In this document: one piece after another, positions 1 through 64,000 of the stretch
How positions within the stretch are numbered: the stretch's first letter is position 1
Layout of the letters: the number at the start of each line of letters is the position of its first letter
Source of the DNA: Echinarachnius parma
Taxonomy: Eukaryota; Echinodermata; Echinoidea; Clypeasteroida; Echinarachniidae
NCBI GenBank assembly: GCA_037951105.1
Contig: JBAMJV010009470.1
Location: 69,501-133,500, forward strand
Reading direction: 5' to 3'
Length of the DNA: 64,000 bases
Translations under genes and position numbers: made by a program
The notes under the pieces: model-generated
Database searches by the model: none
What the model was told of the DNA's origin: nothing
What the model saw: the letters and a program-made list of their open reading frames with translations, nothing else

Positions 1-217
1 CCGTATTCACAAAGGAGGTTTGTACAGTCCATGGTCTAAACCCCGGGTTTACATCTATGGAATGCCATTGTAAACTGATGGAGAGAGAATGTAAATTCCT
101 TACTTGTTAACAATGTTGATGGTACACATTCTCTCTCCATCAGTTTACAATTGGCATTCCATAGAGGTAAACCAGGGTTTAGACCATGGACTGTACAAAC
201 CTCCTTTGTGAATACGG
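1..217. repeat. Palindromic MITE-like inverted repeat, possibly cut by the window edge
   Basis: Arms of roughly 90-100 bases (about 1-92 and 126-217) are reverse complements, separated by a spacer of about 33 bases. The left arm starts CCGTATTCACAAAGGAGG and the right arm ends with its complement. The left end sits at base 1, so the true boundary and any target duplication cannot be seen. Short ORFs here are mirror images of each other and are not genes. Confidence 0.85.
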
Positions 218-1565
218 GCCAATGCCTCTGCAGTGGCTTGAACACTTTAAACTATGTTTATAGGTCACTCTCCCCCCCCCCCCCCCCCCCCCTCCCCCAA
301 ACAATAAAAACATCTTGGTGCAGAGAAAAGGTCAATAATTAATGCTTCCGATCAAAAAGAAAAGATAACACGGATTAAACATTGCTACTCCCTCAACGAT
401 TAAAATGACACAGAATTGTGCAAAGGACAATTTTAATGAAAAACGTGCTTGGACAAATAGGGATGTACATTGTAAATATTATCATTCGTCATTAATGGAA
501 TTGGTCATCAACATTAACTTATCTCCCAAAAAGTATTGGTGTCATAATCTGGTAAATTGGGTAAATACAAATTACTAAGTTTTCTGTTAAAAATTAGAGA
601 TGGGTAAATTAATTCAGAAATATTTTATCAATAATCCTACATCTCATACAAATTTTTTTTAAAACTAAGATAATGTAAACAAAAAGTATGTCGCTAACAA
701 TAGAAAAACATTCATATTCAGGTTGTCCAGATTGCAGACGTCAAAGAGCATGATTTTTTATTTTGTTAAATTACATACAGTGGTCTACGCTTTAAAAATT
801 GTTCTCTGCTTGAAATTGGGTAGGCTTCAGAAGAAGAGTTTTCATCCAAGGGAACCAAAATAAGTGTAGAAAGTTTCTCCAGGAGATATACAGTATATTT
901 GGTCATATCCCACCCATTTAACAGGTACCTCTTAAAATTTGACCCTATTTAACTACGCCAATGGGCTTGTCATCAGACATCAGAAAAAAGGCAGCTCATA
1001 GTCCCTTCTCTTGCGCTCTCAACCTTTAAACAGGACCACCAGGCAAAGAACAACACATAATTATATGTTTTGGTACCGTTTTGTGATATCAAATAGATAC
1101 GCAACATTTTGCAAAGGGTTGTGTAATTCATAAACAAAGCAATTAATTTCCACCACTTACGGAACCACTACTATTTCCTGGTTCAGTACGGGCCAAACAT
1201 TTGCGAGTGCGCCAATGCTATTCACGCGTACGTTTGCAGACAATAGAATCCCGGGCGATTCGTTCGCTCTGGACAAAGTAGTCTCGTACATGCAGACACA
1301 TGAACGCATGCTTTAGAATGGTGATGCGTTTTCCAATTTTTTTTCTTTTTTTCTGGAAACATATTTTTGTGAACTTGTTGATGGAATTTTAAAGATGTTA
1401 CCTTTCATTTATAAGAACATTATTTTTGGGAAGTGGTACCCTTTAACAGAGTAAAATAACTCTAGAGCCCCGACTTCTCTCCTAGTTGTCCTTCTGTTCT
1501 TTAGGTTCCGAAAGTTTTACATAGTCTAACAGAAAATAAGGTGGACCAAGACAAGAATGCTGATA
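218..1565 (-). other. SNW1 3' flank / probable 3' UTR region
   Basis: This stretch lies downstream of the SNW1 stop codon. It holds a poly-C run (272-292), AT-rich sequence without a credible gene, and a TTAA-flanked MITE at 1026-1446. A minus-strand AATAAA candidate occurs near 755-760, but the real polyadenylation site cannot be decided by eye. Confidence 0.5.
1026..1446. mobile_element. TTAA-flanked MITE, family A (copy 1)
   Basis: Its inner sequence (GGACCACCAGGCAAAGAACA at one end, a GTGGTACCCTTTAA end at the other) matches other copies near 7059, 25893, 26907 and, inverted, 35221. Ends of the form TTAAAGGG/CCCTTTAA with TTAA at both borders fit a TTAA-targeting family such as piggyBac or Kolobok. 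The superfamily is inferred, since no transposase is present. Confidence 0.8.
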
Positions 1566-1791
1566 TTAGTAGTCCTTTCTCCTCTTGCTACTACTACTGC
1601 TGCTTCCCCTCTCGTAATCGTCACGGTTACGAGAGCTTTCCTCTGCCTGCCTCTTGTCGGCCTTCTTGACGGTCTTGAAGAAGTCGGCCAGACCGAAAAC
1701 GTCCTCTTCTTGCTCTTCACGCTCAAACTGGACGGGTCCGTCACGGCGTCGCGTGCCATCGGCACCGGCAAAGCCCTTGTCGGGAACAAAC
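1566..1791 (-). CDS. SNW1: SNW1 exon 15 (last), stop TAA at 1566-1568
   Basis: It reads FVPDKGFAGADGTRRDGPVQ, then an acidic stretch with DVFGL, and ends in a poly-Ser, Lys/Arg-rich tail SSSSSSKRRKDY. The acceptor is CTGCAG and the first base completes a Lys codon with exon 14. Confidence 0.93.
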
Positions 1792-4700
1792 CTGCAGACG
1801 CGGAAAAAATTGTGACAGGAGAAGTGAGAAAATACAAATGTAGATTGTCTTTTTCATTACATATAACAGTGGTACCTTTTTATATCATGTATCTTGTTAT
1901 ATCAGGGTAAAAAACAAAAGAATATAATACGCTTGGGCCAGCAAAATAAGAGGCATACCTCAACATTTTAAAGAATCTGTTCAAACATAAAATTTTATAT
2001 TCAAATGTTTTATTTAAATCATTTCAGTGTTATAGCCATCTTGACCAGAAAAACATGAGATACCACTGAACTTGATAATTTAAGATTCAAAATGTCTATA
2101 TAATTCATATTGAAGAGTATATGTTAATTTCTCGTTTTAACAATGCAGATTAACTGAAATGAATAACATATATGGTGAAACCTGTCTACAAAGACCGCCC
2201 AAAGGAGACAGAAAAGTTAGTCTTTATTTAATAACATACCTGTCTATAATAGACTGGTTCATTTATATGGAAATAGCTAATCAGGAAATCAAAAGTAAGT
2301 CATCTTCATGATCTATATACAGGTGGTTGGAAGAGCAGGTTTATCTATTATATGAGAACTTACTTCTTATTCTTGATGAGGTTCTCCAACTCGTCCCCAT
2401 ACACATCCTTGTCTGCATTCCTGCTTGGGCGGTACAGGTTGCTGGCCACGTTCTGGTCCTTGCGCCACGGCTCGCTGTACACGTTGTATGACTCATCCTC
2501 TCCCCCCGCAAAACCACTGCTCAGACCCTGTTTATGATGAAAGCAGTACAAATATAATCATTATTTTGTTTAAAAATAAATGAATATTAATCACTCAATT
2601 TTTAATTAACATCTAGATATCTTAATCTGCATTCCTGCTGAGACCGTACGGGTCCCATATTCATAAAACCACACTAGCTCAGTTCTATTCTATGCCTATT
2701 TTAGATGATGGGACAAAGAATGCAGCCAAATAGGGTTAACTTAGTAGATAATAAATGCTCATAGTGACTTTCAGAAAACTTTGTTTTGCTAACTTAGTCC
2801 TGATTGTCCTGACCTTCAAAATAGACCTATAATGGAACTAAGCTATTGTGATTATGGGGCCAAAGTTGCTATCTACATTCTGATCCTTGCACCATTAGGA
2901 ACTCAAACTGATCTTTTAAAGAATGATCAATCCTGTTTTTGTAAGGTAGTCAAGGTAGCCTCTTCAATTTTAGATTTTATACTCTACAAAGGCCCCTCGT
3001 TTCATATTACCCTAGGACCGAGCTATGGACATTAAAATTGCACTGGCCCTCTAGCTAGGGACCATCAAATATCATACAATTAATTGAAAGATATGAATGA
3101 ATGAATGAATGTACGACCGAACGAATGAATGAATGCAAACGGATCTTATTCACACCTTTGATTGGTTGAAGAGCCTCTGGTCAAACTGTGCATCGTCTGA
3201 CCTGCCTGCGCCTGCATTGGGCAGTCCAAGGGCGATCTTCTCACTCACATCACGCTCCCTCTGCTTCTCCAGGCGAGACCTGCACATTTCACAACATAAT
3301 AATAATAATAATAACAATAATAGGCCATTTTTCTATAGTGCTCTAGGACCAGAGTCTCAAAGTGCTTGGAGCATTATTACCTTGGCTTTGGCCCTTTAGC
3401 TGGGATGCCATGATTGGGCATCAAAGCATTTCAAGGATTACATTCCTGCCAAGTACCCATTCAATTGAGGCAGCACATGTGGATAAAATGCAAGAAAAAA
3501 CAACAGAGAAGTAAAATAAAACCCCGGACAGGGCTGCAATGAAAATTCAAACAAATTTGTTGGTTCACACTGCATCTAATATATATAAATAAAATGCCAG
3601 TTAAAATAAATTATGTATCCAAAATATATTGCGATCAGTAAGGGAAGAATTTATTCAAACCTTGTGAATAAAAAAGGTTGTTTTTAACAACAAGAAATTG
3701 ATTTTTAACAGAATCATTAAAATAGCAAACCTCAGGTTCAATAGACCCCGTCTATGCTAATGCAGAACTGCCAACATTCACGGGTCAAATTAAAGGAGGT
3801 TTCAAACAATAATCAGGGATATACGTGCTCAACAATTGGGAAAACCTTTCCTCAATCAAGGAGATGTCCAAATTTGTTTGCCAGGATGTGGAAATATTTT
3901 AACACTTTCAGGGAGCCTCTTGCAGAATGAGGGATACTTGGCAGCTCTGCTAATGTGAATGGAACAAATCTCACCTCTTATCTGGAGCTGCCCTGGCCAT
4001 ATTCCTCTCCCTCTGCCGATCTCTATGACGGTCGTCTCTGATCTTATCTCTCTCCCTGGTATCCTCTTCATCTGCAAAACATTAACATTTCATGTTAAAT
4101 GGATATTATATGGCCAAGTAACGCCATTTTCATGAAATACAATGAAACGTGGCTATTCAGTTGCTATTTCGTGGCAATGTGACGGTATCGTGGTCTACAT
4201 GGCACTTTCGGGATAGGCAGAGCTAAAATTCCTTGCAGTGCATATAGTCATTTATCAAACAAACTATTTTGTGTGACTTGATATATATGTTGGTGATTCA
4301 TGTTGTGAAGAAACGGACATTATAAGTTCACATAATGTATGTTAAGGAATTACATTAATTAATTAAATTAAAAACAATTGAAAGAATCATATATTTTCAA
4401 AATATTGTCTGATATTTTAGAAGAAGGCATCACATGAACATTTGTGATGAGGCCTTTCTCATGGCTTGACAATCTAAAGTTGTATTTTTGCTAATACTAA
4501 GTGCAGGGTTTTGCTATATCCAAACACAAATGTCCTCATCTTGGAGATTCCTTACCCATGGCAGTTCTGATGCCAGCCCTGTCCTCACGAGCCTTGGCTG
4601 CGATGGCCCTCAGCTGTTCCTCATGCTTCTCCTTCTCCCTCTGGGCTACCTTGCGCTCCATCACCGCTCGCATCTCCACGGACTCACGAGCCTATGCGGT

Positions 4701-7700
4701 AAGAAAATAAAATTAAAAGGTCTTTTAATTGCAGTGGAACCATATACTCTTTTGTATTAAAATAGTATATCAGCATATATGATATACTGCTGATCTACTT
4801 GCACTTTTTTCATGTGCATAATCAACCTCTGTGGCAAATTGGTACAGAATCTCTTTCTAAGCACCCTGGCTAGCATACAAGCTAGCTATGAGCTGCTATA
4901 CAAAGTGCTAGAGGCAATAAATGATCACCCCATGCAGTAACTGTTCATGGTCCTAAGTGGAGACTTGAGAGCACCAATGTGGATGAAATGCATTGCTGAA
5001 GGTCGTAAATGTCAGAGAGGCGATCAATTTAGAAATCGAGAACCTCTCAATTTGAAGGCTTTTAGCAATCGTGACACACAGATGTAAATTAAATAGGTTG
5101 TTGTAAAATCTTATTTTGCAATTACCTTTCTGTCTGCAATGTAGAGTGCCTCAGCGAGCTTGGCAAAGTTCTCGTTGATCTGGGGGTTCTGCAGCCCTCG
5201 TCCATCGGCTGCGAGGCGCTTGTCCAGTGGAATGGTGTAACCCTACGCAGACAAATCAAAGATATGCATGAAATATACTTCAGCCAATTTTCCACAAATA
5301 AACTTTTGTTGACTTTAAACTCTTATCACTCTCTGCCTAAATTAATTTGTATTCTTTCAATGAATCTTTTTTTTTCCTTCTTAGGCATCCTCACATAGAC
5401 TTTATTTTTTTTATTATAGAGAATGGTAAATGGAGAAATCCTCAATTTTAATTCTCACATAGACAAAGAAAAGAATCATCTGATCAAATGAGGCAGCCTA
5501 GTATTTTCAGTGTAAAAGAGGAATGGGATGAACTACAAATAAAATGAATGTATATTAATTCAATCAATATGATTCACAAGGATTAATGATCACCAGCTGG
5601 AAATACATTATATTTCAAGAAATAAAATAAAAACAAGATATTTCTCTGCTCAACACAATGAGCTCCATCCTCATCACACCTGGTAACCGAAACCCACGCC
5701 CTGACACGATTCACTGCCTTAAAAACTTCGCTGCCTCATAACGAAAAGAAGAAGAAGCCCTAGACTTCTAAATATTCTCACCTTCTGATTTTTCCAGTTG
5801 GAGATACAGGGCGGGATCTTCCACTCTTGTTGCTCTTTGACAGTCACCTGCAAACAACAAAATTATATATTTTTGTTACCACATGAAAATAATCAAGAGG
5901 AATAATGGTATAATATGTATAATTGAAAGATTAAAATTACAGTATGCTTAACAATCTTATCAAATGACAGACACATTAGTTTCTAGAACAATAATGGAAA
6001 GTTATTGTAGGTGGGTACAGCCCAATATTATAAGAAGAATAAGAATTGTGTTTTAAATGATTTATTGTACATATCAATTTGTAAGAGCAATAAAAGTAAT
6101 AACAATTTCATACAGGGCTTTTGTACAATATTACAGTTTCTATTAGCCAATACAATAGTTTCTAGTGGCCAAATGCAATTTCTGATGGCCATTGGCACCC
6201 AGGCCCTCCACTAGCAAGCCCTGGTCCCATACACGGCTGCAGGTACATACCTTCCTTGTAGGAGAATGCATGACAGGAGCAGGTGGAGACGGGGGACCTC
6301 TCGGTATCTTCTTGTTTGTCCTAGGTTGTAGCAAAACAAACACATTGCATCATTTATGTGGGAAAAAACAGTGTTTGTCACAAAATAAATAGCTAATTCT
6401 GATAACTTAATATCTGCACCTATGTCAGTGTCCACCCCTGTATATCAGTTCCAGTGCCTCGTTTAATAGGCTAGGTTGAAAAGCGCCAACTACACTGTGT
6501 ACCATCTCTCGACTGTGTTTGAAAAGCTCCAGTCCGAACGTCACTCAACTGTGGTGTTTTAGAGGTCAGCTGGAAAGGACCACTTTAATCAATCTTATAG
6601 CTATTTAGTTTGTAATAATATAATTTGTGGTCATTTCTCCCCAATTTGACTGTGTTTGAAAAGCTCCAGTCCCAACGTCACTCAACTGTAGTGGGATATA
6701 GGTCAGTTAAAAAACCAAAAACACTTCAATCTATCTTATAGCTATTAATATTTTAATACAGCAGCTTTTTGTCATTTATAAAAACATTCTCCGCAATAAT
6801 AAACTGGCTTTTAAAGAGGAAAAAGATCCCACTATACTGCCACTATTCTGTTAACCCGTTCAGGACTGGTCCTATGGGTCTATGGAGAATACATGTTGTA
6901 GCAAACATTGGTCCGTCTTGAACGGGTTAATGAATAAACTTGCTTTGCATGATAACAAATTGCCTACGGTAACCTGGTAGGCCCTGTAATAACTATAGGG
7001 ATTTCAAATTCTAGTAGGGAACAGTATAAATAGCCTTCACGGGTAAGTAATGGGAGACTTAAAGGGGACCACCAGGCAAAGAACAACACATAATTATAAG
7101 TTCTGGTACCGTTTTGTGATATCAAATAGATACCCAACATTTTGCAAAGGGTTGTGTAATTCATAAACAATGCAATTAATTACCACCACTTACGGAACCA
7201 CTATTATTTCCTGGTTCCGTACGCGCCAAACATTTGCGAGTGCGCCAATACTATTCACGCGTACGTTTGTAGACAATAGAATCCCGGACGATTTGTTCGC
7301 TCTGGACAAAGGTAGTCTTCATACCTGCAGACCCATATATATATATATATACATAATGCTGTTAGGTAAAAAAAATATCCCGTCTCGAACCCGGCTCGGT
7401 AGAATTACAAAATTATGAAAGGGATCCCGGATCGTCCCGGTTCCCTTGTGTATGAGCAAAAAACTGCCTGTACCCATGCACACACAGTTGCTTATGTTGG
7501 AAGTTATGAGGAGACATACCATACATATACATTAGCCCAGGTTCAGTGGACATGCATATCATACCAAACTCACAACCACATGTGAACTCAGGGCCATGTG
7601 TGTAAGATCATGTTTGGGCGAATTTTTTATGACTACAAGAAACACATTGTTTGAAAAGTTTGTTATCTAAAAAAAAATGGGAGGCAGCATTGGGGTAATT

Positions 7701-10700
7701 TATTGTTGGGGGTGTGCCAGTGTTTGGGGCAGAGTTATGTGGTTTGTTTTGGAGTTATGTTCAATAAAGCATACACAGGAAAAGCAAGTTCTCAATATAT
7801 CTTTGTGGGAGTCAAGATAAAAAGTTTAAAAAGGTATATTCAAAGGTTGGGGTAAGCTTTCCAACAGGTGGGGGGCATTCCCCTTAAACCCTTTGTATAG
7901 CTCTACACAAATTCAGGTAATTGACTTCAAGGCACAAACATTGTGACCTTCTCTGCCACTGGTCACAGCCACAGGTCGTAAATCTGTCATAACTACTGCA
8001 GTTTACTTGAGCCAATCCCATTTTTTTCTTATATGTACCAGTATACAGATTTGTTATTATTACTGGAGAAAATTTGTTGCCAAAACCGAGAATTATACAA
8101 ACAAAGGGCCAATTCTCGGACCGCTCGTTTCCCGGTTTGAAGGCCATAATCGCCGGGAATCCCTTCTCGTCTCTGATCGGATAACAGCACTATATATACA
8201 CATGTTGTAGTATGGTGATGCGTTTTCCAATTATTATTTTTTTCTGGAAATATATTTTTCTGAACTTGTTGCTGAATAGACTACTAAAGATGTTACCTTT
8301 CATTTAGAAGAATATTAGTTTTGGGTGGTGGAACCCTTTAATGATTGTATCGCTGGCTTACTTGAATCTGGGTGGTTCCATGGGGTCCTTCTGTGCTTCC
8401 ACCATCCTAATCACCCTCTGCTTGGCTCCAGAGTTGAAGGCAACACCCTGCTGAGACGGTGTGTACCTGTATAGGAAACATGTCAAACAATTCATCTTTA
8501 ATATTATTTAGATATAGATAGGGCATTGAGAAGATGTTTCACTCAAAGACTTTTACCTCCTATCAATCTACCTTTTTTTCCAATTAATCCCCCCTTTTTT
8601 CTTCTTCTTTTTGTTTACTGTATGTACAAAAGTGTGTTATAAACAATATCCTTTGACTGATTACCCTTTTAACCATAAAAAGGCTTGGGGCTGGCATACA
8701 GTGCATACATATCTCATATAAGTCAAACAGCCATGCTATTAAAGGATTAATATAGAAGATAAGACACATTTGTACTAAATTTAGTTAGACGGCCTTGGTT
8801 CATAATCATACAAGCATGCTAGCTTAGTAAAAAGTATATTTTAGATGATAAGGCTAAGTAAGCAACACAAAATGTTCTTAAAGGGATCTAGTAACTTTGT
8901 TGACATGTGCAAAACTGATGAAGGGTTGATGCAATGTATATTGTTGTTATCTCATATGTTCACAGGGTATTGTGTGAAAATTTCAAGTCAAATGGACATT
9001 GCATGGCCAAGTAATGAGCAAAAATGCAAAGTGATATTCACTAACTCACTGCACTCACTTTGTACACGGTAAGAAAAACTCTGGGGGAGTTTTTCTTATC
9101 TGAATACTTCAATCGTACATATCTTTGTAACAAAACAGAAATTTGAAAAACCGAAACCGGTCCCATGATTTTATTTTCAATACGAATACAACAAGGTATG
9201 ATGGAACCGCTAGAATTAAAATTTTATTTTGAGGATTTGGACAATGTTACTAAGTCCCTTTAAGCCCTATGCAGACAGAGCCGACTCGACCCGATCCGAC
9301 TGGTTTCAATCAGGCTAGAGGTGGGCCCGGTCGGTTGGATCCGTTTCATCGTGTTGAATCGGCCCCAACTGGCATCCGACTGTCTCTCGACTGGCAAAAT
9401 GTGTGTCGCGAGGAACTGAAAACTGAGTCGATCCGAAAGAAAACTAGTCGAATCGGGTCGAGTCGGCTCGTCTGCAGACGGCTTAAGTCGCTTACTACGG
9501 CTATCTGAGTAAGCATTTATTACTTATTAAGTAACCTTGCTGGCAACTAAAAGGGTGTCTCATCGCTTACTTAGGCCTATCATCTAAAGTACACTTAAAA
9601 TACCACTACGCTAGTGAGGTTTATGGGCCCTGGATGTCATGGTTGCACTGAGTGGGATATTACCTGATGTACTGTGCTGGGGCTCTCTGCTCTGCATGAC
9701 GGACGGGCAAAGCTGCAGAGATCTTGGAGTTGACAATCTTCTCAAGTGCTGCCCTCGTCTTTTCGGCCGTCTGAACAGTGAGAAGGGAAAAACAAATGTT
9801 CATGAATGATAATTTACTGTAAGCTTTCCATTCAATTTTTTATTTTTTATTTAGTTCCCCCATTGGTTAAGCCTAACTGGGCAACGAAATTTGATTACAT
9901 GTATGATGATTACCATTTCTAAAATTGACACAGATTATCTTTCTTATGAGAATCAAGGGGTAAATTGCAGGCTACACCCATTTGATCTACTTCCATTATA
10001 TCTACAAGCAACAATAGAGTGCAGAGGCTTTGAATAATGAAAACGGATAAGGATTACAGTAATATGTTATGATTCAGGTTAGGTAGGTTTTTCGGTTGGG
10101 GTCAAGTTTTGAGTTGGAGATATAAAGTTTTGTGCATTATGTAGAAGACCAAATGGTGTAGACTAAGTGAACCGAACCCATTTGCCCATGTGTGGTTTGA
10201 CCCTGCCTACACTGCTGAAGACTAGTTCTTACCTCTTCAATGGCCTCCTCATCAGGTCGTTGCAGTTCTGGATCATCATCATCTCCCATCTCTCTCGGTA
10301 ATAGATCCTCTGGTCTGGAGTGGACAACCTGGGGGCACACAAGATATACAAATCAAATGTTACTTATGTCATAAATATATTTATTTTTAAGAATAGTGTC
10401 TGATGCACAGAGAAAATGTTGTTAGGGCTGGAAACTAAAACTGGCCCACTGTAGACAGTAGAGAAATAAAGGTAATTTACCACCCAGTAAATTTCAGTAA
10501 GTTTCAGGCCACCAAAAATGGAAAGCAAATTATTCTACTGCTGAACTGGGCCAGTGTCAACAATATAATGTCACATAAAGTGCAAGTGTAATGCTGTACA
10601 ACTCTTTTATTTTTCCTTTACTGCTGGTTTCCGTAAGATTCACATGAATATGGTTGAATGCATCTTAAATCGTAACTGACAATGTAAACTATCAAAAGTG

Positions 10701-13700
10701 CTATTACAATGAAAGAGAAGACAGATGTTATCTCAAACCATTTTAAACCTTTTGGAGCATTAGCTACAGACCTCTGCCAAAGATGATTGGCTTTGTCAAA
10801 ACAGATATAAATTTACAATCTCTTAATTAATTTCAAATGAAGACAAAGCTATAAAGACTACTTCAAACTTCTCAGCACCAAAGGCCAAACAAGTTTGTAA
10901 TAAATTATTATTATTTGGCACTGAAAGAGTAAATAATCAATCTTTTGCCTAAGCTTCCACATACCTTGTCTTTACCATGCCCTATTTTTGCTATAGCGTC
11001 GTATCGCACCCTTCCTTCAGAATCCACGGTCTTGGCCACTGCGTTGGACTTGTTTGTCTTTGTCTTGCCCATGTCAAGAGGATACTGTGCCACATGGATC
11101 TCTGGGAAGGCACCCCCATCGCCAAAGTCCTGCTCAGTAAAGGGGATACCAAAAGAAACAAAGCATCTTAATTGTCATCTGAAGACTCATACCGTTACAT
11201 GTGAATTACATTTTTAATGACGAAAATTCATGTACACAACATATAGAGAAAAATACCCAAATTTTGACTAAAGGTCCTTAAAGGGTGCAATATTAAAAAA
11301 TATATATTTATAAAATGGAAATATACAGTTTGAAAATATGTACATGATGCATACCCATGAAGGAAATAAAATATACAAAATTATATTTGGGTCACTGGAT
11401 TACATGATTAGCTTGGCTTCACAACTGAACATGCACATTTAACAGATTATAGAAAAGGTGGAAAATATTGTAATTATCCATTATATAACTTCATTTTCAG
11501 AAAGTTAAAAATTGTAATTAGTGCAAGTCTCAAATTCACCTCCATTACCATAATTGACCTAGTAGGCAAAATTATGCCGAATCACACCTTTACACTTAGC
11601 AGTAGTTACCAAAAAGCTGTACGAGAGGTACATTATTGATTGCCAAATTGGGCAAATGAAATGTGTCATGAAGGAAATCATGGTGACACTAAGCTCGCAT
11701 TTGTTGGCTCAGGGCCCTAGAGAGCTGAAATGTTGAGCCCCAAAATCCTGTACACATTTACTCACAGCAAGTGACCTTGGCACCCATCCTTTGCGATGTC
11801 CATACGGTGGGACTGCATTTCTGGAAACTGAGACAACCCGGAGCTAGAAGTGGAACAAGCAAAAAATGATGATCAAAAAGAAAATATATTTTCTTTCCTG
11901 ACTTGCTGTTTAAATTTGTCATGTGATTTACAACAATTAATTTAGTTTAGACTAGCACATAATAAATGCATGTAATCTAGCCAGAGTCGGCTAGGTCGGG
12001 GTCACACAGGGGTCCGGACCGTCACTACCGAGTCCCTATTGCATTTTCTTTGAACAGACAACAACAAAAGCACCCCCCCCAAAAAAAAATTGTACTAAAA
12101 AAGTATGATTAAAAGTGCACCTACACTTCTAACTTAAATATATAACTAACATAATCAGCATAAAACTGCATCTAATACATGCAAGACAGCTCAAGAATAT
12201 TTGAACATAATTTCCAACTAGATGTAGGCCTAACTTCACCTAGCAAAATGCGAAATAACCCTGTTTTGCTACTGGTGTAAATATGTTGGGGCGTAGCTTA
12301 TAAAATAACCGACATGACTCAGGCTTAGGCTACATGTAATTCATAATATTTTTTTACAATCTTACTTTAAATATAATTTTTCCTAAGATTCCAATGAACA
12401 AGAAAAGAATAGATGACACCATGATAATTTCAATGATGGCAATAAATATAATGTATACATGAATAATATCTAAATTGTCAATACCGGTAGTAAACAAAAA
12501 TTATGAAAAAAGAACCCTGCCATTTCATAATTGTTGATTTTCATAATGACCGAAACATCGAAGGAACTTCAATCAAAAGACTTGAGAATTTAGTTGTACA
12601 TCTTTTTGATGACTCCTAAAAGTTCAAGCTCTGCAAATATCACTCACTTCATTTGCTCTCTGATCGACCTCATCGTCTTGCACCCACTGCTTGGGTCTCG
12701 GAAGAATACTGGGAAAATAAAACAAGATATGGCATTTTATTAATATTGTGTTTTATTTTGGTATTAAAATAGTGCAATTTAGTATAATAATCTCCAAGAT
12801 ACTCATCACTATCACATGTTTTTGTTCAATGGAAAAAAAGCAATAATAACAAATAAAATAGTCTAATATTGACTGAGCACACTTGCACTGGCGTTATGAA
12901 ATTACTATTTAGTAGATAGACTTTAGGGGACCCTAAAATGTGATACTGATAGACATTTGAGAAAAATCAACTTGAGATCATGTGTACCAAATTATCAAAC
13001 TGGATTTAAAAGAACTATTATTATATTCTTCATTATTTTACCATGAAGACTGGAAGTCTTAAAACATTGGTTTTTTGTAATACCGTGCCATTATTAATTC
13101 AATCACCAGCCATTACATGCATCAATACATTGATTACACTCGATCTTCATTTATTGCACTGCCAGATGTAAACACTGAACAATATGCACATTACCGTACC
13201 GGTACGGCAGTTTGAAAGAAGGTATGCGAAAGACCGAGGAAAAGTGATGGAAAGCGTTGGAAAATCCCCCAAATCACCGAAATTTAGAGCTGACATGTAG
13301 TGGATCACACGAGATTGGTGAGTTAATGTTTCATAGTAGCCCGAAATATATCGATCAGGCTACAAAATACGCGCAAAAAGGCACATTTGAATAAAATGTT
13401 CACTGCCAGTAACTGAGTTTCCGTCAGTTACGGCATAGACTTACAACACAAGTCTATAGTCACGCGTACGAGTTAGAAAGGGTTTCTTGGACACATTTTG
13501 CGAGTATGACATGACATTTTGAGATACAAATTTTGATGAAAAATTCATCAAATATGTCACCACCTATTCATGAAATTAATGACTTTAGATGGTCTGTAAT
13601 TTTATTTGTATTTGTAAAAAAGTTGTGGTTCAAAAACAGGTTCTACCAAAATTAACACTTATGACATAAGTGTTAATTTATATATGGGTAAATATATGGG

Positions 13701-16403
13701 CATTGCCATTGGCTTCATTTACATGCAAATTGCAACTGCAGCTGTGCAATGCCAATGGCAATTGCAATGCCAAAAACATGCAATTGCCAATGCACCATTC
13801 TCACGATTCTCGCTAATCCGCATCGCAACACACCAGAAAATGACAAAATCAGAGTCAAAATGTCTACCCCTTTCATTAACGGACTCACTTAATACAAAGA
13901 TATCAAACTACAGACTTACTCTGCTAAGCTAAAGACACCATCGTATGTGAATTAAAGGAACAATTTCAAGGTTTCGTCTGATCGTCAGAAGTTATGTAAG
14001 GCAATGCTCGAAATTAACTTTTTTTGCTGGTGGCCCGGTCGGGCCAGTAAAATTAGTATTTATCCAAATTTGGTGGCCCGAAACCAAAATCTACTGGCCC
14101 GAAAAAATAAGGAAAAACAAAAGTAAAATGTATACATTAACCATATTCATAGTTTCAGGGTACTGGGCAATACTTTTTATCAAAGAAACATTGGATTCTT
14201 CGTAAACATATTGCAGACAAGTGAGACAACTCACAACACACTGTTCAAACTTCAAACATGATGTTGAATTTACGGGATTCATAACAAATTTGAAAAACAA
14301 AAAATCTAAAAAATTTTTTTTTTTTTTTAGACACCCTGTAATTTTGTTTAGACACCATGTAGTGAATATTCATGAGCAGCATATGAATATTCATGATGCT
14401 CATTAGATTATTAAATTACGCAAAATAACTGAAATAACTAACAACGATTTTTAATATGAATGTTTTTTTTATAACAACTGGTTAGAAAATGAGTACTGCT
14501 GCTCAAGAATGTATGAATATTCATTAGCAGCAGTGTTACTTGCCCAATTAACTTGCAACTTTTTAACTAACCAATATTTTGTATGTGAGAAAAGGGTATA
14601 AGTTGCTGAATGCTCCGTTTAAAATCAAGCTCTTGTCATGTCCATACATGACTACAGGGTATTTTTTTTTTTTTTTTTTTTTTTTGTTGCTTGCCCGATC
14701 GGGCCACCAAACATTGAAATATGCGCTTTTTACTGGCCCGACAGCAATTTTTGGTGGCCCCGGGCCATCGGGCCTATGCTAATTTTGAGGGTTGTGTAAG
14801 GTAAATGGTTCTACCAGAACCATTTACATTGTAGATGTGGGTCAACACACAATGTCATACTATTAATTGTACGTAACTCTACAGAACGCTAGCGCGGAGC
14901 GCTAGCGTTCTACGTCCAGCTCATACCGTACCGAAATTGCACATTTTGTGTGCAGGCTAATTGACCTTAAAATTATACATATGATACGGTACTTACCCCC
15001 GAAGTCTTATCCAATATGTGATCCAACTGTCCGGTGCATTAAAATTATGATTTTTCCCTCCATTCCGCATAAAAACAGTGATTTAACCGCCTCCTCGACT
15101 TTTCTCCGTGCCCCAGCGACTCCGAACAGATTTGAACGACAGATGATCGTGATGGCCGCCGCGATGCGAACGGCGCTTGCGATACACATGTGCGCGCAGC
15201 ATAGCATATTCATGTGTATCGCATGGCGCCGTTCGCATTGGCGGCCATCGCGATCATCTGTCGTTCAAATCTGTTCGGAGTCGCGCTGGGGCACGGAGAA
15301 AAGTCGAGGAGGCGGATAAATTACTGTTTTTATGCGGAATGGAGGGAAAAATCATAATTTTAATGCACCGGACAGTTGGATCACATATTGGATAAGACAT
15401 CGGGGGTAAGTACCGTATCAATGTATAATTTTAAGGTCAATTAGCCTGCACACAAAATGTGCAATTTCGGTACGGTATGAGCTGCAGGGAATAATTTTCC
15501 CGGTATCGCATCGCAATTTGCGATGTATTTTTAGCCATTTGCGACACATATTTTTTTATGAATCGCACTTGTGCGCTGCAATGCAAGATACATGTTTCAC
15601 ACAGCTGTGTAAGCATACATGTTTCACACACTAGCCAGCCCTGTGTATGCAAACTACGCAGACATGCAGTCTAGACATGCAGTTAATTATGCAGTCTAGA
15701 CATGCTGCTCTTCCAAGCTACACTGGCTAGGCACACACAGCCGGCCAGCTAGCCCAGTGCAGTGAGTGTGTATCGTACCTATATATAACTCTATGGTGTG
15801 TATGCAATGTACTGCACTGCACTGCACTGGGCTGCTGTATCGCACGCTATACACAGTTTTCCACACAGCACAGTACACTTTCCTTACCTTAGGATAATTT
15901 CATTTGGTCATTGTGTGTGGTGTTAATGTGCATTATGATTGCCTGAAAAAAAATTGCTATACAAGTTTATCCAATTGCTATACAAAAATTATTTTGTATA
16001 GCAGATTTGCTATGCAATTTTTGGGCTGGAAATTATTCCCTGAGCTGGACGTAGAACGCTAGCGCTCCGCGCTAGCGTTCTGTAGAGTTAAATTGTACGG
16101 TTCATTACTGACAATCCAATTGGTTTACAATATCAATAAAGGCAATGCCATGCAAATATAGGCCAAATATATGGGCATTGCCATTGGGCTGGCTTCATTT
16201 ACATGCAAGTTGCTACTACAATTGCAACGCCAAAAACATGCAATTGCCAATGCACCATTCTCGCTAATCCGCATCGCAACACACCAGAAAATGACAAAAT
16301 CAGATTAGTCAAAATGTCTCCTTTAATTCACTACCCCTTTCATTAACGGACTCACTTAATACAAAGATATCAAACTACACACTTACTCTGCTAAGGACAC
16401 CAT
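1566..16403 (-). CDS. SNW1: SNW1/SKIP, SNW domain-containing protein 1 (15 coding exons)
   Basis: SNW1 (SKIP; Bx42 in fly, Prp45 in yeast) is a nuclear spliceosome component and transcription co-regulator. I assembled 15 exons whose phases all close, giving 542 residues against 536 in human. Visible hallmarks in order: PPYGHRKGW, DFGDGGAFPEIHVAQYPLDM, DDPELQRPDEEAIEE, YTPSQQGVAFNSGAKQR, PRGPPSPPAPVMHSP, the signature SNWKN (residues about 249-253), GYTIPLDKRLAADGRG, a charged helical stretch rich in Glu/Lys/Arg, FAGGEDE, YRPS, and a Ser/Arg/Lys-rich tail. The start is the ATG at 16403, which opens a 17-base coding exon (residues MVSLA) with donor GTAAGT. The exon 1 choice rests on phase and on a plausible N-terminus. 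A broken second exon 1 lies in intron 1. Introns carry many MITEs. Identity is very secure; exon 1 is less so. Confidence 0.95.
2364..2527 (-). CDS. SNW1: SNW1 exon 14
   Basis: It encodes GLSSGFAGGEDESYNVYSEP followed by a YRPSRNADKDVYGDELENLI segment, diagnostic of the SNW1 C-terminal half. Starts in phase 0 after an AACAG acceptor; ends at a GTAAGT donor. Confidence 0.95.
2641..2815. repeat. Probable MITE remnant related to the 8790-9632 host element
   Basis: It shares stretches such as CATAAA, CCACACTAGC and ATTTTAGATGAT in the same order with the arms of the element at 8790-9632. The boundaries are approximate. Confidence 0.4.
3085..3135. repeat. (GAAT)n microsatellite
   Basis: Imperfect GAAT tandem repeats next to the donor end of SNW1 exon 13, with a small interruption (GTACGACCGAAC). 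Confidence 0.8.
3156..3279 (-). CDS. SNW1: SNW1 exon 13
   Basis: It encodes a charged segment with RDVSEKIALGLPNA and DAQFDQRLFNQSK, matching the family's conserved region before FAGGEDE. Donor is AAAG|GTGTGA and acceptor TGTGCAG. Confidence 0.94.
3290..3480 (-). repeat. LINE 3'-end-derived SINE-like repeat with (ATT)n tail
   Basis: Read on the minus strand it contains an AAAGCCAAGGTAATAATG block, then CTATAGAAAAATGGCC, then an ATT-type tail. Related blocks occur at 49505-49660 (minus) and about 61840-62000 (plus). The layout resembles 3' ends of L2/CR1-type LINEs; that class assignment is an inference. Confidence 0.5.
3975..4071 (-). CDS. SNW1: SNW1 exon 12
   Basis: It encodes a very charged segment (DTRERDKIRDDRHRDRQRER) followed by ARAAPDKR, aligning with the helical charged region of SNW1. 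Phase is 2 in and 2 out; donor is AAGAG|GTGAGA. Confidence 0.93.
4556..4691 (-). CDS. SNW1: SNW1 exon 11
   Basis: It encodes ARESVEMRAVMERKVAQREK, then KHEEQLRAIAAKAREDRAGI, a coiled-coil-like segment conserved in the family. Donor is CATGG|GTAAGG and acceptor GCATAG. Confidence 0.94.
5126..5242 (-). CDS. SNW1: SNW1 exon 10
   Basis: It encodes GYTIPLDKRLAADGRG and INENFAKLAEALYIADRK, part of the core SNW domain. 117 bases, phase 0 at both ends. Confidence 0.95.
5782..5847 (-). CDS. SNW1: SNW1 exon 9 (SNWKN signature)
   Basis: It encodes VTVKEQQEWKIPPCISNWKN, carrying the family's name-giving S-N-W-K-N motif. 66 bases, phase 0 at both ends, donor GTGAGA. Confidence 0.96.
6251..6320 (-). CDS. 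SNW1: SNW1 exon 8
   Basis: It encodes TNKKIPRGPPSPPAPVMHSP, an almost invariant proline-rich segment of SNW1. Donor is AAG|GTATGT and acceptor CCTAG. Confidence 0.95.
6507..6785. repeat. Local tandem duplication in SNW1 intron 7
   Basis: A unit of about 150 bases starting GACTGTGTTTGAAAAGCTCC occurs twice in direct orientation (about 6507-6640 and 6652-6785), with matching TCTTATAGCTATT blocks. The copies have diverged by substitutions and small gaps. Confidence 0.8.
7059..8341. mobile_element. TTAA-flanked MITE, family A (copy 2), split by an insertion
   Basis: The left part (7059 to about 7335) and right part (about 8200-8341) join up to match the other family A copies. TTAA stands at both borders. 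Between them lies about 860 bases of foreign sequence, annotated separately. Confidence 0.8.
7336..8199. mobile_element. Insertion inside family A MITE, flanked by TA-repeat tracts
   Basis: It breaks the family A consensus between GCAGACCCAT and CACATGTTGTAG. Ends show related TGCTGTTA motifs (GCTGTTAGG left, ATAACAGC right) next to TATATATA tracts. It carries no convincing ORF. Class is unknown and borders are uncertain within about 10 bases because of the TA tracts. Confidence 0.55.
8362..8466 (-). CDS. SNW1: SNW1 exon 7
   Basis: It encodes YTPSQQGVAFNSGAKQR, then VIRMVEAQKDPMEPPRFK, the start of the SNW core. Donor is TTCAA|GTAAGC and acceptor ATACAG. Confidence 0.95.
8878..9263. mobile_element. 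TTAA-flanked MITE, family B (complete copy)
   Basis: It begins TTAAAGGGATCTAGTAAC and ends GTTACTAAGTCCCTTTAA, i.e. inverted ends with TTAA on both sides. Other copies lie at 27657-27945 and, in part, from 43887 and about 40986. Confidence 0.8.
9264..9480. mobile_element. GC-rich MITE with GACTCGACCCGATCC ends
   Basis: The left end GCAGACAGAGCCGACTCGAC and right end GTCGAGTCGGCTCGTCTGC are inverted copies. An inverted copy of the whole element sits in the phosphatase gene at 61573-61782. It starts directly at the border of the family B element. Confidence 0.8.
9664..9770 (-). CDS. SNW1: SNW1 exon 6
   Basis: It encodes TAEKTRAALEKIVNSKISAA and ends PAQYIR, matching the segment before YTPSQQGV. 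Donor is ATCAG|GTAATA and acceptor TTCAG. Confidence 0.94.
10233..10328 (-). CDS. SNW1: SNW1 exon 5
   Basis: It encodes VVHSRPEDLLPREMGDDDDP and ELQRPDEEAIEE. 96 bases, phase 0, donor GAAGAG|GTAAGA. Confidence 0.94.
10965..11129 (-). CDS. SNW1: SNW1 exon 4
   Basis: It encodes DFGDGGAFPEIHVAQYPLDM, then a SEGRVRYDAIAKIGHGKDK segment, one of the most conserved parts of SNW1. 165 bases, phase 0 at both ends. Confidence 0.96.
11766..11843 (-). CDS. SNW1: SNW1 exon 3
   Basis: It encodes LRVVSVSRNAVPPYGHRKGW and VPRSLA, matching the conserved PPYG-RK-W motif. 78 bases; donor GCT|GTGAGT and acceptor TTCTAG. Confidence 0.93.
12648..12708 (-). CDS. SNW1: SNW1 exon 2
   Basis: It encodes ILPRPKQWVQDDEVDQRANE, corresponding to the variable N-terminal region of SNW1 (LP-P near the start is typical). 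61 bases: one base completes the Asp codon begun in exon 1. Donor is GAA|GTGAGT. Confidence 0.85.
13690..13987 (-). pseudogene. Inner, broken duplicate of SNW1 exon 1 and its flank
   Basis: This ~298-base segment is a direct copy of 16165-16449. It includes a copy of the start exon on the minus strand (ATG at 13941, donor GTAAGT after 13920). A 5-base difference makes the reading ATG GTG TCT TTA GCT TAG, a stop at codon 6, and shifts the frame against exon 2. It now lies inside intron 1 of the readable gene. Confidence 0.85.
14002..14794. mobile_element. Non-autonomous element with GGCCCG-rich subterminal repeats (copy 1)
   Basis: Inverted ends CAATGCTCGAAATTAAC and GCTAATTTTGAGGGTTG enclose 793 bases, flanked by the exact 7-base duplication TGTAAGG (13995-14001 and 14795-14801). 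Subterminal GGTGGCCCG and ACTGGCCCG blocks repeat near both ends. An inverted copy with its own 7-base duplication lies at 38843-39694. A DNA transposon derivative; no transposase is visible. Confidence 0.88.
14876..16088. mobile_element. Large palindromic MITE with TA target duplication, split by a nested MITE
   Basis: Ends ACTCTACAGAACGCTAGCG and CGCTAGCGTTCTGTAGAGT are inverted, with TA on both outer sides. Each end includes a hairpin GAACGCTAGCGC-gga-GCGCTAGCGTTC. The left half (14876 to about 15189) is nearly the reverse complement of about 15210-15484 plus 16048-16088. A second element (15485-16042) interrupts the right arm. The mirror-image ORFs here are by-products of the palindrome. 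Confidence 0.9.
15485..16042. mobile_element. Nested MITE with 5-base target duplication AGCTG
   Basis: It begins CAGGGAATAATTTTCC and ends GGAAATTATTCCCTG, and is flanked by AGCTG on both sides (15480-15484, 16043-16047). Removing it with one AGCTG restores the sequence expected from the opposite arm of the host palindrome, which proves the insertion order. Confidence 0.92.
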
Positions 16404-16449
16404 CGTATGCGAATTAAAGGAACAATTTCAAGGTTTCGTCTGATCGTCA
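16165..16449. repeat. Outer copy of the SNW1 exon 1 duplication
   Basis: Direct repeat of 13690-13987, containing the readable exon 1. The two copies differ by substitutions and several small insertions or deletions, so the duplication is not very recent. About 2.2 kb separates them and all of it is transposon or flanking sequence. Confidence 0.85.
16387..16403 (-). CDS. SNW1: SNW1 exon 1 (start ATG at 16401-16403)
   Basis: It reads ATG GTG TCC TTA GCA GA before a GTAAGT donor, giving MVSLA plus two bases of an Asp codon completed in exon 2. The resulting start resembles the short hydrophobic N-terminus plus L-P motif of SNW1 proteins. This is inferred from phase and splice signal; a transcript would confirm it. 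Confidence 0.7.
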
Positions 16450-17020
16450 TACATTCGTGTCCATTATTATTACTGCATGCGCGCAATGCATTGCGAATGC
16501 AATGTTGTACTAATTTTGTGTGCAAAAGCACAATAACTTTAAATTATCAGAAGAGGGCGCACGTGCATAATCGCGGGGAGCGAGGATCAGAGGCCCGATA
16601 GCTAGAGAGCACAATAATGATAATTACTGTAGTAAACATTTTAAAAAGTGTATTATTATTATTATTTATTCGGCATTTCAAAATAAAGTACAATGTATGA
16701 TACAAAATGAATAGTGAATTTACAAAACGATCAGAAAACATAAAAGCATAAAAGCACCCCTGGTGAATCTCCCCAAGCTACCTGACAGGAAAAAAGAAAT
16801 CTTGAATTTCTGTGACCCATGGGCCACCATTTTGTGTCACTGTGGTCAGCAATGTTTGTAGTTGTTTTGTCGTTTTTTTTTTTTATTGAATGGAATCTAA
16901 AAGTTATATGTACCGGTACCATCATCTTCGAAAGTAGGTGTCATACATCATCCCCCACACTTCCCGTTGTATACCATCAATGATTGAATGCGACCAAAAT
17001 AAAATCCATATTTCCTAACA
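16404..17020. other. SNW1 upstream region with LINE 3' remnant
   Basis: The first part should hold the SNW1 5' UTR and promoter, but no clear core promoter motif stands out. About 16645-16790 on the minus strand looks like the 3' end of a LINE (TTTGTAAATTC, then AATAAATAATAATAATAATA). No coding exon was recognised. Confidence 0.4.
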
Positions 17021-17232
17021 GTGGCAGATCTACGCGGGGGGGGGGGGGGGGGGGGGGGGTTAAGGGGTTTAAAGGAACCGGTTTAACCCCCCCCCCTTGG
17101 AAAATGTGATGTGCATAGAAAAACGCCATCATTGTGTCCAGACCCACACAGTATCCGCATCGTCATTGGGTCAACCCCCCCCCCCCCCTACCCCCCCCCC
17201 CCCCTTAGCAAAAAGCTATAGATCCGCCCCTG
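17021..17232. mobile_element. MITE with CAGTGGCAGATCTA-type ends and poly-G/poly-C arms
   Basis: The left end CAGTGGCAGATCTACG and right end TATAGATCCGCCCCTG are imperfect inverted repeats. A 24-base G run (17036-17059) and long C runs (about 17176-17204) lie just inside. hAT-like ends are possible, but I see no clean 8-base duplication. Confidence 0.6.
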
Positions 17233-17626
17233 TGTAAATACTAATAGTGGTGAATTCTTTTCTTGAGCCAGATAATTTATGAGCGGCGATTTACGTTAAA
17301 AAAATATAACACTCGTTTAATAAAAATGCGTTTCATATATAATTTTGCACGGAGTGGATTAATCAAAATTAGATGCCGCAACCAAAGTAGGCCTATATAA
17401 TATGGGGTTATTTGAACTTAGTTCCAAAATATACCCTTAGATATCGATGCGGCATGGCGATTCGCTTTTTACATTCGTTCAACCAAGGAGGTAGTACCTC
17501 CTTGGTTCAACTATACTCATGGGCTGGAAGTTATCCCAATTATAGTCAAAGGTTGACTTATATATACGTGTATACGGGATAAACCTTGGGAACTACTTCA
17601 AGAACTAACAACCTCTGCAAGGCAAT

Positions 17627-18331
17627 GGGCCGTATGCATAAAGACAAGCAATTGCTTATAAGCAATTGCTTTAAGCACAAGCAAGAGCTTGTCAAGCAAA
17701 AGATCAAGTTCAAGCAATTGCTTGAATTCATATGCACAGGCTTTTGCTTGTGCTCAAACCTTTTGCTTGCACTTCCAAGCATTTGCTTACGTGTTGGACA
17801 AAGGATCGTTACGGTTGTGCGAACATCGCACTGCAGGACAACAATGCTTCGTGCCCGACCTGGCGGTAGTATTTTTTTCTTACACAAATAGCGAAGAAAC
17901 AGCACAGAGCATCAGGGGGGTTTCTGTGCAGATCGATGGACAAAAATTGCCGTAAATAGTCTAAAATAACAGGAATTTGATTAAATATGAAATCACAATA
18001 TAATCTCTGAAATAAGGAGCTTGTAATCATCCTGAAACGGTATGAAAATTTGATCCTTAAACGCGAATGTCCTGAGTAAGCAAGAGCTCAATCTGGTCCG
18101 GAGGTGCTTGAAAAAACGCAAGCAATTGCTTATCAAGACAAGTAAAAGGTTCGTTTTATGCATACGGTTTTAAGCAATTGCTTGTTTGGTAAGCATTTGC
18201 TTACGAGCCGTAAGCAATTGCTTGTGCTTGTAAGCAAAAGCTTTTGCTTACAAGCAATTGCTTGTTTGTGTGCATACCGATTCAAGCAAAAGGCTAGCAC
18301 AAGCAATTGCTTGTTTTTATGCATACGGCCC
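17627..18331. mobile_element. MITE with GGGCCGTATGCATAAA ends and AAGCAATTGCTT palindromes
   Basis: Inverted ends GGGCCGTATGCATAAA and TTTATGCATACGGCCC enclose 705 bases with AAT on both sides as a 3-base duplication. The palindrome AAGCAATTGCTT or close variants recurs many times in both flanks. A 3-base duplication with GGG-CCC ends would fit PIF/Harbinger-type elements; that is inference only. Confidence 0.8.
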
Positions 18332-19211
18332 AATGAATGATGCTGATTACAAATCTGTAATGTTTTTATTGATTAGGTTTATTTTTGGTCTATTTATGCC
18401 TGATATCAAACGTCTTCAAGACTGTTAGATTGTCTCCGTGGATGTACAACGATCATGATCGATTGATGAAAGAACTGTTACGGATGGACGCGACAAGTAA
18501 GAAATTAAAGATATATTGTTTCCTATAATATAGTCAAGAAGCGAATTCAACGTATATCAGAAGTAAAATCGACGAGTAACTAATTATTTCAAACAGAGGG
18601 AAACGGACCTGAAATAATATAAATGAAGACAAAAAATAGGGTTTCCCCGCCCGGATTCGAACCCGAGACATTCTTGAATTGATACATAACAATGGGATTA
18701 TCTTCAGCCAGTCTAATTCTCACAGGCATTGCATTAATTGAGAAACTAAATTATATGTTTGCATAGTGACACGAATTACCTCCAGTTTCGCGGGAATATT
18801 GAAATATTTCAAAACTTTCCCAGCCATTTTTATTTAATTTTATTTATTTATTTATTATTGTTTGTATTTATTTCTTCTTCTTTTTTTTTTGTGGGGGGGG
18901 GGGGGGGGGGTGGGGGCACGATCATACCAATTGAGATTTAATACGAGAATGCGATAGATGCAAACAATCATGAATGTTGTATTTGCAGGCACCTTCGAGT
19001 TCAGTAATTTAAAAACATTCCATTAGCCACACAGATACAATGTACATCGAGTCGGCGACATCTTCAAGTTAATATGATCATCGAGAACTCCGATCACTTT
19101 GTTGAGGATATACTCGGGCTCATTTTCTTTCCTTTTCTGGATCCATGTATAAAAATAAATCTAACCTTTTTTAACCATGTTAAAATAATAATAACCTCGG
19201 GGTATTAAACA
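18332..19211. other. Intergenic sequence with a degenerate tRNA-like box B
   Basis: The minus strand at about 18650-18672 reads GGGTTCGAATCCGGGCGGGG, an RNA polymerase III box B, with a weak box A-like TGGCTGAAG about 45 bases before it. A full cloverleaf could not be drawn, so this is at most a tRNA-derived SINE remnant. A G-rich run lies near 18894-18911. Confidence 0.3.
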
Positions 19212-19452
19212 CAGCAAAAAAAAATTAAACAACTTTTTAAACAGCCCAAAACGCTGTTTAAGCCGGTCCCTCTAACAACATTGTTTAAAATTTTGAACAA
19301 CCAAGCCAGTCCCTCTAACAACATTGTTTAAATTTTTGAACAACCAAGATAGGCTATCTTGGTTGTTCAAAATTTTAAACAATGTTGTTAGAGGGACCGG
19401 CTTAAACAGCGTTTTTGGCTGTTTAAAAAGTTGTTTAATTTTTTTTTTTGCT
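19212..19452. mobile_element. Inverted-repeat MITE of about 240 bases
   Basis: Arms contain AACAACTTTTTAAACAGCC, AACGCTGTTTAAGCCGGTCC and ACAACATTGTTTAAAATTTT, reverse-complemented around a centre CCAAGATAGGCTATCTTGG. The left arm carries an extra internal repeat of its CCAGTCCCTCTAACAACATT segment. Confidence 0.85.
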
Positions 19453-19459
19453 ATAGGCT

Positions 19460-19630
19460 AAGCTCTGGAACTCCCTCCCTCTTGAAGGTTTCAAAGCAGG
19501 CCTAAAAACATTTCTTTTCAAGCAATATGTGCAGTAAATTGAGTTTTTGGAGGAGCAGGCGCCTTTGAATGTTTGAACAGATAAAATGGCGCCATACAAG
19601 TGCTGTGGATCATCATCATCATCAAGCTGG
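19460..19630 (+). mobile_element. 3' fragment of a LINE (reverse transcriptase ORF C-terminus)
   Basis: Codons from 19460 to the stop at 19535 read KLWNSLPLEGFKAGLKTFLF plus KQYVQ, the characteristic end of CR1/L2/Jockey-type ORF2 proteins. The following 3' UTR ends in an ATC microsatellite. The rest of the element is missing; the MITE at 19212-19452 abuts its truncated 5' edge. Confidence 0.65.
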
Positions 19631-20539
19631 TATATTACATCACATATCTAATACAAAATTGATGTTCCCACACCTGCACCGTATGTTTATTTTGTCGAAT
19701 TGGAGATTCAACGGTATATAGGCTATCTAATAAGGAAGCGGGGTCTGCATGCAGTTACTATAATTATATGGACTAATAACATGTTCGCAGCGACCGTTTA
19801 TTATTCCGAGCTCTAAAAACTAATATAACTAGAAGGCCGACAAAGTCAGCATACCCACGCCTCCCATTAGCCCTGTTCTACCCCTTCGTCGGCCTCAACC
19901 CTGTTTTGCTTACCGATGCATCCTAAAAACATAGTGATCAACCGTTGAACAGAACGAGTGTATGAACTGTATGTTTATCTTACGTTGCTGAGAGTTGATG
20001 CACAGACGTACGTTGTATCGCATACAGCAGGCTAACCAGCGCGTTTTAGGCACGATTTGGTGAAAATGCCTAGGCCAGGGTGTAGGCCGCTTGCTTGCGG
20101 CGCGGCAGCCCCATGGCGAGGCAGTGTACAAAATTATTGACAATGAGACTGCACACTGTTTTACTTTTGTATAATCAATCCATTTTCCCCTATTTTCCTG
20201 ATTCTAACCAGTCTAGATGTATTCAATATGTAAAAATGAACATCTGTTCATCTTCACATTAGTGTCGGGTCAATAATAATTATTAAATAAATAAATGTAT
20301 TTTTCGGAAACTTACCAATTTCTTGGCGCTTCAAAGTTCAGATCAGCGTGTTGCAATTCAATTCCGTTCCGTATTAATTAACCCGGAATCGAAAGTACCG
20401 TACCATAACATATGGTACCGTGCGCGCGATCGCGATGCACACCTGGACTAAACTTGTTAGTTGCTGCTCGATTGGATTCAGCGAGGTTACCGTACCGCGC
20501 CTATATAACGTGCAGATATTATTTAGGCACACACGTGCA
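19631..20539. other. Intergenic sequence, nothing recognised
   Basis: No conserved coding segment, RNA gene or full repeat could be recognised. Short ORFs lack homology-like features. Confidence 0.5.
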
Positions 20540-20795
20540 TTAAATACATACTCAAACTTCAAGGTTCCACAGAATTTGCAGGGGTCAACCAATCATCACC
20601 AAAATCTAATCGATTCTTCCATGTCACTATCCAAACATTCCCTGAAAATTTGGTGCAAATCCGTTCACCCGTTCTCTAGTTATCTTGTACACAAACAAAC
20701 AAAAAAAAAAAAAAAAAAAAAACAAAACAGACAAACAAACAAACATACGGAACCCTTTACATAACCCCCTGCCGATTTCATCGGCGTGGGTAATT
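20540..20795 (+). mobile_element. Probable RTE-type LINE 3' end or derived SINE
   Basis: It shows the order GGTGCAAATCCGTTCACCCG, an A-rich CAAACAAAC tract with an A20-like run, then GAACCCTTTACATAACCCCC and CCGATTTCATCGGCG near the end. This layout is typical of RTE-like 3' UTRs in marine animals, recalled from general knowledge. Confidence 0.5.
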
Positions 20796-21959
20796 ATACA
20801 CTAAAACGTATTTTCAAGTTCTCTTCTCAGACATGCACGGCCCCTAATTCTTTCATCTTAGAACAAAATCTCGCAACGTTTTAATTGTGGCTTGCAAAAG
20901 GTGGACACTTATCTTTAAGAGTTACAAACTTATTAATTTAATTTATTTGTTAGTCATTATTTTAAGGGCTCCACAATAATGTATAGTGGATCACAGTGTT
21001 TGTTTCCGATATGTATTCCATTATTTTGGAAATGATTGAAAATGCTATTTTGAATTAAACGAAAGTCAATTTGAAAAATTGAAAATTGAGATGAATCCGG
21101 TTGTTGGTATACCCATGTCACTAGATTTGGAACTAATGACATTTTTATTGCCTGACATAAAAGCTTGCATATAATTGTCTACAGAAATACAATTATAATT
21201 GTTTCATGTATGAGAGCTTTCAAACTTGGAATATCTTAAAGATATTAAGTCCATATTAATTTCCATTTCACTTCTTATTCTATAATGTAATACATTTTAA
21301 ATGTATTTTTAAGCCTTGTGTAAGCTACACCGGTATATTCATATGTTTTCTTCATGTTAGTTTATTTTCCTTGTGATTTATATGAAAATACAAAACCAAT
21401 ATCAAATAAGTTTCGATGTATATATTATTTTCATTTATTTGTTAATTACTTTCCCACTGGAGGCCTGCGGACCCTATATATGGAAGACATGCAGTAACCG
21501 GGGACATCTATATAGACTATAACTTGACTGTTTACTTGTTATCCTTGCTTTCTAACGGTAATATAATGATCAATCAATCAACAATTCAGTGACGATAATA
21601 ATTATGCAGTTGAAGACAGTTAGCCTATATACAGCTAGTATATATCGCCGGCTTTGCGAAAACACTGTTTTGGAAACATGACTTGCATGTGGTGCTGAAT
21701 AACAAAGAGGGCGAGCTGACGGAGCCACAGTGTAAAATATACTGGGACTCTTGCCATCATGGTGCAGAGCATCGATATACAAGTGTAGATCGGTGGTGCA
21801 CAGCCGTGATATGATAAGGCAAGTACAAAGGTACATCACGTGGTCCAGTGACCTTGGATGAACCATCTTGGATTGACTTGCCAGTTCGGTCATAAAAACT
21901 CAAATATTTAGTGGGAAAATAAGTACTTTCAGGTGTGCTTTATAACTCATACACAAATA

Positions 21960-22110
21960 CACAGCAATATTTGTTGGGTGGGCGCTATATAGCGCCAATC
22001 TTGTTTCCAATATGTATATCTCTATTTTGTATAAATTGTAATAATTCATTTGTAATGTTTTGTTGGAAGCAAGAATAAAATTGAATTGAATTTAAAATTG
22101 AATAGCAACG
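21960..22110 (+). mobile_element. LINE 3' terminal fragment
   Basis: It contains the palindrome GGGCGCTATATAGCGCC followed by TTTGTAAT-type AT-rich sequence and ends AATAAAATTGAATTGAATTT, as LINE 3' tails commonly do. No coding part remains. Confidence 0.45.
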
Positions 22111-22859
22111 AACCTGATAAGTGATATAAACTACATTATTTGTATTGGTTTGCATTAATTGCAAACAAAAATACCAGTTGATCACAACTAGCGTTGCCAT
22201 GGCGACATGACCGAGGTACTCTGTGAAATTGTATTGAACATATATAAACGGATATTATTTTCTCACAGTACACAAGTCTTCTCAGAGTTCTAGGCACAGG
22301 TCGCTAATTTTAGGATAAATTCGCTAGTATTCGCATGATTGTATTGTATACATGTATATTTTCTTCAATGGGGCCGCATAAGAAAAGAAAAATATTCATT
22401 GTTATCCGAATCACTTATCCCCGACCTATATCTATATCCCAAACTTCCCTTTACTTTGCTGTGGGCCCGATGGTATAGTTGAAACGGGGTTGAAACCCCA
22501 CTTGGAACTGATTTCATGTGGTCGACTCTAATCGTTTTTTGTTTTTGTTTTCTGTACTTTAAAGTTATAGTTATAATTTATAAATATATCAATTATGATT
22601 CATTGGCGCTCAATTATCTTTAATATCATATTTTTTAAGTCACGGAAATATTCAATGTACTTGTAATTTTTAGCACGACGCTCAGCTTTGCCGCGTATAA
22701 TTTGTTTGCACATTATTATAGTGCATTGAAATGAAGATAACAATTCAGGAATGTCTCGTTGAATAATATAACATACCGTAGTTATAGGCAAATATATACT
22801 AGTAATACAATATTTACAAAGTAATTATTATTACCAATACCGTGATAATTACAAAATAT

Positions 22860-24560
22860 AACATTATAATTGCGTACGTAAATTATACGCGCAAGTTAAG
22901 TCGAGCGTGAACGTACGTACGTACGCGTACGTACGCGTACGTCGTAATTAAATCGCCCGATATTTTTCAGCAATACGGCGTCACGTCATTGTACGGGATA
23001 GGAGAATTTCTAGGATTGCGACTTGTTTGTCATTTTTATCATTTTATTAAAGGAATCCGTGAAGATACGAATGGGTGATTAATTGGAATATACTGATGTG
23101 AGTGGTAAGTGTGATTAAACATTGATTTAACTCTCAACTCGGGCAGAAACCACTTGTTATCGTATGTGATCTGAGCAAGCAGCTAACTTTACAGCCGCAG
23201 GACCCGAACTGGAGGCTGCAGCGATGCCGTAGCTAGCGGCATCCCTTATTACCACTGACCGGCGCGATGGCGGCGCGGTGCAGCTGCGCGGTGCAGCTGC
23301 AGATGGGTAGCATGCCAGCCATGGCCATGCCATGAGCACTTGAATAATTCTCTATCTAGTATATAAATAGTACTAGTAGTATAGACTAAAAACTATGTCT
23401 ATGGAGTAAACTCTCACTAAATCAGAGGTTTAGTAAACTTTACTTGGAAACACTTTAAAGACGTGTGTAGAATGCAGAAACTGAAAGTGAAAGTGAAAAA
23501 GGGTTTTTATTTTTAATTTTATTTTGTTTTTTGTTGAAATTAATTCTTGACTTGATGTCGAACTTTGAAGTTATTATTTGTTTATGTTAATTTTTTTAGT
23601 ATGTCTCCAAAGTAATTGTCTGTCTCCATGATTTTCCATTGTGTGCATCACAATATGACGATGGTGATCCATGTGCTACTCTTCTCCTAGAATCTAGATC
23701 GACAAATCTATCGCTTTCATGGCCTCTTTGACATTATTATTATTGTCATTTTCACTGTCGGCATTCTAGCGATAGATGCTACTGATACGGTCGTCGGTGC
23801 GATCCAAGAACACCGCAAGTCTGCAGTAAAAGTGACTTTGACTTCGACTAAAAAACAACATATTTTCGTACTTTGCGCAAAATTTGTAGCCCTATCAATA
23901 CATTTACTTTAGGGCTACTATAAAACTCACTGATCTTGTGTGTCGCTATACATGTCATTCTATAAATACGGCGATTTGGGAGATTTTACAACGTTCGCCG
24001 TTCAGACTGCCGTTAACGTACACAGATGCAATAATTACGTCATCGCACCTGGACCGATCCATTAAGTTGACACAGGGGTGCAAGCGCGCAGTGAACAAGC
24101 GAGTTGCAAAGAGGTTATAATTATCCGTTCAGTACGGTATCGCTAGCGTGCACGTACTGAAGAAGTAGAAAATCGTCCTCGTAGCATATTGCCGAAGCCT
24201 GTCTGACTTGCACTCACACACACAGCTCAGTCATGTCACGAAAATACATTATTCCATAAATAAATACCAATATTTTGCAAAATAAGTAAATAACACAGAA
24301 TTTGGACGGATCGGGAACGACGATAGCGCAGCGCAATTTGGCGACCCCAGCTATATCACCGCGGTTTATTCGGCCGCCGACAATGGCAATTCATGCTTAT
24401 CGCATCGCCCGCAGCGACTCGGCGACCGGTATATAGCGCGCGACGACGACGTACACGTAGCTAGCTAGCTATCGCGCTGAGCTGCGCTGTATGCACTTTG
24501 AATTCTGGAATGGTGTTTACGTGTACGTTGCATGCTCGTTTATGTGAAGACTTCGCTGCA
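22860..24560. promoter_or_regulatory. CpG-richer stretch with CGTA repeats; possible promoter region
   Basis: CpG is visibly more frequent here than around it, with a (CGTA)n tract at about 22912-22948, GC-rich blocks at 23200-23310 and 24300-24480, and TATATA at about 24430. No gene start could be tied to it, so a regulatory role is only a possibility. The GC-rich short ORF on the minus strand shows no family resemblance. Confidence 0.25.
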
Positions 24561-24696
24561 CCCGAAGTAATCGGAGATAGCGATGAGTATATCATTGATG
24601 CAAGAAAATATGGGATCAGTGTACCAGCTAGAGATAATTTTCATGCGCTATAATATGTACACATTTTCCATGCAATGTGAGCCCAGGCAATTGCTG

Positions 24697-25242
24697 TTAA
24701 GGGGTAGTTTAGTTTTGGTAAGGCTGAACTTAAGTAGCCAAAACCTGCACAGTAACATTATAAACTAATAGTTATAACTCCACCATGCTCGAAAGGTATA
24801 CAAAATTACAAACGACTAAGTAAAAAGCCTGTTATCATTCAAAAAGAGCCATTGAAACACAAGAGGGCGCTTTTTAAAAAGGCATTGGTTTCAACCATTT
24901 TTCATACAAAATTATGCATGTGATGTTTTATTGATATAATGATTAAATAGCGAGATCATCAACAACTATTTAAAAAACGCTTTTGAACATTTTTGAAAAA
25001 GTGCAAGCATTTTTTTTTCTTTTTTCTAAAAATCATCTAATTATTTGGGCCCCAAATAATTATAAGATCAGATATATATTTATTGATATTTCAGCCGTTT
25101 CTGGGTCGATTTTGACCAAATAAAGTTTATTCTGCCATTAAAATTGCATGTTCTCTCAAATTCGACACTCACTTTTTCATTACCGCACAAAAATTTTTTG
25201 ATCTGCAGCGCCCTCTCTACCAAAACTAAACTACCCCTTTAA
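24697..25242. mobile_element. TTAA-flanked MITE, family C (copy 1)
   Basis: It starts TTAAGGGGTAGTTTAGTTTT and ends AAACTAAACTACCCCTTTAA. Closely similar full copies lie at 41788-42338 and 29357-30310 and a shorter one at 38005-38303. Confidence 0.85.
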
Positions 25243-25347
25243 GTACAGCGAAAGTTTTGTGGGCTGATAAACGCTAGTTATTTTCATTCGTACAATCAGT
25301 AGTCGTAGTCAGTAGACAGGAGGGCAGGCGCTAGTACTAGTAGTGCC

Positions 25348-25421
25348 ATGGATCGTTTTCTGGTGAAAAAAGGGCCCTTGGCCTTGCCCGGGACCTCTAA
25401 ATGTCCTACAACTACAACAAG
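25348..25421 (+). CDS. Possible isolated 5' coding exon (MDRFLVKK…)
   Basis: An ATG at 25348 opens MDRFLVKKGPLALPGTSKCP, then four Thr-rich residues, and meets a plausible donor AACAAG|GTGAAT. A Met-Asp-Arg/Lys-Phe-Leu-x-Lys-Lys start is common in hAT transposase-derived and TTF/zinc-finger proteins, so this could be the first exon of such a gene or a relic. No continuing exon was found before the phosphatase gene. Low confidence. Confidence 0.25.
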
Positions 25422-25892
25422 GTGAATGTTAATGCCAGTGGAGTATGTTTTTTCATGATTGTTAAACATGAATCATTCATGTATTTGTTCAAGGATGCAG
25501 TTTGTTGCTTTCAGTTGTGATTGTGTATTTAATAAGAGGGTAGGAACTAGGATAATCATTTATTAGACTCTCAGCAGTGAAAACAATGTAATAAAAAATA
25601 GCCCTCATGAGCCTCAAAATAGCCCTCGTGAACATGTTCACGAGGGCGTTTTTTCCCCTCCAAATTTTCAAAATAGCCCTCGTGAAAAAAAAAGTATTTT
25701 TTTGGTTGATGACAATATTTTAAAATAAAATTCCTTTAACCAGAGTAGGAAAAACTGTACCAAACCTGTCCTACTAAAACCATCGACTGATCTTTTATTT
25801 TTTTAAATAACTTTCAGTTTTAGATCATGCTGCATTACATGCTCATCAAATTCTCATCAAATTCTCATCAGTGGCACAACTTTAGTCCAGGC

Positions 25893-26300
25893 TTAAAGGG
25901 GACCAACACATATCACACAAGAACAACACATACAATTATATGTTTTGGTACTGTTGTGTGATATCAAATAGATGCCCAACACTTTGCAAAGGGTTGTGTA
26001 ATTCATAAACAGTGCAATTAATTACCACCACTTACGGAACCATTATGGCCTCATGGTTCCATACGCATCAAACCTGTGGGAGTGTGCCAATTCTATTCAC
26101 GCATACATTTGGGGACAATAGATTCACGGACGATGCATTCATCCTAGACAAAAGGTAGTCTTCGTATGCAGACCCATGAACACAGTTGTAGTATGGTGAT
26201 CATGCATTTTCCAAAATATAATTTTTCTAAACTCTTTGTGACTACTAAAAGTGTTAACTTTTTTAATAAGAATATTTGTTTTGGTGGTGGTACCCTTTAA
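25893..26300. mobile_element. TTAA-flanked MITE, family A (copy 3)
   Basis: TTAA at both ends, with inner blocks TTTGGTACTGTTGTGTGATA, CACTTACGGAACCA and TAGTATGGTGAT in the family order. It is more diverged than copies 1, 2 and 5. Confidence 0.8.
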
Positions 26301-26414
26301 AAGACCTTAATTACTAGGAACTGTTTAAACCATGTCATACAGGTCTGTGAAATTTGTGTCTTCATTATCAAAGCTAATCCCTCTGCAAAGGCATCTACAT
26401 GTAGACAAAGTGTC

Positions 26415-26518
26415 TCTTGACATTCCAGCGATAGCATACCGGGTCACCAGTAATTTGTGTCCTGGATCATCCAGCACATTATATTGAATGGTAAATAAAT
26501 TACTGGAATGTCAAGCAA
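26415..26518. repeat. Short inverted repeat
   Basis: CTTGACATTCCAG and CTGGAATGTCAAG bound about 100 bases; a second inner pair (CCAGTAATTTG / AAATTACTGG) also pairs. It could be a small MITE or a structured element. No target duplication is clear. Confidence 0.45.
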
Positions 26519-26906
26519 CCCTTTTTCCAGAGCTTAGTTTTAGAAGCTGAACTACAGGATTCAAATTCAATGTATGATGGAAAAGCAATTAGAATATCTC
26601 TGGTGGCACCCATCAATGGACTAGTCAAATTCCACACTGTGTTAAAACGGTTTAACCGATTACCAGTAAATTCTGTCATTTTAGCAGATACTAAAGTTGG
26701 GCCAATGATGAGATGTTCAAAGCATAACAAATTTTGGGCCATTTTAAAGAGAGTACCCCATACTTATCATCTGAACTGTTTCCAGTAGATAGATTGGATG
26801 AATATAATACTCTCGTGAAATTTTAGATCAAACAATGTCGTAACTTGGAGTTTACGAACGAAATAAAAACAAAAAACCTGCAAATTTTTTCAAATATTTA
26901 CCTGAT

Positions 26907-27660
26907 TTAAAGAGGACCACCGCTCAAAGAACAAAACTGGCTTAGATGTTTTAGTTCTGTTATTTGGTCCAACCTTTCAAAGGGTTGTGTTATTCATAAA
27001 TAAGGCACTTAATAACCTGATCATACAAAACCTTACAAGGCCTTACTGTACATGTACATGTAGGTCCTGTAAGCACCAAAGCGAGTGCAATTCTGTACAC
27101 ATGTACATTAGGAGCTAGCATACGTCCTTGATTTAGACAGGGCTCCACGCTTACGCTTTTTTTGTCAGTGGCCCGGTTTTGCCAGTGAACAAATTCCTTC
27201 CCCTATTCTGGTGGCCCGAAAGAAAAATTAACTGGCCCAACATTTGTTTTCATGAGTAAACTTTTGAATTACTCTTCAAAATATCACTCTTTCCTGATCA
27301 AGCCTGTGATAAAAAATGAAGCATGACATGGAAGAAAACAAGATTTTTCTAATACTGTTGAATGTCAGGTTGAAAATCTGCTGGCCCAATCTGGCCAACC
27401 AAATCTGACTACATTTTATCTGGCCTGAAGTGCAATTTCACTGGCCCTGGGCCAGCGGGCCAGTGTGAGTGTCGAGCCCTGCAATAGACTTGTCTTCTTC
27501 TGCAGACACATGCACACATACATTGTTATTAATTGAGTTTTCTAATTATAGAATTTTTCTGGAAACTTTTTGTTTTGTTTTACTTTTTGGTGGAATAGAC
27601 TATTAAAACTATTATCTTTGATTTATAAGAACATTATTTTGGGGTGTTGGATCCCTTTAA
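26907..27660. mobile_element. TTAA-flanked MITE, family A (copy 4), interrupted by a GGCCCG element
   Basis: Family A blocks flank an insertion at 27138-27481. TTAA occurs at both borders, and the right TTAA (27657-27660) is also the left border of a family B element. Confidence 0.7.
27138..27481. mobile_element. Short CAGGGCTC…GAGCCCTG element with GGCCCG/TGGCCC blocks
   Basis: Perfect 8-base terminal inverted repeat CAGGGCTC / GAGCCCTG, with internal GTGGCCCG and CTGGCCC repeats like those in the larger elements at 14002 and 38843. I do not see a clean target duplication. hAT-like ends are likely. Confidence 0.7.
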
Positions 27661-27945
27661 ATGGCTCTACATGTACATGTAGTAACTTTGTTGACATCAC
27701 ATATATGTGCAAAGATAGATGAATGGTTGATGAATTGTGTATTCTTGTGATCTGATATATTGGATGTACATGTACTATGGCCGAGTAAATGTATATTTTT
27801 AACGAAAGAAAAATTTGAAGAAAACAAAATCCTGTTCCATGCTTCTACATGTATTAGTAATACAAATACAACAAGGTATGATAAAACGACTATATAGTTC
27901 TTAGTATGTTTTGTGGATTTGGATTATGCTACTAGATCCCTTTAA
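27657..27945. mobile_element. TTAA-flanked MITE, family B (copy 2)
   Basis: It shares GTAGTAACTTTGTTGACAT and ACAACAAGGTATGAT blocks with 8878-9263 and ends ACTAGATCCCTTTAA. Its left TTAA is shared with the adjacent family A copy. Confidence 0.75.
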
Positions 27946-29356
27946 TACTGTAAACTTGGTAATATTTGTGGTACATTGTAAATAATGTAGGTAAATTGTC
28001 TGAACAGAGGTAACGATTTGACTGCCAGACAACTAAATGGCTGCCCATAGTGATGAAGTTTTAAACTCAAATGTGTTGGGCACGTATCTATTTCTTCCAA
28101 AGTAGAAATCTGAGTCTGGGTAATGTTGTGAACTGGTATATTATGATACAGATAAACGTTATTTGTCCTTTAATTGCAAGTCAGAAAATATGCACATTTG
28201 AACCAATCAGATTTGCACATTTGTTCAATTGCAACTGTACAATAGATTGCAAATCTTTGCCCTGGTACGACAACTATAACATTGCTTACAATTTTAGTGT
28301 TTCAAAGCTTATTTTTGGAGGGCCCCCGAGCTGGGCCAGTGAACCAGTGATTGGATGTTTGAACTTTGAACCCCATTAGCAGCTGTCCTAAACAACAAAT
28401 CAGAACCAACTTTGTCTAGGAAGCTAGCTATGCACTGGATTGCCCAGCCCTTGACATTGCTGAGGGATTGTCTTTATTTGTCTAAGCATTGTTTTCTATA
28501 GAGTGAGTCACTGCACTGGCATTCCTGCAAGACTTTGACTGTGTACATAACGCTTACAGCCAGTCCTCTTTAACTCCATTTGTAAACATACCAGTGGAAG
28601 GAATCATTGTGCATGCCATGCAGTTAATGTTAATTTGTAGGAATCCTTACTATGTAAACAGCAGTAGGTAGTACATGTAGGCATACTCCAATTCAAAGTG
28701 TACTTCATGTGCACTGCACTGAGTTTAATTTTACAGTGCACATTATTATGGCATGTTAGTATGTGGTTTATCCATGGATTGTATCTGCTAGTACAATAAT
28801 CCATGGTTTATCCAAGGCTTCCAAGCATGGATCCACTTCTGTGCAAGCAAGTCTTCCACTTTATTCAGTTAAAGTACTTTTCCTCAATTGCCTGATGATG
28901 GTTATTGTAAAGACACACAGAGAGGAGCATGGACATTTATGTATTTTGAATTGTAATTCAAAACATGGCATAATATAAATCACTTTATAGCCTCTGAAGA
29001 AGATTCTGCTAGGATCGAAAATTTAGGCCCTATATTGACTCTCATAATATAAATACCATAAACTTTGAAGGCATTATGCTGAAAACATTATGATCCATAC
29101 AATAAATGAATAACATACATAATAAAATGTATTTCATGGTTATTCATTTTTTATACTCAAACTGTCTAGTTTTACTGAACCATATGGACAACATACATGT
29201 AGACAATAGGTACTCGTATTCATTGTATTTAGAATACACAAGATGTGTGATCAAATTTTAAGTTCTTGTTGGCAGTAACACTAACAGGGCATATGACTTC
29301 GGCAAATTCTGAGTGAAGTAGTCAAGTCAAGACACTACAAAAGTACTGCAAAGTAC
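27946..29356. other. Intergenic sequence without recognised gene
   Basis: No conserved coding segment was seen. A block AGTCAGAAAATATG…TTTGAACCAAT at about 28175-28215 recurs near 37694-37735 and is probably a dispersed repeat. A small inverted pair with CCATGGATTGTA lies near 28770-28810. Confidence 0.4.
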
Positions 29357-30310
29357 TTAAAGGGATAGTTGAGTTCTGGTAAAGAGAGTACAGTTTTTGG
29401 TCAAACTGAATTTTAGTTACCAAAACCTGCACCATTACATTACAAATTAATAGTTAACTCCACCATGCTTGAAAAGAAATACAAAATTACAAATGACTAA
29501 GTAAAAAGCCTGTTATCATTAAAAAAGAGCCGTTAAAACTCAAGAGGGCACTCTCTGAACACTCATCGGTTTCAACCATTTTAATTACAATATTGTGCAT
29601 GTGGTGTTTTGTTGAAATAGTGATTAGATAGAGAGATAGTGAACAATTATTAAAAAACCTCTTTTGTAAATTTTTTGAAAAAGGAAGCATTACAATTTAA
29701 CGGCTGGTTCAAAATTATCGAATAAATGTGGGGCCCCACATATTTCAGCCATTTCTGAACCGATTTTGATCAAATAAAGTTTATTCTGTCATTAAAATTA
29801 TATGCTCTTTCGAATTTGACACTCAGTTTTTCATTATCTCACAAAAAAATTATTTTGTGTAGCGCCCTCTGCATAGCTGCCAACTGTTACGAAAAATTCG
29901 TAATTGTTACGAATTTCCCACCTTCTTTACGAAATTACGAATACTCCTTCTATAATTACGAATTTTGAAGAAAAAAAAAAAGCCTTTTTTTCGTTTTTTT
30001 TCGTTTTCACGTTTTTAAACGTATAGAGACAACGTTTAAACGTAAATCTGACCAAATCATACCTAGTAATTGTGCAAAAATGATGAAAAATAGGGCCATG
30101 GACGCCGGCCGCAATGGACTCCGGCCGCAATGTACTCTGCGCTTCACGCTCCAGAGCCCTAAAGCGAGCCCTGGACCCCGGCTAAAGGGACTTCGCGCTT
30201 GTGATGTGTGCTTCGTGCACATGATATTCAGTTTTGCTTAAATGTTACTAATTTAAAATTCCAAATGTTGGCAGCTATGCCTCTATACCAAAACTCAACT
30301 ATCCCTTTAA
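29357..30310. mobile_element. TTAA-flanked MITE, family C (copy 2), with insertion
   Basis: It begins TTAAAGGGATAGTTGAGTTC and ends CAAAACTCAACTATCCCTTTAA. Compared with copies at 24697 and 41788, it carries a 410-base insertion near its right end. Confidence 0.85.
29871..30280. mobile_element. 410-base MITE with GCATAGCTGCCAAC ends and CTCT duplication
   Basis: The ends GCATAGCTGCCAAC and GTTGGCAGCTATGC are perfect 14-base inverted repeats; CTCT flanks both sides (29867-29870, 30281-30284) while the empty-site sequence in other family C copies shows CTCT followed by ACCAAAAC. The interior has CGGCCGCAATG repeats and no ORF. Confidence 0.88.
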
Positions 30311-31849
30311 ACTAGGCAGTCCAACCATGTGCTGTCTGTCTGTTGTTGATGATCAAGTTCTTAAATGCTGTCATGTGTGTCTCATCCCCTCATTTATTGT
30401 GCGTTAAAGATTTTATATCTTGTAAAGTGGGCATTTATCGCTCAGTGTTATTTTGAAGTCTGCAACAAATGAGGATATTAGCAGAGGTAACAATATAGGC
30501 CCATTGTATTACACTGTTTGGCCCTCGTCCTGGATCAATACGAGTGGTATTGATTTTATGCAGCGTGGAGGTGTGGAATGCTTTTGTTGGCATTTTTATA
30601 GTGTTGGTTGGGGGTGCATTTGAATGGAACAGATGCTAGATACCGATGATACAATTTCCATTATAGTACTCCCACTACTGTAATTTGTATTTCATAATGT
30701 TTTGACTGCCTGTAGTGTATAGTCAATGTACTGCACAGTACATGTAAATTGTATTGTGTTCAACTATACAATGATAAATAGTGCAAACTTTGTAGAAGCT
30801 CAAATACACTTGTAGTATGGCAAATTAAAAACAAATGGCAATGTTGGTCTGGTGAAAACCTGGAATTTTTGTCAACAACTTCAATTCATGACTGCGAATT
30901 GTGAAGAATGAAAGTTTAAGAGTGAAAAGGAGCAGTTGGAAACCCATTTTCTTCGCTCTTTTTCATTCATATTAATATATTTCTGGTCAGTTTCTTCATG
31001 TGTTTGAATTAATGAAAGTTTAAGTTAGATTTCATAATTTAATGTTTCAAAAAGAAAACAGAGCATAATTGTAAGGGGAAGATAAACAGTACATGTAGCA
31101 CAAATTGATCATAAATGTATGTTCTGTGTGCATACTGTAACTTTGCAAACTACATGTAGGAACTGAGATGACATTGTGCCGGTCTGTGAATATTATACTA
31201 GAAAAAAATGTCTTGAGTACCTCAAATTTAAACAAAAATGTGTAAATGCTGTCTATAATCTTCAAATAAACATGGTAGTATGGAAAGGCCCTCATATAGT
31301 AAGTAGTCCAATGCTAATGTGATATCTTCTTGTTTGTTTGTTTTGGCGTACGTCCTCGGTTGAGAAAGAAAATATCGATATTCACTTTTTGTACTTCAGA
31401 GATCATGTTTTTCATTTGGGAGCCTTGTAGATAGCAAATAAAATAATTATTATTTGATTTTTATTTGACATCACATCAGTAGAGTGGTGAAGTGTGACAT
31501 CATAAAAAATATATTTTTAGAATTTTCAAATTTGAACTTCACTTTCCGAAAGAGCATAAAAAATAATGTCCCAATACCGAAAATCAATTGAATATGTTAA
31601 GTATTGGCTGAGATGCCCATCCAAATGAATTTTATTTCAATAGACAATCAGTGTTATACTGTACTTTAGTGCTCTGGTTCATAAAGTTATGAAAATCTTT
31701 ATCAGTTGGAATACCCAGGCCAAGTTATTCTGCAGCACAGTATACTGCATAACCTAAATGTGTAAAGTATTTAATGTTAAATGTTGAAGCTAGTAGGACA
31801 TAATGTACATTTAATCACCTTCATATTCTCCCCTGTGTGTATTTTGCAG
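30311..31849. other. Upstream region of the phosphatase gene, nothing recognised
   Basis: AT-rich sequence without recognised exons or complete repeats. The promoter or further noncoding 5' exons of the downstream gene may be here or further left, but nothing in the sequence decides it. Confidence 0.4.
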
Positions 31850-32238
31850 AATGCCACCTATGAAGCCAGCCCTACATGTTGGAATGGATCAGGTATCACA
31901 GCGATGCAACCAATCCACTGATAAGGGATGCCCGTTGTTTGGAGAGGAATTATGTTGTGAATACCGGGCATAGCTGCACGCAGTGAGACCAAGAGCGGAG
32001 ACACCACTTTGTAACCATGTGGAGATGTTTGGAAGCACATGATCATTGAGGAAGGAATTGAATAAAGTGCACAACGCAATGGCTAGCAAAAACAGGAAGC
32101 CAATCTAGCCTCTATTACCTTTATATTTTCGAATTGTAATCTATCATTCATTGAAATTCTGACCTTGTGTTGAATATTTGGAAAATCAAATTTTGTGATC
32201 GGTAGCGAATACGCAACTATTCGCCCAGCGCAGGAAAG
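31850..32238 (+). other. Probable 5' UTR part of phosphatase exon 1
   Basis: A pyrimidine-rich tract ending TTTTGCAG at 31849 is a plausible acceptor, followed by sequence leading to the start ATG without another convincing acceptor. If used, a noncoding first exon lies upstream. Confidence 0.4.
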
Positions 32239-32412
32239 ATGCCGTTACGTCTTCGCCTGAAGAAGACGCGGCGCTACAATGTCTCGGGAAAGAACTCGTT
32301 CGTTGCCAAGGTGCAGCTGTTGGACAATGGGTTCATGGAGATTACCCTGACGCCCGAGAGCCTGGGACAGGACTGCTTGGACACTATAGCGCAGAAGTTG
32401 CAACTAGAGGAG
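32239..32412 (+). CDS. PTPN21: Phosphatase exon 1 (start codon, FERM F1)
   Basis: 58 codons from the ATG, ending [12 protein letters not shown] before donor GAG|GTACGT. The basic start with KKTRRYNV is a family hallmark and fixes the start. Confidence 0.94.
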
Positions 32413-35400
32413 GTACGTTGTCTTACAATTCACTCATTTTTATAAGATTCATATATAAACACATGTGTACACATTTTTCAGCTGTTAACATGGATAGCCT
32501 TATTTTGAATTTTCCCCAAAATTATGAACAGTTTAAACAATCTTATTCGCTCATTTAATAATTTCAGATTTTTATTTTATATTCTTTGAAATGGAAAATT
32601 AAAATGTTCCTACATCTACTTGGAAAGAAAGTTAGCTAAATTTTATGGTGATCATATTGTAATGATTTAATGTTCATCAGTTCTTCATAGATTACATTTT
32701 TAGTATACTTTAGGTAATACTAGTTTTATTTGTTTTTCTAAAGGACCAAATGTATGTATTTTGTAATGGCCGTATCTAGGATGTTTCATGTATACATAAA
32801 TTATTTCAAACAAACACATATTTTACATAGTTTACATGGAACACAAATTGCAGAAATACCATTCCTCATATTAGTCATTACTCAATGCCTGGTAGTGGTA
32901 TGGTTAGACTGAGTCTGTGGGAGGTTTGTCACAATTAATTAGATCACAAACACACCCATGCTGTGACTAGTGGGGGTGTGGTTTTTTAAAATTTTTATTG
33001 AAGACCATCAGATGAATGTATGCAGGGCATGTACATAATGTACTTACTGTAACTCTGTAAGGCTATGAAATGCATTGCATATTTTTAATCTATCTGATTG
33101 TTATTTATGGTTACCACTACCAGTGTATGCTTCACTGCCACCATCAGCGGCAGTGGTTTAGCTTTTTTAAAGGATTAATTAAGAATTTGTTTTTGTTTTG
33201 TTGTGGTTTCATAATCAAAATATTTTCAGAATGAATGGTGGGGGCTAGGATTCAAAAAAAGAAATACCCACTGGTGCATAATTTGCAGTCACAAAATCTT
33301 GTGAAATTTTGGGGTTGTGGAAAAAATGTCAGAAAATTGATCAAAATTTGTAATAGCCTTTGGAAAGGAAAACAGCCCAATGTTCATACATGTGCTGTTT
33401 TACATTTCACGTATCTATGGTTGTTGTCAGCAGTAATGGCTAGTTTAGTGTGTGTTTTTTATTCAATTGCACTCTTTTAGTGATACAAGTATGTAGTATT
33501 AGAATACAATCCCTTTAATTTTTGAGAGCAGATTAGGGACAAGGTTAGGAGAAGCCATACATGTAGAAACATCACTTCCCATTTCCTGGTCTTACCAGTA
33601 CTAGCCTTAGAAACACTTTTCTATGAAAAATAGTAGAGCCAAATAGTACAGTGAACTTACAGTACAATACAATTATCCAGTGTTCATCTGCATTTACATG
33701 TAGCATGAATTCACCATTCATGCGCTTTGTACATCATTCTGGTACTTTCGTAGTTGTATAGTACATGTGCTGTGCTGAAACTTGAAAGACTACCCAATCA
33801 GTTTAAATGTCCATGTTGGGGATGTCTCAAATGGAAGACATTTGGAAGAAATATATGTTTGTACTGTAATTGTGCATGAAATTTAATTTTCAAGCCAGAA
33901 TTTATGGTTCATGTTAGGCCTGAGTCATGTCGGATATATTCGGAACCGGGTCCCGATAAACTTTTACCGGTCGGGAACCGGTATCCCGATAAATTTTTAC
34001 CGTCGAAACTCGGACGGGTAAAATCACGCAATCGTACAAGCATCGGCAAAAATGCACTGTTTGGGGCTTATATTGCTCTTTTTATATGCAATAACATAAC
34101 AAATACTGAGGCTTTTATGAATTTACATATCAATCTTTACGGGAAAATAGTTACAGACTATCCAGAATTAACTCAGTGTTGCAAGAAAAGTATTTTTTCC
34201 GAAGTAAATTGGACCTAGAAATCGATCGGTTGTAGCTAGCTAGCAGCAAGTTTTCGAGCCGTTGTTTCATGCATATCGCTCGTATACTTTGCGTGCAGGT
34301 TACGCGAGATCCTTCCGCGACGGAGCTATGTTAATTCATCCGCCATACGTTATACATGTAGCCGTTTTTTATCGATATTTTGCGTACGGTAATTGTTTTC
34401 ATTGTTTTGGGGCTCATTTTTGTTTCTGTTCAGCTATCAAACACCATGAAATCCTGTAAGTAGAATATCCAAACATTTTAAAATGTTGCAAATGACCAAA
34501 ATACGTATTTTGAGCCACTTTTGAATGCACTGGCTCATCAGCTGGATCATACGAAGATCCATCAGACAACTCCCCTGGAGTATCGGTCTAACTTTGTGTG
34601 CACATCCGCCAATAATATCGTTCAAATGACTAGCAATTTTGCGCTTCCTGTTCAATTTATGACTGTCAAACGAAGTAACGAACCAAGAATTTCTCGAAAA
34701 TAACCACTCTTTAAAGTAAATGATATCAATTGCCCCGTTTTTACTTGAATTCCACTACATTAAGTGATTATCTTAATTTCTTTTTTAACATTTTTTTTTT
34801 TTTTTTTTTTTTCGGGGCACCGTTACCGATATAACGAAACCGGGTCCCGATTGAAACGGTCGGTAACCGGTGTGATCGACCGAACCGACTCAGCCTTAGT
34901 TCATGTACATATACCCTCCAATTGTTTTATTGAATTTGTAGCCTGACAAAGACAAATTGTATTGATTCCTTTCAGTACATTTATATATGAAGATACTTGT
35001 CAGAAACACCTGTCTTTGCATTGGCTTCTTGTATAAACACACACTATGACTGGAGAAACCAGTAAAAAAAATACAGGGCGAATTCACCCCAGAAATGCCA
35101 AAAAGAGCCCCCCCCCCCCCCCCCCCCCCCCGAAAATCATACACGTAAAAGAGCCCCGAAAATGTGCAAAAAAACAATCATGTCAATGCAAAGCAATGCA
35201 GGCAAGCTTGAGAAGTAGTATTAAAGGGTACCATCACCCAAAAATAATATTACATATAAATGAAAGGCAACACCTTTAGTAGTCCATTCCATCAACAAGT
35301 TCACAAAAATATGTTTCCAGACAAAAAATATATAATTGGAAAACGCATCACCATTCTAAAGCATGCGTTCATGGGTCTGAATTACGAAGACTAATTTGTC

Positions 35401-38400
35401 CAGAGCGAACGAATCGTCCGGGATTCTATTGTCTCCAAACGTACGCGTGAATTGCATTGGCGCACTCGCAAATGTTTGGCCCGTACGGAACCAGGAAATG
35501 ATAGTGGTTCCGTAAGTGGTGGTAATTAATTGCTTTGTTTATGAATTACACAACCCTAAATGCAAAATGTTGGGTATCTATTTGATAATGATATCACAAA
35601 ACGATACCAAATCATAAAACTATGTGTTGTTCTTTGCCTGGTGGTCCCCTTTAAATATTTTTTCCCTGGGAAAAACTGCAAGTGTAAACAACTTTGTAAA
35701 TAATTGCATACATTCATTGGCTCTCTGTGTGTAATTTACGGTCAGAATAAAGTAAAATGGATGCATTTTACAATTTGCTAACACGTTTTGATCGCCTTTG
35801 AAATGCATGGTATGCATACAAGTACAGTAGATCTGTTTGCAAAAGGAGAAAGAGAAAGCAATCTCAGCATGTTTGTGTTTAAACTTTACTACGAGCCAAG
35901 CTGTGCCTGCCTATGGATGTATTGTAATGGAGATTTTCTTGACCTTGTGTTCACTGCATGAGTGTGCATTTTACTAGTTGGGACATCGTATTTATTAGAT
36001 TTACAGCTCTAGAGCTCTCTGCTTGTAAGTCCTTTCACTTGGCAGACAAAGATGTGACTCTACAATGTTAACTTGGATGTCTGAATCTCACCCCAAAATT
36101 GTCACTTTAGCAGATTACCACCAGAAAGACAAACTACTGCAATAAAGGGGGGGGGGGGGGGGGGGGTGGGGGAATGAAGTAAAATTATAACATTAGCCTC
36201 ATATTATTGCATCCCAGCACTGAATTCATACATCATGTACTGTACGTACTAAAAATATGCAGTACACTCTCACTAGAAATTACTATTCCTACTTTCTAAG
36301 GGACATTTACATTCACATATTTACACACTTGTATGATTATAATATTTTGTATTTTGGTATTTGATTTGATGCGGTATGGTAGTGGTGTCAGTTAAACTAC
36401 TCTTACACCAGGGAGATGGAATTTAAGTTGGGAGTTACATTAGTATTCAGATGCTGGCAAGGATGGGACCCCACATGAAACATGTCATTTGTAAATTGTA
36501 GCTAGTAATGTATGTGATAACCATTTACATAATAAACATGTACATACCAGTATGTACACTGCAATTTCACACTGTGAGACCATCAAACCTTGGATTGTAC
36601 TACAAGTACATGTAGGGATCTCCCAAGACCTACTAGTACAATCCATGATCAAACTAATATGAACATGTGTGTGTTTGATATATTTTTCTTTGTGTACAGT
36701 CAGTGATATACCAATAATCTAATCCAGATTGAAAGGTGACTATTTTGTTGTCATGAGAATGTAACTATTCTTGCTGTGACCTTGGGGCCATGCTCAACAT
36801 TCCATCAGGTATTCCCTGATAATATGCCTAGCTTTAGCTGCCTTGGCTTTAGAGCTGGCTTTTCACCCTGCAGTCACCCACACAGGGTTTCATCTTAAAC
36901 TTAAAGGGACTGTGTTGTCGTGTCAGGAGGCAAGTTTCTAAGCGCAGACAGGGAGGCACCATGTCGCTGTGTGAGCACTCAATAGCTAGCTTACATACAC
37001 TAGAGAGTTGTGTGAGGTGTAGTGCTCAAATGCACAATTCTGCCTGATTCTAAAGACTTGGCGCTGCCTTGGGTGCATTCTGACTTTGTTTGACAATGCA
37101 GTTACATGTACTTTAAAGATAGTACTAGGTCTATGTTGTCCAACAAATTTGCTTAATATCAGGAAAAGTGGGTCACAAAACTACTCAGATCTATGTGTCA
37201 TTTATTAGAAGCCCATGTCAACTATTAACTTTTCTATTCCATAACTTAACATACAATTTGTAAGTAAAAAAAATGATATTCAAACATTGTGGAATGCTAT
37301 CCTGATTGGTTTTTAATCCACTAATCTGCATGATTTTAAGATGATTTAGCCTGAAAAATGTAAAATGCTTTTCCCTTTTTTCACATAGAGCATCTACTTT
37401 GGGCTGCAATACAGCAACAAGAACTACAAGTTGCGATGGGTGGACCTGGAGAAGCCACTGAAGAAACAGTTGGACAAGAATGCCCATGAGTCCCAGCTCC
37501 GCCTTGGCGTTATGCTCTACACCAACAGTACGCACACCCTCAGGCACGAGATGACCAGGTGAGACATTAGTGACAAAAACCTATCATTCCTTGGAAATGT
37601 AATGCAAATGTTTGTTTTTAAATGATATAAATGCTATACTCCACCATTATGCAGTACCCTCAGGCATAAAATGACATGATTGTAAAGTTGCAATTAATGG
37701 CAAATCAGAAAATATGCCCATTTGAACCAATTGGATTATCGCATTAATCACCACTTTACAGTTAATCACCACTTTACAGTTGATAACAACTCCTTCTGGC
37801 AACAGGGCCCAGGTGAGACATTTTTGAAAAAATTCAGCTCCCAAAATTTAATGCAATTTAACGTTTTATTCCCTCAATATGATGTGTTATGATGAGTCAA
37901 ACTTAAATAATTATACAGTTCCTTAGCATTATGCGTTACTACTTCTACACTAAGAAAAGTAATATTATTGCCCTTTTGTATTAGAAGACCTGATGAAAAG
38001 TAATTTAAAGGTACACTTGAGTATTAGTACTACCCAAAGTGCCCCTTGACGCTAAATTGGTTGGTTTTATTTCCATTTGAAAGTTCATTGAATAATGTAA
38101 AATGAGAATCATTCCCTTTCGAATGCTCTCATAGTTGTAAAATTTGAGTTCAAAATATGTTATTTATACGTATATCGTCTGGCTAGGCGATATCTTGACT
38201 TTTTAAAACAAATACATAAATTTATAACTATTAGTTTGTACTCTATCTATGCAGGTTTTGGTTACTAAAATTCAGTTTGACCAAAACTCAACTATCCCTT
38301 TAAAGCATTCAGAGAAAAAAATGAAGTTCTAAGACTTTCTGTCTCTGTGATTTTTTCAATATTAACCTGATTCAACGTTATCAGGAAAACAGGATGCAGG

Positions 38401-38965
38401 ACTTATAAAAATATCTTATTTTTTTGCATCCTGTTTTCCTGATAACGTTGAATCAGGTTAATATTGAAAAAATCACAGAGACAGAGTGAAACATGTATTT
38501 CCCCTTTTGAGTTTTCTTTGCTAAGTTGGTTACTTGGTTTAGTTTTTCACTTTCCCTGAGAGGTTATTTGAGACATTTCTGTTACATGAGTCACCATTCC
38601 CAGAAATCATTCTTCCCACAAGATACACATAATGCACTCAGTATGTGAAGTGTGGTTTACGAGAGAATGCATTATGAAGCCACATCATGTTCAGTGTTTA
38701 TTTGACAAACTGTGTCAATTTTCAGGTGTAAAATATTTCTGTGCAAATTTACACATGTATGCACATTTACTCTGCATTGTTTGTGAACAATTGCATTGCT
38801 TTTCACAACTATTTTGGTATTGAGCATCATTTTATGGATACTCAACCCTCGAAATTAGCATAGGCCCGATGGCCCGGGGCCACCAAAAATTGCTGTCGGG
38901 CCAGTAAAAAACGCATATTTCAATGTTTGGTGGCCCGATCGGGCAAGCAAAAAAAAAAAAAAAAA

Positions 38966-39008
<43 letters not shown>

Positions 39009-42000
39009 TAATTTTTTTTAAATACCCTGTAGTCATGTTTAGGGCATGACAAGAGCTTGATTTTAAATATAGCATTCAGCAACTTATACCCTTTTCTCAC
39101 ATACAAAATATTGGTTAGTTAAAAAGTTGCAAGTTAATTGAGCAAAGTAACACTGCTGCTAATGAATATTCATACATTCTTGAGCAGCAGTAGCCTACTC
39201 ATTTTCTAACCAGTTAAAAAAAAAAAATTCATATTTAAAATCGTTTTTAGTTATTTAAGTTATTTTGCGTATTTTAAGAATCTAATGAGCATCATGAATA
39301 TTTATATATGCTGCTCATGAATATTCACTACAGTGTCTAAAAAAAATTACAGGGTGTCTAAAAAAAAAAATTACAAAAAAAAGACTTTTTTTTTCAAATT
39401 TGTTATGAATCCCGTAAATTCAACATCATGTTTGAAGTTTGAACAGTGTGTTGTGAGTTGTCTCACTTGTCTGCAATATTGTTTACGAAGAATCCAATGT
39501 TTGTTTGATAAAAAATATTGGTGTATTGCCTAGTACCCTGAAACTATGAATATGGTTATTGTATACATTTTACTTTTGTTTTTCATTATTTTTTCGGGCC
39601 AGTAGATTTTGGTTTCGGGCCACCAAATTTGGAAAAATACTAATTTTACTGGCCCGACCGGGCCACCAGCAAAAAAAGTTAATTTCAAGCATTGGGATAC
39701 TAATAGAATACTGTACATTATATAAATGTATGTTTTGTGACATTTAGGTATACTGTTGAATAACAGAAATGTATTTCATCTCCTAATTTACATTTTATCT
39801 CTTGATTTATGTGTACAGCCCTACAATTATATTTTCAATTGGCACTCGCGATAATCATTTATTAATTTGTCATGCGTGTATTTGTTTAGTGCACTCTTCA
39901 CTCAGCCTACAATATCTATTGAGTGTGTACCACTACATGTACATTACCTTGTACATACCATTCAAATTTATCTTGAAATTTAAAAATAGTATATTTTATT
40001 ATGATCAGTAATCAAGCGTGTGCATGTGATTCATGCTAAGGTGCATAATATGTAGCAATAACAATTTTATACAATTTATTGTAGTTAAGACTTCAGAGAT
40101 TCATGCAGATTACACAATCAATACAAATCTCACTCTCCGCTCTCCCTCACTTTTTAATTTTAGGAGGAAGAATTAAAATGTAAAATAATCAATAATGACA
40201 ATATGAATAAGACAGCTGGCTTTCGAAACCCAGCATATAGTTTATTTGCATGTGATATTGCACACAATATACAGTATAAAACCGTATACTGATTAAAGAA
40301 TTAATATTGCAGGAGATCAGAATAGTACGATTTTATAAACCTCTTGTATTTTCTTTTCAATGAAAAGGTAATTGAAAAAAAAAAAAAAATTTTCATGTGC
40401 TCATGATGGCTTGTAGGAGACGCATGCAATTTCTATTTCTGAGCATGTTGAGCAGCACTGTAGTACATTATGAACAGCTTTGGTTAGACGGGATGTAATC
40501 ATTGTAATATGTGTATCTTCAATCACATTTAGTGATATTTCTAGTTTTTTTAAATCAATGGAAGACAACCCATTGCCTGTCTAATTAGATATAATTTGTC
40601 CTAATATTGCACATGGCATCCCAGGTTCACATGTGCAATGGGTTAACGGGTGATATGAACTGTCACAGTGAACAGACAGATTATTGGAATGACACAGATT
40701 CCAGTGTCAACGTGAATAATTGAGTGTCCCATAGTTCCACTAAATGGCTTGGCTAGCTAGATGGTCCCAGCAAGGAGTAGCCCAGCTATTAGTAACCCCT
40801 TGGTCACATTGACTTGCTTCCCACAAGGATACAATTTCACAGTGGGGATAGAAAAGAAACTTTCCTGGAATTCCACTCCAGAGGATGGATATCACTCTCT
40901 GGTGTCTCGTCAGATTGTCGCTTCTTTGTTGGAGATCTATTGAGGAATTTTTAGCATACTTTCTTTAACGAATCTACATATAATTTTGAAAGGGAACAAG
41001 TAACATTGTCAAAAATCTTTCTTAGAACTATATATTCATATTACCAATAGAAGCATAGGAATGGTTTTGTTTTTTCGAATTTCCTTTTTGTTAAAATGAT
41101 ATTTATGATTGAAGTCTGTTTTTTGTTTTCATTTTCTTGAAGCATTTGTCAATTAAAATTGTATTCCCTCCAAAATGTGCATCAATACTATGTGGAATCC
41201 TTATGTGGAAAACATATTCCTAATACTGAGATGGTTATATCTCTAATATACATGTATGTGACTCGACACACAATCTGTAAGAAAGCTTTCTGGTAATAAG
41301 TGCAATTTATAAATATTTGTAATTTTCAATGAATTCCTACTCTAAAACCCCAGTACCATAGAAAGTCTACAAAATCATTTATCATGGCAGGATGTGGTCT
41401 AGATTGATTAGATACCAGGAAAATATCTTGCAAAATTGAATAGGAAGATGGAAATGCAGATAGGCCTTGAAAGCAGGCCATCATGCTTGATGTGTAATGA
41501 AAAGAGTCAACTGTCCATGGCACACTTGCATTCCAGCCTCTTATTGACCATCATGGGGTCACATTCCGATCCCTCAGGTCATTGTGTGTTTTATTGATGT
41601 TAAATACTGGGGAGTCATAGTGCCTGCCCACTGCCTACATTATGTACAATGTATTACATGTGTAAGTGGTAGCATCACTTCCACCAGCCCACAGAGTTGT
41701 CTTTTTGAAAGCATTAGAGCATGAACTTACAATGTATAAAGTACATGTAACCAATGTTACTTTCTAAATGCAGGGGGCTCATTTTAATTAAAGGGGTAGT
41801 ACAGTTTTGGTAAGGCTGAACTTTAGTATCCAAAACCTGGAGTACGAGTAGTTTTGGATAAACTAATATTTATAACTCCACCATGCTCGAAAGGTATACA
41901 AAATTACAAACGACTAAGTAAAAAGCCCGTTATCATTAAAAAAAGAGCCATTAAAACACAAGAGGGCGCTTTCTAAAAAGGCATCGGTTTCAACCATTTT

Positions 42001-45000
42001 TCATACAAAATTATGCATGTGATGTTTTATTGAAATAATGATTAAATAGAGAGATCATCAACAACTATTTAAAAAATGCTTTTGAACATTTTTGAAAAAG
42101 TGCAAGCATTTTTTTTTTTTTTTGAAAAAATCATCTAATTATTTGGGCCCCAAATAATTATAAGATCAGATATATTTATTGATATTTCAGTCGTTTCTGG
42201 GTCGATTTTTACCAAATAAAATTTATTCTGCCATTAAAATTGCATGATCTCTCAAATTCGACACTCAGTTTTTCATTACCTCACAAAAAAATTGTGATGT
42301 GCAGCGCCCGCTCTACCAAAACTAAACTACCCCTTTAAGAAGATTACTACCTTTCAAAATACAATAACAGCAACAAAATAGACTCATAGTCATAGGAAGA
42401 AGAAATGTAGGAATTTGTCAACGTGTATGTGTGTGTGTGTGTTTTGTTTTTATTTTTTTTGGGGGGGGGGGGGGGGAGGGGAGAAGGGGGCCATGGTTAT
42501 GTCTGTTTCTCATTACCTGACAAAATTCCTGTGTGGTGATTGATGTGATATATATCAAACACTGTAAATTCTGTAATGCGTTATATAAAAATGCCACAAA
42601 TTCTCAAGACTCAAGTATACCAGAGACTAGAGGTGGGAAGACCTCTCTGAGTATACTGTGCATACTGTGTCTTTTTGTTGTATTCAGTATTGTGAATTTC
42701 AATTTTATGGCAATAACCAAATCACATATCACAAGATATATGATGGTTAATTACAGTATGAAAAATATAAAGAGTGGCTGGGAACCAATATGAAAGACGT
42801 TTTAAAGCAATTAATGATGAGTCCTAACATGTATGGCATGTTCTAATCCAATATTTCCCCCCAGGCTTATTCTGTTAACTTTTGAATAGCACACTCATTT
42901 CATGTTAAAAATAAAAGATATGGTGCTCAGCCACAGAAGGTCAAGATAACTATAATATTTTGTAGTGCCAGCAACTAAAAGTACTCTACACTGCGCTCTC
43001 TTAAGAACTTTTGCATTTGGGAGGGTTTCCAGGGCCGGGGCAATAACTTGTTGATTTATTGCTACTCAGAGACAGTTGTTTGTTTTTCATGCATGTGTTA
43101 AATACTTAAAGAGAAATGCAATGTTATTTTCAGGTCTTCTTTTTCGTGCCTATCAGTATGAAACAAGCAAACTGACAATTATTTTGCTGAAAATGTTATA
43201 TCAAAGAATCATTACATTATGATTTTCAAGGTCGCAGGCATTTTGTTGGCTGAATTGATGTGAGCCCTCAACCCACAATTGATCTACTTACTTTTTATTG
43301 ATAAATAAATGAAAATGAGCAAAGAACAACTATTTCTTCTTCTTCTTCTTCTTCTTCTTCTTCTTCTTCTTCTTCTTCCAGTACTGTGCAGAACCTCCTA
43401 GGATTATACTCACACAAGAGAAAAGCCAAAATGTCCTTACGCATCTTCATTTATTTTTAACATTTGTATGGTCAGTTGTCCCTATCTTTACTTTATATTT
43501 AATTTGTTTCACTGGTGTAAAGTATAATTATGTAGATCTACAGAATAACAGGTTTTCCCCAATTTATTGTCGCTTGACTGTCTAAAAAGATGAAGATTTC
43601 AATAAATGTATTTTTTTACCCTTACCATTACACTTCTTTTGACTTATTCTCTATTTGTTGTTGCTATTAGATACATGTACTACCTGCAGTTGAAGAGTGA
43701 CATTGTGGAAGGGATACTCCCATGCAGTGTGGATCAGGCAGTCTCTCTGGCCAGCTTGGCAGCTCAAGGTAAGATATCACATTTTATTCTTTAGATTCTT
43801 TCATGTAACGTTAACCTGTTCCCTACAAGTTTCTGAAATCCCCATAGACTTTGTACACAACCCACCTGGTCCCCGTAGCCAAGGGGTTAAAGGGATCTAG
43901 TAACATTGTCCAAATCCATAAAACTTCATTAGAAATCTAGTGGTTCTCTCATACCTATTTGGTTTACCAATACTATAGAAGCATGGAACAGGTTTTGTTT
44001 TTTCGAATTTCCCTTTACGATTGAAGTGTTCAGATTTTTAACTATTCACTGGATAATCATAACTGTACAAAGTCAGTACAATGATTTAGCAAATAGCGCT
44101 TTGCATTTTCGCTCATTACTCGGCCATATAAACATCCATTTAGTGTGGAATTCTCACACAATATTCATAGGATATATCAGATCACAAAACTACAGATTAT
44201 ACCAACCATTCATCACTTTTTGCGCATGTCACCAATTTGACTATGTACATCACTTTAATAGTTACCCTAGGAAGCTTGGCACTGCAATGTGTGAGATCAA
44301 CCAGCCTCGTCTTACAAATAAAATCAAACGATTTCAACATTTTCTTGTTAATTCAATTTGTAATAATTTCCATTTTCATTGCATTCCTTTTTTGCAAATA
44401 TGAAAAAAATAGATGGTAAAAGGAAAACATAATGTAATAGTGGTTCAGATAATGTATTTTACAAAGAAGTTTGATTTGTAGAGCGCTTTAGAAAATAATC
44501 CTTCACTTTTCTCAGAATATGATTGTTGAAAAATTGTATTTCCATACAAATTTTTTTTGGAATTTTTTAAACGTGCATATTTCAGACATCGAAGGACAGT
44601 CATAATGGCCTTGTTCTAAATATTATGACAGCAAATGCTGTAGTATAGAAGAAGAAAAAATATTTCGAAACACATGTACAGTATGCATATATTTGAGCAT
44701 GTAGTTCGCTTTGTATGAAAGTACTCTTTAGAACCGAGCAAACAAAAAACAAAAAATCCCCAGAGATGTGCTAGTAGTGGGAGAGAAAAGAGAACAAATC
44801 AAACAGATGGCTACAACTACATGCAGTTATTAAAGAGATCTGTCTAGAATCCGGGACGCGGTCACAAATTTTCCAAATAGCAGAGGGAGGGACAATGAAC
44901 TGATGGAGAAATATATGGTTTTGGTTGGAAAAATGCAGGGTTAGGGTGAAGGAAAAAAAAAAAAAAAAGTCCCTAAACTTGGAACAGCTACGGGGCGTTT

Positions 45001-48000
45001 CATCTTCTTTGGAGTGAGGACCCTTGTGAAACATTCCACCTGCCTTTTCTGGAAATAGTATATCCTGGACTTGAGTGATGCTCAACTTTGTGCTGCTTTT
45101 CAAGTGAACCCTTCCAGCCTCCAGGCCCATATTATGATATTTAAAATGGCTGAATATTGTTTTAGAGCTTATTTATTGCACCAATGTGAATGAATGTGAG
45201 GTGTTAATCCCCCCCCCCCCCACCCCCCCCCCCCCCCCCCCCCCCCCAAGCCTGCACTGGAAACACTATCTCCAAACCTTGAGTGATGCTCAACTGGGGC
45301 CCACTCTTCTCTATGAGTTAACTCTTGCATTGCTGAGCTATGAGGAGGATATAGTGTTATAACAAATGTACTGTGCTCATGTGAATGTAAGGGTTTATAT
45401 GAACCCCTTCCTCTAGAGCTGAAGTCAGTGGTTGACTGAAGCATGGTACAAACAAGCCAAAGGGAAGAACTAGTCCAATTTCTTTGCATGAAAAAGACAA
45501 GTAAGGGAACAAAGTTTTAAAAATGCAATAATGATAACATCCCTAAAGCTTCAATGTGGAAATGTGATGCGTTGTTTGCCAGTAAATGCCCATGACTACA
45601 ACAAGTCATAATTTGCGACTTGTCAGAGGTGATCTTTGGCCTCCATTTTCCCTCATGATTTTTTCCCTGGTCCTTTCTGAGAGTCAAATAGGAAAGAAAA
45701 GATCAGTAGTGTCAGGAGAAGAATGTGGTGAAAAGAGAAACGTGCTGAGTTAAAGAGAGTATACATATCAAAGAGAATCTTACTCTCTGTAATCAAATAT
45801 CTACAAGTATGAACAAGAGTATCAAGAAAAGGCCACTTTTATTCTTACATTGTAAGGAAAATGGTACATGTTTTGAGAACATTGTGATCTGAAATCTTAC
45901 AAGCAGTGTTTACAGAACTACATCTAGTTTCTTATGTTGCCAGATTTTACAATCTTTCTAACTTTTAAAGACATTTATCATTTCAATTATTTTATTTTCT
46001 TAGTTGCTATGTTGTGTTTTAAAATATCTAAATAATAGTCTCATAGTCTCATGCTTCAAAAAGAAAATTGTTTCAATGGCCGTAACTGTTAGTTTTTTAC
46101 AAACCAAACTTTCAATGTACAAATACACTTTGTACTTTTTAAAATGGTACCATTACCAAGTACTTATTGTATTCTTTTCTCTTTTCCACTTTCTGTTTTG
46201 AGCAGCTGAGATTGGTAACTTTGACCCTGCCAAGCACACAGTGGAATTCCTGCAGCAACACTATGTACTTCTACCCAAGGTGAGTTGACCTCTGTCGTGA
46301 CCTTGAGAATGAGGGAGAGGGGAAAAGAGAGGAGGAGAGAGGAAGGTAGAGCTAGAAGGAGAGGGTAAAACAGAAGAAAGGAGAGAGGGAGGAAAGAAAA
46401 AAGAAGGAGAGGGGGAGAGGCTGGGGATCATGGATGGAATGTTTTTTTTTTAGTGTGTGTGTATGTGGAGGAATTTGTATTTTAAGGTTTTTATTGAGAG
46501 TACTACAAGACATATTTACATACTGTAGTATAAATATAACAATACTATACATGCGATAATATAAACAAATACAATTATTTACAAATCGAGACAAATTGGG
46601 AAATTCACTCTCCTACAAGTGGCCTAGTTATATTACTTATCTTATATACTACCATCCATCTTTGGTTTTTTAGAAAACTATATAACATAATGATTTTTTT
46701 TATCTGGCAAGCATCAACTACTGTATATCCACATGCGACACACTTGGGCTACTACTACACAAGTTATTTTGAAGAAAACAAAGGGACATTGAATTGAATT
46801 GAATTTATTTAATAAAGTGAAAATCATATTCAATATCTATGGATGTGCATAGTGGATTCATGGCCACCTTGGGTCTAGCCTCTAGGTTGAGAAAGAATGC
46901 AGAGACATGGTGGAGAATGAGGGGGGGGGGGGGGGGGGGGGGGATGAGCACAATACACAAAGTTCTATACATGTACATTGCACTGGTATGTAATATAGTA
47001 TTTACTCTTCATGGTACTGTAGGTCCACAGTAACATGTGTACTGCAAGCCAAGGTAAGTTGACCTCAGCAGTGACCTTGATAGTGTTGGGTGATCCTTGG
47101 GCTTGGGTCCAGTTGGAGAAGAGAGAGTGAGAAAGAAGGGGAGAGTGTAAGATGGCAAGATGGTGATTTGAACGTGAATGTCAAAAGTGCTCTTTAACAG
47201 CATTTATATACATGTAGTTATGTACATACATTTTGTTTCCTTCATAAATTGCAGATACTATTATAAAAGTATTTTGTTTAGAAATCAACAGAATGAGGAG
47301 AATCAGACAGAAAGACAATGATAACCAACAAAGTTCTTCAGTTCTTCTATATTTCTTTGAATCTCCAGAACATGACCCCAGACAGCGAGAGTCTCTCGGA
47401 GTTGCTAATGAAAGTGCTTCACGAGTACCAGGCATGGGGGGAGGGGGGGGGGGGGGAGGGGGAAGGGGAAGGGGAAGGGGAAGGGGTAAGAAATCTTTTA
47501 ACCCATCATATTAGTTTATCCATAGTTCTGCAGTTCTACTAATGTATTTCTTTGCTTCCTCCAATCCAGAACATGACCCCAGACAGTGAGAGTCTCTCGG
47601 AGTTGCTAATGAAAGTGCTTCACGAGTACCAGGCATGGGGGGGGGGGGGGGGGGGAGGGGGAAGGGGAAGGGGAAGGGGAAGGGGTAAGAAATATTTTAA
47701 CCCATTATATTAGTTTATCCATAGTTCTGCAGTTCTACTAATGTATTTCTTTGCTTCCTCCAATCCAGAACATGACCCCAGACAGCGAGAGTCTCTCTGA
47801 GTTGCTAATGAAAGTGCTCCATGAGTACCAGGCGAGGGCAGGCATGTCTACTATGGGCAGTGAGCTTGCGTACATCGAGCATGCTTCTAAGCTAGAGGGC
47901 TATGGGCAAGAGAGCTTCCCTGCCAAGGTAAGGATGTTGTTGTTGTTGTTATGTTGATGTGGATGAAGTTTTGTTCATGTTGTATTTCATGTTGTAGTTG

Positions 48001-49127
48001 GTGTTGATTTTGTTGTAGTGTGGCAGGCTTTTAAGCAAGCAGGCTTCTAAGCTAGAGGGCTATGAATAAGAGAGCTTCCCCACCAAGGTAAGGATGTTAT
48101 CAATGTCGTCGTTGATCTGGATGAAGTGCAGTACATACATTTTTTAGTACAAATTCAGTCAGATGCTGTAGAGCCTCCAAAGATGAATCATCGTATGTAG
48201 CTGATTTAACCTCTCTTTCATTTCTATACAACCATGTAAAATACATGTACTTTTCAATAACAATTATAACTCAGGAATAGTGTCAGTTCTCCTTTGTAAC
48301 TGACTGTATACATTTGCAGTCATATAACTTTATTAGTACACATTTTCTTCTCCAATAATAGCATGGGATATTGTAGAATTGTAGAATGTTTAAGTACTTT
48401 ATAGTTTATCTCTCTTTCCTGCTATTCAACAAAGTTTTATCGGACAGTCTACTGAGCACTTGGCTGTGTGTCCTAAATGGTAATAATACTTGGTTTGTTA
48501 CTTTGTTTATTCTGTGAATTGGTTGTGAGACCGTTTGATTGTGAGTACAAGTAGGGCAGGAAAATAACCTTGTATATTGTCTAAAAATAAAATATGTACA
48601 TTTATATAACCCTGAAAATAAATAAATAGAATATTTCTGTAACAAAGGCATAGACACAGACAAAAGTACAAAGACAAATTTTGATTTAGCATTTTTAGAG
48701 TGTGTCCAACCATAGTCCAACCATTCAAAGTGATTCCCTCGTGTAATGAAAAACGATAACAGGAACAATTATATCTAGAGATGGTATCTTGTAAGTGTCA
48801 ACATTCCATACATTGTTTGTGGTTTGTTTTCTCCTTGTTCACAAATAGTTTCTTAGCAACTGTATCAATTACTTTTTTCTTCATGTGATCTCTGTGTGTG
48901 TTTTTGTGTTGATGATGACTGTGGGAATGAGCTATTTCTGAACTCTTAAACAAAATCAAATTATACAATCATGCTGGCAACTATACTATAGGCTAATCTC
49001 CCTTATTCAAGCTACTTTCATATTAAATTGATGAAGCAAACATTACAAGCAAAATAGAATCAATTACGAGCGCTTAGAGGCCATTTTGCAGTTGCGCTTT
49101 TTAAATACCTATTTTTATTATTTATCA

Positions 49128-49173
<46 letters not shown>

Positions 49174-49187
49174 CATAATTATCGTTG

Positions 49188-49234
<47 letters not shown>

Positions 49235-49290
49235 ACTACTATTATTATTATTATTATTAATACTACTATTATTATTCTATTATCATTATC

Positions 49291-49323
<33 letters not shown>

Positions 49324-49783
49324 GTAATTATTATTATACTGATTAATTCATTTTGATTCCTTTTGTTTGTGTATTCAGGATGAGTCTGGTAATGAACTGT
49401 TCATCAGTGCATCATTCACAGGCCTCATCGTCAAGCATCTCAACAGACAGGAGACTGTGCATTTCCAGTAAGTATCAGGGGAAAATCATACAATATATTT
49501 TATTTTCTGGGGCTACTGTAATAGATAACATTTATATTAAAATTAATACTAATGTTTCAAAGTGCTGTATTATGTAACATTATTACCCTGGCTTTAGATC
49601 ATTAGCTACCCTGGTATTAAAAGGTGCATCAAGTAATTCAAGGGTCCCGTTGCAGAAATAATAATAATTAACAATTCTTATATAGCGCATAACTCATAGT
49701 TTCAAAACATGTCCCTATGCGCTGTAGAGAAAGGAAATACACGTAGAAAGAGATTATCTGGGTTTCAGTAAGAGAGAGAGGGG

Positions 49784-49822
<39 letters not shown>

Positions 49823-52800
49823 TATTAAGTATTAAATAAGTACGTCTTTAAAGCAATCTTAAACTTATCAATAGTGTCAATATTTTTCAAATGTTCCGGG
49901 AGATTATTCCATAAGGTTGAGGCAGTGTGAGCAAAGCTGCGTTCACCATATGATTTAGTGTAAACTGGTGGAATAACAAATAATTTTTTCTTATTAGAAC
50001 GAAGATTTCTTAGTGGTATGTGCAATGACAACAATTCTTTTAAATAAGATGGTGCAAAATTATAAAAGCATTCATATGCAAACAACAACATTTTAAATGA
50101 TATACGAGATTTAATAGGGAGCCAGTGTAAATTACGTAAAATATGTGACACTGATTCGTGTTTCCTTATACCATAAATAAGTCGAGCAGCAGAGTTCTGC
50201 AGAACCTGCATCTTTTGTACCTGTCGAGCTGGGATCCCAGAAAGAAGGCTATTACAAAAGTCGAGATGACACATAACAAATGCGTGAATCATGCGCTCCG
50301 TAGTTTGTTTATCTATCAGGTTACGAATCTTTCCGATTTTATGAAGTGCAAAAGATGCAGATCTACATTTCTGTGAAACAAAATTGTCCATAGTAAAACT
50401 GTCGTCAAATATTGCACCCAAGTTTCTACATTTCTTAACAGAACTGACTTGTGTGCCATCCAAGTTAATTGATGGTATACGATCTGTAGAACGAAAACGT
50501 GAGGATATGTGAAGAAATTCAGTCTTGTTGCTATTGAGCTTAAGACCGTTTACCTGTGACCATTCGTTAATTGCTTGAACGCAATCAACCATTTGTGAAA
50601 TAACATCTTCTACATTTGACTGTTTAAATGCTATATACAATTGAGTGTCATCAGCGTAAAACATTTTATGAACATTATGATTATCAATTAGTGCCTCTAA
50701 TGGCGCAGTGTATAGTGTGAACAACAGGGGCCCTAACACTGATCCTTGAGGTACCCCTTTGGAAACACGATATATTGATGATTGTTCATTCTCTATAACA
50801 ACAGTGTGGGTTCGATTTAATAAATAAGACTCAATCCAGTCAAGTGCCCCACTGCAGATACCAAACTTTTGCGACAATCGATGCAACAAGACGTCATGCT
50901 TTATGGTATCAAACGCAGACGAAAAATCTAAAAGGACAAGAATAACTTCTTCACCTTTATCAAGTGTCAACAATATATCATTTGTTATGCGCAGTAAGGC
51001 AGTTTCTACACTATGGAATGGTCTATACCCAGATTGAAATTTTGCATGGAGTTCGTGAACATTTAAGTACGTTTGCAACTGTGATGCTGCCATTCTTTCT
51101 AACGTCTTGGCAAAAAACTTCAAATTTGCAATAGGACGAAAATTCTTAAGTTCGTTAGAATCACAATATATACAATTGATTGTAAGTCGGCAACTTTGCG
51201 CGTTTCAACTAATCAGATTCGAGCATTTAGAAAACACGAGATCTGACTTACAATTAATTGTAACTTATTTGAATTATTGATTTATTTTGTTATTGTTAGA
51301 AGTCTCAAATACTGTGCTTTTTGTGCTTTTGAATGTTTTATTTCAAGGCTACGAATGGATTTCCAAAATTGTCAGGTCCAACTTACGAGTTAAGTTCGAC
51401 TTTATAGAATCTTTGTGAAACACAATGGTTATTTAATTCCCTATAGGATATCATCAACTACAGATAGTAATAATGATAAAATACCATACTGATCCCTAGA
51501 ACAATTTGTGACTGGATATAGCAAGCCCTACACTTGTCGGTAAAAATCAAGGTAATTTTCAAGCCATTATAAATGCCGCATCACAAGCTTTAAATATTTG
51601 GCAAAGGTATGATCGTTTCAATTTTTACTAATATGAGTCTTTTACATATGTTATGTGAACTTATAATGCCCATTTCTCCAAAACATGAATTACCAGCAAG
51701 TGCAGGGTTTTGCTATATCCAGTCAAGTTTACTTGCTAGTCGTTTTCATGTCAAGTGAACCCTATCTTGTTTCTCATGATATGTGGGCCCATCTCCCTCA
51801 CTCTTTCAGCAAACCCTTTGAATAAATAAACAAGTTTGTGACAATAGAACCAATTTCTGAATTATGTCTAACTAACATTATAGTTATTACTGATGACATT
51901 TACGATCTTACATTGTGCACTAGCTTTAATTTATATCAACACATTTGTTTCTTTTGTGCATTAATTTTTTATGGGTCTGCCACTCTGCCTTTACTTAGAA
52001 AAAAACAACACTTTTAATGGGCAATACAAAAATGATACTTCACTTTGTTGTGCAGTGTCAAAGGTCTGTTTACACTGTCTGTCCTTGCTCTCATTTCAAG
52101 CTTGAAATTAGACAATTTTTACTGATTTGCTTTGGTGCATGTTATTAATAAATCATAATTGATATACACAGAATTTTTCATGGAAATTATCATCTTTGAT
52201 TGCTAATGGCCTAGTCCCATTGCACCTTTTCTCCCTCTATTGCCTATTCGTGTGACATCCGGAAGGTACTAGCAGATACTGGCAGGAAACAAAATGATGC
52301 ATCCAAGTTCGGAATGGACTAGTAGGATATTTTTAATTTGGCTCCGTTTCCGATGTCTGCTTGTTCATCTATGGCCATTTCGTTGCTAGATACTGACCGT
52401 TTCGCCACATTTTGGTTCAGAAAGGAAACGGAAGGAAAAATGGTGCAGTGGGACTAGGCCAATAGAATTTGATTCACACAATCAGACACTTTTGGAATGT
52501 TTGCAGCTGCAGAATGAAAAACAAAGATTTATTGTAAATGTGTGCTTACGTACACATCCTGTCCTACAATTATTACTTGTCTTTCCTTGATTTTTTGTCT
52601 CAGTCTTTTGGAATTTAAGTAGGAAGTTTGAAGTATATGATTCATAATTTGTTTGAAATTCCAAAGTCAAACAGAAGTTTGTCAACATTCCACAGTTTGC
52701 CCTTTTTGGCCTATTTGTTTGCATAACTTTTTCATACATGCATTCTCTTTCTGACTCGTTATGTCAATCTCTTTTTTTCCTTTCTCTTTTTATATATTTA

Positions 52801-55800
52801 TATTTATCTTCCTCTTTCTCTATATTATGTTCTCTCTTACCACACTTTGAAAAGGAAGTTGCGTCTGTGATTCATAGACAGAATGGAGTGGAGTTGGTTG
52901 TTTGCAAATTCCAAAGTCTGAGGCAATCAGCATTGTTTGGAGGAGTATAATGTTATCACCCACATCTAGGCATAGTTTTGAACAAAGGCGGATGACAAGA
53001 CCAAGTGTCAAAAGTGTGAGCCCCAAAGCAGTGTAGTGCAATGGTGGTATAGTGTGGTTCGACTGAAGGGGGGGGGGGGGGGGGGCACACTCTTTATATT
53101 TCTTTATTTTTCCACAATTGTGACCTTTATGTTTTGTATTGTTTTTATTAAAGTGATCCATATTAACGTGTATAATTTCAACCAAAATCACTTGGACTTG
53201 GAGCTTTCCCACTTCTCTTGTACCTTGTTGTTTGGCTTATGGTAACAGAAGAATGAAATATGTTTGTTTCCATAATCATGGATATATATAACATTAATTT
53301 TGAGAGCGTCTATAGAGGGTTTCCGACCGAAGTCAAGAGTATCTGAATTTGGATACTCAATCGTCCATAGTATCCAAATTTGGACGATTGGGATCAAATC
53401 AGACATTGATTTTCTCCGTTTTCACTAGTTTAACTTTATTCTTGTTCTATGAAATTCTCACGTATCATTCTCAAGAATTTTACAATAAAATTGGTATATG
53501 ATTGAAGTTTTAAACATTACTTTTCGGGGAAAATATAAAGTTAATGGATCGCTTTAAATTATTGGGGATGGGCATGTTCCCCCTTGCACCCCATAGCTAT
53601 GCCACTGTTGCATACCTATTGTACATCAGTTTATCAAGTTTGCCAAAATCAAAATATGAAGCAGTCAGCATTGTTTGGATTTAATGTTTTTTAACAGTGA
53701 TATGGTTCTGAACTGCTTTTGAGCAGTGGTTCCGAAATTCATAAAAACTGAAAGACAGACTATTTCTGATACATTCTATTACGGGGACAAAGGCTAATGT
53801 TGTTTTGTGGATGAAATAGCAGTGCCTTGTACCCCATTCTTTTATAATGCATTTCCAATTATGAACTGTTATAAACTAACCCTAACCCTACCCCCCCCCC
53901 AAATATTGTCCCTGCCACGTGTTCGTTTGCTGATATCTTTGGTGGCGGTGGGGGGGGGGGGGGGGGGGTTAGGGGTGGAGTGCTATAGCATAACCAAAAT
54001 AGCCTGGCCTGATTAGGGTTAAAGAAAAACAAGTAAATGGTTGAATTAAGGCATGTAAAATCTACACAAAATGAGACTACTTTTCCAGCCTGAATTGTTA
54101 CATGTATGATGCTTGATATGCATGAAACACTGGAGTAATTTCCCAGGGATCTTTGGGACCATTCAAGGGCTAAATCACCCACAGGTAACAGGTTTTAATT
54201 CACTGTCTGAAAGTGTATTGAACTGTATAAGTTCTTTAGTGCCCACAAGGTCACATTTATTATGATTTTGTATAGTAAACAAATGTTGGATCAAGTGGGT
54301 GTGTGAATAGTGGAATGCTGGGTCAAGGCTTCTTGTTTTCTTTATGCAAGGTGTACAATTTTCTCTTTGTTTAATAACTCTTCCATATTTACTAGTTCTC
54401 CAAAAGGCAAAAGAGTTTAATGCATACATGTATATGCAGATAAACCAATTTTGTTTAAAGCATGGAGAACAGTTTGTGAACATTGGCAACAAACAACATG
54501 CGTTTGTATTTTGTCTTTGTATGTATTTACACTATGATTTTAATTTTGTTCTATGTATACCCTAACATTTTTATTCATTCCAAAAACTGTTTCATTTTTT
54601 TCTGTAGATGTTACAAGGTGATGATCACCTGGCCACAGTTGGCGACCATTTTATTCATGCAAATCTCTTTTGATTTTCTCTCTATAGATGGCACGAGGTA
54701 GTGAGCATGGGCCACAATCGGCGAGCGTTTGGGATTGGAAGGACGGGCTCCCACGATATGCTTCAGTTTCATATGGAGGATGCGGAGACGGCCAAGTATG
54801 TGTGCAGGATATGCAAGCTGCAGCAGCAGTTCCACAAGTACACCGTGGAAACTGTCAAGTAAGTTCATCAATCGTGAAAGAATTCATTTTTTAATTTTGG
54901 GGGGAGGGACCATTTTTTCAATCTGATGGATAACACAAAATATTTCACATAATACCCTATGGTAATTTTAGGGGCTGCCTACTGATTTCAGGGGGCTATT
55001 TTTGAAAATTGCGGGACAAAATTGCCCTCAGCCTCCGTGTATTTCCTACCCAAATGAGTAGTGCTGTAATGAAAAGGATACAGTCTCGGTTAAAGAAGTT
55101 ATAGTCCTAGTATTAAATACTGTGGAAACAAAAGCTAGAATTGTAATAACAGCGATCACTTTGCTTGTATCTGTCATGTGCCTACCCAAAACATGATTTT
55201 TTTTTCCCCCTGACTTTGTGAAGACTCGGCAGTCGTGAGGTCCTTGTGGATGGATTCCCTGATGAACAGGTGATCACCGTGGTCGATCGGGAGAGAAGTC
55301 CATCGATGGAAGGACATCCGATGTCTGGAGGGATGAGCTCTGGGAATCGGGACAGCATCATTATGGGAGAGGGGACATCGTCTGATGGTGAGACATTTAG
55401 ATATTAACCAACTCTTAACCTACTAGTCAGATCTTGATATTAAAGCGCTTAAAAGACGCGCTGTTAACCCATCAAGGACGAGAGCTATTTTAAGGCAAAA
55501 TTGATCATTATTTTCCTCTACAAATTGGCAACTCCTAAATTTTGTCGACCTATTAAAGACATAAAAGAAGGTGGAACATATCTAGTAATTACAATTCAGG
55601 ACAAATATGAAGTGACTTTGCCGCAAAGTGACCAATTTGAACGGCAAAATCTATTTTTTAAATATCACAATGTGTTGCCAATTTAAGGATTTTTCTAAAT
55701 TATAGCGATTTACGAAATAATAAAAATCATTAAAAAATAACTAAAGCAGGTAGAATAACAAAATAGGGCTCTAAAAATAGAGACATTTATGCTCTTTCTC

Positions 55801-58800
55801 CTTGTATACATTATAAAAACTTGTTATCTTCTTGCTGAAGTGTAGGACTACCAAACCACAAATATGTGGGGCTAGGGAATGAATGATAATATTTATAAAA
55901 ATACATTGTATTTAAACTGCTATATTGTTAACCTATTAGTCAAAGCTTGAAACTAAACTTTCAGCCTAATTGCATGGTTTTAGAACTTATGCCAATAATT
56001 TTTTATGTACAACATTAGGATACAACATTAGGAGCCTAAAAATAAATTAATTTTTAACAGAATTATGTTATATTAGGTAACACAATAAGCTCTGATAATT
56101 TTGTTTCTGGGCAACACATCAAGATATTTATAGGTATTTAAATTCGCACCAAGGGTTAATTTATGTTTGTACTTGTAATGTGGACTCCCTATATTGTATA
56201 ACTTTACAGAGAGTCTACCTCATCAGCAGATGATGATGGACAGGCAGATGAGTAACCAGCAGTTCATCATCAGCACAGGCGGTAATAACACCGCCAACTT
56301 CACCACATCTCAGCTGAGCTTGGACAACCAGCATCCCTATGACATCGGCCCCTTCACTACCTCCCAGCTGAGCCTTGACAGACCGCCCAACGACTACAGC
56401 TACTCCAATGGCAACCTCGTCATGCTTGACCAGCATCAGAACGGGAGTGTCTATAGTGCCCCCAGTATCAACTCGCTGAATTACGGTGGGGGCGGACCCT
56501 ACCACCAACAGGTGTCCCCGGACTCATCCAACCCCAGCCTGGCAACGAATCTGCAGACATCGCTGCCAGCGTATCGTCAGAGCCCAGACTACGAGGCGCT
56601 GATCCAGTCGCGGCTGCAGCAGCGCCTGCTGACGGTCAGTGAGCAGAGCCAGAGTCTGAGCAATCTTGGCCAGCAGCAGCCAAATGGTTATGCACACCAT
56701 GTGGAGCAGGGCATGCTCTACCCGCAGGCTGAACTGAGACAACATAATGGCAGGACGCGCAACAACCACTATCGCCAGCAATTCAGACTCAGCTATGGAG
56801 GCATTTCCACCAACTACAGCAATGCCCTTCAGAACATAGACTTCTCCCTGGAATCGCTTCAGCATGGACTGCTGGTGAAGACGCCCCATGGGAACATTGT
56901 GCATACCATCAGCGTGCCTGAACTCACATCAGAGCACATTCCCACCACGGAGGAATACATCACCGCAAAGCTCTTAAAGAACAAGTTCAAGCCGCCACCA
57001 CCATACCCACGAGGGAGCGCTAGCACTCCCAACCTCGCGAGACAGAGTAGTAACATGGTGACTAGCAGCAGTCCAGATCTTGTGAGTCGCAGGTTACAAG
57101 CGATAGAGGCAATAGATCGGGCAGAGGAGTTAAACTCTTATGGCAATGGGAATATGCAGATGCACAGCGATCTGTCACAGTCATTGCCCATTGAAGCATT
57201 CCAGCAGCTGAGAATACAGCCACACCAAGACTACCTCCCAAATGTCGGAGTCTACAGTAGGCACATGGGACAGGCCTATCCGCAGCAACAGTACAGCCCA
57301 ACGCAGAGGACTGAATACAATCCCTCCTTGACTCTAAGCCTGGCAGATAAGGCTAGACCCTCTGATCTGTCCATATTGGGTGCTCCGACAGGATATGAAG
57401 ACAACTTGCCGAGCCCACCCATTGACCAGAACAGGTTGATGAATTCATTCCCAGATTATTCCATGTCTGTTGTTAGCCCACCGAGTGAGTTTGCAGATCA
57501 TAGTGACATTGATTCCAACCTTTCTCCAGGTAGTGTGGGTAGCCCGCACCATTTCCAGCTTCCCCCTCCAGGGATGGGGGAGGCATTCTATCTTTCCAAC
57601 TCTCAGCTCTCCCTCCCAGAGAACTCTGTTGCCTATAACCCTGCTGCCTACAGTCACCAGGTGAATGGACAAGCAACAGGGTCACCGACTAGGGTGTACT
57701 CCATGCCCCAGCTGCACCCTGAGATGCGTGAGGTGAACCCAGGCCACTATGCCATGCTCCATGTGGACCAACTCAACCATGTGAACTATGTCAACTCCAC
57801 GCTGCCAGGGTTCCACAACCAGCTGCCACACAACAACACAGACATGGAGACTGTCCTGGCAGGGATGCCCAACCACCAGCATCCGGGGAGTCCCACTCGG
57901 CTCTCAAGGAGTCCAAACCAGGTTCCAGAGAGCCCTAGAATGGTTCCAGATAGTCCCAACAAGGTCTTAGATAGTCCCGGTCAGCATTTTAGGAGTCCCA
58001 ACAATCATGCAGGTAGTCCTGTAGTTATTCACAGCTCTCCCCAGCAGATGGCACATTTTGATTCATCTCCCATGGCTGGCATTGACCTCCAGAACCAGTT
58101 TCCTCAGCAGGAGCAGTATACGCAGACACCAGAGGAACCCAACCATGTGTTTGCAGAACCCTCACTGGAACTCCACACCCAGATTCCTTCTGGATCATCT
58201 GTACTACCTGTAATTTCCACAAGCACTTCTGTACCCCCTTCACATTCCGAACCCATCCCCTCCACATCAAAGGCCTCAGAGCCAAAAACTGACCATGCCC
58301 AACCCAGTACTTCTGACAGGGCAGGGAAGGTGACAGGCGCAACATCATCAAAGGAAACTGCTCCAGATGAAAGTTTGGATGAGCTTACAAAGGATGGTGA
58401 AGGCTACATTGGTCCACTGAAGCTGGCTGCCATGAGCGGTCTGACTCTCTTGAGACCCCGCGACATGCCCAGTGACCAAGTAGAGGAGTCCAAACATCCC
58501 AGAGATGCCAGGGTAAGCACAATCATGGGTCTTTCAAGAATCCGCTTTCCTGCGAAGGAATAATTATTTACAATTTGATTCAATTTGTCTGGGAATAGAA
58601 GAAAGGCAGACAGCAAGTAGGGTTTCATTTTGCTTAAGTTTGATTTCATACATACTCTAAAAAGATAAGGAATAGCTTTTTATATAACCAATTGATGCTA
58701 GGCTTTTAGCAAGACGTTTCATCTGCAAATGTTGCTCTTAACTCAAATGTATGAATTGGTATTTGATTGGCTGTTAATGAGCATTTAGCTTTATTTTTTT

Positions 58801-61800
58801 TTAAATAACTGCTAGTGGCTTACATGCTCCTAGTGGAGTTGTAAATATGCAATAGATGATTGTGTGGATTTGAACTGTATCCAATGATCAAGGATGTGAA
58901 GCTAGAATAGTGCATCACACAATTAATGATGTTCATTATTTGTTATAAACCTGTTCTAAAAATGTTTTGTAAATTCATTGTGATACTGTACCTGATGACC
59001 AAGGGTAATAATGCGCCTCTGAATTAGGCAACTAGATAGATGGCGCTCTATAAAAGCTATATATTATTTACCACCCCTCAACCACTTCTTGTTTCCCACA
59101 AAAGTAATTTATCTGTATAAAGTGAACCTTTCTATAAATACCGTTTGCCATAAATACCACATTTGTGCCTCCTGCGATGGTCTATGTAGACTGGTTTGAC
59201 TATATTCTACAATTGTTTTGACAGAGGAAAATTCTTGAGAAGCAGCTGAGAGAAGGCCAGGTGTTCACAGAGTATGAGCAGATTACCAAGAAGAAGGCTG
59301 GAGTAGTCTGCTACACAGCTAGCCTTCCTGACAACGTCAAGAGGAATAGGTTCAAGGATGTGTTGCCCTATGAGGTAAGCCACTGAAATCAAAACCTTGT
59401 GCAAAGAATAGGGTCAGTGCATACAGAAACATACAGAAATTAAGCTGAAGCTGAACGTCAATTACAAACAAAAAGTTGTCATAAGCCATTAAATTGAGAT
59501 TTTAAAAAGTAAAGTTGTTCATTTTGGAATATTGCAAAATATGCATTTCATATTAATGCAAAGATTGTGTGGCTTTAAAATGCAAATGCTTAAAACGGCT
59601 AGTCCTTTGTAAGTTGATAACACAGTGCTTAATCCCTTGCTCTCTGTGAAATTTGGAATGGTTTTGCTCTTTTGCAGGACTGTCGGGTGGAGTTATCGGG
59701 ATCAAAAGAGAATAGTGGTGGATACATCAATGCATCGACCATCAAGGTGCCCATCGCTGGTGAGATGCTTCACTACATAGCCGCCCAGAGCCCCACAAAG
59801 AGCACAGCTAGTGACTGGTGGAGGATGGTGTGGGAACAGGGAACACAGGTCATCGCCATGCTGACAAAGCTAGAGGTGAGTTAGGGATGGTGATGATGAT
59901 GATGATGGTGGCGATGGCGATTGTGATTGTGATTGTGATGATGATGATGATGATGATGACGACGCCAGTGGTGATGGTGATAACGATGATGACAACGACC
60001 ACGACAGTGATGACGACAATCTATATTTAATTTCAATATCATCCCTCACTTATCAGTAATAATTCATCTGTATTTCTATACATTCTTCATTCTGTACATA
60101 ATCTTCAGAAATATTTGGTGATTATGTTTAAAGGTATCATTGTTTCTCCAATTAAATTAGGAGAGGAGAAGAAAGAACATGCCATAAGTTTTTTCTCAGA
60201 TATGTACATGTATATTTTTTGTAAACATGTCACCATTATGATTGAAAATAAGTTAGCATATTGGTTATTCTTAATTTTCTCCCCTACTAGGAGGGCGGCA
60301 AAGAGAAGTGCTTCAGGTACTGGCCCGACTGTACGTCACCCAAAAAGAACACTGCAGAGTTTGGACCGGTGAGTGGATTATTAAAAAAGTTCAGTGTTTG
60401 ACCTGTTGAATACATAGCTTTGCATGCAGATACATGGGTATCTAGCGGGAGTCAATAGGATTAGATTATTAATAGTATTACAACCTGATTCAAATCTTTT
60501 GAAGAGATCGTCCTTTTTTCTGAATCCATTTTTACCTTGTTCTTTTTATGCTTAGTCATGCAGTCCAATTATATTTTAAAATTCCATATGGATGATTAAA
60601 ATTTGTGTGAGAAAAGAAATAAGGAAACACAGAGAGGGGAAATTGGAAAGGATTCATTTTGTTTATGAATGTGAAAACAGCTTTACTTGTAGTTTGATAA
60701 TACTACTAATAATAATGATAATAATACTAATAATAATAATAATAATGACAGTTATACATTGCGTAATGCAAACAAGCCTCTAAACGCTTTAGAGAAGAAG
60801 TAGACAGATGATTGTGGAAATAGAGTTAAGTTTGAGCTATGACTGGTAGCATTGTTACGATGTTCATCTCCCTTCCTCCATGTAGTTCCGTGTGATTGGC
60901 CAGTTCAGCAATGATTCCGGGGGCTACATCACGAGTGGTCTGACATTGCGTCACATCCCCTCCGGTGAGCAGCGCACAGTGTGGCACCTACAGTATACCG
61001 ACTGGCCTAACCAGGGATGCCCCAATGATGTCCATGGATTCCTGTGTAAGTAAAACAAATCTACTCATGACGTTTTAAATTTATCTGCTCGTGACATTGC
61101 AAATTTAAAAAGTGATTGTTGAATGATGCATAGATTTATGTGTAAGTACACAAAATCTATACATGGGGATTTTGTTTAAGGTTAACATTTTTCAATTTGA
61201 CCCAATGCTGTACAGTGCATTTCTTTACAAAGGGTTCTGATCAAAACCCTCTTAGTAATTTTACTGGTACAAGCCCTTTATATTTATATTATCATCATTT
61301 CATTCCCCTTTTAATACCAGCTTTCTTGGAGGAGTTCCAGTCAGTGTGTCGCCATGCCAACAGCATGAATGAGAAGGAGGTTGGCCCGCCCCCAGTGGTG
61401 CATTGCAGCGCCGGGGTGGGGCGCACAGGGGTCCTGCTGTTGACTGATGTCATGATTAGCAGCTTGGAGCACAATGAGGTAAAGCTTGCATTCATTTTCT
61501 TTTGTGTTTCATGCTGGTTTAACTGTTGATAATTGCAAGAATAATATTTTCTAGAAAAGACAAGAGTCTAATGCCCAGCGCAGACAGAGCCGACTCGACT
61601 GGTTGTCATTCCGATCGGCTCAGTTTTCAGTGCCTCACGACACACATTTTGCCAGTCGAGAGACAGTCGGATGCCAGTTGGGGCCGATTCAACACGATAA
61701 ATCTGCTCCGACCGACCAGGCCCAACTCTAGCCTGATTGAAACCAGTCGGATCGGGTCGAGTCGGCTCTGTCTGCGCCGGGCTTTACTGTTGACTGATGT

Positions 61801-62371
61801 CATGATCAGCAGCATGGAGTATAATAATAATGTGCCTCAGAATAGTCGTATTAGATGAGATGGCAGGGAATATATGCTATGAAGTATTATTCATCAGTAT
61901 AAGAATAAGACACATTATGGGGACCTGGTAGGAATATTTCCTTGAAATGCTTTATGCACTAGGCTATTGCAGCTCGGCTAAAGCCAGGGTAATAATATAT
62001 GCATTTGAAACCTTATTATAACGAGCACTTTGGGCCAATTGAATTTACCTCGTTATATCAGACATCTTGTTGCTTAAAAATAATAAAATGTGTAGAACCC
62101 GTGACCTGTGAAATTACCTCGCTATATCCAGTACCTCGTCAAAGCAGAGCTCATTATAAAGAGGTTTGACTGTACATACAGTATGTGAACATCATTAGTA
62201 TTACATTATTACATTTCCTATTTGAACTCTGTTTGTTTGCAGGAAATCAACATTCCCAAGATGCTGAGCATCCTGCGACAGCAGCGCATGTTGATGGTGC
62301 AGACCGTGGGACAGTACTCCTTTGTCTACAAGGCCCTCATTGAATCACTGAGGAACACTCGCCTAGTCTGA
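32239..62371 (+). CDS. PTPN21: FERM-domain protein tyrosine phosphatase, PTPN21/PTPN14/Pez type (15 coding exons)
   Basis: The start [20 protein letters not shown] matches the PTPN14/PTPN21 N-terminus. Fifteen exons with closing phases give 1424 residues, against about 1170-1190 in the two human paralogues; the extra length is in the linker. Order: FERM domain (about 20-340; [37 protein letters not shown]), a Ser/Pro/Gln-rich linker (about 345-1130) with conserved [18 protein letters not shown], a PPPY motif (629-632) and SSPDLVSRR, then the PTP domain (about 1150-1424) with [10 protein letters not shown] (Cys1358, Arg1364) and QTVGQY. Family members act at junctions and in Hippo signalling through WW-domain partners (known for PTPN14 and Pez). 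Odd: the WPD loop is W-P-N (Asn1318). Introns carry partial copies of its exons. An invertebrate single-copy ancestor of PTPN14/21 is the likely status. Confidence 0.95.
33915..34898. mobile_element. hAT-like non-autonomous element with exact 8-base duplication
   Basis: Ends TAGGCCTGAGTC and GACTCAGCCTTA are inverted, flanked by GTTCATGT on both sides (33907-33914 and 34899-34906). Near both ends sit CCGGGTCCCGAT and GGTCGGGAACCGG-like subterminal repeats. An 8-base duplication is typical for hAT. No transposase frame is present in the 984 bases. Confidence 0.9.
35108..35131. repeat. Poly-C run (24 bases)
   Basis: Uninterrupted C homopolymer in intron 1 of the phosphatase gene. Confidence 0.95.
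35221..35654. mobile_element. TTAA-flanked MITE, family A (copy 5, inverted, best preserved)
   Basis: It runs from TTAAAGGGTACCATC to GGTGGTCCCCTTTAA with all family blocks in reverse orientation, including GTTCCGTAAGTGGTGGTAAT and CGTACGCGTGAATTGCATTG. It can serve as the uninterrupted reference for the split copies. Confidence 0.9.
37389..37558 (+). CDS. PTPN21: Phosphatase exon 2 (FERM F1/F2)
   Basis: It encodes [20 protein letters not shown] then [20 protein letters not shown] and ends HTLRHEMT plus two bases of an Arg codon. [14 protein letters not shown] is nearly invariant in the family. Confidence 0.95.
37630..37830 (+). pseudogene. Degenerate fragments of exon 2 3' end in intron 2
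   Basis: 37630-37680 (ATGCTATACTCC…ACCCTCAGGCATAAAATGAC) resembles the end of exon 2 (ATGCTCTACACC…ACCCTCAGGCACGAGATGAC). A second piece near 37808-37870 repeats the splice-donor context CCAGGTGAGACATT and following intron. Neither can be read as an exon. Confidence 0.6.
38005..38303. mobile_element. TTAA-flanked MITE, family C (short copy)
   Basis: It ends CAAAACTCAACTATCCCTTTAA exactly like the copy at 29357-30310, with the matching AACCAAAACCTGCA-type segment inverted near 38260. The left end is degenerate. Confidence 0.65.
38338..38485. repeat. Perfect 61-base inverted repeat with 26-base loop
   Basis: Arms 38338-38398 and 38425-38485 are exact reverse complements by eye (TCTGTCTCTGTGATTTTTTC … GGATGCA). 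No ORF and no MITE family copy elsewhere in the window. It lies just right of a family C element. Confidence 0.9.
38843..39694. mobile_element. Non-autonomous element with GGCCCG-rich subterminal repeats (copy 2, inverted)
   Basis: Ends CAACCCTCGAAATTAGC and GTTAATTTCAAGCATTG, flanked by GGATACT on both sides (38836-38842, 39695-39701), another exact 7-base duplication. It is the reverse of the copy at 14002-14794 and has a long A/T homopolymer inside. Confidence 0.88.
39702..41787. other. Intron 2 sequence, little recognised
   Basis: AT-rich intron. A partial family B-like segment starts near 40986 (GGGAACAAGTAACATTGTC). An A-run sits near 40378-40389. No exon or RNA gene was recognised. 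Confidence 0.4.
41788..42338. mobile_element. TTAA-flanked MITE, family C (copy 3)
   Basis: It starts TTAAAGGGGTAGTACAGTTT and ends AAACTAAACTACCCCTTTAA; nearly collinear with 24697-25242. Confidence 0.88.
42422..42476. repeat. (TG)n tract followed by poly-G
   Basis: Short TG repeats and a T-rich segment lead into a G run of about 16 bases near 42461-42476. Confidence 0.8.
43334..43378. repeat. (TTC)n microsatellite
   Basis: About 15 uninterrupted TTC units upstream of exon 3; a polypyrimidine/polypurine tract. Confidence 0.92.
43671..43768 (+). CDS. PTPN21: Phosphatase exon 3 (FERM F2)
   Basis: It encodes [20 protein letters not shown] then [12 protein letters not shown]. Human paralogues show YQYYLQ-KKD-LEG at this place. 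The first base completes an Arg codon; donor CAAG|GTAAGA. Confidence 0.95.
43887..44020. mobile_element. Partial TTAA MITE, family B
   Basis: It starts TTAAAGGGATCTAGTAACAT as the complete copy does, but its far end could not be placed with certainty; the similarity may continue to about 44250. Confidence 0.5.
45040..45310. repeat. Local duplication around a long poly-C tract
   Basis: CTTGAGTGATGCTCAACT occurs at about 45070 and 45280, each preceded by a similar CTGGAAA(C/T)A…TAT stretch. Between them is C13-A-C25 (45209-45247). The two copies have diverged. Confidence 0.6.
46206..46279 (+). CDS. PTPN21: Phosphatase exon 4 (FERM F2)
   Basis: It encodes [20 protein letters not shown] and LLPK after completing an Ala codon. 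74 bases; acceptor GAGCAG and donor AAG|GTGAGT. Confidence 0.93.
46921..46943. repeat. Poly-G run (23 bases)
   Basis: Uninterrupted G homopolymer in intron 4. Confidence 0.95.
47034..47095 (+). pseudogene. Degenerate copy of exon 4 3' end and donor
   Basis: The segment GTACTGCAAGCCAAGGTAAG TTGACCTC…GTGACCTTGA follows the end of exon 4 and the first 25 bases of intron 4 (CCCAAGGTGAGTTGACCTCT…GTGACCTTGA) with a few changes. The donor GT is kept. Confidence 0.7.
47369..47485 (+). pseudogene. Partial exon 5 copy 1 with in-frame G/E-rich extension and a donor
   Basis: It starts after a CTCCAG acceptor with [22 protein letters not shown], as the real exon 5 does, then departs into a GGGGA-type repeat coding W-G-E and Gly/Glu repeats and reaches GTAAGA. 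From acceptor to donor it is 117 bases, i.e. in phase with its neighbours. Whether it is spliced is unknown; it may be an unused duplicate. Confidence 0.6.
47570..47684 (+). pseudogene. Partial exon 5 copy 2, out of phase
   Basis: It is almost identical to copy 1 and begins after AATCCAG. Between acceptor and GTAAGA it is 115 bases, so inclusion would shift the frame. The difference lies in the poly-G run, whose length is unreliable in assemblies. Confidence 0.6.
47769..47927 (+). CDS. PTPN21: Phosphatase exon 5 (FERM F2/F3)
   Basis: It encodes [20 protein letters not shown], then QARAG and [11 protein letters not shown]. The last motif matches DGYGEESYPAK-type sequence of human PTPN21. 159 bases, phase 0 at both ends. 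Unlike its two upstream copies it continues through the family-conserved C-terminal part. Confidence 0.94.
48040..48115 (+). pseudogene. Degenerate copy of exon 5 3' end and donor
   Basis: GCTTCTAAGCTAGAGGGCTA TGAATAAGAGAGCTTCCC copies the exon 5 end but reads TAT GAA TAA, a stop, in place of TAT GGG CAA. The donor CCAAGGTAAGG and following intron bases are kept. Confidence 0.85.
48116..49120. other. Intron 5 sequence, nothing recognised
   Basis: No exon-like or repeat family segment was recognised; one 120-codon minus-strand ORF here shows no conserved features. Confidence 0.4.
49121..49335. repeat. Long (ATT)n microsatellite
   Basis: About 210 bases of mostly ATT units with interruptions (ATC, ACT, GTTGTTG) directly before exon 6. 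Confidence 0.92.
49379..49467 (+). CDS. PTPN21: Phosphatase exon 6 (FERM F3)
   Basis: It encodes [20 protein letters not shown] then LNRQETVHF plus two bases. This corresponds to the DS-G-DISIGACLEGIFVK region of human PTPN21. Donor is CCA|GTAAGT. Confidence 0.93.
49505..49658 (-). repeat. SINE-like repeat with AAAGCCAGGGTAATAATG block
   Basis: On the minus strand it contains AAAGCCAGGGTAATAATGTT and CAGCACTTTG, as in the repeats near 3290-3480 and 61840-62000. It abuts the 3' end of the LINE fragment. Confidence 0.5.
49659..51180 (-). mobile_element. 5'-truncated non-LTR retrotransposon with intact reverse transcriptase ORF
   Basis: A minus-strand frame of at least 432 residues (49825-51123, open further to about 51180) without stops carries [17 protein letters not shown] at its open start, [29 protein letters not shown] and the catalytic YADD, followed by a [13 protein letters not shown]…[10 protein letters not shown] domain and a C-terminal [10 protein letters not shown]. 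These are CR1/L2/Jockey-type ORF2 features. The 3' end reads GCGCTATATAAGAATTG then an ATT-type tail; a T-run lies between ORF and tail. The endonuclease and 5' half are missing, so it cannot move alone. Confidence 0.92.
51181..51428. mobile_element. MITE remnant (…CTTTGTGAAACAC end) next to the LINE
   Basis: Its right part (TTTTATTTCAAGGCTACGAATGG… AGAATCTTTGTGAAACAC) matches the right end of the complete element at 62559-62852. The inverted pair CAATTGATTGTAAGTC / GACTTACAATTAATTG occurs at its left side. The LINE probably inserted into this element. Confidence 0.6.
51429..52207. other. Intron 6 sequence, nothing recognised
   Basis: AT-rich intron without recognised exon, RNA or repeat family. 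Confidence 0.4.
52208..52460. mobile_element. MITE with GGCCTAGTCCCA ends (copy 1)
   Basis: The left end GGCCTAGTCCCATTGCACC and right end GGTGCAGTGGGACTAGGCC are inverted; AAT stands on both sides as a 3-base duplication. A related copy is at 63689-63879. Confidence 0.85.
52461..54600. other. Remainder of intron 6 with G/C runs
   Basis: It contains a G run near 53069-53085, a C run near 53891-53900 and a G run near 53950-53967. At about 53335-53400 ATCTGAATTTGGATACT and its near-inverse TATCCAAATTTGGACGATTG form a small hairpin. No exons were recognised. Confidence 0.4.
54601..54652 (+). pseudogene. Degenerate copy of exon 7 start with acceptor
   Basis: TTCTGTAG followed by ATGTTACAAGGTGATGATCA CCTGGCCACAGTTGGCGACC parallels the true exon 7 start (TCTATAG then ATGGCACGAGGTAGTGAGCA TGGGCCACAATCGGCGAGCG). 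It lies 80 bases upstream and stays recognisable for about 45 bases. Confidence 0.7.
54688..54858 (+). CDS. PTPN21: Phosphatase exon 7 (FERM F3)
   Basis: It encodes [20 protein letters not shown], then [20 protein letters not shown] and [12 protein letters not shown]. Human paralogues have RWHDIANMSHNK and DMETAKYIWRLC here. Donor is CAA|GTAAGT. Confidence 0.95.
55224..55387 (+). CDS. PTPN21: Phosphatase exon 8 (start of linker)
   Basis: It encodes [20 protein letters not shown], then a Ser/Met/Gly-rich stretch ending GEGTSSD. It connects FERM to the linker and is weakly conserved; phases fit exactly (1 in, 1 out). Confidence 0.85.
55388..56209. other. Intron 8, nothing recognised
   Basis: AT-rich intron of about 820 bases; no repeat family or exon-like segment was recognised. 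Confidence 0.4.
56210..58512 (+). CDS. PTPN21: Phosphatase exon 9 (large Ser/Pro/Gln-rich linker)
   Basis: One 2303-base exon, coding residues about 367-1134. Conserved islands shared with human PTPN14 include [44 protein letters not shown] and [13 protein letters not shown] at 629-632 is a WW-domain ligand as in PTPN14-YAP binding. TTSQLSLD occurs twice and NSQLSLPE once. Residues 927-982 form eight Ser-Pro heptads. The stretch is largely disordered in character. It ends at AGG|GTAAGC; reading through gives a short tail and a stop at 58561, so intron retention would truncate the protein before the PTP domain. Confidence 0.94.
57889..58056 (+). repeat. Eight tandem Ser-Pro heptads within exon 9
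   Basis: Every seventh residue pair from 927 on is Ser-Pro: [56 protein letters not shown]. At DNA level this is a diverged 21-base repeat (AGTCCC core). Confidence 0.9.
59225..59374 (+). CDS. PTPN21: Phosphatase exon 10 (PTP domain start)
   Basis: It encodes [20 protein letters not shown] then [15 protein letters not shown] and [10 protein letters not shown]. The pTyr-loop motif NRYxDVLPYD of classical PTPs has Phe for Tyr here; the human paralogues also deviate at this place. 50 codons, phase 0. Confidence 0.95.
59678..59875 (+). CDS. PTPN21: Phosphatase exon 11 (PTP domain)
   Basis: It encodes [20 protein letters not shown], then HYIAAQSPT and [25 protein letters not shown] and FW-MVWEQ are classical PTP motifs; the usual YIA-QGP reads YIAAQSP. 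198 bases, phase 0. Confidence 0.95.
59886..60020. repeat. (GAT)n-type microsatellite
   Basis: GATGATGGT/GATTGT/GACGAC repeats start 10 bases after the exon 11 donor. Confidence 0.9.
60291..60368 (+). CDS. PTPN21: Phosphatase exon 12 (PTP domain)
   Basis: It encodes [20 protein letters not shown] and TAEFGP. K-C-x-RYWP is the classical PTP motif. 78 bases, phase 0 at both ends. Confidence 0.95.
60690..60750. repeat. (AAT)n microsatellite
   Basis: AATAATAATGATAATAATAC-type repeats, followed by a GCGTAATGCAAAC…CTAAACGCTTT segment that resembles LINE 3' ends. Confidence 0.8.
60886..61045 (+). CDS. PTPN21: Phosphatase exon 13 (WPD loop, here W-P-N)
   Basis: It encodes [20 protein letters not shown], then [20 protein letters not shown]. 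The codon at 61009-61011 is AAC (Asn1318) where classical PTPs have the general-acid Asp. Surrounding residues are normal. Donor is CTGT|GTAAGT. Confidence 0.95.
61321..61478 (+). CDS. PTPN21: Phosphatase exon 14 (catalytic P-loop)
   Basis: It encodes [20 protein letters not shown] then [20 protein letters not shown] and [11 protein letters not shown]. The signature HC-x5-R is complete with Cys1358 and Arg1364. Donor GAG|GTAAAG. Confidence 0.97.
61573..61782. mobile_element. GC-rich MITE with GACTCGACCCGATCC ends (copy 2, inverted)
   Basis: Ends GCCCAGCGCAGACAGAGCC and GGCTCTGTCTGCGCCGGGC are inverted repeats; the body is collinear with the reverse of 9264-9480. It is followed directly by a copy of the exon 14 end. 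Confidence 0.85.
61787..61829 (+). pseudogene. Partial copy of exon 14 3' end in intron 14
   Basis: CTGTTGACTGATGTCATGAT CAGCAGCATGGAGTATAATA repeats the last 42 bases of exon 14 with about six changes. It lacks the P-loop and has no donor after it. Confidence 0.85.
61840..62000 (+). repeat. SINE-like repeat with AAAGCCAGGGTAATAAT block
   Basis: Contains TTCCTTGAAATGCTTTATGC and CTAAAGCCAGGGTAATAATA in the order seen, inverted, at 3290-3480. Confidence 0.45.
62243..62371 (+). CDS. PTPN21: Phosphatase exon 15 (last; Q-loop and stop)
   Basis: It encodes [20 protein letters not shown] then [22 protein letters not shown] and stop TGA at 62369-62371. Gln1402 and Gln1406 of the QTxxQY motif are present. 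The human paralogues end similarly in NSRLI. Confidence 0.96.
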   Translation, partial: EINIPKMLSILRQQRMLMVQTVGQYSFVYKALIESLRNTRLV

Positions 62372-63180
62372 TAATGGTGATTTCATGTCATAATGTCCTC
62401 CCGATGCCCTGTTGTATGCCCTGATCGTAGTGCAAACTGTCGGACAGTGCACCTTTGTCTACAATGAACTCGTAATAATTCCTAAGAAACACAATACGCG
62501 TATGATCATGGTGCCTTTCATGTCTCATTGCTCTCTAGATGTCTTCTTGCATTCCAGGGGGGTGTTTCACAAAGAATCTTTGCTGAACTTAGCTCTAAGT
62601 TGGACCTAAAAATGATGGAAAGCCATCAGTTTCTTTGTAAAATTGTTAAAACAGTTCTTTTTAAAAGGCATATATTTTGAAATAAAAAATCAGTAATCTT
62701 TGTTATTATCAAAGAGCCTTGAAGTAATTGATATATATTCATGTCGGAAGTTTCAATACTTACATTTTTGTTGCTTTAAATATGTTTTATTCCAAGGCTA
62801 CAAATGGCCTACCATAATTTAAAGTTCAACTTAGTATCTTTGTGAAACACTCTTCTGACCGTAGTACAACTCGTAAAATTCCTAATAAACACAAGGCGCG
62901 TATGATCATGGTGCCTTTTTATGTCATATCCCCCTACCTTTGCGACAGTACACCCTTTGTCTACAATGCTCTCATCGTATCCTGGAGAAAGACTTGTCAG
63001 ATTAGTGCGTCTCATTCCTCTACAATCATCTGAGGAATGTTCTCTATCAAGGCGCTTAATATATTTTTGAGGAACTTGGGCCTCGTCTGATCATATTGCA
63101 GACTCGGGGAGAGAACACCTCTGTCTTCAAGGCCCTCGTTGAATTCCTGAAGTATGCTCGTCTCATCTGATCAGCTTCTC
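62372..63180 (+). other. 3' UTR / flank with degenerate copies of the exon 15 end
   Basis: At least three further versions of the last ~90 coding bases plus following bases occur: 62423-62545, 62857-63010 (two fused partial copies) and 63090-63172. The last still reads TRGENTSVFKALVEFLKYAR LI and stop. A MITE (62559-62852) lies between the first and second. AATAAA occurs near 62680 and 62884. Confidence 0.75.
62559..62852. mobile_element. MITE with GGGTGTTTCACAAAGA ends
   Basis: The left end GGTGTTTCACAAAGAATCTT and right end TTAGTATCTTTGTGAAACAC are inverted repeats. A truncated relative borders the LINE at 51181-51428. Confidence 0.8.
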
Positions 63181-63688
63181 ATTCGTCATATGTCTGTGGG
63201 AAAGTAAATACAATTATGGACATGCGAGATGCTTTGAATGCCCCTCAAGGGTGCACTTTCTACAAGACTGTTGCTAAAGATGGTTGGACAGTACATGTAT
63301 GTATTTAATTATTAATGAGTTAAAATTACTTGCTTGAAGTTCCAATGAAAGGGTTGGCCCAAAAGAAGTGGGTTTCATAACACTACCAGCCCTAGAAGTA
63401 CCAATATGATATATTTGTCATTGTCTAACTAAATAATGTTTTTATAAAATCATTAAGTTTTCAATTTACAATTTACAGACAGTACTCTATTTTTACAGAT
63501 GCCTGTTGCCTCAGTTGTGCACTAAACATACAGAGTAACTACAAATAACCAGTACTATTGTACAAATATATTTGATCCCACGCTTTTTAAAAAAGTTTGC
63601 TAGAGCAATAGGTACTATTGCCTCTGTATTCTAGAAAGAGTATACAGATGATTACTCTCTGTTTCTCGCGTCAATGTTTCCTCATAAT
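63181..63688. other. Downstream intergenic sequence, nothing recognised
   Basis: No coding or repeat family segment recognised. Confidence 0.4.
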
Positions 63689-63879
63689 GGCCTAGTCCCA
63701 CTATAGCGTATCTCCTTCCGTTTCCTATCCGTTTGACATCCGGATAGTACTAACAGGAAACAAAATGATGCCGACCAAGTTTGGAATGGACTTAGTAGGA
63801 TGCTTTTAATTTGGCTCAGTTTCGCCACATTTTGGTCGGATAGGAAATGGAAGGAGAAATGGTAGGGTGGGGCTAGGCC
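63689..63879. mobile_element. MITE with GGCCTAGTCCCA ends (copy 2)
   Basis: Left end GGCCTAGTCCCACTATAGC and right end GGTAGGGTGGGGCTAGGCC; inner blocks GACATCCGGATAGTACTA, ACAGGAAACAAAATGATGC and TTTCGCCACATTTTGGT are shared with 52208-52460. A clear target duplication is not visible here. Confidence 0.85.
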
Positions 63880-64000
63880 ATTACAAGAGGAATATTGAAA
63901 CATTCCAGTGTGAATGTGTGGGAGGGCATTTGATGGTTACAGTTGAGAAAGAGAAGGGTGCTTTAATAGTCTCTTACTGCGGAGATAATCATGTTTTTTT

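What the first reader, a model, noticed from the sequence alone, without database searches (positions are those of the whole stretch)
47369..47684. Two partial exon 5 copies upstream of the real one; the first is a potential in-frame new exon
Seen: three tandem units about 200 bases apart each start with acceptor plus the same 21-22 codons. In the first two, the exon runs into a GGGGA repeat that ends in a GTAAGA donor. Copy 1 is 117 bases between splice sites (phase 0), so splicing it in would add 39 residues including a Gly/Glu-rich tail; copy 2 is 115 bases and would shift the frame. This looks like exon birth by tandem duplication plus a repeat-made donor.
Basis: partly seen in the sequence, partly recalled or inferred. 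Interest (0 to 1): 0.7.

Follow-up and report, generated by a model that had tools for sequence, protein, structure and literature searches.

The report
Tandem-copied exon starts, probable pseudo-exons
In an animal gene for a PTPN21-like phosphatase, the start of one exon has been copied twice in tandem and could in principle be spliced as a new exon, but such tandem copies look common in this genome and nothing seen so far shows that the copies are used.

Summary
Units starting at 47369, 47570 and 47769 share an acceptor plus 65 nt of exon 5 of a PTPN21-like FERM-phosphatase gene. In the first two, the exon start runs into poly-G/(GGGGAA)n ending GGG|GTAAGA, giving candidate exons of 117 nt (in frame) and 115 nt (frameshift).

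Tandem duplication across the intron 4/exon 5 border is clear; exon birth is not shown. In 19 stretches (179,905 bp) of the same genome I found 19 tandem arrays of period 60-450, in 13 of 19 stretches. Partial local copies lie near 5 of 15 exons of this gene; the older exon 5 end copy carries a stop. Copy 1's acceptor lacks the CTAAT motif that copy 2 and exon 5 share, and its frame depends on a G run. The better-equipped copy 2 would give a frameshift and stop.

Best reading: a young tandem duplication leaving decoy splice sites and pseudo-exons, with the geometry of published intron gain by tandem duplication (PMC4974935). Copy number (two partial copies or one) cannot be settled without reads, and no RNA data were available.

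The parts
46206..46279 (+). Exon 4 of the PTPN21-like gene, ends in phase 0 (AAG|GTGAGT)
47028..47080 (+). Old partial copy of exon 4 end plus donor and intron start; decoy donor AAG|GTAAGT after 47053; has an in-frame TAA and a 1-nt gap by reading the alignment
   Evidence: 81.5% over 54 columns to 46253-46306; donor score 12.01 against 11.96 for the real exon 4 donor
47369..47485 (+). Copy 1: 65 nt of exon 5 start, then G6-A-G14-A-G5 and GGGGAA repeats, then GTAAGA; 117 nt, in frame
47486..47569 (+). 84-nt spacer (would-be intron) with acceptor and CTAAT at -31
47570..47684 (+). Copy 2: same exon start, then G19-A-G5 and GGGGAA repeats, then GTAAGA; 115 nt, frameshift
47685..47768 (+). 84-nt spacer before exon 5; differs from the first spacer at 2 sites; its last 60 nt are identical to those before copy 2
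47769..47927 (+). Exon 5, 159 nt, phase 0-0, part of the FERM central (F2) lobe
48038..48127 (+). Old partial copy of exon 5 end plus donor and intron start, with a stop
   Evidence: 83.7% over 92 columns; exonic differences 2 synonymous, 3 non-synonymous, 1 stop
49379..49467 (+). Exon 6

Best explanation
A young local tandem duplication in an animal PTPN21-like gene. It placed the intron 4 acceptor plus the first 65 nt of exon 5 next to a poly-G/(GGGGAA)n tract and an 84-nt spacer that ends in a second acceptor, upstream of the intact exon 5; the 199-bp unit was then repeated once more. A tandem duplication that straddles an acceptor leaves the intact exon downstream and a truncated decoy upstream; one that straddles a donor leaves the decoy downstream. 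The copies in this gene that contain a splice site (exon 4 end, exon 5 start twice, exon 5 end, exon 14 end) fit that geometry. The G tract happens to be followed by TAAGA, so each truncated copy has both an acceptor and a donor. I infer that the copies are mostly skipped pseudo-exons. If one is spliced, copy 2 is the likelier and would give a frameshifted, prematurely stopped message; copy 1 would put 39 residues into the FERM F2 lobe. Shown: the repeats, the splice-site letters, the phases, the genomic background. Inferred: skipping, the order of events, absence of function.
For: Array of period 199. Mosaic pattern: copies 1 and 2 share the exon version, copies 2 and 3 share the acceptor version, as expected if the unit was repeated later. 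Background: 19 merged arrays of period 60-450 in 179,905 bp, covering 11,861 bp, in 13 of 19 stretches; the window has 1. Partial local copies at 5 of 15 exons tested (4, 5, 14, 15, 16), of which 3 (4, 5, 14) include a splice site, against 29 of 200 non-exonic control windows (Fisher p 0.067). The exon 5 end copy has decayed (2 synonymous, 3 non-synonymous, 1 stop). Copy 1 lacks a branch-point-like motif; copy 2 frameshifts. In GFPT1 exon 9, exonic G runs reduced inclusion through hnRNP H/F (PMC10514471, abstract and passages).
Against: The copy donors score well: 8.86, reached by 26 of 3,568 GT in the window, the two copies included (recalled human-like weights), and higher than the real donors of exons 6 and 15. 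All differences from exon 5 in the first 66 nt are synonymous: 4 of 4 for copy 1, 5 of 5 for copy 2. If copies and exon had drifted apart for equal times with the copies unconstrained, the three shared differences would all fall on the constrained branch with probability 0.006; youth plus allelic divergence explains this, but constraint on the copies would too. The G4 survey that I cite as limiting also reports, in its abstract, a minigene in which a G4 promotes exon inclusion (PMC9065059).
Confidence: 0.7

Rival explanations
1. The copy number is partly an assembly artefact: two alleles with different G-run lengths were laid end to end, so the animal has one truncated copy (or alleles with different numbers) rather than two. 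The pseudo-exon reading stays, with fewer copies.
For: Copies 1 and 2 differ at 1 exon site, and their spacers at 2 sites, plus G-run make-up, as alleles might. Published work finds false exon gains from divergent haplotypes and sequencing errors (PMC9516828, passages). A 171-nt exon 5 query found no separate second contig for the locus, all 4 matches being on this contig, which is compatible with merged haplotypes.
Against: No Ns in the window. The mosaic pattern and the distinct acceptor of copy 1 need at least one real junction of exon start to G tract. Similar arrays are widespread in the sample, though that sample comes from the same assembly.
Confidence: 0.2
2. Copy 1 is a real, newly born in-frame alternative exon that adds 39 residues with a Gly/Glu-rich tail to the FERM domain.
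For: Acceptor, 117 nt, phase 0, good donor, no stop; all differences in the exon-derived part are synonymous.
Against: No branch-point-like match; frame depends on a G run; the insert falls inside the FERM F2 lobe, and with it the Pfam FERM_M match drops from 25.9 to 24.3 bits (cut-off 23.8) and covers exon 5 only; exonic G runs can silence exons. No RNA evidence.
Confidence: 0.06
3. Copy 2 (or both copies) works as a poison exon: its inclusion introduces a stop and lowers the amount of the phosphatase.
For: Copy 2 has the same last 60 nt of acceptor region as exon 5, a good donor, and shifts the frame to a stop.
Against: Any new out-of-frame exon does this; no evidence of regulation or conservation; G runs are unstable.
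Confidence: 0.06

Closest known systems
Intron gain by tandem duplication across an intron-exon border (potato RdRp gene, Ma, Lan and Niu 2016, PMC4974935; abstract, introduction, results read)
   Same: [quoted passage not shown] acceptor signals are inherited; a GTAAG donor becomes available; another short tandem duplication (83 bp) lies in the same gene.
   Different: In potato the donor came from the exon; splicing was supported by 106 RNA-seq reads and the duplication by 53 WGS reads. Here the donor lies at the end of a G-rich tract and nothing is proven.
Tandem exon duplication / mutually exclusive exons (PMC9013439, abstract; Kondrashov and Koonin 2001, seen only as a reference in PMC2592719)
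   Same: Copies of one exon beside it in the same gene; the exon is phase 0-0.
   Different: Only the first 65 of 159 nt are copied here; no full exon copy.
False exon gain by haplotype duplication in assemblies (PMC9516828, passages)
   Same: Near-identical exon copies beside the original, differing as alleles might.
   Different: Three units with a mosaic pattern and a G tract; copy 1 has a distinct acceptor. Not excluded for copy number.

Membership tests
Intron/exon gain by border-straddling tandem duplication | Tandem copy includes intron 3' side and exon 5' side | tested here: met
Intron/exon gain by border-straddling tandem duplication | A 5' splice site is available in the upstream copy | tested here: met
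   GGG|GTAAGA in both copies, score 8.86 with recalled weights
Intron/exon gain by border-straddling tandem duplication | New junctions seen in RNA | not testable with these tools
   no RNA data for this organism
Intron/exon gain by border-straddling tandem duplication | Duplication confirmed in reads and absent in relatives | not testable with these tools
   no reads; the own genome has no relatives held
Tandem exon duplication (mutually exclusive exons) | Copy spans the whole exon with its matching donor | tested here: not met
   65 of 159 nt copied; donor lies after the G tract
Assembly false duplication | Copies differ only as haplotypes do, with haploid read depth | tested here: inconclusive
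   few differences between copies 1 and 2; read depth not available

The most novel reading that the evidence does not exclude
In this genome the turnover of 60-450-bp tandem duplications is so high that exon borders are copied again and again. Introns of ordinary genes then carry many decoy acceptors and donors (here partial copies at 5 of 15 exons, with a splice site at 3 of 15), some strong enough to be spliced, so the genome is a natural experiment in which the birth of exons and introns by border duplication can be watched at many stages.
Probability: 0.12. Interest if true: 0.5.

Novelty: new member of a known kind. Interest (0 to 1): 0.22.

Why it matters
If copy 1 or 2 were spliced, it would be a snapshot of exon and intron gain by tandem duplication before loss or fixation, with a donor at the end of a G-rich tract. 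More likely it is a caution: in genomes with many short tandem arrays, gene predictors may call such truncated copies as exons.

Tried and rejected
Poly-G as the cause of tandem duplication: arrays in the sample were not richer in G/C runs than random placement in any of four settings (for runs of 8 or more with a 50-nt pad, 4 of 19 against 3.4 expected, p 0.43). With 19 arrays this is weak. C. elegans dog-1 lesions at G-rich DNA are mainly deletions (PMC8078821, passages).

G-tract donors as a common product: of 100 G runs of 10 or more in window plus sample, 50 are followed directly by T, but 0 of 100 have GGGTRAG within 24 nt (the present donors lie further downstream, past the GGGGAA repeats, and so are not counted). 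(GGGGAA)2+ occurs in 0 of 19 sample stretches.

Origin of the spacer: no homology to the sequence upstream of copy 1 (local score below the shuffle mean, p 0.92); apart from its own copies and the copy-1 acceptor, only matches of 15-19 nt at E 0.05-0.18 in the held sequence. The whole-genome search for it did not complete.

RNA quadruplex control: ViennaRNA with quadruplexes gives -115.0 and -123.5 kcal/mol for copies 1 and 2, against -25.7 and -22.0 without. One survey found G4 enrichment at splice sites restricted to some vertebrates (PMC9065059, section 15), while its abstract reports a minigene in which a G4 promotes inclusion. I give this little weight either way.

Border copies as an exon-specific process: 5 of 15 exons against 29 of 200 control windows, p 0.067. 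Not significant, and exon conservation makes their copies easier to see. Exon 7 was not found and not tested; several exon borders used were approximate, set by eye.

Literature: (listings). One search (at least 3 of 5 terms on partial or exonic duplication) returned 0 papers, which is a strict search; I claim nothing about absence from print.

Full report
What is there. The gene is PTPN21-like: the exon 4-6 translation matches three PDB chains of tyrosine-protein phosphatase non-receptor type 21 (8gxe, 8y8y, 8gvl; E 1.7e-15 to 1.9e-15) ahead of protein 4.1 and merlin, and a phosphatase exon lies downstream (Y_phosphatase E 1.8e-9). That PTPN14 is the close relative of PTPN21 is recalled. From open frames read by eye I placed 15 coding pieces between 32239 and 62371; exon 7 was not found.

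Check of the observation. The stated coordinates and lengths hold. Copies 1 and 2 carry 65 nt of the exon 5 start, then poly-G and GGGGAA repeats (G6-A-G14-A-G5 in copy 1, G19-A-G5 in copy 2), then GTAAGA. Copy 1 is in frame. Copy 2, or both copies together, leads to a stop within exon 5. The G-rich tail contains no stop in the frames read, so the phase of copy 1 is set by G-run length; one G more or less breaks it.

History read from the letters. Copies 1 and 2 share three exon differences from exon 5; copies 2 and 3 share the acceptor region, while that of copy 1 differs by substitutions and gaps of 3 and 6 nt. The simplest order is a join of exon start to G tract-spacer-acceptor-exon 5, followed by one more repeat of the 199-bp unit. 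The exon differences are all synonymous (copy 1: 4 of 4; copy 2: 5 of 5 in 66 nt, of which the last position sits at the breakpoint). A random change here is synonymous with probability 0.23; the chance that three differences all fall on the constrained branch is 0.006 if the copies had drifted freely for the same time. So either the copies are young and the differences are allelic or arose before duplication, or the copies have themselves been constrained. The exon 5 end copy shows ordinary decay (2 synonymous, 3 non-synonymous, 1 stop). The exon 15 end copy has 2 synonymous and 2 non-synonymous differences.

How it would be spliced. With recalled human-like donor weights, the copy donors score 8.86. 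Seven real donors (exons 1-6 and 15) score 7.13-11.96; the exon 14 entry was misplaced by one base and is disregarded. In intron 4 the best of 81 GT sites is the decoy after 47053, a copy of the exon 4 end (12.01; exon 4's own donor 11.96); the two copy donors come next. Copy 2 has exactly the 60 nt that precede exon 5, with CTAAT at -31; copy 1 has no yTnAy match within 60 nt, but exon 4 has only one, at -43, so this is not disqualifying. The introns after each copy would be 84 nt. In one human exon, exonic G runs reduced inclusion through hnRNP H/F (PMC10514471, abstract and passages); whether this holds in this animal is unknown. I therefore expect skipping, with copy 2 rather than copy 1 as the leak.

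Is it special. Nineteen stretches (179,905 bp) of the same genome hold 19 merged tandem arrays of period 60-450: 10.6 per 100 kb, in 13 of 19 stretches, covering 11,861 bp or 6.6%. Two of them (L020:7044-7326 and L021:6458-6750) also carry a long G or C run recurring with the unit. The window has one such array, the 10-kb stretch L024 upstream of it none. G/C runs of 10 or more are common: 46 per 100 kb in the sample, 27 in the window. In the gene, 5 of 15 exons tested have a partial local copy (exons 4, 5, 14, 15, 16; in 4, 5 and 14 the copy includes a splice site), against 29 of 200 control windows, a difference that is not significant (p 0.067). An array at one exon border is therefore expected from background.

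Whole-genome check. A 171-nt exon 5 query found 4 matches, all on this contig (the tool scores only the best candidates). The second whole-genome query, for the spacer, did not complete (16 tries), so whether the spacer is a dispersed repeat is open.

Known relatives. [quoted passage not shown] abstract, introduction and results read), where junction and genomic reads supported the case. Here those tests are missing. False exon gain through assembly of divergent haplotypes (PMC9516828, passages) remains a live rival for copy number.

Verdict. The most likely explanation is ordinary: a young border-straddling tandem duplication giving pseudo-exons, with exact copy number uncertain.

Noticed in passing
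62297-63171: The end of the last coding exon recurs in degenerate form downstream of the stop codon at 62430-62524, 62941-62994 and 63097-63171 (73-78% identity).
   Followed up: partly
61024-61165: Copy of the exon 14 end with donor about 98 bp downstream (78%), keeping GTAAGTA.
   Followed up: partly
61571-61784: Element with long terminal inverted repeats (MITE-like, read by eye) between exon 15 and a partial copy of its end at 61787-61825; a related inverted copy lies at 9262-9459 (90%).
   Followed up: no
49825-51204: Reverse-transcriptase ORF (RVT_1, E 2.4e-34) on the minus strand in the intron after exon 6, next to an A37 run on the plus strand at 49784-49820.
   Followed up: no
47053: Decoy donor AAG|GTAAGT in intron 4 scores as high as the true exon 4 donor; a pseudo-exon ending here could be spliced.
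   Followed up: partly
L005-L023: The genome sample is rich in tandem arrays (about 15 copies of 156 bp at L015:6847-9266) and in G/C runs of up to 26 nt.
   Followed up: partly
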